A DNA stretch of 44,002 nt. Origin: Candidatus Latescibacterota bacterium (GTDB lineage Bacteria > Latescibacterota > UBA2968 > UBA8231). The position numbers were made by a program, and so were the translations under genes. The notes beneath the pieces are model-generated. The model was not told the DNA's origin. It searched no databases and saw only the letters and a list, made by a program, of their open reading frames with translations. This document shows, piece by piece, positions 1 through 44,002 of this stretch. The stretch lies in assembly GCA_009691525.1 (NCBI GenBank), contig SICG01000015.1:1-44002 (forward strand), read 5' to 3'. The stretch's first letter is position 1. Each line of letters opens with the position of its first letter.

Positions 1-33
1 GAAACCGGGGAATCTATACAGCGCACGAAAGCA

Positions 34-57
34 GGTCTTGGTCTTCATACCAAGACC
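34..57. repeat. Perfect hairpin GGTCTTGGT-CTTCAT-ACCAAGACC
   Basis: Direct reading; 9-bp perfect arms, no T-tract on either side. Confidence 0.6.
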
Positions 58-207
58 CTACAGACCTCAAGGTAATCGTGTCAAGTTTTCAACCCCTCTT
101 CTCCGAGGGGAAACAGCCCTTTTTGACCCATAGAAAAGATAGTAGAGCCATCTTTAGAACGGTGAAACTATCCTGGTCCTAAAGGCAATCAACTGCGAGG
201 AGGAACC

Positions 208-1104
208 ATGAGCAGATTCATGAACATCGCCTGCATCTCCTATTCTCCACCCGGAGGGGGCAGCGACGAGGAAGTAGTGCCCAAGGTCCACCAGGAACTC
301 AAGGAGCTGGTGGGCCGCTGCGCCCAAGCCACCAGGCCAGACCTGATCGTCCTGCCCGAGACCATCTGCCGGAATTTCGCCGAGCCGGTGCCCAGTGGCC
401 CGACCACCCGCCTGCTGGCCGGCCTGGCGAGGAAACACAACTGCCTGATCACCGTGCCGGTGCGTCAGCGCGAGAAGGGCAAGATCTACAACGTCCTGGC
501 CTTGCTCGACCGGCGGGGCAAGGTGGCGGGCATCTACCGCAAGTACATCCCGGTCTTCCCCGAATTCGACCACGGAACCTGCTCTGGAGAGGGACCGGTG
601 CTTTTTCCCACCGAATATGGTCCAGTAGGCTCGGCTATCTGCTTCGATCTGAACTTCTCGGAATTGCGCGAGGCCTACAAACCTCTGGGACCCAAGCTGC
701 TGCTTTTCAGTTCTATGTACCACGGGGGTTTGGTGCAGAACTGGTGGGCTTTGGATCTGCGTGCCTTTTTCGCCGGGTCGGTGTACCGGGGCGCCCCCTG
801 CACCATCATCGATCCCCAGGGGACGACCCTGGCGGAGAGCAACAACTATGAACCCTGGGCCGCTGCCCGGATCAACCTGGACTTCGAGGTGGTCCACCTC
901 GACCGCAACGGGGCCCACTACGGCAAGATCCACCGCAAATACGGAGACCAGGTGCGCATCGTCACCGCCGGCAAGGTGGGCACTTCGGTCCTGTACAGCG
1001 AAAGCCCCGACCGCACGGCCGCCGAGATCGTCGCCGAATTCGAATTGATGCGCCTGGACGACTATTTCGCCTGGTCGCGCCAGTTGCGCCTAGAGCACCG
1101 GTGA
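208..1104 (+). CDS. Carbon-nitrogen hydrolase (nitrilase/amidase superfamily)
   Basis: Intact ORF with GAGGAGGAA-type RBS just upstream; E-K-C catalytic residues in context LPET / YRKYIP / AICFDLNF. Confidence 0.9.
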   Translation: MSRFMNIACISYSPPGGGSDEEVVPKVHQELKELVGRCAQATRPDLIVLPETICRNFAEPVPSGPTTRLLAGLARKHNCLITVPVRQREKGKIYNVLALLDRRGKVAGIYRKYIPVFPEFDHGTCSGEGPVLFPTEYGPVGSAICFDLNFSELREAYKPLGPKLLLFSSMYHGGLVQNWWALDLRAFFAGSVYRGAPCTIIDPQGTTLAESNNYEPWAAARINLDFEVVHLDRNGAHYGKIHRKYGDQVRIVTAGKVGTSVLYSESPDRTAAEIVAEFELMRLDDYFAWSRQLRLEHR

Positions 1105-1116
1105 TGGGGGTTGCCT

Positions 1117-2370
1117 TTACTCGCGGGTTAACACCGGGGCGAGGATGGCCTGGGCGTGTAACTTGGCAAAGTCGGCACTGCCGTCGTCCTCGAGCAGCTC
1201 GGTGTGGTTGCCCCACTCGTTGACCGGCTGGTTGACTTGGCCGAAGAAGATCCACTTCTGCGCGGTGCTGCCAAAGTAGACCTTGACCCCGCAGGCCCGG
1301 TGGACCTTGATGAGCCGGCGCGGCAGAGAGTGGTCGGGCCGATCAACCCGATACCTGGCCAGTGCCTCCTCGTCCATTTCCACCCCCAGTCCGGGCGCTT
1401 CTGGAACCCTGGCGTGACCGCCGATGACTTCGATGGGGTGGCGCAAGAGCGGGTGCTCGTAGAGTTCGTGGCAGGTGATGGAGGGCCATTGGGAGTGGGT
1501 GAGCACAGCGCTCAGGTGCAGGGCCATGATGGTGGTCAGGCCGGTGCCCACCATTTGTAAGAAAAAGGGCATATTGAGCTGGGCGGCGGTATTGCCCTGG
1601 ACCAGGGTGCTGGCGACACCTCCGCCGATGACGAAGCCGTCACATACGCCCCCTAGTTCGAGCCCGGTGCGCGGGGGGATACTCCCGTAGTGATGGGCGA
1701 TGGGGGTCTTAATCTGCTGGCGCAGCAAGTGGTTGCCGCTGGCGTCGTCGCGTGGGATGGGATCTTCGAAGATCTTGATCTTGGGGAAGGTTTCCTCCAA
1801 CTCGCGCAGCAGGGGCAGGGCAGTGCCGGCATTGACCAGAAAGGCGTTCCAGTCCGCGTCAATGGCAAAATGGGGCGGGGTGGCCTCGCTGATCAACTGC
1901 ATGGTCCGCCGCACGTCGAACCAGGGGCGGGGCTTGGTCTTCATGCAGGTGTACCCCAAGCTCACGGCCACCCGGGCCTCCTCGGCGTACTGTTCGGGGG
2001 AGGTGTCGTGCATCCAGTAGGAAATAGGGCACCAGTCGCGGCACTTGCGGCCCAGCAGCCGGTATACCGGCACCCCGGCCAGCTTGCCGGCCGCGTCGAA
2101 GAGGGCCATCTGCAGTCCGGCACCCAGGCTGTCGTCCCACATGGTGGCAAAGGGCGACTGGCCCAGCACCCGTTCCTCGATATTCACCCGGCCCCAGGTG
2201 TAGTTCTGGATCGTCTCCCCATATCCGATGAGGCCGGCATCGGTGTGTACCTTGATGACCTCGATTTCGGACCAGGTATGGATATGGGCCCGCTCCATCT
2301 CCAGTCGTACTCTTTGCACAAAGGGGACCACTGCGATGAGTCGCTCGACCTTGGTGACCTTGGCAATCAT
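1117..2370 (-). CDS. Mandelate racemase / muconate lactonizing enzyme family (enolase superfamily)
   Basis: Start trimmed from the ORF-track 2760 to ATG at 2370 (MIAKVTKVERL...); motifs YMCMKTK-like Lys segment, AIDADWN, IFEDPIP, PGLGVEMDEEAL. Confidence 0.85.
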   Translation of the reverse strand: MIAKVTKVERLIAVVPFVQRVRLEMERAHIHTWSEIEVIKVHTDAGLIGYGETIQNYTWGRVNIEERVLGQSPFATMWDDSLGAGLQMALFDAAGKLAGVPVYRLLGRKCRDWCPISYWMHDTSPEQYAEEARVAVSLGYTCMKTKPRPWFDVRRTMQLISEATPPHFAIDADWNAFLVNAGTALPLLRELEETFPKIKIFEDPIPRDDASGNHLLRQQIKTPIAHHYGSIPPRTGLELGGVCDGFVIGGGVASTLVQGNTAAQLNMPFFLQMVGTGLTTIMALHLSAVLTHSQWPSITCHELYEHPLLRHPIEVIGGHARVPEAPGLGVEMDEEALARYRVDRPDHSLPRRLIKVHRACGVKVYFGSTAQKWIFFGQVNQPVNEWGNHTELLEDDGSADFAKLHAQAILAPVLTRE

Positions 2371-2539
2371 GGGGCCGTCCTTTCCGGGCTCGGGTTCGGC
2401 ACAAAGGTATCCCCACCCGTCTTCCAGGTCAAGCTTCGGCGGTTGCCCGAACAGAGGCGGGAACCTATACTCTGAAACGACCCGAGATGTCCGATTTAGC
2501 CTGGTTTGCGGGGAAACACCTTTTCTGGTCTGAGTGGCA

Positions 2540-5500
2540 ATGGATGTGAGCCTGGAAGACAAGTTTCTGCGCCCGGAGGGCACGATATTCCTCACCGGCA
2601 TCGAGGCCCTGGTGCGCCTGATCCTCGAGAAGCAGCGCGCTGACCTGGAAACCGGCTCGGTCAACCAGACCTTCCTCTCCGGGTATGAGGGATCCCCCTT
2701 GGGCGGCCTCGACCTCGAGATCTCCCAGAATCTCGGATTGCTCAATCGCAGCGGCCGCACGGTGCATCAGTTCGGCATCAACGAGAAGACGGCAGCCTCG
2801 GCCATGCTGGGGACCCAGTATGCGGCTGGGGTGGACGTGGATGCCTTTTGGTACGGCAAGGCCCACGGCACGATGTGGATTCCCGACGAGACCTGGCTGG
2901 CCAACCTGGCCGGCTCCCGGGGCCGAGGGGCGATGGTGCTGCTGTGCGGGGAGGACCACCGCTCCAAGAGTTCGGTTTCCCCGGGGGCCAGCGACTGGGC
3001 TCTGCGCAGCAGTCTGGTGCCCACTTTCTATCCGTCCAGCGTGGAGGAGATCCTGGTTCTGGGTCAACACGCCATCGCCCTGTCGCGTTGCCTGGGCCTG
3101 GTCACGGCCCTGAAACTGGTCACCCCGGTGTGTGACGGGGCTAGCACCCTGCACGCCGAGGCCCTGCGCGTCACCCCGATCCTGCCCAAGCTCGACGGGC
3201 GCCCCTACCCCAAGCGCTTCAACGAGATCGTCATGGCCACCGGCGCCCTGCCCATGCAGCGCGAGCTGGTGGAACGCAAATTGCCCCTGGCCGAGCAATA
3301 CCTGCGCCTGAACCAGATCAACTGCATCCACCAGGGCGCAGGGGATATCGGGATCATCGCCACCGGCAAGAGCTACACGGATCTCTGCCAAGCCCTGGAG
3401 GTCATGGGCTTGGAGGTGCCGGTCCTGCACCTGAAGGCCATCTTCCCGCTCGAAGGGGAGATCATTCGCCGCTTTGCCACGGGTCTGCGCCGCATCTACC
3501 TGGTGGAGGAACCCGGGCCCTATGTGGAAGAGGGGATCAAGGCCGCGTTGTGGGGGACCGGAGTGGAGGGGGTGTACGGCAAGCAGGACGAAGGGGGGCA
3601 GCCCTTCCTGCCGGCCTGGGGCGAACTGGACCCCGAAGTGCTGGCCGAGAAGCTGTGGCCCAAACTCAAGGGGGACCGAGTTGCCATCCCCCTGACCCCC
3701 CTGGCCGAAGTGCTCAACCGACAGTACCCCTGGGTGCCCCTGGTCTCGCCCATGTCCTGCGGCGGCTGCCCGTACAATGTCTTCCGCGATCTGGAGGAGA
3801 AACCCGGGGGGGAGATTGGCTGCAGCTCGATCCGCGCCATCGAGGCGTACGACCACGGGGTACTGTACATCCCGACCATGGGAGCCGGTGGTTCCATTTA
3901 CAGCGGGGCGGCGCATTTCAACGGCAATCAACACATCTTCCAGTACCTCGGGGACGGGAGCTATTTCCACAGCGGCCGGGGTGCCATCCAGACCTGCGTC
4001 CAGGCCCAGACCAATATCACCTTCCTGCTGCTCTACAACGGCACAGTGGCCCTCACCGGGGGACAGCAGCCCGGCGGGCAGCAGCCCGTGGCCAGGGTGG
4101 TGCAGGAGTTACTGGCGCTGGGGGTGGCGCAGGTAGGGGTGGTCAGCGAGGATGAGGAAGAGTACCGCAACTTGCGCCATCCCCAGTTGCGCATCTTTGG
4201 TCTGGAGCAGCACGCCGAAGCCCTGGCCGAGTTTAAACAAGTGCCTGGTACCTCGGTGCTGATCCTCGACAAGGAATGCGCCACCGAGAAGATGCGCCGG
4301 CGCCGCCGGCAGGGGGTCAAGCCAGATGAGTACATCCTCATCCACGAGGAACTCTGCGAAGGGTGTGGGGATTGTTTCCATCAGTCGGAGGGCTGTGCCG
4401 CCCTCTACTCCCAGCAGACCGAATACGGCGAGAAGACTCAGGTGCGGCAGAGCGGCTGCACCCAGGACCGGCTCTGTACCGACGGGGAATGTCCGGCCTT
4501 TATAACCGTGCGCGCTGCCGGGTTGCACCGGCGTCAGCCCGAGGCTCTATCAGACCTCCCGGAACCGGTCGTGCCGGCCATTGGTGAGGGGTACACGGTT
4601 TTCGCCATGGGCCGGGGCGGGACCGGCGTGGTGACCATCTCACACCTGTTGGCCTACGCGGCGATGATGGAAGGCAAGCAGGTCTACCTGTCCAACAACA
4701 CCGGGCTGGCCCAGAAGGGGGGGCCCGTCGAGGCGCCCATGGTTTTCAGCGAGGGCAGGCAACCGGTCTTCAACCGCATCTTTCCGGGCAGCGCGGACCT
4801 GTACCTGGGTTTTGACCTCTTGAGGGCCGCCGAACCTGGAAACCTCAAATACGCCTCGCCCGGCCGCAGCTTGGCCATGGTCAGCACTGCCCAGGTCCCC
4901 ACCGCGAGCATGAACCGCCACCCGGAGGAGAAGTTCCCGGCGCCCCAAGGCCTGAAAGGGCTCATCGACTCCTGCAGCCGCAAGAGCGACAACGTCTATC
5001 TGGACACCTACTTGCTGGCGGAGCGCCTCTTCGCCGACACCCTGTACGCCAACATGCTCTTGGTGGGGGCCGCGTACCAGGCCGGTGCCCTGCCGCTGAA
5101 CGCCGAATCCATCGAGGCAGCCATCCGACTCAACGGCAAGGCCGTCAGCGAGAATATCCAGGCCTTCCGCTGGGGTAGGTTGAGCGTGGCGGACCCGGCG
5201 CGGGTGGAGCGGGTGTTGGCGGGGGAGAAGAAATCAGTGGCCCAGGTGGTAGAGGCACAGCGGCGCGGTTTGAAAGGCGAGGCCCTGCTGGTATACGACC
5301 AGGCCTTGCGCGAGATTGGCTTGGACGAAGAGGGGCAGCGCCAGCTGAGCCTGCGCTTGGCCGAACTCAGCGCGTACCAGGATGCAGATTATGCCCGGCA
5401 GTATCTGGAGGCAGTCCGGCCGGTGTGGGAACTCGACCAGCGCTTTCCCGACCGCGGCCAAGCCCTGACCCGGGCGGTGGTGATCAATCTGTACAAACTG

Positions 5501-5968
5501 ATGGCGTACAAGGACGAGTACGAGGTGGCTCGTCTGGCAACCCGGCCCGAGGCTGAGGATAGGGTGCGCGCCCTCTTCGATGGGCCGGTCAGCGTTTCGC
5601 ATCTGCTCCATCCCCCCACCTTGCGCTCGCTTTTCCCCAAGAAGATGCGCCTGGGCCCCTGGTTCCGCCCGGTGTACGGGGTGTTGAAACGTCTGAAAGG
5701 CCTACGCGGTTCGGCCCTGGACCCTTTTGGGCGCACCCCGTGCCGACAACTGGAACGGGCCCTGATCGATTGGTACGGCTGGCTGATGGGGGAGGTGTTG
5801 GCCCAGGTGGATGAGAGGACCTACCCCTTGGCTGTGAAGCTGGCCCAACTGCCCGATCGCATCCGGGGGTACGAGCAGGTCAAGATGAAGAGTGCGGCTC
5901 AAGCGCAACAGGAGGCGGTGGGGCTGCTGGTCCAGTTAAGGGCGGCGCGGGCAGGTTCGTCGGGATAG
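2540..5968 (+). CDS. Indolepyruvate ferredoxin oxidoreductase, fused alpha/beta (2-oxoacid:acceptor oxidoreductase)
   Basis: ~1142 aa; TPP-binding region, CxxCxxC Fe-S segment (CEGCGDCFHQSEGC), gamma-type domain (GRGGTGVVTISHLL). GTG at 2534 is an alternative start. Confidence 0.88.
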   Translation: MDVSLEDKFLRPEGTIFLTGIEALVRLILEKQRADLETGSVNQTFLSGYEGSPLGGLDLEISQNLGLLNRSGRTVHQFGINEKTAASAMLGTQYAAGVDVDAFWYGKAHGTMWIPDETWLANLAGSRGRGAMVLLCGEDHRSKSSVSPGASDWALRSSLVPTFYPSSVEEILVLGQHAIALSRCLGLVTALKLVTPVCDGASTLHAEALRVTPILPKLDGRPYPKRFNEIVMATGALPMQRELVERKLPLAEQYLRLNQINCIHQGAGDIGIIATGKSYTDLCQALEVMGLEVPVLHLKAIFPLEGEIIRRFATGLRRIYLVEEPGPYVEEGIKAALWGTGVEGVYGKQDEGGQPFLPAWGELDPEVLAEKLWPKLKGDRVAIPLTPLAEVLNRQYPWVPLVSPMSCGGCPYNVFRDLEEKPGGEIGCSSIRAIEAYDHGVLYIPTMGAGGSIYSGAAHFNGNQHIFQYLGDGSYFHSGRGAIQTCVQAQTNITFLLLYNGTVALTGGQQPGGQQPVARVVQELLALGVAQVGVVSEDEEEYRNLRHPQLRIFGLEQHAEALAEFKQVPGTSVLILDKECATEKMRRRRRQGVKPDEYILIHEELCEGCGDCFHQSEGCAALYSQQTEYGEKTQVRQSGCTQDRLCTDGECPAFITVRAAGLHRRQPEALSDLPEPVVPAIGEGYTVFAMGRGGTGVVTISHLLAYAAMMEGKQVYLSNNTGLAQKGGPVEAPMVFSEGRQPVFNRIFPGSADLYLGFDLLRAAEPGNLKYASPGRSLAMVSTAQVPTASMNRHPEEKFPAPQGLKGLIDSCSRKSDNVYLDTYLLAERLFADTLYANMLLVGAAYQAGALPLNAESIEAAIRLNGKAVSENIQAFRWGRLSVADPARVERVLAGEKKSVAQVVEAQRRGLKGEALLVYDQALREIGLDEEGQRQLSLRLAELSAYQDADYARQYLEAVRPVWELDQRFPDRGQALTRAVVINLYKLMAYKDEYEVARLATRPEAEDRVRALFDGPVSVSHLLHPPTLRSLFPKKMRLGPWFRPVYGVLKRLKGLRGSALDPFGRTPCRQLERALIDWYGWLMGEVLAQVDERTYPLAVKLAQLPDRIRGYEQVKMKSAAQAQQEAVGLLVQLRAARAGSSG

Positions 5969-6808
5969 TCAGGCTACCCGCACCAACTGCCCGAGGCGCA
6001 GAGCCCGGTGCAGTGCGCGCAATAACTTTAGCTCGGGCGTGTTAACACGCGGAACCGCAGGTGGGGTGACAGGGTCCAGAAAGGCGTGGATCCAGGCCGG
6101 TTCTGGATGGAGGAAGGCGGGGGGCGAGATTTGGATGCCCCCGCGATGAACCAGCATCGGGGTATTGGCGATGTGGTCGGCAAAGACCAACCCGCCGCTG
6201 CCCAAGAGTGTGAGATCGAGGCTGGGAGAAAAGTAGTGGGGCGCCACGATCAGGTGGGCGGTGGCCCGGTTGGCAAAGGCAAGGGTGAGGGCGAGGTGGT
6301 GCTGCCGGCCCTCGCGGCAGGCGGCCAACTGCACCTCTACCACTTCGGCGTCGATCAGGTCCCGCGCTTCGGCCAGCAGTTGGCAGGCCGCCCACCAGGC
6401 GTTGAGCAGATCGCTTCCACCCCCCACCAGCCGGCGCAAGTATACCGGGGCGCCAAAGGCCGGCGACCGGCGCTGTTCCGAGGCGGTCTGGAAAAGCGGT
6501 GAGTGCAGGTGTTGTCCTCCCCAGCTCCAGAGAGGAGAGGCCGGCAGGTCCGCCGGGCCGGCGCTGAGTACCCGGATCTGGTGTTTTAGGCAGGTGGAGA
6601 GGTCGTTTTCCAGGCCGCGATAGGGCCACAGGAAACAGCAAGCCTCCGGGGTGCTTGCAGCCAAGAGTGCGCCCAGCTGCGAAAAGACAGGCGCCGGCGC
6701 CGAACGAAAAGAAGCGCGCCAGGGATTCAGGATCGCCGAGATTTTTAGGCTCCTGCCCAGGACCGACAATAGTTGTTGCTGGCTAGGGTGGGCGACCAGC
6801 GCGATCAC
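5969..6808 (-). CDS. Degenerate Gfo/Idh/MocA-like protein (hypothetical)
   Basis: GTG start overlapping the upstream oxidoreductase stop by 4 nt (GTGA); C-terminal half resembles the Gfo/Idh/MocA C-terminal domain; no GxGxxG at the N-terminus. Confidence 0.6.
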   Translation of the reverse strand: MIALVAHPSQQQLLSVLGRSLKISAILNPWRASFRSAPAPVFSQLGALLAASTPEACCFLWPYRGLENDLSTCLKHQIRVLSAGPADLPASPLWSWGGQHLHSPLFQTASEQRRSPAFGAPVYLRRLVGGGSDLLNAWWAACQLLAEARDLIDAEVVEVQLAACREGRQHHLALTLAFANRATAHLIVAPHYFSPSLDLTLLGSGGLVFADHIANTPMLVHRGGIQISPPAFLHPEPAWIHAFLDPVTPPAVPRVNTPELKLLRALHRALRLGQLVRVA

Positions 6809-7944
6809 GTTTCCCTCTGCAGGGGGAGAGCCACTGGTTGGCCGCCGGTGGCCGCCGAAAGATAGCCGGCGGTGAGAATCTCCATCAATGCCCGGCCCTG
6901 GTGTACGGTATAACGAGGCTGGCGGTCAGTGTCGAGGGCTTCGACCAGATCTTCGAGGGCGGCGTACAGGCCGGTGGGATCTGCGGCCAGGGCCGCGCTC
7001 AGGACCGGCGAGCCACTGGCCCATTGCATGGGATCGAGGGGAGAAGGGTGATACTGGGCGTCGACGATCTTAGGGCGGAGAAAGCTGTGCAGCACCGGGT
7101 GTTTGCCGTCCACCAGGGTAGTGCCGCGGGTGCCGACCAGGTGTGCTTTCAAGGGGCCGCCGTGGGCATGGGTGGCCACGCCGATGCGCGCGCCGCACAA
7201 GGTGGCGATCGCGCCATCGGCCGCGCCCATGGTCATCATGCCGAAATCGTCTGTCCGGCTGGCCGCGTGCTCGGGGAAGAAATAGGCCCCGGCCCGGCCT
7301 TGGGCCCAGGCGAGGGGCCCCAGGCATTCCTGGATCAGGCCTAGGGCGTACGCACCTACGGTGAGTAATTCGCGCTTGAGTTCCGGAAAGGTCCACTGCC
7401 CAGGAGGCAGGATCGGCCCCCCGGAATCGCTCGGCAGCGCCTGGGGCCAGCCCTTGCTGAACATGACCTCTACATGGACGCCGAGCAGCCGGCCCAACGC
7501 AGCACCAGAAAGCACCTGGCGGCATTGCTCGAGCAGTTGGCTGTATGCATAACTTGGAACGACGGATTTCACCCCGGCCCTGGTGACGCTGGCTGCCACC
7601 TGGTCGCAGTCCTCCAGGGTGGCGCCCACGTATTTGTCGATCCACAGATGTTTGCCGGCCTCAGCGCAGCGCTGGGCCAGGCCGGCGTGGCGCTCCTGTT
7701 CGTGGGCAATGCTGACCAGATCCACCCCTGGGTGGGCGAGGGCTGGTGCGATGCCGCGTATATAGGGCACGCCGAGTTCCTCGGCCCACTGGCGGTTGAG
7801 GGCAGCCAGTTCGGGATAGATGTCGTGTTCGTCGGCCACGGCGACGATGCGGATGCGCGGGTGTTTGCGGAAGAGCGGGACAAAATTGCGCTGGTGGCCG
7901 TGCCGGCTAAAGCTAAGCAAGAGCACACCGTAGATTCGATCCAT
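6805..7944 (-). CDS. Gfo/Idh/MocA family NAD(P)-dependent oxidoreductase
   Basis: Rossmann-type N-terminus, HLWIDKYVGATLEDCDQV (EKP-like segment), ATG at 7944. Confidence 0.85.
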   Translation of the reverse strand: MDRIYGVLLLSFSRHGHQRNFVPLFRKHPRIRIVAVADEHDIYPELAALNRQWAEELGVPYIRGIAPALAHPGVDLVSIAHEQERHAGLAQRCAEAGKHLWIDKYVGATLEDCDQVAASVTRAGVKSVVPSYAYSQLLEQCRQVLSGAALGRLLGVHVEVMFSKGWPQALPSDSGGPILPPGQWTFPELKRELLTVGAYALGLIQECLGPLAWAQGRAGAYFFPEHAASRTDDFGMMTMGAADGAIATLCGARIGVATHAHGGPLKAHLVGTRGTTLVDGKHPVLHSFLRPKIVDAQYHPSPLDPMQWASGSPVLSAALAADPTGLYAALEDLVEALDTDRQPRYTVHQGRALMEILTAGYLSAATGGQPVALPLQRET

Positions 7945-7971
7945 ACTCAACTATAACCAAAAGGAGCGGAT

Positions 7972-8352
7972 ATGGAGCAGGAATACTGTGTCAGGGATGG
8001 ATTTGCTTTACCAGCCGAATTCCACGGCCATCCCGGTGGCATCTCGCGGGTGGTGTTGGGGCCAGGGGCTCGCCACGCCGACCGACCGGCGGCGCTGGAC
8101 GCGGAGAGTCTGATCATCCATACCAACGAATATCAGCCCGGAGGCACCTCGGGTGAGGCGCATGTCCACGCCGATCAGGAACAAGCCTTTTACATTCTGG
8201 AGGGAAAGATGGAAGTCTGGGTGGGGGAGAAAACCTACCTCGCAGGTCCGGGCGATTGCATTTTCCTGCCCCGCCACTTGCCCCACCGGCATCGCAACGC
8301 CGGGGAAACCCCGCTCAAGTTCCTGTTCATCAGCGCCGTGCTGGGCCGCTAG
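7972..8352 (+). CDS. Cupin-domain protein
   Basis: HVHADQEQAFYILEGKMEVWVG...GDCIFLPRHLPHRHRN cupin motifs 1 and 2; AAGGAG RBS. Confidence 0.9.
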   Translation: MEQEYCVRDGFALPAEFHGHPGGISRVVLGPGARHADRPAALDAESLIIHTNEYQPGGTSGEAHVHADQEQAFYILEGKMEVWVGEKTYLAGPGDCIFLPRHLPHRHRNAGETPLKFLFISAVLGR

Positions 8353-8359
8353 ACTTTAC

Positions 8360-8895
8360 TCACCACTTGCTCAGGTTGCCCATGATGCGGGTGAGATCGC
8401 GCTTGAGTTTCTCGGTTTCGGCTTCCAGTTCGGCAATACGACTCTCGCGCAGCTGCAGCGTGGCTTTAAGCTCATCGAGGGTCTTTTCGAGCTGGGAGAT
8501 CTTTTCGGCCAGCCTGCGCTATGCTCGGTGCCCTCGGAGCGCTGGCGCTGTTTTTCCTCCAACTCTTGCCTCAGGGTGGCCACCCGCACATCCATGTCGC
8601 GTTCTTTGGTGGTGGTCTGCTCGCGCAGGCGCTGGGATTCGCTTTCCAGTTTTTCCTTGAGCTGGGCGCTCTTCTCGTGGAAGGTGGCCTCCTGGGCTTT
8701 GAGTTGGATCTGCAGTTCGCGATTCTCGTGCTGCAATTCCTGGTTCCGGCGTCCGCGTTCCTCGGAGAACTTCTCGGCTTCCTTGCGGTGCGCTCCTTCC
8801 AGGTCGATTAGCTGATGCAGGCGGGCAATTTCGTCGCGCTGGCGCGTGATCTCGGTCCGGAGTCTGGAAGCGGTCAGAAAAGTGAAGATCCCCAT
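8360..8895 (-). CDS. Coiled-coil protein (frameshifted; reconstructed ~178 aa)
   Basis: ORF-track C-terminus after ...SEGTEH is non-coiled nonsense. The alternate frame continues as (R)RLAEKISQLEKTLDELKATLQLRESRIAELEAETEKLKRDLTRIMGNLSKW*, with TGA at 8360-8362. Confidence 0.75.
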
Positions 8896-8925
8896 CGATC
8901 AATTTCCCTCAGGCATTGGCAGGCA

Positions 8926-9998
8926 TCAGGACTGACTGGCCCGCTGCCACTCCGAATCGGGCATATCCTGGGCCAGCTTGAGGGCGCCGGTGGCCCCGGC
9001 GAATACCGGATCATCGACCGCCGTGACCCGGCAGGAGCCGAATTCCGTCAGGTTGGAACGCACTTCCTCAGCCAGGCCACGGATCTGGCTGCCGCCGCCG
9101 GCCAGCACGATGTTCTGGCGCAGTTCGTGCTGGAACTCGGAGTCGTAGGTGACGATCAGTCCGCGGGCATGGAGGATCATTTCCGGGAGGATGCTCTCAC
9201 AGGCCTCGCGCAGGCTTTCGGTGACGTCGTAGGCCTTGGGTCGGCCATTGACCTGGAAGTCGATGGTGATGACCTCCTTCTGCGAAGAGACAAAGGCGTA
9301 TTGCTCCTTGATCCGCCTGGCCATCTCCAGGGTGATGGGAGAGTCTTTGATCTTTTCCTGGAGCAGCATATGGAAGCGATTGTCGATATAATTGCCCGCT
9401 TTGGCCAGGGTGCGCTGGTCGTCGTCGGCGGGGATCGTGCCGTGCATACGGCACAGGTCAAGGGTGCCAGCGCCGATGTCGATGATCAGGGCGTTGTTGA
9501 ACAGTTCGAGTCCGTAGGCCACCAAGAAAGGTTCGGAGGCGACGATGGCATGATCGACCAAGCCATCGACCGCATCACTGACCGCCTGCCGGTCCTCGGC
9601 GGTGGAACGGGCGGGGGCGCCGATTACCGCGCGGATCTCCTGCCCGGGTTGGGGTTCGGCCAGTTCGATGATGTAGCTGGTGAGATGGCGCACAGCCTCG
9701 GCTTCACGGCTGCCAGCGTCAGCGCCAGGGGCGGAGGGGCGGTAGCGCAGGACGCCCTGCTCCTGGGCCAGATCATGTCCACGGCCATGCGGTTCTTGAG
9801 GCATTCCTCGCCGATGACGACCTTTTTCTTGAGCAGTTTGTAGGAAATGAGGTCTTTGGGCCACCCCACGACACTGGCGACGGTGCGCTGGATACCGGTG
9901 CTGGTAGCTACCGCGCTCTGCGAGGTGCCCAGGTCAATTCCTATATAGAGGATTTCGCCCGAAGGCATAGCAGATACACTGCTATCTGCGGTGGACAT
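8926..9998 (-). CDS. MamK-like bacterial actin (MreB/MamK superfamily), interrupted by an apparent 1-nt deletion near 9765; reconstructed ~357 aa
   Basis: N-terminal frame: LYIGIDLGTSQSAVATS...SVVGWPKDLISYKLL. Second frame: AEPQPGQEIRAVIGAPAR, IVASEPFLVAYGL, IIDIGAGTLDLC, TLAKAGNYIDNRF, NIVLAGGGSQIRGL. These match MamK signature segments as I know them. Confidence 0.8.
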
Positions 9999-10080
9999 GA
10001 CCAGTGATTCCTCCCCGGACTAACGAGATGTTGCCGATCAATTTGCATGAAAGCTAAGGGCAGGATGAGAGGAATGTCAA

Positions 10081-13000
10081 GTGGTAAATTCCGGACAATA
10101 TCTTGTGGCTAGACCGCAGCGAGTCTCTATTAGTGGAATAGTGCTTTTGCTGTTGGGCTTTGGGGTTAGTGCCCAGGTTGCCGCTGTGGAACCGCGCTTC
10201 GCTCCGCGAGAGGTGTTGGTGCGCTGGGAAGGGCGAAGGGCAAAACTAGCCGCCCGGATGGAGGTGGCAAAACTCAACGAGCGTTATGGACTGGAAAAAG
10301 AGGAAGCCCTGTGGCCTGACGCCGGACGGCTGGCCAAGGCCGCGGCAGCGGGGGCGCTGCTCGGGCGTTGGGAGAAACTGACCTTCGCCGCCTGGGTCGA
10401 CCCCGAGGAGGTGGCTGTGGCCTACGGTCACCTATCTGGGGTGGGGTTGGCCCAGCCCAATTACCTACGGCGCTTCACTGCGGTCCCCGATGATTCCCTG
10501 TACCGGCAGCAATGGAGCCTGAGTGCCATGGGCTGGGATTGGAATACTGAACCCCGGGCTGAGGGGATCGTGGTGGCCATCCTCGATTCCGGGATCGATT
10601 GGCATCACCCGGATCTGGTGGGCCAGATCTGGGAAAACCCTGTCGAGACCCAGGGCAAAGCCGGGGTGGATGACGACGGCAATGGCTATGTGGACGATGT
10701 GCGGGGCTGGGATTTCAGCGACGCCCCGGGTTTGCCTGGCGAAGGAGACTACCTGATTCGGGATGCGGAGCCCAATGACGAATCCGGCCACGGCACCCAC
10801 GTTGCCGGTATTGTGGGCGCTATCCCCAACAATCGCATCGGTATCGCCGGGGTTGCCCCCGGGGTGCGGCTGATGGTGTTGCGCGCTGGTTTCAATATGG
10901 GGGGCGGAGGTTTTCTGGAAGACGACGACGTGGCTGCAGCGCTGGTCTATGCCGCCGACCAGGGGGCCGACGTGGTCAACATGAGTTTTGGCGATCCCAA
11001 TTATTCACCCCTCATCCGCGATGTGGTGCGATATGCGGCCCAGGCCGGTTGCACCCTGGTGGCTGCGGTGGGCAACGAAAACAGCGAGGCTGTTTTCTAC
11101 CCTGCCCGCCTGGGCGAAGTCATCGCCGTGGCCGCGACCGGGCCGGGGAACGGGGTGCTGGCCTTCTCCAATTCCGGCTATAGCCTGGACCTGGCAGCGC
11201 CAGGCCAGGCGGTGCTCAGCCTGCTGCCGGGCGGGGGGTACATCGAGCGATCGGGCACCTCCATGGCTGCGGCCCAGATAAGTGGGTTGGCCGCGCTGGT
11301 CCTTGGGCGACACCCAGAATTTACTCCTCAACAAGTTCGCGGTGTCCTGACCAGCGGCGCACTCGACCTGGGCGCACTTGGCTGGGATGTACATGCCGGG
11401 GCCGGCCTGGGTCAGGTGGGGGCCAGGAAGATGGGCACCCCGCCGACCCTGCTCTTGAGTGCAGAATCAGGTGGAGAAGACAAGGTACTGGCACACCTGG
11501 AAATGACCGGGGAGGGCGCTTACGATCTGAGCTGGGGGAAAGGGGACGAACCAGCGAGCTGGAAGGTCCTGGACCAGGGGCAGGTCCAAGCCAGACGAGT
11601 GGTGGATTGGACCTGGTCTAAAGCGGGGTTGACGGAGGGAGACTACCTGCTGCGCGGCAGGTTTTTCACCCAGGAGGGCACCCTGGAGGAACGGGTGCAG
11701 ATGCAGGTGAACAGACAGGTGGGTCAGGTCCATGATTTTCGGGTGTATCCGGCCCTGGAGGGAGGGGAATGGGTCCAGGTGGCCGAATGGGAGTCCGAGG
11801 GGGGAGGGGTTGACACCCTCATCGTTCGCCGGAGGGGGTCAAGGGAGGATCTCTACCAGATTCCCGAGACCTCCACCCGGCGCCAGCACTGGTTGCGTCT
11901 GCCAGAGGATCTCTTGCCCGGTGACTACGGGGCCCAGATCGGGGCAACGGGTTTGGAGTTGGGTTTTTCCGTAGGATTTGAGACGGTTTCCCGTTGGAGC
12001 ATGGACCAGAAAGGGCTTCTCCCCGAAGGATACCTGCTCCCGGCGCTGAGTGATTTCAACGGCAACGGACTCCCCGAGGTCGTGGCCATGTTGTCCCGGG
12101 GAAACCGCTACAATCCAGTGGCCTTCTACGAGTCCGGCAAGCTGCCTGCAGCACACACCTCCCCGCTGGTCTTCATCCCCTGGGCCCTGGCCGACCTGGA
12201 CGGGGACGGGCGCCAAGAACTGGTGGCCGTGGATGCCCAGCGGGTGCGATTGATCGAGGCCCCTGATCCTCATGCTTATCCTACCCAGTCGATCTGGCAG
12301 CAGGATGATGCCTGGGGCGGGGAAGTGGCCGACCTGGATGGCGACGGCCGGGAGGAATTGCTGGCGCGTTCGGCAAAGGCGCAGTTGTTCCAGGTGATTG
12401 AGGGTCGGGGTGACAACACCTTGGTGGAGACCGGGGTCCTGCCCAACCCCACCGGGGGTAGCAACGAGCTGGGGGAAAGGCAAGTCGCCGCAGATTTGGA
12501 CGGCGACGGCCGAGGCGAATTGCTCAGCGGTGACGAGGACGGTGATCTATTCATCTACGAGGCTATCGGCGACGACACCTACCGACTCACCTGGAAGGAG
12601 GAAGGGCAGCAACTCCCGGCAGATGCCCGGCTGGTGGGAGGTGGGGTGGACCTAGATGGGGACGGCATGAAGGAGTTCGTGGTCGGCCGGCTGTACCAGG
12701 ACCCTTTTGAGGTGCAGCAGACCCGTTGGCTCATCGAGGTGTACCAGGCCAGCGGGGACAATACCTTTGTGCGGGAATGGCAGACCGCGGCGCTGGGGGG
12801 GAAGGCCGGGGGCAACGGCATTGCCCTGGGGGATTGGGATGGGGATGGGTCCATAGAGTTTGCCGTGGCCCTGCCTCCCCACCTGTACCTGTTCAGCGCT
12901 ACCGGCACGGATACCTACGGACCGGTCTGGGAGGCAGAGGCAGGCGACGCGCACCAGCCGGTCTCCGGGGATCTTGATGGAGACGGGCTGAGCGAACTGC

Positions 13001-14127
13001 TCTTCAATACCGGAGGTGGTATCGGCATCTTCTCCCGGCACCCCGGATTGGCGCCCCCAGTCGGCCTGGCTGGCCATGCAGTGGACCAAAGGGCCATCGC
13101 CCTGCGGTGGGACCCCGTTGAAGCGGCCACCAGTTATCGGGTCTACCGCGACGGAGTCTTGCTGGCCGGTCCGGTGTTCGCCCTGCATTTTGAGGACCGC
13201 CAGTTAGAGACTGGTCAGGAGTACGAGTACACCGTCACCGCCCTGACCGGGGCAGGGGAGTCGGCCCGCTCTGCCCCGGTGCGGGTGCGGCCTCAGGAGA
13301 GTCCCCGGGTGTTGGCGGTGGAACGACTGGCGACCCGCCAACTTGGGGTGGAGTTCAGCCAGGTGATGGCGGCCCCCCTGTCCTACCGGTTGCGGCTCGA
13401 TCCGGGGGTAGGTACCCCGACGTCGGTCGTGCTGGACCATTCAGGGCGGCGCCTGCTCCTGGGTTTTGAACTGGCTCTGCCAGATTCGGGGTTCTTCAAG
13501 CTCGTGTTCAAGGGGGTGGAAAATGCCCTGGGAAGTCCGCTGGCATCGGCGGACTTCGCCTTTGAACTGGAGCCGCTGCGGCAGGCGGCCAGGCTGCTGG
13601 CCGCCTGGGCAAGATCGCCCAAGGAAGTAGTAGTGCAGTTCAGCCAACCCATCCCGGACCCTGGGCCGCAGAGTTTCACCTTCGCGGGCGGGGTAACCCA
13701 GGTCACCGGAGCGCGGAGCGCAGGTGGCGAGGTGATGCTGGATCTGGACCCGCCACTGCAGCCGCTGGGCCGGCGCTACGAATTGCAGGTAAGCGCCCTG
13801 GTCGATGAGGAGGGAAACCAGATTGATGGCAAGGTGTTCCTGGACCTGGAGGCTCCCAACCTTTCCCAGGTACGGGTTTTCCCCAATCCCTTTCGCCCGG
13901 TTCGGGGAAAGGCGACCTTTGCATTTCTCCCGGCCCAGGCCCAGGTGTTCATCTTCGACCTAGAGGGTCGTTTGGTGCAGATGCTCAAAGAAGAGGAGGG
14001 AGACGGCGGGGTACTCTGGGACGGGACCAGCGCTGCCGGTCAAGCCCTGCAGTCTGGGGTTTATCTCTTTCGTGTGCTCAGTGGGGTAGACCAGTACCAG
14101 GGGAAGCTGGCGCTGATCCGGGAATAG
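10081..14127 (+). CDS. Secreted S8 subtilisin-like protease with FG-GAP/VCBS repeats, FnIII-like domain and FlgD/T9SS-like C-terminal domain
   Basis: Hydrophobic signal segment; D (VAILDSGID), H (SGHGTHVAG), S (RSGTSMAAAQISG); seven D-x-[DN]-G-[DN]-G motifs; C-terminus FPNPFRPVRG...GVLWDGTSAAGQALQSGVYLFRV. Confidence 0.9.
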   Translation: MVNSGQYLVARPQRVSISGIVLLLLGFGVSAQVAAVEPRFAPREVLVRWEGRRAKLAARMEVAKLNERYGLEKEEALWPDAGRLAKAAAAGALLGRWEKLTFAAWVDPEEVAVAYGHLSGVGLAQPNYLRRFTAVPDDSLYRQQWSLSAMGWDWNTEPRAEGIVVAILDSGIDWHHPDLVGQIWENPVETQGKAGVDDDGNGYVDDVRGWDFSDAPGLPGEGDYLIRDAEPNDESGHGTHVAGIVGAIPNNRIGIAGVAPGVRLMVLRAGFNMGGGGFLEDDDVAAALVYAADQGADVVNMSFGDPNYSPLIRDVVRYAAQAGCTLVAAVGNENSEAVFYPARLGEVIAVAATGPGNGVLAFSNSGYSLDLAAPGQAVLSLLPGGGYIERSGTSMAAAQISGLAALVLGRHPEFTPQQVRGVLTSGALDLGALGWDVHAGAGLGQVGARKMGTPPTLLLSAESGGEDKVLAHLEMTGEGAYDLSWGKGDEPASWKVLDQGQVQARRVVDWTWSKAGLTEGDYLLRGRFFTQEGTLEERVQMQVNRQVGQVHDFRVYPALEGGEWVQVAEWESEGGGVDTLIVRRRGSREDLYQIPETSTRRQHWLRLPEDLLPGDYGAQIGATGLELGFSVGFETVSRWSMDQKGLLPEGYLLPALSDFNGNGLPEVVAMLSRGNRYNPVAFYESGKLPAAHTSPLVFIPWALADLDGDGRQELVAVDAQRVRLIEAPDPHAYPTQSIWQQDDAWGGEVADLDGDGREELLARSAKAQLFQVIEGRGDNTLVETGVLPNPTGGSNELGERQVAADLDGDGRGELLSGDEDGDLFIYEAIGDDTYRLTWKEEGQQLPADARLVGGGVDLDGDGMKEFVVGRLYQDPFEVQQTRWLIEVYQASGDNTFVREWQTAALGGKAGGNGIALGDWDGDGSIEFAVALPPHLYLFSATGTDTYGPVWEAEAGDAHQPVSGDLDGDGLSELLFNTGGGIGIFSRHPGLAPPVGLAGHAVDQRAIALRWDPVEAATSYRVYRDGVLLAGPVFALHFEDRQLETGQEYEYTVTALTGAGESARSAPVRVRPQESPRVLAVERLATRQLGVEFSQVMAAPLSYRLRLDPGVGTPTSVVLDHSGRRLLLGFELALPDSGFFKLVFKGVENALGSPLASADFAFELEPLRQAARLLAAWARSPKEVVVQFSQPIPDPGPQSFTFAGGVTQVTGARSAGGEVMLDLDPPLQPLGRRYELQVSALVDEEGNQIDGKVFLDLEAPNLSQVRVFPNPFRPVRGKATFAFLPAQAQVFIFDLEGRLVQMLKEEEGDGGVLWDGTSAAGQALQSGVYLFRVLSGVDQYQGKLALIRE

Positions 14128-14181
14128 GATATTGGCATTGAGGGTATTTCTGCGTACTCTTAGGCGAAAAAGGAGGCCAAA

Positions 14182-15189
14182 ATGGTTCGTATCGGTATCG
14201 CCGGCATGGGATTCATGGGCGTGACCCACTTTAGGGCTATCGAGAAGATCAAGGGTGCCAAGGTCGTGGCTATCTGCACCCGCGACCAAAAGAAACTGCG
14301 GGGGGATTGGCGCAAGGTGCAGGGAAACTTTGGGGGGGGTGGTGGGTTACAGGATGTGGCGAAGTTGGACTGCTACGCCGATCTAGATGACCTGCTGGCC
14401 GATCCCAGGGTGGACTTGGTGGATCTCTGTCTGCCCACCTGTATGCATGTGGAATGGAGCGTCAAGGCCCTGGAAGCAGGCAAACACCTGCTGCTCGAAA
14501 AACCCGTCGCCCTCGATCTGCAGGGTGCCGACCGCATCCTGGCTGCGGCGCGCAAGAACCAACGGCTGTTCATGGTGGCACACGTGCTCCGGTATTTCCC
14601 CGAATTTCGGCTGATCAAGGAACTGGTAGAGCAGGGCACCTTCGGGCCGGTGTTGGCGGCTCATTTTAAACGCATCATCGCCCGTCCAGCCTGGTGGGAT
14701 GCCAAGGACCTGGAGCGCACGGGCGGGCCGGCCATCGATCTGCACATCCACGATGCCGATTTCGTCCAGTACCTCTTTGGTATGCCAGAGGCGGTGACTT
14801 CGAGCGGTTACCTGGGCCGGGCCGGGGTGGTGGAGCATCTTCATACCCACTACCATTTCGCTGGCATGGCCATCACTGCCGAGGCAGGCTGGCTCTCGCA
14901 GCAAGGGTGCCCTTTCGAGCACGGGTATGATGTCTACTTTGAGAAAGCTACCCTCAAATACAACTCCTCCTGGGGCCAACCCCCGCTGCTCCTGACCCGC
15001 GACGGCAAGAAGAAACATCCAAAGCTGCCGGGGAAGGACGGATTCGCGGGGGAATTGGCCGAGGCGGTGAAGGCGGTCCAGGCCGGAAAGGAATCGGCGG
15101 TGCTCTCAGGTCAGAGCGCTCGCAACTCCCTGCGCCTGTGCCTGCGCGAGATTCAGTCGATCAGGAGTGGGAGGAGGGTGAAGGTCTGA
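14182..15189 (+). CDS. Gfo/Idh/MocA family oxidoreductase
   Basis: MVRIGIAGMGFMGVTHFRAI Rossmann motif, LLLEKPVALDLQGADRI; AAAAGGAGG RBS. Confidence 0.9.
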   Translation: MVRIGIAGMGFMGVTHFRAIEKIKGAKVVAICTRDQKKLRGDWRKVQGNFGGGGGLQDVAKLDCYADLDDLLADPRVDLVDLCLPTCMHVEWSVKALEAGKHLLLEKPVALDLQGADRILAAARKNQRLFMVAHVLRYFPEFRLIKELVEQGTFGPVLAAHFKRIIARPAWWDAKDLERTGGPAIDLHIHDADFVQYLFGMPEAVTSSGYLGRAGVVEHLHTHYHFAGMAITAEAGWLSQQGCPFEHGYDVYFEKATLKYNSSWGQPPLLLTRDGKKKHPKLPGKDGFAGELAEAVKAVQAGKESAVLSGQSARNSLRLCLREIQSIRSGRRVKV

Positions 15190-15502
15190 TCGTTATGTCC
15201 CCGGGTTTCCAGCTGTTCAGGGCGCGGGCGAATTGAAGGTCGGAGCGGGTCAGGGCCTTCTCGCTGTGGGTGGTCAGGGCTAGGGAGATCATTTTCATGC
15301 CGGTGTTCAGCGAAAAATCCGGGTGGTGGTTCTGTTCGGTGATGGTCCTCGTCAGGTGGTTAAGGAAAGAAGTGATATCGCGAAAATTCCTGAAGACGAA
15401 GCTGCGGCTGAGTACGGCTTCACTCCGGGCCCAGCCCTCCAGGGTCTTCAGTTCCTCGTCCACTTGGGCTGCGTTCAAAACCGATTTGTCTTCGCTTGCC
15501 AT
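15161..15502 (-). CDS. 4a-hydroxytetrahydrobiopterin (pterin-4a-carbinolamine) dehydratase
   Basis: ITEQNHHPDFSLNTG...LALTTHSEKALTRSDLQFA, the PCD/DCoH signature. Confidence 0.88.
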   Translation of the reverse strand: MASEDKSVLNAAQVDEELKTLEGWARSEAVLSRSFVFRNFRDITSFLNHLTRTITEQNHHPDFSLNTGMKMISLALTTHSEKALTRSDLQFARALNSWKPGDITIRPSPSSHS

Positions 15503-15549
15503 TTATCCTCCGCATCGGGGTTTGGGCGAGTAGTTCCAGCCTGCTTGGG

Positions 15550-16668
15550 TTATGAATGGGCCAGGATCTCGCGCAGACGGTCGGCGATGATTTCGGCCTC
15601 ACCCTCCTGCAGAGTCTGGGGGCCAAAGGAGAGGGCCTGGCCCCCGCCGCCGGCCCAGATGGAGGGTTCCCCCTCGTGTAATGCGGTCAGTACCTGGGTG
15701 GCCGTGTGGGGCGCTGCGGGGGAAAAGTGCAGGTGTACCACCGGACAGGCCGGCGGGAATTTGTTGGCGAAGGGCGGGGTGTATTCCGCCCGCAAACCGG
15801 GGACCTGGTCGGCCACTGCGCCGATGGTGCGGCAACGGCGTTCCCACTCTCGGATAAGCGCCTCCTCGTCCTGGGACATGAAGAGTTCGACCGCAGTGAG
15901 CAGCCCCGCGATCTCCTCTTTGCCCACCTTCATGCCGCGGCCGATGGCCGAGTGGGGGCTGCCGTTGAGCGCGCAGGCCTCGACCAAGTCCGGGCGGCCG
16001 AGGATCAGGCCGGTGGATTGGGGGCCGAAAAGCCCCTTGCCCCCGCTGAAGACCGCCAGATCCACCCCCATGCCAGTAAGTTCCTTCAGGTAGGAACGGG
16101 GGGGGAGCTGGGCCGCAGCGTCGACGATGATCGGAACCCGTTGTTGGCGGGCGACTGGCAGCAGCTCGACCAGTTGCTCCAGAGGTTGGCTGCCGAGAAA
16201 AAAGACCACGGCGGCGGTGCGCGCCCCGATGGCATTGGCATAATCGGCGGTGCTCACCTGCTGGGGGGTGCCCACCTTGATCAGGCGTCCGCCGCAGAGT
16301 TGAAACCCCTGGTGGATATAGTAATGGCTGTCCACCAGGCTGATGATGAATTCGTCAGGTCGGCCTTCTACCTGGGGCAGCCGTTCGATGGCTTGCACGT
16401 CGGTGCCGGTCAGGCATGCGGCGCCGGCCAGCATCATGCCGCCGGCAGCACCCGAACAGATATGGGCTGCCGGCGCCCCGGTAAGCTGGGCAATACGGGC
16501 CCCGGCCTTTTCGAGCAGGTCCTCCAGAGAAACAAAATGCCGCGAGGCCTCGGCCATGGCCTGCACCACCTTTTGGGGCATGATCGAACCGCCCATGGTG
16601 GTGATGGTCCCCACGGCATTGATGAAGGTGCGCACACCCAAACGGGTGTAAAACGAATGCTCGGGCAT
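15550..16668 (-). CDS. SelA-like PLP-dependent transferase / ammonia-lyase family enzyme
   Basis: RTFINAVGTITTMGGS, ICSGAAGGMMLA, VDAAAQLPP, VFSGGKGLFGPQSTG (candidate PLP Lys). Confidence 0.8.
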   Translation of the reverse strand: MPEHSFYTRLGVRTFINAVGTITTMGGSIMPQKVVQAMAEASRHFVSLEDLLEKAGARIAQLTGAPAAHICSGAAGGMMLAGAACLTGTDVQAIERLPQVEGRPDEFIISLVDSHYYIHQGFQLCGGRLIKVGTPQQVSTADYANAIGARTAAVVFFLGSQPLEQLVELLPVARQQRVPIIVDAAAQLPPRSYLKELTGMGVDLAVFSGGKGLFGPQSTGLILGRPDLVEACALNGSPHSAIGRGMKVGKEEIAGLLTAVELFMSQDEEALIREWERRCRTIGAVADQVPGLRAEYTPPFANKFPPACPVVHLHFSPAAPHTATQVLTALHEGEPSIWAGGGGQALSFGPQTLQEGEAEIIADRLREILAHS

Positions 16669-16757
16669 CGGGAAACTCCTCTAGGCGGGCCGGCGATTGA
16701 CAGGGAAGACGGGAGAAAGTTAAGTTCTCGCTTGGAGATTTTCAAGTAGAGGGGGGT

Positions 16758-17078
16758 ATGGCCGAAAAGCATCCAGCAAAGAAAGCAGCCCCGGCGGCAA
16801 AACAGGCCTCGCTGGCTGGGTTGGCGGAGATGGAGATTAGGATCACCGTGGAGTTAGGCCGCACCGAGCTCACCCTGGAGGAGGCGATGAGTCTGGCCGA
16901 ACGCTCTATGGTGGTGGGGGACAAGCTGGCTCAAGAGCCCGTGGATGTGCGCATCAACGGCGAGTTCTTTGGACGCGGCAAGCTTGTGCTGGTGGGGGAT
17001 CACTACGGAGTGCAGTTGACCGAACTGGTGGACCAGGGAGGAGCAGCCGCGCAGTCCAAACGCCTCCGTGGCGGCTGA
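16758..17078 (+). CDS. FliN/SpoA-domain (surface presentation of antigens C-ring type) protein
   Basis: IRITVELGRTELTLEEAMSLAERSMVVGDKLAQEPVDVRINGEFFGRGKLVLVGDHYGVQLTELV, typical SpoA domain layout. Confidence 0.75.
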   Translation: MAEKHPAKKAAPAAKQASLAGLAEMEIRITVELGRTELTLEEAMSLAERSMVVGDKLAQEPVDVRINGEFFGRGKLVLVGDHYGVQLTELVDQGGAAAQSKRLRGG

Positions 17079-17080
17079 AA

Positions 17081-17124
17081 CAAAAATAAAAAGACAGGGA
17101 CGGAGAATACTCCCCGCCCCTGTC
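17081..17124 (-). terminator. Rho-independent terminator of groL
   Basis: GACAGGGACGGAG-AATA-CTCCCCGCCCCTGTC stem-loop; read on minus strand it is followed by TTTTTATTTTTG. Confidence 0.75.
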
Positions 17125-17159
17125 GTGTACCCTTACCCTAGCGCCGAACTACTGCGGTT

Positions 17160-18785
<1,626 letters not shown>

Positions 18786-18833
18786 AATTTTTATTTCCTC
18801 AGTTTAGTCGTGCGCTGTATCAGGGGGGTGAGG

Positions 18834-19127
18834 TCACTCGACGATGGCAAGGATGTCATCTTCGCGCATGATGAGGTAGTCCTCACCATCGAGCTTGACT
18901 TCGGTGCCTGAGTACTTGCCGATCAGGACCTTATCGCCCTTCTTGACCTCAAGAGGAATCCGCTTGCCCTCCTCGAGCCGGCCGTGACCGACAGCAACAA
19001 CCTCGGCCTCCTGGGGCTTTTCCTTGGCGGTGTCGGGGATGATGATGCCCCCGACCTTCTGCTCTGCATCGGTTTCGAGGCGCTTGACCAGCACGCGATC
19101 AGCCAGAGGTTTGATCTTGGTCTTCAT
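18834..19127 (-). CDS. groES: 10 kDa co-chaperonin GroES
   Basis: [13 protein letters not shown]...[22 protein letters not shown]...EDDILAIVE. Confidence 0.98.
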
Positions 19128-19239
19128 TTAGAATAGCTCCTATGATTTGAGGGGTGTTAGTGATGCCCTTTCCTTAGGCAAAGAGTGTGCCACAAGGCAT
19201 GGCCTATTCATAAGATTAAAAAAAACAACGCATAACATC

Positions 19240-19253
19240 TATACACTTGTATA
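19240..19253. repeat. 14-bp palindrome TATACA-CT-TGTATA in the groES upstream region
   Basis: Direct reading of the sequence; 6-bp perfect arms. Confidence 0.5.
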
Positions 19254-19278
19254 AATACTGAAATCGCAAGTAAAGGGG

Positions 19279-19409
19279 ATTGCCAAAACGAGAAAATATT
19301 CAATGGCCCAGACTCAGTTACTAGGCATAATGTCCACATAAATGGCGAAAAAACAACGGAATTATCAAAATGGGAATTCTCTCGAATGGGGACTTCTCAT
19401 TTTGGCAAT
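19279..19409. promoter_or_regulatory. Three copies of a ~16-bp motif (consensus ATTGCCAAAATGAGAA)
   Basis: 19279-19294 ATTGCCAAAACGAGAA (+); 19361-19376 ATTATCAAAATGGGAA (+); 19394-19409 reverse complement ATTGCCAAAATGAGAA (-). Confidence 0.55.
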
Positions 19410-19543
19410 GCTGGTGACCGGGATCAGGGGTAGCCCGGGCGCATGAGGGGCAAATTCTGCTTGTTGCCTTGCTCAGACCACCGGGCTATTATATTTGGAG
19501 TGTATTGTGCAATACACCACCCCACGTGTTCAGTTGTGCTTTT

Positions 19544-21330
19544 ATGAACGAGCCGGCTAAACCAGACCACTCCCTTCCTGGTGATCTCTTGAGCAACCAA
19601 CTGCGCGATCAGCTTCTATCCCGGGTTTCAGAACGCCTCCAGAGCGGTGAAGTGCTGGTTTCCAATGCCCATTTCCAGAAGGCCTTTGAGGAAGAGTACC
19701 GGGCCCTGAATTGGATGGTTCCCGTAGAGGAATTGCGGGCACAGCTCAGTGCCGCCATCGAAGACATCAACAAACGCAATCCCGAGGTCCTAGTGGTGCT
19801 GGGGGTGGAGAACTGGCTGGTCAAGGCCTTCATGGAAGGAGTGCGCAAGAACAACTGGAACATCGTAACCTTTCAGGAGCAGGGGCATCAGGCCTTGCGC
19901 GAGTTCATCCGTCATGAACGGGTAAAGGCGGTGCTGGCGCAGATGCAGGTCCAACCGGCCCAGCTCAACTTGAAGCGCTGCCTGCGCATCGCCGCCAACC
20001 AGGTGGCCGGCAAGGGAGGGCAGGTGCCCAAACGCAATGTCCGCCTCGACCAACTGGCCGCAGCACCAGTCGAGCGGGTGGAGCTCCTGCCTGAAAACCT
20101 CAAGATCTTTCTCAGCGGCCCCACCCCAGAACCCCGGCGGCCGAGATCGAAGAGCGCAACCAGGAGGAACAGCAACTACAGGAGGAGATCAGGGGCGGGC
20201 AGCTCGATACGGTATTTCAGAACCTCGAGTCCTATGTCGATCAGGGAAAACTGAACCGGGAGGAAGCCGACCGCTTCGCCAAGGTCTACCAGGTGGACCG
20301 GGCAGTGAAGTCCGGCAAGATCTCGGGAGACCAGGGAAGCAAGATCCGCAACAGCCTGCTGGCCGGCAACGTGCGCTACGAGTACGACCGCAAGATCAAG
20401 GCGGTCACGGATTATGCGGTGACCTACCTGCAGCTCTTTGTCGCCCTCAAAAGGATCGAACCCAAGTACGACGGCGCCTTGCGTTTTCTCATCGAGCACA
20501 AGGAGGTTGCCAATGCCGAGAAAGATCAGTTCGATCCGACCCAGTTGACCAACATTCTCCTCGAGGATTTCGACCAGCTCAAGTTGCTCTCTGGGATCAT
20601 GGACCGCCAGGACGGGGAGGTGCGCATGATGGTAGCCGGCTTGATGCCTTACGGCCAGGTGACGCGCAAAGGGCAGGATCAGCGTATCGAGCGGTTGACG
20701 GTGGAGCAGGGGTTTATCGACCTGGTGCGGCAACTGCCGCGCGAGGAGATGGCCAACCGCCTCAACGCCGTGGACAAGACCATCAGGGTGCGAGCGGCAG
20801 CCGATATGCTCTGTATGATTGCACTGATCAACCGGCTGGTCAAACCCACGCCCTTCCCCAAGGAAATCCGCCTGCTGAAGATCAACATGATCATCGAGGA
20901 GTTCTACAAAAGCTCCGATGATCTGGCCTCTGCCCGCGGCAAGGCCCAGAAATTCCTCAAATCACGCCTGCGGGTGATCTATCCCGACATCACCCCCGAC
21001 GAGTACCAGGAGATCGAGGAAAAGAGCAACGCGATCATCGAGCGGGTGGAGCAAAGAATTACTACCGAGCGCCAGCAGGCCAAGGCTGCCAGCGCAGCTG
21101 CGGGGGCGGAGAAGGAGCTCAATATCCAGGAAAGCCTGGAACTCAGTCCGCGGGAAATCGCCCGGGGTGCCCAGGTCGGGCGGGTGAGTATGAAGATCGG
21201 CAACAATTGGCGGATGGTGCCGCTGAAAGTGATGCCAGATGCCGACGATCCCGAACGCCACGTCCTGGTGCAGCGTGACCCCCAGAGCCGCGAATTGGTC
21301 GCGGTGTTCCGCAAAGGTATCAAATGTTAG
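19544..21330 (+). CDS. Uncharacterised ~595-aa mostly helical protein (frameshifted near 20132-20135)
   Basis: Frame 1 from MNEPAKPDHSL to ...LSGPTPEP; second frame resumes as PAAEIEERNQEEQQLQEEIRGGQLDTVFQNLESYVDQGKLNREEADRFAKVYQVDRAVKSGKI... to stop at 21330. Confidence 0.7.
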
Positions 21331-21397
21331 GTGGCCAAGAACCGGTCGGGCATATGGGATCTGACCTGAATTTGATCCGCCTTCTTCTTGTGGGCAG

Positions 21398-22204
21398 ATG
21401 CCGCAGCTAAAAGATTTGGTAGTGGTGGTGACCGGGGCCAGCAGCGGTTTGGGCTGGCATCTGGCCTGTGGGTTGGCCCGGCGGGGGGCCAGGGTGGTAT
21501 TGAGTGCCCGGCGGCGGCAGCGGCTGGAGGAACTGGCAGCGCAGATTATCCTGGCCGGCGGGTCGCCACCCATGGTGATGCCGGCGGACGTGGGCGACTG
21601 GAATCAGGTGGTGGAACTGGGTCGGCAGGTGGAGGCGGAGTGGGGTGGGGCACAAGTGCTGATCAACAACGCGGGGCGCGGAGCGTACGGGCTGCTGGCG
21701 GAGTTGCCGGCCGGCACCATCGACGAGTTGGTCGAAACCAACCTGCTCGGGACCTTGTACTGCACTCGTGTTTTTTTGCCGCAGATGCTGCGCCAGGGGC
21801 GCGGGCACCTGGTATTTGTCTCCAGCGTGCTGGGGGAGTTGCCAGCAGCGGAACACGCCCTGTATTGCGCGACCAAATTCGCCGTCAATGGGCTGGCCGA
21901 GAGCCTCGACGCTGAGTTGCAGTCCACAGGCATCAGGGTGACCCTGGTGGAACCAGGGTTGGTGGAGACCGAATTCGCCCAGGTGAGCGGCAGGCCAGCG
22001 GGAAGGTTTTCCCGCCTTCCTGCCAAGAGTGCCGCAGAGGTGGCGGAACGCATCCTGGGCGCCGTCGAGCGCGATCAGTTCCGACTGGTGCCCGATTTAC
22101 TGGGCCAAGTGGGTATCTGCTTCAAGAGGCACCTTCCCCGCACCGCAAGGCTTTTCTTCAGAGCAGTATTCCGCCGTCTTCTCAGAAAATCCCAGGGAAA
22201 TTAG
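21398..22204 (+). CDS. SDR family oxidoreductase
   Basis: VVTGASSGLGWHLA, NNAGRGAYG, catalytic S..YCATK segment. Confidence 0.9.
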   Translation: MPQLKDLVVVVTGASSGLGWHLACGLARRGARVVLSARRRQRLEELAAQIILAGGSPPMVMPADVGDWNQVVELGRQVEAEWGGAQVLINNAGRGAYGLLAELPAGTIDELVETNLLGTLYCTRVFLPQMLRQGRGHLVFVSSVLGELPAAEHALYCATKFAVNGLAESLDAELQSTGIRVTLVEPGLVETEFAQVSGRPAGRFSRLPAKSAAEVAERILGAVERDQFRLVPDLLGQVGICFKRHLPRTARLFFRAVFRRLLRKSQGN

Positions 22205-23028
22205 ATCGAGCGCGGACCGGCAAAGGGGCGCTGCCCCGGCGATTCAGTCTGCATGCGGTAGATGGCGCCCGTGCTGGTTTCGGCGATATACAACTCGTCG
22301 AAATCAGCCCCGCCAAAGACCATGGCGGTAGGCTCGTTGCCGGGGATGGAGATCTGGGTGAGGGGCTGACCGTCGGGATCGGCGATGGTCAAGCCTTTGC
22401 CGCCCCGGGTGATGTAAAGGCGGCCGTCGTCGTCGAATACGAGGGCGCGGGGCGGTCCTCCATCAGTGAACTGGATGAAGACCTGAGGCGGGGCCAGGGT
22501 GCCGTCTTCCTTGAAGGAAAGGGAAAGGACGCGGTTGTGGTCGGCTTCGATCACGTACAGGTTGGAGGCGTCCTGTGAAAGGACTAGGCCGGTAGGATTG
22601 GCCAAGCCAGTGGCCAGCAAGGAAGTTTCGGCGTCGATATTGACGCCGTAGATACTGCCGGTTGAGGGGCTATGGTGATCACCCACATCGGTGAAGATCA
22701 AATCCCCTGTTGGGCCCAGACATAAATCCTGTGGACCAGTGAAGCGTTTGCGCTTGCACTGATGCGCATAGACCTCAACGGTGGCGTCGGGGGAAATGAG
22801 CAGCAGATGGCGGTGGCCTTTCTCGGCGACGAAGAGATCGTTGGAATCGTCGAAGGCGATGCCGAGGGGTTTGCCTCCGGTGGAAGCGAAAAAGAGGGGC
22901 TTTCCCTGAGGGCTGATCCGCTGGATGCGGCCCTCAAGGGTCTCGGCGACAAAGAGTTGCTCGTCCGCGTCGAAGGCAAGACCGCCCGGAACCGCAAGGC
23001 CTTGGATGAAGAGCTGTGGCGAATGCAT
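22201..23028 (-). CDS. NHL/SMP-30-like beta-propeller protein
   Basis: Repeated GLAFDADEQLFVAE / GIAFDDSNDLFVAEKG / DLCLGPTGDLIFTD / LVFDDDGRLYITRGG blades. Confidence 0.8.
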   Translation of the reverse strand: MHSPQLFIQGLAVPGGLAFDADEQLFVAETLEGRIQRISPQGKPLFFASTGGKPLGIAFDDSNDLFVAEKGHRHLLLISPDATVEVYAHQCKRKRFTGPQDLCLGPTGDLIFTDVGDHHSPSTGSIYGVNIDAETSLLATGLANPTGLVLSQDASNLYVIEADHNRVLSLSFKEDGTLAPPQVFIQFTDGGPPRALVFDDDGRLYITRGGKGLTIADPDGQPLTQISIPGNEPTAMVFGGADFDELYIAETSTGAIYRMQTESPGQRPFAGPRSI

Positions 23029-23157
23029 TTGCAGAACCCCTAACGCTGCGGTTTCAACCGGGGCCGGATGGCCCCATTTTTGGCAAATATATCTTCAAAC
23101 CTACGGAGATGTAAAGCAGAAATAAACATCAAGGCCATCGCTGATCTCGGTAGAAGA

Positions 23158-23940
23158 TTACTGGGAGGTATAACCTCCGTCGACGAAGAGCGTCGAGCCG
23201 GTGGTAAAGCTGGAAGCCGGGGAAGCGAAGTAGAGCACGGCGGTCGCCAACTCGGCGGGATCCCCCCAGCGGCCCATGGGGACTTTATCCTGCATGGCCT
23301 GCCGCGCCTTGGGATCGGCCAGCAGAGTCTGGTTGATAGGCGTGGCAAAAGGACCGGGGCAGATGGCGTTGACGGTGATGTTGTGCGGGGCCCATTCCAG
23401 GGCCAGGGTGCGCGTCAGCTGCACGACACCGCCTTTGGAAGCCGCATAGGGTGTGCGGTGGGGGATGGAGATTTGGGACAGCGTGGATCCCAAATTGATG
23501 ACCCGGCCATACCCTCGGGCGATCATATGCCGGCCAACGGCTCTACAATAATAAAGCGGCCCATAGAGATTGACTTTGAGCACCGCTTCCCACTCTTCGT
23601 CACTCAGATCGACCACCGGCTGGCGGATGTTGATACCGGCGTTGTTCACTAGAATATCGAGTTGGCCGAATTTGTCCAAGGCGCGGGCGACCGAACCCAC
23701 CACCTGGACGCGATCGCTTACATCGGCCTGCAGGGCCAAGACCTCGTTTCCGGTCTGGCTGGCCAGTTGATTGGCGGCCTGCTGGCATTGGTCGAGATGG
23801 CGGCTGGTGATAACCACCTTGGCGCCGGCTGCTGACAAGGCCTCGGCCATCGCCAGCCCCAGGCCCATGCTGCCACCGGTGACCAGTGCGGTCTGGTTCT
23901 CGAGATTGAAAAGTTCGCGGGGGGTGCGGGATGCGGGCAT
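23158..23940 (-). CDS. SDR family oxidoreductase (gluconate 5-dehydrogenase-like)
   Basis: ALVTGGSMGLGLAMAEAL, NNAGINIRQP, YAASKGGVVQLTRTLALEWAPHNITVNAICPG. Confidence 0.9.
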   Translation of the reverse strand: MPASRTPRELFNLENQTALVTGGSMGLGLAMAEALSAAGAKVVITSRHLDQCQQAANQLASQTGNEVLALQADVSDRVQVVGSVARALDKFGQLDILVNNAGINIRQPVVDLSDEEWEAVLKVNLYGPLYYCRAVGRHMIARGYGRVINLGSTLSQISIPHRTPYAASKGGVVQLTRTLALEWAPHNITVNAICPGPFATPINQTLLADPKARQAMQDKVPMGRWGDPAELATAVLYFASPASSFTTGSTLFVDGGYTSQ

Positions 23941-23950
23941 TGGACGCGGT

Positions 23951-24202
23951 TTACCAGTCCTCGGATTCGACGACGGCTTTGGCCAATACTCCCAGTTCCT
24001 CGATCAGGGACTGCTGGTCCTGCTGCCTGGCCTTATTGGTGACCTGTATGGTCAACGCAATCAGTCCCAGCCCGAAGATGCGCTGCAGGCTCTGGGGGGA
24101 GTCCGGTTCTAGACCGGGAACCAGCTCGCTCAGTTTTTCGAGGAGCTGCCGATGGGCGTCAGTGAGGTCGATGACTTCGAGAGACATGGCAGGAATAGAC
24201 AT
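23951..24202 (-). CDS. Small conserved-looking hypothetical protein
   Basis: ATG at 24202 (MSIPAMSLEVIDLTD...), in line with flanking minus-strand genes. Confidence 0.5.
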   Translation of the reverse strand: MSIPAMSLEVIDLTDAHRQLLEKLSELVPGLEPDSPQSLQRIFGLGLIALTIQVTNKARQQDQQSLIEELGVLAKAVVESEDW

Positions 24203-24247
24203 GGCGTAGGTAAATGCAAGTATATGGAAAATTAGGACCAAAGGCAA

Positions 24248-25093
24248 TCACAATTCAAACTCGGCGGCCTGGCAATGATCGCCGGCAGAGACCAGTCGGC
24301 TCCAGGCTACCCTGGGATCGTGATCCCAGGCGATAATCCAGCCTTCGGCCAATGCCTGGTCGAGAAACACTTTTTTGCGGGTAAGGGTGTGGTGCGGAAA
24401 CATGTCGTAGGCCATATTCCAGTGCGGGCGCAGATGGGCGCGGGTGGGCACCAGCTCCCCAGGGTAAACCAAGGTCTGACTGCCCGCCCGAACCACCAGC
24501 CCTTGATGATGGGCAGTGTGCCCTCCGGTGACCCACGTAGACAGTTGCCCATCCAGATCGGTATCGCCGTCGAGCAGGTGGAGTTGCCCGCTTGCTTTGA
24601 GGGGCAGGAGCGCCTCCGGGCGATAACTGCTTTTCATGATGCTGACTCCCTGGAGCGCATCGGCCCACTCGCCCCGCTGCACCAGGTAGCGAGCGCGGGG
24701 AAAGAGAGGGCGCAGGCGGCCATCGACCCATTCCAGGGCACCACCGGCGTGGTCAAAATGCAGATGGGTGAGCACCACGCGGGTGACCTGGTCCGGGGTG
24801 AATCCATTTGCAGCCAGGGCCTTGGTCAGACTGTGGGCCGGATCGAAGGCGAAAATCTCCAGTTCTCTTGAAGTGAAGGTGCTGCCACAGCCGGTGTCGA
24901 CCAAGGTGAGAACCTGGTCCTGGCGCACCAACAGGCAGTTGCAGGCCAGCTCCACCCGGTTGCGCGCATCAGGGGGGGAGACCTTTTCCCACAGGAGTTT
25001 GGGCACCACCCCGAACATGGTACCTCCGTCCAGACGGAAGCGGCTGGCGCATAGATGGTACACCTCGATATTGCCCAACAAAAGTCGCTGCAT
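24248..25093 (-). CDS. MBL-fold metallo-hydrolase
   Basis: VVLTHLHFDHAGG, TWVTGGHTAHHQGLV metal-binding motifs. Confidence 0.9.
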   Translation of the reverse strand: MQRLLLGNIEVYHLCASRFRLDGGTMFGVVPKLLWEKVSPPDARNRVELACNCLLVRQDQVLTLVDTGCGSTFTSRELEIFAFDPAHSLTKALAANGFTPDQVTRVVLTHLHFDHAGGALEWVDGRLRPLFPRARYLVQRGEWADALQGVSIMKSSYRPEALLPLKASGQLHLLDGDTDLDGQLSTWVTGGHTAHHQGLVVRAGSQTLVYPGELVPTRAHLRPHWNMAYDMFPHHTLTRKKVFLDQALAEGWIIAWDHDPRVAWSRLVSAGDHCQAAEFEL

Positions 25094-25103
25094 CTGGAGA
25101 CCC

Positions 25104-26093
25104 TCAGATATTCATCAGGACTTTGCTGCCTTCCAGGTCGAACTGGAAGTTCAGCTCGCGCAGTCCTTCTGCGGCCATGGTTTGGCGCAGGGCCAGCCGG
25201 CTCTGGGCCGGGCAGTAGAACATTAAAAATCCGCCCCCTCCGGCACCCAGGATCTTGCCGCCCAGGGCCCCGGCGCGTTTGCCCTGCTCATACCAGCGGT
25301 CGATTTGGAGGTTGGACATCCTGGTCGAACGTTTCTTCTTCAATTGCCAGTGTTCGTCGAGAAAGAGGCCAAAACGGTCCAGGTCCCCCGCTTCGAGCGC
25401 GGCCTTGATCTGGTAGCCGATGCGTTTGACCTCGTGCAGACTCTCGATAACCTGGGTATCTCCCCGTTGGGTATCCTGCTGTTGCTGGGAAAGAATGTCG
25501 AAACTCTCGCGCTGGATGCCGGTAAAGAAGAGCACCATGCTGTTGCGCAATTCCTCCAGGGTGTGGTTAGAAAGTTGCAGCGCCGAAACCTCGACCCGGC
25601 CATCCATGCCGATCTCCAGGCAGGTCAGACCGCCGAAGGCAGCCAGATAATGGTCGTGTTTTCCCGCCGGTTGCCCGGCGAGCCCGGCTTCGACCAGGTG
25701 TGCCTCCTCCGCCAGTTCCTGGCGGGAGAGTTGCAGGCGCTGGTGGGCGCGCAGGGCCGCCAGCAGCGCCACGGTGAAGGAACCAGAAGACCCCATTCCG
25801 GTCCGCCCGGGCACATCGGCCATGGCACTGATCTCCAGACCACCCTTGACGCCGGTGTACTGCAGGGCTTCGCGCAACAGGGGGTGCTCGATCTGGGAGG
25901 GATCGGCGACCTTTTCGGTGCGGGCGTATTTAACCCGGATGAAGTCCTCCACTTTGAGCGTGTTGAGCTGGAGGTATACGTATTTGTCGATCCCGGCGCT
26001 GAGCACAAAGCCGCCGTGGGCGCTGTAATAGGAGGAGAGGTCGGTGCCGCCGCCCCCCAGGGGGATGCGGAGTGGAGCACGGGTGGTTATCAA
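25104..26093 (-). CDS. GHMP kinase, D-glycero-D-manno-heptose 7-phosphate kinase-like
   Basis: RAPLRIPLGGGGTDLSSYY, PGRTGMGSSGSFTVALLAAL, GKILGAGGGGFLMFY. Start uncertain (TTG at 26093 is plausible). Confidence 0.82.
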   Translation of the reverse strand: MITTRAPLRIPLGGGGTDLSSYYSAHGGFVLSAGIDKYVYLQLNTLKVEDFIRVKYARTEKVADPSQIEHPLLREALQYTGVKGGLEISAMADVPGRTGMGSSGSFTVALLAALRAHQRLQLSRQELAEEAHLVEAGLAGQPAGKHDHYLAAFGGLTCLEIGMDGRVEVSALQLSNHTLEELRNSMVLFFTGIQRESFDILSQQQQDTQRGDTQVIESLHEVKRIGYQIKAALEAGDLDRFGLFLDEHWQLKKKRSTRMSNLQIDRWYEQGKRAGALGGKILGAGGGGFLMFYCPAQSRLALRQTMAAEGLRELNFQFDLEGSKVLMNI

Positions 26094-26106
26094 GTAGGTA
26101 TCCTCA

Positions 26107-26829
26107 TCAGGGGAGGGTGAAGCGCCTGCTGGCAATCTGGGTCTGCGCTTCGGCGTACCGTTCGGGCGTGTCGCTGGCCAGCAACTGGCCGCGCAAGGGG
26201 TGGCCAAAAATAGGGGCGCCTGCGGTCAGCAAGCGAGGGAAGATATCCCGGCTGAAGTCGCTGGCCCCCAGTGAGGGGATCCAGTCGAAGATTTGCGGTT
26301 GCAGCGCGTAGATACCGGCGTTGATCAGGTAGCCGGGGAAAACCTGCTCGGCCCTGGGTTTTTCGATAAACTGCACGATGCGGGACCCCTCGTCCAGGCG
26401 GACAATGCCGCTGCGGCAGGGATCGTCTTCGCGGTGCAGGCCCATGGTGGCCAACCCGCCCAGGCGCAGGTGGGTGGTCCAGAAATCAGTTAGATCCGCG
26501 TTGCACAGATTGTCGCCATAGTACACCAGAAAGGGATGGTCAAAAAAAGCCGACATGTGGCGCACAGCGCCGGCGGTGCCCAACAACTCCTCCTCCGGGG
26601 AATAGGTCAGCCTAACCTTCCAGGCGCTCCCATCGCCGAAGTAGTCGCGGATCAGCTGGGGCAGGTGATGCAGATTGACCACCAACTGGTCAAAGCCGTG
26701 TTTGACCAACAGAGTGATGACGTGCTCCAGCAGGGGTTTGCCCCCCAGCGGAATCATCGGCTTTGGGCAGGTATCGGTGAGGGGACGCAGGCGGCTGCCC
26801 TGGCCGGCTGCCAGGATCATGGCCTTCAT
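26107..26829 (-). CDS. Sugar-1-phosphate nucleotidyltransferase
   Basis: MKAMILAAGQGSRLRPLTDTCPKPMIPLGGKPLLEH. Confidence 0.92.
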   Translation of the reverse strand: MKAMILAAGQGSRLRPLTDTCPKPMIPLGGKPLLEHVITLLVKHGFDQLVVNLHHLPQLIRDYFGDGSAWKVRLTYSPEEELLGTAGAVRHMSAFFDHPFLVYYGDNLCNADLTDFWTTHLRLGGLATMGLHREDDPCRSGIVRLDEGSRIVQFIEKPRAEQVFPGYLINAGIYALQPQIFDWIPSLGASDFSRDIFPRLLTAGAPIFGHPLRGQLLASDTPERYAEAQTQIASRRFTLP

Positions 26830-27941
26830 GTTCCCGACTGGCGGAGGATGTCGGCCTCGCGCATTCGCGCTGCGCTGCGGGCATAGAAATCCCCAAGGTC
26901 CGGTTGAGTCCGCACCCAATGCACGTACTCGGCAACCACCTGTTCCAGGGGAACCTCCGGTCGCCACCCCAGTTCGCCGAGGGCATGCCAGCTGGAAACG
27001 GTGTGCCGGGTATCGCCGAAACGGTATTCCCCGCTTAGAAGCGGTTCGATCTGGCGGCCGCAGGCCCGGGCGGCGATGCGGGCATATTCGACCACTGAGG
27101 TGGCCCGTTGGCCGGCCACGTTGAAAGCCCTATAGTCAGCGCGGGGATCTTCCATAACCAGCACATTGGCCCGAGCCACGTCTCCCACGTACACATAATC
27201 CCGCAGGGAGTTGCCGTCTTCGTAACAGACCGGCGCCTGGTCGTGTAACAGGCGCAGGGTGAAAATCCGGCAGATCCCCGAATAGGCGTTGTAAAAGGAG
27301 TTGCGCGGCCCCTGCACAATGGAGTAGCGCATACACACCGCGGGGATGCCGTATTTGCGGCCCAGTTCAAAGGCTGCCATCTCCAGCGTGTATTTGGAGA
27401 TGCCGTACGCGGTGTGGGGATGGACCTGGTCCTCGGTGATGGGCAGATGTTCGAGCGGCTCCTGGCATTGGGGGCAGCGCACCTCCCACTCCGCACGGGC
27501 AAGTTGCTCGGCGGGCCGACTGGGGGGGTAGACCACCCCGTCCCGGGCACAGCGGTATTTGCCTTCGCCGTACACGGCCTGGGAGGAGGCCAACACCACC
27601 TTCTGCACTGGCAACCGCTTTTCCACGATAATCTCGAAGAGCAGGGCCGTGCTGACGGCGTTGACGTGGAAAAAGGTGCTGAAATCGGGCATGTAGTCCT
27701 GGTACGCGGCCAGGTGGAAGACCCCGTCCACACCCTCAAGGGCTTTTTCCCAGTCCTCTCGCTGACGCACATCGCCCTGCACGCGTTCGACCTGGGAGGG
27801 CAGATAGGAGGGCCAGCCGCGGGGGTGAACGCGTTCCTGAAGGCTATCCATGACTCGGACCTCATACCCTCTGGCCAGCAGGTGGTCTACAGTGGTGGAG
27901 CCGATGAATCCGGCCCCTCCGGTGACTAGTAAACGTTTCAC
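26826..27941 (-). CDS. NAD-dependent epimerase/dehydratase (NDP-sugar)
   Basis: GTG start, KRLLVTGGAGFIGS, YGISKYTLE (YxxxK); stop overlaps downstream ATG by 4 nt. Confidence 0.92.
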   Translation of the reverse strand: MKRLLVTGGAGFIGSTTVDHLLARGYEVRVMDSLQERVHPRGWPSYLPSQVERVQGDVRQREDWEKALEGVDGVFHLAAYQDYMPDFSTFFHVNAVSTALLFEIIVEKRLPVQKVVLASSQAVYGEGKYRCARDGVVYPPSRPAEQLARAEWEVRCPQCQEPLEHLPITEDQVHPHTAYGISKYTLEMAAFELGRKYGIPAVCMRYSIVQGPRNSFYNAYSGICRIFTLRLLHDQAPVCYEDGNSLRDYVYVGDVARANVLVMEDPRADYRAFNVAGQRATSVVEYARIAARACGRQIEPLLSGEYRFGDTRHTVSSWHALGELGWRPEVPLEQVVAEYVHWVRTQPDLGDFYARSAARMREADILRQSGT

Positions 27942-28022
27942 GATTCGGTCCCGTTGGCTTGAGCAATGGTCGGATGGTCCGTAAATCACGGATATCTGCT
28001 AATTTAGATAGGTGTGCTCTAG

Positions 28023-28051
28023 TTGACAACCTGAAGGGGGGGAGCTAGTTT
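28023..28051 (+). promoter_or_regulatory. Candidate sigma70-type promoter for the SGNH/YfhO/DUF2723 cassette
   Basis: TTGACA - 17 bp - TAGTTT. Confidence 0.35.
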
Positions 28052-28076
28052 CGCTGAGTCTGCAGAGGAGGGGGTA

Positions 28077-29207
28077 TTGAAAAGCAGCAAGCTGTTGCTG
28101 GCGTCGATAGGTCTGCTGGCCGGCCTGGTCCTAGGTGAGGTGGGGTTGCGGTTTGTCGTCCCTCAGGTCTACCGCCGTCCCCCAGTATGGCAGTTCGACC
28201 CCGAGCTTGGGTGGTTTCACCGGCCCTCGACTTCGGGGTGGCTGGTCAGTCCAGAATTCTCTGTCGAGTACCGCATCAATGCCGCTGGTTTGCGGGACCG
28301 CGAGGGGGCGCGCGAGAAAACCGCTGGACAGTGGCGGCTCTTGTGTTTTGGCGATTCCTTCGTCGAGGGCTGGGGGGTAAAACAGGATGAGCGGGTCAGC
28401 GAAGGGCTGGCAGCGCGACTCCCTGGGGTGGAGGTGATCAATTTCGGCGTGGCCGGATACGGCACCGACCAGGAATGGTTGCTCTTTGAAAAGCAGGGGC
28501 AGCAGTACCAACCCGATTTTGTCGTGCTCTTTTTTTATGGCAACGACCTGTGGAATAACGCCGCGCGTCAGGGCATCGGGGCCGAGCGGGGGTACAAGCC
28601 CTTCTTCCAGTTGGAGCCCGGTGGCCGGCTGCAACTGAAGGGAGTGCCGGTGAAAAAAGTGCCCTTCTGGGACCAGGAAGAAGGGCCCTGGCGACGCCAG
28701 GTGGAAACCTATTTGCAGGAACACCTGCATCTGTACGCTTTCTCGAGGAAGACCATGGCCCCGGAGATTCCGGTCCAGCAGCAAGAGCGCTACTACCAGG
28801 GTCTGTACGGCAGTGGGGAAGACCAGGCCGTCGCGAACTGGGAACTGACCGGGCGCCTGTTGGAGGCTTTTGCCCTCAGTGCTGAGCGTGCCGGTGCGCA
28901 GTTGCTGCTGGTCTATGTGCCGGCCCTGGTTCAGATCGAGGATGAAGACTGGAAGATGAAACGCGAATTGCACGGTCTGGCCGGAGAGTACGACCTACAA
29001 AAGCCGGACCGTCAGCTCCAGCAGCTGGCGGAGCGCTACCACCTTCCTTTTCTCGATCTGTATGCGGCTTTCAAGGAACAAGCCCGGACCCGAACCCTCT
29101 ACCACCGGGACAGTCACTGGAATGCCCAGGGTCATGCGCTGGCGGCAGATGAAGTGGCAGCGCTCGTGCTGATCCAGATGAGTGGCCGGGCAGGAGGCCG
29201 TCCATGA
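28077..29207 (+). CDS. SGNH/GDSL-fold hydrolase, membrane-anchored
   Basis: N-terminal TM segment; CFGDSFVEGWGV, NFGVAGYGTDQ, YGNDLWNN, YHRDSHWNAQGH; TTG start. Confidence 0.8.
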   Translation: MKSSKLLLASIGLLAGLVLGEVGLRFVVPQVYRRPPVWQFDPELGWFHRPSTSGWLVSPEFSVEYRINAAGLRDREGAREKTAGQWRLLCFGDSFVEGWGVKQDERVSEGLAARLPGVEVINFGVAGYGTDQEWLLFEKQGQQYQPDFVVLFFYGNDLWNNAARQGIGAERGYKPFFQLEPGGRLQLKGVPVKKVPFWDQEEGPWRRQVETYLQEHLHLYAFSRKTMAPEIPVQQQERYYQGLYGSGEDQAVANWELTGRLLEAFALSAERAGAQLLLVYVPALVQIEDEDWKMKRELHGLAGEYDLQKPDRQLQQLAERYHLPFLDLYAAFKEQARTRTLYHRDSHWNAQGHALAADEVAALVLIQMSGRAGGRP

Positions 29208-31663
29208 ACCGGCCGCTGTGGCAGCGAGAGGCCGCGATGTTGGCTTTGATCGCCCTGGCGGTGTTGGGATTTTTCTGGAAGGCAGCGATCCTGCAGGGGA
29301 CCTTCTTCGTGCAGGATATGATGATCCAGAATTATCCCTTCCGCGATTTTTTCGCTCGCGCCCTCCGCCACTTAGCGCTGCCCCTGTGGACGCCGGAAAT
29401 CAACTTCGGTTTTCCGCTCTTCGCCGAAGGCCAGGCCGGGATTCTTTATCCCTTTAATCTTATCTGTGCGCTGTTCTTGCCCACCTACGCGGCGATCAAT
29501 TTCAACATCGTCTTTCACTTCTGGCTGGCCGGGGCCGGCACCTACGGCTTGCTGCGCGTTATCGGCTGCCTGCGGCCGGCAGCCTTGGTCGGGGGCCTGA
29601 GCTATTGCTGTAGTGGCTACCTGGTGGTACGGGCCATGTCCCCCAACTACGTGGACGTCTGCGCCTGGATGCCGGTGTGCCTGTTGCTGATCGAACTGGC
29701 GCTGCAGCGCGGCGACTGGCGACTGGTGCTGGGCGCCGCCCTGGTGGTGGGCATGCAGTGGCTGGCTGGGCATCCGCAAGCGACGTTTTATTCGGTGGGG
29801 GCCTGCAGCCTTTTTGCCCTGTACCGCGGCTGGCAGCAGGGGTGGAAAACAGCGGCTTTGCTCGGCGTGGGGGTGCCGCTGCTGGGGCTCGGTCTGGCGG
29901 CCGTGCAGCTCCTTCCCACCGCCGAACTGGTGCGGATCTCCTCTCGGGGGCAGGGGGTGAGCATGGAGCAGTTTGTCAGCATGTCGCTGCCCCCCGAGCG
30001 GCTGATCACCCTGCTCTTGCCCAACTTCTTCGGCAACGATTCGACCGGTTCCTACTGGGGACAGCGAGAGGGTTTCTTCATCCAACTCTGCCCCTATGTG
30101 GGGGTGCTGCCCTTCCTGTTGAGCCTGGTGGCCCTGCGGCGCCGGCGGGACCAATACACTTGTTTCTTCGGCGTGTTGGGGGGGCTGGCGCTGATCCTGG
30201 CCCTGGGCCACTATACCGAATTTTTCGCCCTGCTCTACCATTTTCCGGGCCTGAAATTCTTCCGCATCCCCACCCGCTTTTTGCTCTGGCTGACCCTGGC
30301 GATGGCGGTGCTCGCCGGATTGGGGGTCGACCACATCCTCCGCTCTCCCCAGCGCCGAGGGGCCGGGGTGTGGTGGGCCTGTGCCATCCTGGGCGGGGCG
30401 GCGTTGAGCATGGCCTGGATGAACCACCAGGTATTGCTGGGGGGGGTGAGTGGGCTGCGCTTGCCGGGTCAGGAGCAGGTGGCTGGGTTCCTTCACTATC
30501 AGCAGGAGTTGCGCTGGGATTTGGTCCGTTGCCTGGTCATGCTGGGACTGGGCGGGTTGGTGGCCACCACTCAGGGCAATACGGATTGGCGGCTGCGTGT
30601 CCTGCCCTGGGCGGTGCCTTTGGCCTTGTATGCGGACCTTTACAGCTTTGGCGCCGATTTTAATGGTCTGGTGGAACCCGAAATCTATCTGAGCCAACCC
30701 CAAAGCGCTGCCCTCATCCACAAGGACGCGCAGGGGGCGGGGGGCATGGCGCCGCGGCTGCTGAGCCTGGTCTCCGAGGAAAACTCGTCCTATGACTGGC
30801 ATTCGGGGTGGGCGGTGGATCAGCGGTCATACCGGGCCTATCCCCAGACCCTCCGCATGTACACGGCGAGCCAGTATGAGTTGGCCGGCGCCCTGCCGGG
30901 GTGGAGCCCGCTGCACCTGATGCGGCACTGGGAGTTTGTGCGCGAGTACCCGGCCGTCATGGATCTGGCAGGAGTCCAGTATGTGCTCAGCTGCCGGCCC
31001 CTATCCGGGCAGAGCCTGGAAGCCATCGCCGAAGGGGAGGTCAAGGTGTATCGCAATCGCACCGCCCTCCCCCGCGCCTACCTCGTACCGCGGTTTCGCT
31101 TGGTGCCCGACACCAGGGAACGGCTGCAGCTCCTGCGCGACCCGCATTTCGATCCCAGGCAGGAGGTGCTGCTCGAAACCGATCCGGGGCTAGAGGGGTC
31201 AGCGGAGAGGCCGATGGGAACCGTGCGAGTAAAATCCTATGCGCCAGAAGAAGTGCAACTGGAGCTGGAGCAGAGCCAGCCGGGATTGCTGGTTTTGACC
31301 GATACCTTCTATCCGGGGTGGCACGCCTATGTGGATGGGATCGAACGCCCGATCCTCCAGGCCAACCACGTTTTCCGGGCCGTGGCCGTGGCCGGGGACA
31401 GTCGCCAGGTGGTCTTCAGTTACGAACCTGAGAGTTTCCGGTACGGTATTTGGGTCAGCCTGTTTTCCCTGGCCCTGCTGGTCCTGGTGGGCTGGCGCCT
31501 TGCCCGGTCCCCGCTGGTCGTCCAGCAGGTCAGCGATCGGGCGACTGGCAAGCTGAGACTGTGGACCCTCCAGGTGATGCTCATCGTGCTGGTCCACGGC
31601 GTGATCCACCAGGGGCCGGCCTGGATGGAGAGCCTGGAGCGCGGCCACCTGTTCGGTTATTGA
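29204..31663 (+). CDS. YfhO-family multi-pass membrane protein
   Basis: TPEINFGFPLFAEGQAGILYPFNL; many TM helices; C-terminal soluble domain with LVLTDTFYPGWHAYVDG. Confidence 0.85.
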   Translation: MNRPLWQREAAMLALIALAVLGFFWKAAILQGTFFVQDMMIQNYPFRDFFARALRHLALPLWTPEINFGFPLFAEGQAGILYPFNLICALFLPTYAAINFNIVFHFWLAGAGTYGLLRVIGCLRPAALVGGLSYCCSGYLVVRAMSPNYVDVCAWMPVCLLLIELALQRGDWRLVLGAALVVGMQWLAGHPQATFYSVGACSLFALYRGWQQGWKTAALLGVGVPLLGLGLAAVQLLPTAELVRISSRGQGVSMEQFVSMSLPPERLITLLLPNFFGNDSTGSYWGQREGFFIQLCPYVGVLPFLLSLVALRRRRDQYTCFFGVLGGLALILALGHYTEFFALLYHFPGLKFFRIPTRFLLWLTLAMAVLAGLGVDHILRSPQRRGAGVWWACAILGGAALSMAWMNHQVLLGGVSGLRLPGQEQVAGFLHYQQELRWDLVRCLVMLGLGGLVATTQGNTDWRLRVLPWAVPLALYADLYSFGADFNGLVEPEIYLSQPQSAALIHKDAQGAGGMAPRLLSLVSEENSSYDWHSGWAVDQRSYRAYPQTLRMYTASQYELAGALPGWSPLHLMRHWEFVREYPAVMDLAGVQYVLSCRPLSGQSLEAIAEGEVKVYRNRTALPRAYLVPRFRLVPDTRERLQLLRDPHFDPRQEVLLETDPGLEGSAERPMGTVRVKSYAPEEVQLELEQSQPGLLVLTDTFYPGWHAYVDGIERPILQANHVFRAVAVAGDSRQVVFSYEPESFRYGIWVSLFSLALLVLVGWRLARSPLVVQQVSDRATGKLRLWTLQVMLIVLVHGVIHQGPAWMESLERGHLFGY

Positions 31664-31668
31664 GTAAA

Positions 31669-33543
31669 ATGGGGCTGCTGGCCGGATACTGGAGCGGGGT
31701 GGCGGCCTGGGCAGTGAGTCTGGCCGCCTATGTATTCACCCTTTGTCCCACGGTGTACGTCGAAGGTTCGGGAGAACTGATCGGCGCTACTTATTTGCTG
31801 GGCACCCCCCATCCCACTGGTTATCCCCTGTTCTGCCTGGCCGGACGCCTCTTCGCCCTCCTCCTTCCCGGTATTGATCCCGCCTACGAGATCAACCTCT
31901 TCTCCGCCTTTTGCGGTTCCCTGGCTGTTGGAACCTTGAGCGTCTTTCTGCAACTGCGCGGCCTGCATCCCTGGATCGCCTTGGGGGTGGCCCTCGGGTT
32001 TGGGTTCTCGGCCACCTTCTGGAGCCAGGTGGTGATCGCCGAGGTCTACGGTATGGCCATGCTCGGAGCGGTGTTGCTGCTGTGGGCGGGAGTGCGTGCC
32101 GTCGAGGGAGGGGAAAGGCAGTGGCTGCAGTTGGCCTATATAGCCGGCCTGGGTCTGACCCTGCACTTGAGTTTGGTGCTGATCCTGCCCGGCATCGGCC
32201 TGCTGATCTGGTGGAAAAATAGGCGACTGCTGGCGGGGGACCAAGTGGCCAAAGGCCTGGGGTTTTTTGCCTTGGGCCAAAGTCCCAATCTGTACCTCCT
32301 CCTCCGCAATGGGAAGGGAACTGGTTTTCACTGGGGGGTGATGAGTTCGGCGGGTCAATGGTGGGATCATTTCAGCGGGTCCCTGTACCGGGATTCCTTC
32401 TTCTCCTTGCCCGCGGCTGGCATGCTGCTCAATCTGCAGCGGTGGGTGGGACAGATGTGGTCGGAATTTCACCCCCTGCTGGTGCCTTTGCTCTTGTGGG
32501 GGGCTTGGGCGGGGTACCGGCGGGACCGGTTCCTCTGGTGGGGGGTAGTTGCCACCGGGCTGTGCAATTTGGTGGTAGCGCTCAATTACCACCGCGATCC
32601 GAACGGCATAGGGGTATTCTTTCTGCTCAGTATTCTGGGCATGGCGTTTTTTCTGGGGTGGGGCGTTGCGGATCTGCTGGAGCGCTGGCAGCGGACCAGG
32701 AACACCCCTCTGGCTTATGCCCTGGCTGGATTTTCGGTGGCGGGGTTGGTTTTTGCCCTTCACCACGCTTCCGCCGACCGCCACCAGAATCACATCGCCA
32801 GACAGTACGGCAGCGATATCCTCGACTGCCTGCCCCAGGGGTCGATCCTGTTGGCCGAGGGGGACGATGCCGCTTTCATTCTCGATTACCTCCAGCGCCT
32901 GGAGGGATTGAGACCAGATGTCACCCTATACAATCGCATGGGGCGGGGCCGGGACCTGCTCAGGAGGGAGGAATTGAGTCTGGATCCGGCCCAGCAGTTC
33001 AGACTGAGAGTGGAGCGGGAAGCACAACTGCTCACCCAGCAGGACCGGCCGGTCTATTATCTCTTTGCCAGACGTTTGGTGGTAGAAGGTTATCGCCTGG
33101 TTCCGGCGGGCCTGGTTTACCGCGTCTGGCCCACTGCGCTGCCGGTGCCGCCAGATTGGTCGGCCCGCGAACCTGTCATGGACAACGCCCACGACCCAGG
33201 ATGGTTCAGGGACCCCTGGGTCCGCAAGATCCAGGCCAATTATGTTTTTATGCGGGGTGAGGTCCTGATATCTCGGGGGGATACTACTGCGGCCCTGGAC
33301 GCGTACCGCCAGGCCGCCAACCTGGCTTACGACTCGCGCACCACCCGTTTCAATACTGCGTTGATGATGTTGAGAAACAATCGCTTGGAAGAAGCTTGGC
33401 AGCAGGGGCAGGCCGCCTTGAAGGTAGATCCCTGGTACCCGGAGGTCTATACCCTGCTGGCGCAGGTCAGGATGCGGGAGGGCCGCCGGGCCGAGGCAGA
33501 TGAGCTGCTCAAAAAAGCAGATAAAATGAGCAGGGAACCTTGA
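31669..33543 (+). CDS. DUF2723-family membrane protein with C-terminal TPR-like region
   Basis: FTLCPTVYVEGSGELIGATYLLGTPHPTGYPLF; C-terminal ARNLEEAWQQGQAALKVDPWYPEVYTLLAQVRMREGRRAEADELL-type TPR. Confidence 0.85.
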   Translation: MGLLAGYWSGVAAWAVSLAAYVFTLCPTVYVEGSGELIGATYLLGTPHPTGYPLFCLAGRLFALLLPGIDPAYEINLFSAFCGSLAVGTLSVFLQLRGLHPWIALGVALGFGFSATFWSQVVIAEVYGMAMLGAVLLLWAGVRAVEGGERQWLQLAYIAGLGLTLHLSLVLILPGIGLLIWWKNRRLLAGDQVAKGLGFFALGQSPNLYLLLRNGKGTGFHWGVMSSAGQWWDHFSGSLYRDSFFSLPAAGMLLNLQRWVGQMWSEFHPLLVPLLLWGAWAGYRRDRFLWWGVVATGLCNLVVALNYHRDPNGIGVFFLLSILGMAFFLGWGVADLLERWQRTRNTPLAYALAGFSVAGLVFALHHASADRHQNHIARQYGSDILDCLPQGSILLAEGDDAAFILDYLQRLEGLRPDVTLYNRMGRGRDLLRREELSLDPAQQFRLRVEREAQLLTQQDRPVYYLFARRLVVEGYRLVPAGLVYRVWPTALPVPPDWSAREPVMDNAHDPGWFRDPWVRKIQANYVFMRGEVLISRGDTTAALDAYRQAANLAYDSRTTRFNTALMMLRNNRLEEAWQQGQAALKVDPWYPEVYTLLAQVRMREGRRAEADELLKKADKMSREP

Positions 33544-33615
33544 CGGGGTTCCGGGGGATGGTTACCTTGCGGCCCAGGAGTCTCTCTGCTTTTTTGGCCC
33601 CGGAGGTCTGCGCGT

Positions 33616-34077
33616 ATGGCAGGGAAATGGGAGCGGTTGCTCACGCTCAACCGCATCGTGGTGGGGCTGCAGGCCAAGCGCAACAGGGAGGCCATCAGGG
33701 AATTGGCTGGCGTGCTGCAGGGGGATGAGGCTATCGAGGATTATAAAGCCCTGCTGACCGATCTGATGCGCCGCGAGGAACACGGCTGGACTTGCATCGG
33801 CAAAGGCGTCGCCATTCCCCATGTGCACGAAGACAGCATCAGGAGCCAGCGCCTGGCCATCGGCATCTCCCGCGAGGGGATCGATTTCGGGGCGCCAGAC
33901 GGCCAGCCCATTCACCTGATTGCCCTACTGGCTACCCCCAAGAAGCACCAATCCCAACATCTCGAACTGCTGGCAGCCTTGTCCCGCCTAGTGCAGAGCG
34001 ACGAGAGGCGCCTCCAACTGATGCAGGCCAATGACGCAGCGGAGGTATTGGAGATTTTTAAGAAGATCGGCAAATAG
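33616..34077 (+). CDS. PTS EIIA type-2 (PtsN/EIIA-Ntr or fructose-type) domain protein
   Basis: GWTCIGKGVAIPHVHEDSI phospho-His context; IHLIALLATPKKHQSQHLELLAALSRL. Confidence 0.88.
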   Translation: MAGKWERLLTLNRIVVGLQAKRNREAIRELAGVLQGDEAIEDYKALLTDLMRREEHGWTCIGKGVAIPHVHEDSIRSQRLAIGISREGIDFGAPDGQPIHLIALLATPKKHQSQHLELLAALSRLVQSDERRLQLMQANDAAEVLEIFKKIGK

Positions 34078-34096
34078 GTGGGGCAGTTTCGCGCTT

Positions 34097-34127
34097 GGCT
34101 CTGGAATTGAGGTCCAGAGCCTTTTTT
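34097..34127 (+). terminator. Rho-independent terminator
   Basis: GGCTCTGGA-ATTGAGG-TCCAGAGCC followed by TTTTTT. Confidence 0.85.
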
Positions 34128-34174
34128 AGTTGCTGCACAACAGGTTATCCGGTGTATTGACAAGGGCTCATTCT

Positions 34175-36247
34175 ATGGACCCAGCGCCGAGGCGAACGCC
34201 AAAGTGGCTTCCCGGATCCAAGCAGACCTGTTTCGTCGCAGGCAGGGTGGGCGCCGGTACCCGCGAAATCCTGGGGGGGCACCTGCGCGAGTTGCTGGAG
34301 TCTGGCGTCCCGGGTTATTCCATCCTGGTGCTGCTGCCCGACCGCTCTACTCGCGAGCAGTACCAGACCCTGATTTCCCGCTTCGATCTGGGGCCTTTGG
34401 GGGCGGTAGAGATCAATACCTACTACGGCCTGGCCAGCCGTCTGGTGCGTCTGTTCTGGCCCCTGGTCGCCGCCGATGCTGGTTTCGCTTCCCCCCAACG
34501 GCCGCCCGTATTTCTCACCTACGAAACAGCCCAGTACCTGATGGGTGAACTCATCGCGCCTTTTCTGGACCAGGGCTACTTTGAGGGCCTGGTGCTGCGC
34601 CGGCAGCAAATCCTCTCCCAACTGCTCGACAACCTCAACAAAGCCGCGGTCAATGGTTTCCCCCTCGCCGAGGTTGGGGGCCGCCTCCACCGGGCCTGGA
34701 CCGGGGAAGAACCCCGCCTCCGCTATTATGAGCAAGCCCAGCATTGCATCGACCTATTCAGGGGGCACTGCCTCCAGCACGGGCTCCTGGATCTATCCCT
34801 GGTGGTGCAGGTTTTCCACCGGCATCTGGTGGAAAAACCGCAGTTCTGGCAGTACTTTGCCCAGCGTTACCGCCATCTGCTGGTCGAGCAGGTCGAGGAG
34901 ATGGTGCCGGTGGCCCAGGACCTGGCACAACGCCTGCTGCCGGTCTGCGATTCGGCCCTGATCGCCGGCGACCCTTGGGGGGGCTTCCGGGTGTTTATGG
35001 GGGTGGACCCCGGCGGGGTGGAGCGCCTGCAGCAGGCCTGCACCCAGGTGGTGCGCCTGGAGGAGGAAGGATCGGCGGACCTGCGGGCTTTTTCCCGTGC
35101 AGTGGGACAGGCTTTGGGCCTGGAGGTGGGGCCGCCCGAGGCGGGCCAGGCCGGCAAGGCGGTGTTGGGGTTGATCCAGGAGCGGCACCGTTTCGCGATG
35201 ATCGGGCAGGTGGCTGCAGAGGTCCTGCGCCTGGTCCAGCAGGGGGTGGCGCCGGGCGAGATCGCCGTGGTGGTGCCCCATGCCGACGGAGTTTTGCGTT
35301 TTGTCCTGGGTGAGGCGTTCAACGCAGCGCAACTGCCCTTTGCCGTGGTGCGCCGGTATGAGAGTCTGCGGGAGGAACCATCGGCCAGGGCGTGTCTGAC
35401 CTTTGCCGCCCTTGCCCATACCACCTGGGGACTCCGTCCACTCCCGTACGACGTGGCCGAAGCGCTGGGGGTGGCGCTGGGGCCGGTGGACCCTTTGCGG
35501 GCCACCTTGCTGACGCGGTTGCTCTACGACCCAGCTGAGGGGCGGCTGCGGCCCGCGGAAGAACTCAGTACCGAGGAAGGGGCGCGGATCGGCCCAGGTG
35601 TGGCGGCCAGGTACGAGCAGGTGCGCCTCTGGCTGGCTTCCTATAGCCAACTGGACCAGCCCGTCCCCATCGACCAGTTCCTGCGCCGGCTCTTCGGTGA
35701 GGTGCTTTCCGGGCCAGAACTCCAGCCGGACGCTGCGGCCATCTACAGCAAGCTGATCGCCTCGGCCACCTGGTTCAGACAGGTGGGGCCGGCCCTTGGG
35801 TTGGGGGGAAAGGCGCTGGGGCAGTGTTTTGTGGAGATGGTGTTTTCCGGGGTGGTGGCCGCCCAATTCCTGACCGGTCTGGACGTGGAGGCCGCACCCG
35901 AATCCACCGCCCTGGTGGCCCCCATCCATTCCTATCTGCTCAGCGGGCACCAGGCAACCTACCAGTTCTGGCTGGACATCGGTTCCCGGCGCTGGTGGGA
36001 GCCCCCCCAGCAGTTGCTGACCAATCCCCACGTGCTAGCCCGGCGCTGGGATCAGGCCGGCCGGTGGACCCTGGAGGCCGACCTCGAGCAGCGCAACCAA
36101 ACCCTGTACCGGCTGGTCCGCGGCCTGGCCCAGAGCTGCCGGAAGGGGATTTATCTGTGTGCCAGCGAGTTGGAGTCCAACGGTCATTTACAGGAAAGCC
36201 CCCTGCTGGATGCAGTGCAACAAGTGTTGGTGGAGGAGGGCGGATGA
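34175..36247 (+). CDS. AddB-like inactive helicase-fold protein
   Basis: N-terminal FVAGRVGAGTREIL resembles a Walker A lacking Lys; ILVLLPDRSTREQYQ; 4-nt overlap with downstream UvrD-type helicase. Confidence 0.65.
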   Translation: MDPAPRRTPKWLPGSKQTCFVAGRVGAGTREILGGHLRELLESGVPGYSILVLLPDRSTREQYQTLISRFDLGPLGAVEINTYYGLASRLVRLFWPLVAADAGFASPQRPPVFLTYETAQYLMGELIAPFLDQGYFEGLVLRRQQILSQLLDNLNKAAVNGFPLAEVGGRLHRAWTGEEPRLRYYEQAQHCIDLFRGHCLQHGLLDLSLVVQVFHRHLVEKPQFWQYFAQRYRHLLVEQVEEMVPVAQDLAQRLLPVCDSALIAGDPWGGFRVFMGVDPGGVERLQQACTQVVRLEEEGSADLRAFSRAVGQALGLEVGPPEAGQAGKAVLGLIQERHRFAMIGQVAAEVLRLVQQGVAPGEIAVVVPHADGVLRFVLGEAFNAAQLPFAVVRRYESLREEPSARACLTFAALAHTTWGLRPLPYDVAEALGVALGPVDPLRATLLTRLLYDPAEGRLRPAEELSTEEGARIGPGVAARYEQVRLWLASYSQLDQPVPIDQFLRRLFGEVLSGPELQPDAAAIYSKLIASATWFRQVGPALGLGGKALGQCFVEMVFSGVVAAQFLTGLDVEAAPESTALVAPIHSYLLSGHQATYQFWLDIGSRRWWEPPQQLLTNPHVLARRWDQAGRWTLEADLEQRNQTLYRLVRGLAQSCRKGIYLCASELESNGHLQESPLLDAVQQVLVEEGG

Positions 36248-38454
36248 GTACCTTTCAGCCGCGTGAAGGGCAGCTCCAGATCCTCGACTACGAGCGCGGC
36301 CGGATGGGGGTTTCGGCGGTGCCGGGCAGCGGCAAGACCAGCACCATAGCCGCGGTGGCAGCGCGGTTGGTCCGGCGCGGTCTGCCCGGCCGGGGCAAGG
36401 TATTGGTCGTCACCTACCAGAACGCGGCGGTGGACCACTTGCGCACCCGTATCCGGGAGGAGTTGGCCGCCGTCGGCCGCCTGCAGGTGGGATGCGACGT
36501 GCGCACGCTGCACAGTCTGTCGCACGGTCTGGTGCGGACCCATCCGGCGCTGGCCGGAGTGGAGGCCGACTTCCAGGTCCTGGACGAGCGGGCCAGCTAC
36601 CAACTGCTGGACAAGGCCGTGCGTCTATGGAACAGCCAGAACACCCGCATCTGGGGTCGCCTGGGACCAGACGAATATTACGGCGAGGGCTGGGAGCAGG
36701 AGTGGCAGCGCCTGGCGGCCCAGGTAGCCCGCGCGGTGATCAGCACCGCCAAGAACCGCCGGCTCAGACCCGAACCATTGTTGGCAGGGTTGGAGGAGGG
36801 GGGGAACCAGTTTCTCCGCATCGGGGCTCAAATTTACCAGCTCTATCAGCAGCAGCTCCAGACCATCGGCGGAGTTGACTTTGACGACCTGGTGTGGATG
36901 GCGGTCGAACTGCTGGAAGCCAACCCCGAACTGTGCCTCCGGTTGCGCCGGCGCTGGCCCGTGGTCCTGGAGGACGAAGCCCAGGACAGCGTGCCCCTGC
37001 AGGAGGCTCTCCTGGGACTCCTGAGTGGCGAAGGGGGCAATTGGATCCGCGTGGGAGACCCAAACCAGGCGATCATGAGCACCTTCACAGCCGCCGATCC
37101 GCGCTTCCTGCGCCGCTTTCTCGATCAGGAGGGGGTGCAGGCCATCGAGATGGCGATTTCCGGACGTTGCGCCCCGCGCATCCTGGCGCTGGCCAACCAC
37201 CTGGTTGAGTGGACCGGTCAGCGCCATCCCCTGGAACCCGTGCGCAACCTGGCCTTCCGCCTGCAGCATATCCAGCCTACCGGGCCAGGCGATCCGCAGC
37301 AGAACCCCGTGGACAGCGAAAGCAGCGTGGCCTTTCGCGAGTACAATCACCAGTTGGAAGAGTTCGCCGATGTGGCGCGCCGGGCGACCCATTTCGCCCT
37401 GCTGCATCCAGAATGCACCCTGAGCGTGTTGGTCCCCACCAACCGTCTGGGGTACGAGTTAGGCGAGTACCTGCGTGAGAGTGGGGCGGAGTTCGACGAA
37501 CTGCTGCAAAGTGGCCAGGCTTCGCGCCAGGTGGCCGACACGCTGGGGGGGGTGCTGGACTTTCTCGCCGAACCGCTGCAGCGCCAACATCTGGAACAGG
37601 TTTATCGCGCAGTGCGCCGCTGTTGGCCCCAGGGCGATCAGGTGGGCGAAGAGGCTCAAGTTTCCACCTGGCTGCGCAGCTGTTATCGGCCCGAAGCCCT
37701 GCTCTTTCCCGAGGCGGGCAATGGGTTGGCCCAGGCCCTGCCGCCGGTAGGGCCGATTGCGGCGGGCGACTTGGCCGAGATCGGCTGCCTGGCCGAGGAG
37801 TTGCGGCGCTGGCTGCGGGCCGCATCCCTGCCCATCGACCAGCTGGTGCTGACCGTGGCCCAGGACCTGCTCGGGGAGGGGGAGCTGGGGCGGGCGCAGA
37901 AGCTGGCCGGGTACCTGCGCAACCGGGGCGAGCAGTACCCGGACTGGCGCCTGCCCGAACTGGCCCGCGAGCTGGGGCAGGTGGTGCAGGGCGGTTCGGG
38001 GGCGTTGGCCGAGGCGGGGGAAGGATACGAGCCCCGGCCGGGCCGGATCACGCTTACCACCATGCACAAGGCCAAAGGGCTGGAGTGGGATCTGGTCTAC
38101 CTGGTGGGTGTGGATGGGCGGTGGTTCCCCCACGCCCTGGACGACTATTTCCTGGGCGAACGGGCTTTTTGGGGAGGCGATCCGGCGGCGGAGGCTAGGT
38201 CGGCCCTGCGGGCTCTGGTCGGCGAGGAGAACCCTGGTGGCATGTCTGCTACCGACCACGCGCACCTGGAGATCATCGCCGAAAGGCTGCGACTGCTCTA
38301 TGTGGGGATCACCAGAGCCAGGCGTTACCTGGCCCTCAGTTGGAGCCGGGAGGTGCCGGCCGGGGCGCGTATGCGGCCAGTGGCGTCGGCCCCCATCTTC
38401 CAGGTGTTGAAGAAGTACTATCAGTCACAATACGGCCCCACAGGTCAGGAATAA
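36244..38454 (+). CDS. UvrD/Rep/AddA-type superfamily 1 DNA helicase
   Basis: SAVPGSGKTSTIA (Walker A), VLEDEAQDS (II), VGDPNQAIMSTFTAADP (III), TLTTMHKAKGLEWDLVYL (V), LLYVGITRARRYLALSW (VI). Confidence 0.95.
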   Translation: MSTFQPREGQLQILDYERGRMGVSAVPGSGKTSTIAAVAARLVRRGLPGRGKVLVVTYQNAAVDHLRTRIREELAAVGRLQVGCDVRTLHSLSHGLVRTHPALAGVEADFQVLDERASYQLLDKAVRLWNSQNTRIWGRLGPDEYYGEGWEQEWQRLAAQVARAVISTAKNRRLRPEPLLAGLEEGGNQFLRIGAQIYQLYQQQLQTIGGVDFDDLVWMAVELLEANPELCLRLRRRWPVVLEDEAQDSVPLQEALLGLLSGEGGNWIRVGDPNQAIMSTFTAADPRFLRRFLDQEGVQAIEMAISGRCAPRILALANHLVEWTGQRHPLEPVRNLAFRLQHIQPTGPGDPQQNPVDSESSVAFREYNHQLEEFADVARRATHFALLHPECTLSVLVPTNRLGYELGEYLRESGAEFDELLQSGQASRQVADTLGGVLDFLAEPLQRQHLEQVYRAVRRCWPQGDQVGEEAQVSTWLRSCYRPEALLFPEAGNGLAQALPPVGPIAAGDLAEIGCLAEELRRWLRAASLPIDQLVLTVAQDLLGEGELGRAQKLAGYLRNRGEQYPDWRLPELARELGQVVQGGSGALAEAGEGYEPRPGRITLTTMHKAKGLEWDLVYLVGVDGRWFPHALDDYFLGERAFWGGDPAAEARSALRALVGEENPGGMSATDHAHLEIIAERLRLLYVGITRARRYLALSWSREVPAGARMRPVASAPIFQVLKKYYQSQYGPTGQE

Positions 38455-38458
38455 TCAG

Positions 38459-39262
38459 ATGGGACTCCTGCCAGCCGGATATCGCTTCAGCCAGGGAAGT
38501 TTGGCCACCAGCGAGCGGTGCCAACGCCGCTTTTATTTGCGCTATCTGCGGCGGCTGAGCTGGCCGGCGGCTGCGGACGCAGCCGGATTGGCCAAAGAGC
38601 AGGGATCGGTGCGCGGGCGCTTGTTCCACCACCTGGTCCACCAGCACGTCCTGGGACTGAGGGTGGATGAGCAGGTGGCCGCCAACGGCGACCCGGTACT
38701 GGCCGAGTGGTGGGCCAATTATCTGAAAAACCCGCCCCGGGGAGTGCCCGCCGGCAAGGCCTTTCCGGAGCTGGAACTATGGGTGCCGCTGGGGCCGTGG
38801 CGGCTGACTGCCCGTTTCGACCGGGTGGTCGCCGGTGAGGATGGGCGCCTGTGCATCGTCGATTGGAAGACCGGCAGGGGCGAGCCAGCCGCGTACCTGG
38901 ACACCTGGCAGACCCTGGTCTACTGCTTTGTGTTGTGCGAAGCCGGATCGCTGATCACCGGAGGGGCCAGCCCCACTCCGGCACAGGTCTCGCTCTGTTA
39001 TTGGCCGGCGGCGTTCCCCGATCAGGTGCAGTGGTACCAGTACGACCAGGCCAGCCACGCGCGGGCTCGGGAGAAACTGCTCGGCGCAGTCGAGGTGCTG
39101 GCGGGATTGGCGTCTAGGGAGGCCTTTGCCCAGACCGCGGAGATCCAGCACTGCCTCAGCTGCGAGTACCGGTCGTATTGCGCCCGCGGCGCTGGGGTAG
39201 GTGCGGGTTGGGAGGAAGAGGAAGAGGAGGATTGGGGATTGGAGCCTGGCCTGGAGCCCTGA
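38459..39262 (+). CDS. PD-(D/E)XK nuclease family protein with Fe-S-type Cys set (AddB/RecB nuclease domain-like)
   Basis: SERCQRRFYLRYLRRL; ARFDRVVAGEDGRLCIVDWKTGRGEPAAYLDTWQTLVYCFVL; QHCLSCEYRSYCARG. Confidence 0.88.
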   Translation: MGLLPAGYRFSQGSLATSERCQRRFYLRYLRRLSWPAAADAAGLAKEQGSVRGRLFHHLVHQHVLGLRVDEQVAANGDPVLAEWWANYLKNPPRGVPAGKAFPELELWVPLGPWRLTARFDRVVAGEDGRLCIVDWKTGRGEPAAYLDTWQTLVYCFVLCEAGSLITGGASPTPAQVSLCYWPAAFPDQVQWYQYDQASHARAREKLLGAVEVLAGLASREAFAQTAEIQHCLSCEYRSYCARGAGVGAGWEEEEEEDWGLEPGLEP

Positions 39263-39263
39263 C

Positions 39264-40205
39264 CTACTTGCACCGGTTGAAAGAACCAGACCCGCAGATC
39301 CGGCCGTCGACCCAGATCACGCCTGTCACGTTCACCCCCTGTAGGTCCAGAGTATCCATCAGCGCGCCGCTCAGGTCTGCCCCCTGCAGCTTGGCGCCAC
39401 CCAGCCTCACCTCCTTCAACTCGGCCTCCTGAAGTTTCGCATCCCGCAGATCGGCCTGAAGCAGAATGCCCCCTTTGAGCTTGGCGCCTCTCAGGTCGGC
39501 CTGGTGCAGATCGGCCTTGATCAGGTTCACCTCCTGCAGCTGGGCCTGGCGCAGATCAACTAGGCTCAGATCGGTCTGGGCCAGGTTCTGCCGCCGCAAA
39601 TCGCAGCCTGGGCAGGCGCGGTGCTCAAGCAGATGCGCCATCGCCTCGGCACCAGCAAGCGACAGCAACCCAGGGGCAGGGGCCGGCGTTGGGGGGGCTG
39701 GCAACCGGCAAATGGCCAGCGCGCCGACGGCCAGCACGGCGGAGGTTTCCCCATCATGGAGCTTGATCATATCGGCCGCCAATTCGACCGGTCCGCCAAT
39801 CCCCTCGAGCAGTTCGAACTGCAGTTGGCCCAGTTCCCCTTCTCCGCTCACCTGGACCTTGTCCGGGTGGGTTCCGCCGACTTCCAGTTGACCGGGCTGT
39901 GGTTCATTGAGCAGGGGGATCTGTCCCGGCAGCATGGAGCCGGGCACAAAGCTGCCTTGGACAAAGCGGAGGTGGGCGGGGTCGAAACGGATGAGGGTGC
40001 TCCAGGTGCAGAACAAGGAGGCCTGGCCAACCAACAACTGGACCGCGATCCGGTGGGTAGCCGGATCAGCCGTGGCCTCGCGCTGGCCCTGGTCGCCCGG
40101 GTCCAGCTGGAAATCGAAGCTCAGTACTTGGGCCGAAGCCGGCGAAGTCAGCAACCAGAGCAGCAAGAGGCAGGGGACGAAAAACCGGTGCTTGCGGGGA
40201 GCCAT
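39264..40205 (-). CDS. Secreted protein: cohesin-like N-terminal domain plus pentapeptide repeats
   Basis: Signal peptide MAPRKHRFFVPCLLLLWLLTSPASA; ACPGCDLRRQNLAQTDLSLVDLRQAQLQEVNLIKADLHQADLRGAKLKGGILLQADLRDAKL... Confidence 0.82.
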   Translation of the reverse strand: MAPRKHRFFVPCLLLLWLLTSPASAQVLSFDFQLDPGDQGQREATADPATHRIAVQLLVGQASLFCTWSTLIRFDPAHLRFVQGSFVPGSMLPGQIPLLNEPQPGQLEVGGTHPDKVQVSGEGELGQLQFELLEGIGGPVELAADMIKLHDGETSAVLAVGALAICRLPAPPTPAPAPGLLSLAGAEAMAHLLEHRACPGCDLRRQNLAQTDLSLVDLRQAQLQEVNLIKADLHQADLRGAKLKGGILLQADLRDAKLQEAELKEVRLGGAKLQGADLSGALMDTLDLQGVNVTGVIWVDGRICGSGSFNRCK

Positions 40206-40309
40206 CTTTGCTTTCGCGATGGAGGACTGACGTTGTGTAGGTGAGAAGATATACCGGGGAGTGCCATCCACAAAACAATTTATCAATTACTTCGGCATCG
40301 TGATGTGGA

Positions 40310-42250
40310 TCACCCGAGGGTAAAAACATTGCCGGACATGCCGGTGCAGTAGTCAACCAGCAGCCAGAACCCGGCTGAGCCAAAGGCCCCCAGGGTCAGC
40401 CCCAGGAAGAAAGGGCGCAGCCTCAGGTAGATGCGGGCCCCGCCGTATTTGAGGATGAGGGCCTTGACCAGCCAGGCCACCATCACCGAAAACCAGACGT
40501 GGAAGATGGGGTGAGTCAGCCCCAGGGTCATGCCGATGGGGTGGAGGGGAAAGCCCACGAACCGGCCTTTGACATAGGTGAGCAGGGCCATGAGAGAAAG
40601 GCCGATGGCCGCATACCCCAGATGCCACCAGTGGGTGGGCTGGGGGTTGTTGATGTTCTGGGTGATCCAGTCCCCGGCAAAGGTGGGCAGGCCGATGAAT
40701 TGCCAGCCCACCAGGTTGATGCCGCCGTAGGTATAGGCCAGCCGCAGGACAATCCAAGCCGAGCCGGCCAGGGTGACCAGGATGGCCAGCAGGATGGCCC
40801 AAAAGAGCCGGCGGGAATCTAGGCCGGTCTCGCGGGCCAACTTGAGGCCGGTGGCGGCCGAAGCCATCACGAAGGTGCGGATATCCGCCGCCCAGGCAAA
40901 GCTGAGGCCCAGGGTGGTCAATCCTGCCGAGCCTACCGCCGAACTGCCCAGGGCATTGACGGTGAAGACGGGCGCGGCCACCGTGGCCCGGCCGTAGGCC
41001 AGGCCGGTCTGCGAGATGATACGCGTAAGGCCGACAAAGATGACCAGCGAGGAGCACAAAAAAACTAGGGCGGTAAGCAGGTTAAGCCCCGCCGCCATCA
41101 ACCAGATACAGCACAAGGCAGCGCCCAGAATGGCACCGAAGAGTGCCACCCGGTACGAGAACAACTCGTCGCGATCCTCTAGGGTGGAGGGCAAACCCCA
41201 CGCGCGCCGCCCCACCTGACGCAGGTGGCTGCGGGCATTCCAGAAGGAAGCGCCCACCAGAAAAAACAGCGCTCCCAGGGCCAGGTGGGCCACGCTGGGG
41301 GAAGCCGGATCTGAGAAGGGTTGGGTGGGACCGATACTCCAGCCGAACAGGCGCTCGACCCCGCTATGTAAGTGAGCCAGAAACGCAAAGAACCACACCC
41401 CGAAGGACACGTCCAGGCTGAGCAGATAGGACAACCCGATTACCTCGAAACGCGGGGTGAAGTTCAGCCAGATCGAATTGCGCATGATGGGCAAGGTGCT
41501 GGTGAGGGAAAGGGGGGGGATGAAGTTGAAGTACGCGTGCAGCGCATTGATGGAATTGATGAGGGCCGGCACCGCAAATCCCACCCAGGTGAGCGGATTG
41601 CGCAGCAGCGGGGGGAGGAGGGAGCCTCCCTGCTGGGTACTCAGTTCCAGGGGCAGGATGGCCAATGGGTAGAGCAATTTTTCGCGCTCCATCCATTGTT
41701 TGCGCAGCATTACCAGCAGGCACAGGGTGACAAAGTAGAGGGTGAGGATGAACAGGCTCCACGCCAGCAGCGGGTTGAGCCAGATATTCCAAGGCAGGCC
41801 TTCGCCTCTGGCACCTCCCTCAAAGAGTTTCCAGGTGGCAGTCTGGTCGGTGGGTACCAACCAGGAGGGCAGGTGAGGCAGAATCTGAGAGGCCCAGCCG
41901 TTTTCGGGCGTTGCATAGTAGAAAAAACCTCCCAGCAGGGGGATGAGATTCATGGTGAAGCCCCAGGAGGGGATCGCTGCCGCTACGACCATCATGATGT
42001 AGACGGTGGCCAGTTCCCCTGGGTCGAGCCGGACGAGGCGCCCCAGATGGAGCAGCGGATTGAGCAGTAGGGCAAAAACAAAGAAGAGGAAGAGCGCGGC
42101 ACCGGCCGAAAAGTCGGCCGCCAGCGGCGAACCCCGCAGCACCAGCACCCCGTAGGGTTCGCCCACAGCGATACACAGGCAACCCAGGGAGCCCAGCAGC
42201 AGGGCGCGGGCAGTGACGCCCCGTTGGGGAGGGGAAGGGCGGAAAGTCAT
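40310..42250 (-). CDS. Large multi-pass membrane protein (DUF6784/DUF6785, OPT-transporter-like)
   Basis: Start trimmed to ATG at 42250 (MTFRPSPPQRGVTARALLLG...); >10 hydrophobic segments; GFPLHPIGMTLGLTHPIFHVWFSVMVAWLVKALILKYGG. Confidence 0.8.
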   Translation of the reverse strand: MTFRPSPPQRGVTARALLLGSLGCLCIAVGEPYGVLVLRGSPLAADFSAGAALFLFFVFALLLNPLLHLGRLVRLDPGELATVYIMMVVAAAIPSWGFTMNLIPLLGGFFYYATPENGWASQILPHLPSWLVPTDQTATWKLFEGGARGEGLPWNIWLNPLLAWSLFILTLYFVTLCLLVMLRKQWMEREKLLYPLAILPLELSTQQGGSLLPPLLRNPLTWVGFAVPALINSINALHAYFNFIPPLSLTSTLPIMRNSIWLNFTPRFEVIGLSYLLSLDVSFGVWFFAFLAHLHSGVERLFGWSIGPTQPFSDPASPSVAHLALGALFFLVGASFWNARSHLRQVGRRAWGLPSTLEDRDELFSYRVALFGAILGAALCCIWLMAAGLNLLTALVFLCSSLVIFVGLTRIISQTGLAYGRATVAAPVFTVNALGSSAVGSAGLTTLGLSFAWAADIRTFVMASAATGLKLARETGLDSRRLFWAILLAILVTLAGSAWIVLRLAYTYGGINLVGWQFIGLPTFAGDWITQNINNPQPTHWWHLGYAAIGLSLMALLTYVKGRFVGFPLHPIGMTLGLTHPIFHVWFSVMVAWLVKALILKYGGARIYLRLRPFFLGLTLGAFGSAGFWLLVDYCTGMSGNVFTLG

Positions 42251-42379
42251 GGCGCAACAATCAATAAGCATTTGCCAGGGGCGCGTCAATCTCCCTTGAC
42301 GGCAGCGGCGATTTGGACAATATTGCTCTGCCGTAAAAGAGCGTCCATCGTCCATCCAAATCAGGAGGAGTTCAGCCCT

Positions 42380-43204
42380 ATGGAATTGGTCTCGCGCCAG
42401 AGGATCATGGAGTACACCGCCGCCTACAAAGGCAAGCGTTTCCCCGACGGGCGGCCCAGGGTGGCCGACGATATCGTGGAGCGGATGCAGAAGGTCACCA
42501 CCGAGGAGGCCTGGGGTACCCTGCACGGGCACGGGTACCGCATGCAGTACGAGGGTAATTGGCTGATCCTTCACCCCGAGAAGAACCTGACCGGCCGGGC
42601 GGTAACCGCTCGCTTCGTGCCCACCCGGCCAGACCTCAACAATGTGATGGTCAAGGAGGGCAAGACCCACAAGCGCATCGGCGGCCAGAACTCCTGGGTC
42701 ATCGACACCCTGGTCAAAGGCGACGTGTTGGTGATCGAACTTTTCGGCAAGATCGTCGACGGCACTTTCATCGGCGACAATCTCGGCACCTCCATTGCCT
42801 CCAAGACTGGCGGCACCGGCCTGGTGTGCGACGGGGGTATCCGGGACACCGAGCGGGTGCGCAAGCTGCCCATCAATGTCTTCTGCCGCGGCATCGATCC
42901 CACCGGCATCGCCAACGTGACCATCACCGAGATCAACGGCCCGGTGCGTATCGGTCAGGTCACGGTGATGCCAGGCGACGTGGTGTTGGGCACCTCGTCG
43001 GGGCTGGTCTTCGTACCGGCCCACCTGGCCAAGGACGTGGTGGAGCAATCGGAAAGCACCCGATTGCGCGACTACTGGGGCAAGATGTGTCTTCGCAATG
43101 CCACCTATACCCCAGGCGAGATCGACCGGGCCTGGACCGGTGCCATGACCGCCGAATTCGAGGCCTGGAAGAAGACGGTGGACATGGATTCGCTGGATTT
43201 CTGA
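42380..43204 (+). CDS. RraA family protein (dimethylmenaquinone methyltransferase-like / aldolase fold)
   Basis: ATG at 42380 after AGGAGG-type RBS; GDVLVIELFGKIVDGTFIGDNLGTSIASKTGGTGLVCDGGIRDTERV. Confidence 0.88.
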   Translation: MELVSRQRIMEYTAAYKGKRFPDGRPRVADDIVERMQKVTTEEAWGTLHGHGYRMQYEGNWLILHPEKNLTGRAVTARFVPTRPDLNNVMVKEGKTHKRIGGQNSWVIDTLVKGDVLVIELFGKIVDGTFIGDNLGTSIASKTGGTGLVCDGGIRDTERVRKLPINVFCRGIDPTGIANVTITEINGPVRIGQVTVMPGDVVLGTSSGLVFVPAHLAKDVVEQSESTRLRDYWGKMCLRNATYTPGEIDRAWTGAMTAEFEAWKKTVDMDSLDF

Positions 43205-43220
43205 GGACAGGAGCCAAGGC

Positions 43221-44002
43221 ATGCGTATCATCGACGCCCACGTGCACGTGCTGGACAACTACGCGCCCATGGCGCCTTTCGAGGATACGGGCAGATACGA
43301 CCGCCTGCTCAAGCTGATGGATGAGTGCGGGGTGGAGAAGGCCCTCATGCTGCCGGTGGTGGCGGCCTTCTCGCCTCACAACAACGAGCAGTGCGCTGCC
43401 TGGGCCAGGCAGCACCCCGACCGCTTGGTCGCCATGGCCGATGTGCCCCTCAACCAACCCGAGGCGGCGGCCCGCATCAGCCGGGCGCGGGAGGAGTTCG
43501 GGGCGGTGGCCATCAGTTGTTATCCCGCCACGCCTGAGTTGGGATGGATGCTGGAGTCGGCCAGCGAGCCAGTCTGGCAGGCCTTTGCCGCCACCGGCCT
43601 GGTGTGTAACCTGCATGTCACCCCTCCCAATTACCCACCCTTCTTTGCGCTGGCCAGGCGTTATCCGCAGATCCAGTTTGTGCTCAACCACTTCGGCCTC
43701 ATCGGCAAGTCTCCCCCGGCAGATCCCCAGTGCGGGGGACTCTTCGAAGCAGCGGTCCTGCCCAATGTTTTCGTCAAGGCATCGGCCTTCTACGCCATCG
43801 CCGAGACCCCCTGGGATTTCCGTTGTCCTCAGGCGCTGAAGACCTTTGCCCGGGTACTGAGGGGGCTGGGTCCCGAAAGGCTGATTTGGGGTACCGATTG
43901 GCCCCCTTCGAGCCGGGGCCTGACCTATCGCCAGAACCTGGAAATAGTGCGCACCATTGCGGGGGTCGGGGAAAAGGAGTTGGAGCTGATCCTGGGGGGC
44001 AA
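43221..44002 (+). CDS. Amidohydrolase family protein (truncated by window end)
   Basis: MRIIDAHVHVLD...FVLNHFGLIG...ERLIWGTDWPPSSRGLTYRQNLEIV; no stop before the window end. Confidence 0.88.
   Translation, partial: MRIIDAHVHVLDNYAPMAPFEDTGRYDRLLKLMDECGVEKALMLPVVAAFSPHNNEQCAAWARQHPDRLVAMADVPLNQPEAAARISRAREEFGAVAISCYPATPELGWMLESASEPVWQAFAATGLVCNLHVTPPNYPPFFALARRYPQIQFVLNHFGLIGKSPPADPQCGGLFEAAVLPNVFVKASAFYAIAETPWDFRCPQALKTFARVLRGLGPERLIWGTDWPPSSRGLTYRQNLEIVRTIAGVGEKELELILGG

Follow-up and report, generated by a model that had tools for sequence, protein, structure and literature searches.

MamK is the actin whose filament lines up magnetosomes. The window studied here, a stretch of 44,002 nucleotides from a Candidatus Latescibacterota bacterium, contains an actin-like gene split between two reading frames. 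A preliminary description had assigned it to MamK rather than MreB, FtsA or ParM, saw no magnetosome genes in view, and proposed a MamK-family filament used for another purpose. This locus raises two questions: (i) whether the gene belongs to the MamK family, and how its split arose; and (ii) what a MamK-type filament would do where no magnetosome genes are seen. Coordinates of the features are collected in Table 1.

Table 1. Features of the mamK locus in the window and of the corresponding cassettes in sister families f2-f4.
Feature	Position	Strand	Remarks
MamK-family actin gene	8926..9998	-	~357 aa with both frames joined; one frameshift; from ORFs, profile matches and intact orthologs
mamK frames	N-terminal 9998 to ~9768; C-terminal ~9765 to 8926	-	
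One-base deletion shifting the mamK frame	9764..9767	-	GGG here, GGGG in L004 and L005
Coiled-coil partner gene	8360..8895	-	178 aa in relatives; start ~30 bp past mamK stop; frameshifted here
One-base deletion in the coiled-coil gene	8515..8517 (about 8516)	-	G here, GG in relatives
mamK/subtilase intergenic region	9999..10080	.	presumed site of operon start signals, inferred from position only
f2-f4 cassette, L026	8418-11476		
f2-f4 cassette, L029	8520-11649		
f2-f4 cassette, L031	378-3554		linker unclear
f2-f4 cassette, L025	8956-12280		

The two parts of the gene lie on overlapping open reading frames, 9624-9998(-) for the N-terminal and 8926-9864(-) for the C-terminal half. Joining them yields the expected product of about 357 residues with all of the MamK-like segments that had been quoted for it. 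Both halves have the NCBIfam MamK model, NF040964, as their best family (69-70.8 bits over model positions 1-62 and 331-331.9 bits over positions 72-331), and MreB models reach at most 44.5 bits on them. The best PDB matches are MamK (5ljw/5jyg/5ljv, E 1e-69), followed by BeeR (7e-33) and MreB (5e-7). Alignment with the relatives L004 and L005 places the frame break at a single lost G near 9767. Related MAGs of the same genus (L004-L007) carry unbroken orthologs of 357-366 aa, the nearest about 99% identical in protein. A programmed frameshift is ruled out, because these close relatives have one base more and read through as one protein. L004 and the window are 93% identical in DNA across 15 kb, and over this distance the only uncompensated gene-breaking single-base indels that we saw were the two at 8516 and 9767, both in the mamK operon. 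The window copy may therefore be recently inactivated or mis-sequenced through two base-calling errors. Outside this genome, purifying selection on the operon is strong, with mamK dN/dS values of 0.03-0.10 (window versus L004) and 0.04-0.09 (other species pairs). We note that L004 was deposited as Gemmatimonas phototrophica yet is Latescibacterota/Handelsmanbacteria sequence, and is probably a mislabelled MAG. Divergent from mamK, at 10081-14127 (+), lies the gene for a large secreted subtilase, which carries FG-GAP repeats and has a C-terminal tail of the FlgD/Por type.

Comparison with other actins supports the same assignment. Intact orthologs from 10 genomes score 402-422 bits on NF040964 and so pass its cut-off of 400 bits. 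The Latescibacterota protein is 43% identical to AMB-1 MamK, 32% to BeeR, 23% to MreB and 20% to the FtsA of its own genome. The SEPF and DIGAGT actin ATPase motifs are invariant among six aligned proteins, as are the residues corresponding to E143 and D161 of AMB-1 MamK (E156 and D174 in L004), which we take to be required for ATPase activity. An AlphaFold2 model of the actin, built from these six sequences (mean pLDDT 69), has MamK 5ljw as its best structural match (E 1.5e-28). In our trees the Latescibacterota actins form one clade (99/95; 92/95 in a second tree) that is separate from MreB and FtsA. Several other families were considered and ruled out: MreB/Mbl (35.5 bits against a cut-off of 365.75, and apart in the tree), FtsA and PilM (26.1 and 13.8 bits, both far below their cut-offs), BeeR (178.7 bits against a cut-off of 530, for a 312-aa part of the window protein) and Mad28 (the Mad28-like protein of L009 is 19% identical). 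Profile scores, identities, tree and predicted structure thus all bear out the choice of MamK over MreB, FtsA or ParM, and by sequence the window gene is a MamK-family actin. The trees leave ambiguous the order of the Latescibacterota clade, Nitrospirota magnetosome MamK, AMB-1 MamK and the MamK-like actins of other Nitrospirota (AU p 0.23 and 0.33), so descent from a magnetosome MamK is not told apart from descent from an older relative. MreB is encoded separately in the genus relatives tested, and was not found in the window's own genome (4.02 Mb, 84% complete).

At E < 1e-30, a MamK-family gene is present in 14 of 64 phylum genomes. These belong without exception to the class of the window, nine to its own family (f1) and five to the sister families (f2-f4). 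All five genomes of the window's genus carry one, and each of the 14 also has flagellin genes. No relative is encoded among 72,556 plasmids, and a plasmid origin was rejected.

We looked for magnetosome genes using three markers, magnetochrome, MamA and MamQ. The model of the magnetochrome domain (PF18509), which is typical of MamE/P/T/X, gave a match in all 14 magnetotactic Nitrospirota controls and in no Latescibacterota genome among the 14 with mamK. The MamQ model gave LemA-type matches only (55 bits in the window's genome, G000), with no convincing MamQ-type gene there; we dropped MamQ as a marker because LemA paralogs match its model everywhere. Among the other window proteins scanned, which cover part of the window's open reading frames, no magnetosome gene was recognised, and ordinary genes flank mamK in the 19.5-20 kb that we read on each of three long contigs (135-285 kb). 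Judged by these searches, Latescibacterota mamK is not encoded with a magnetosome gene cluster. The earlier remark that no magnetosome genes are in view thus stands, and it extends to the window's own 84% complete genome for the three markers, with no magnetochrome, MamA-level or convincing MamQ match, and to 13 relatives for magnetochrome. The proposal of another purpose would follow if the cells are not magnetotactic.

Immediately downstream of mamK we identified a partner gene, which the preliminary description had passed over and which is always adjacent to mamK (8 genomes). This family occurs in 8 of the 64 phylum genomes, exactly those of f1 in which mamK is uncut by a contig end; in the ninth f1 genome, G063, a contig end cuts mamK. 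Besides the broken pair in the window, seven f1 genomes have intact pairs. AlphaFold2 predicts one continuous helix over residues 2-177 (pLDDT 95), and the hydrophobic residues recur with a 3.5-residue periodicity (P 0.005-0.02), as in a coiled coil. The protein lacks homologs of known function, and its gene has a dN/dS of 0.12-0.17. From its strict adjacency, we place the coiled-coil gene with mamK in a predicted two-gene operon.

The sister families have a different cassette, in the order MamA-like TPR, acidic linker, mamK and ParB/Noc-like gene. The TPR protein encoded upstream of mamK scores 146-169 bits on the MamA model NF040959 along model positions 9-199, and 60-85 bits on the next TPR family. 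Genuine MamA of magnetotactic Nitrospirota scores 128-158 bits, so that both groups fall below the NCBIfam cut-off of 200 bits. All other scored TPR proteins in the phylum reach at most 116 bits, with a later model start. The genomes with a MamA-level TPR are precisely the five of f2-f4 that have mamK, and no such match was found in f1 or in the window's own genome among the 40 TPR candidates scored per genome, out of up to 257. Because long TPR proteins confounded a reciprocal HMM test on whole sequences, we judged the relation by best-domain scores and a tree. When the f2-f4 proteins and MamA were placed in a tree together with the 22 top-scoring background TPR segments, they fell on one side of a starred branch (97/91). 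On these sequence comparisons, the f2-f4 TPR groups with true MamA, which is its best match among TPR families and is matched over its full length. It differs from MamA (NF040959; 3vtx) in an N-terminal extension of about 100 aa. Between this gene and mamK, four loci have a small acidic linker gene with the motifs MSIRTLT... PGGIxARF ... ITIELQSH, and downstream of mamK a 205-aa ParB/Noc-like gene is present in the four f2-f4 loci whose contig reaches that far. As a side observation, Rieske-type and ferredoxin-type proteins are encoded beside the cassette in L026 (5154-5957 and 7357-8088) and L029 (11941-12672 and 13908-14909). They share an unusual N-terminal segment, DLSQFDxIxDRVxRAKAKAEA, and lie near a cytochrome bc-type gene set.

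A parallel case is provided by non-magnetotactic Nitrospirota. About 17 genomes of this phylum encode a MamK-like protein (403-441 bits) with no MamA-level match, and magnetochrome was found in one of the 17 at a marginal level (E 0.003). These actins resemble the Latescibacterota protein in this respect and in sequence (about 44-49% identity), and differ in forming a separate clade with an operon of their own. In all 12 loci read (L122-L133, e.g. L126:5411-8906), a cell-wall hydrolase with the Amidase_3 motif precedes the MamK-like gene, and in at least 10 of the 12 a response-regulator gene follows it; the three pairs that we checked by Pfam combine Amidase_3 with REC-SPOR (two) or REC-PilZ (one). 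This gene order suggests a role at the wall or septum, and possibly a septal or wall-linked MamK family. A text search of the literature returned no paper on the Nitrospirota amidase-MamK-response regulator operon.

What, then, would the Latescibacterota filament do? We lean slightly towards a model in which a MamK-type filament driven by ATP positions something other than the magnetosome, and the coiled-coil protein bundles the filament or tethers its cargo. The model is based on family membership, conserved catalytic residues, purifying selection, strict pairing and the finding that no marker magnetosome genes were detected. In flagellated and presumably non-magnetotactic Handelsmanbacteria/Latescibacterota, the actin would polymerise with ATP into a MamK-type filament, which the single-helix coiled-coil protein, about 26 nm long, would bundle or link to cargo. 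In f1, this partner would replace the MamA-like TPR, acidic linker and ParB-like protein of the sister families, and the filament would serve to place or distribute a structure inside the cell. MamA coats magnetosomes, and its relative in the sister families is therefore the strongest hint at a membrane or particle cargo. Retention of this relative beside mamK suggests another purpose for part of the magnetosome skeleton. More tentatively, and somewhat short of an even call, we propose that a MamA-MamK cytoskeletal module exists apart from magnetosomes, as an actin/TPR and later an actin/coiled-coil positioning system, which either preceded magnetosomes and was recruited to them or was re-purposed for another organelle after magnetosome loss.

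The Nitrospirota amidase linkage is the main reason to keep a different reading for the Latescibacterota actin, namely that it acts at the cell envelope or division site, as a septal or wall-remodelling actin, instead of positioning cargo. The SPOR and PilZ domains of the Nitrospirota response regulators point the same way. However, the Latescibacterota mamK loci have no linked wall gene, their partner genes encode coiled-coil, MamA-like, linker or ParB-like proteins, and relatives have a separate MreB; we consider an envelope role fairly unlikely. The ParB/Noc-like gene that follows mamK in four f2-f4 loci would fit a ParM-like use of the filament in segregating a chromosome locus or the nucleoid. 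We find this improbable, given that such a gene is absent beside mamK in f1, that household genes adjoin, and that no plasmid record encodes a relative.

Two further explanations invoke magnetotaxis itself. Magnetotactic Latescibacteria have been reported, with a greigite-type magnetosome cluster known from another Latescibacteria genome (PMC7602337). The operon could be a relic that came from a magnetotactic ancestor or donor and is now decaying without any function, as the frameshifts in both operon genes of the window genome and the patchy distribution (14 of 64 genomes) would allow. Against such decay, dN/dS values of 0.03-0.10 over several species and the pairs that remain intact in seven further f1 genomes speak for long maintenance, and the pairing with partners is lineage-specific, which makes a relic unlikely in our estimation. 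Alternatively, the organism could be magnetotactic, with the rest of its magnetosome cluster in the missing part of an 84% complete genome. The 13 further mamK relatives, several of them 90-97% complete, have no magnetochrome, while all 14 controls do, and mamK has ordinary neighbours on long contigs; we give this explanation very little credence. The reading that we prefer remains a filament that would position a non-magnetosome cargo.

Related actins and adaptors are known from other bacteria. The Latescibacterota protein resembles MamK (NF040964; AMB-1 5ljw, 5jyg) in sequence family, catalytic residues and predicted fold, and differs in having no detected magnetosome genes, a dedicated coiled-coil partner and a clade of its own. 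BeeR, a MamK-related actin of non-magnetotactic Verrucomicrobiota whose N-terminal extension is disordered and whose filament has three strands (8r2n; PMC11929497), is likewise found outside magnetotactic bacteria and is set apart by its low identity and score. Bbp (big bacteria protein) of giant non-magnetotactic bacteria is an actin near MamK, encoded in a small conserved gene cluster with a Kelch-domain protein (PMC10580974). Compared by description only, it shares with our case the closeness to MamK, the additional MreB and the small conserved cluster, and no Kelch gene was noticed among the mamK neighbours. Unnamed MamK homologs outside magnetotactic bacteria have also been described (PMC7449369). 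In magnetotactic D. magneticus, coiled-coil Mad proteins act with MamK and Mad28 (PMC12748827). These proteins and MamJ are coiled-coil or acidic adaptors that work with MamK, as the partners described here would be; the likeness is one of type, and they differ in acting on magnetosomes. Neither a MamA-MamK cassette lacking magnetosome genes nor this coiled-coil pair turned up in the open-licence literature, and both appear to be new.

How the magnetosome skeleton arose could be approached through lineages that have MamA/MamK or MamK/coiled-coil genes and show no biomineralisation genes, as a testable example of a skeleton working without its organelle. MamK has been proposed as the best genomic marker for magnetotactic bacteria (PMC7449369). 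The 14 Latescibacterota and about 17 Nitrospirota genomes that carry MamK-family genes with no clear magnetosome signature indicate that MamK alone is insufficient as a marker of magnetotaxis. Separately, one magnetotactic Nitrospirota assembly of 6.0 Mb, G223 (L136, L137, L074), carries two distinct MamK genes, each on its own contig, and may represent two genomes in one bin.
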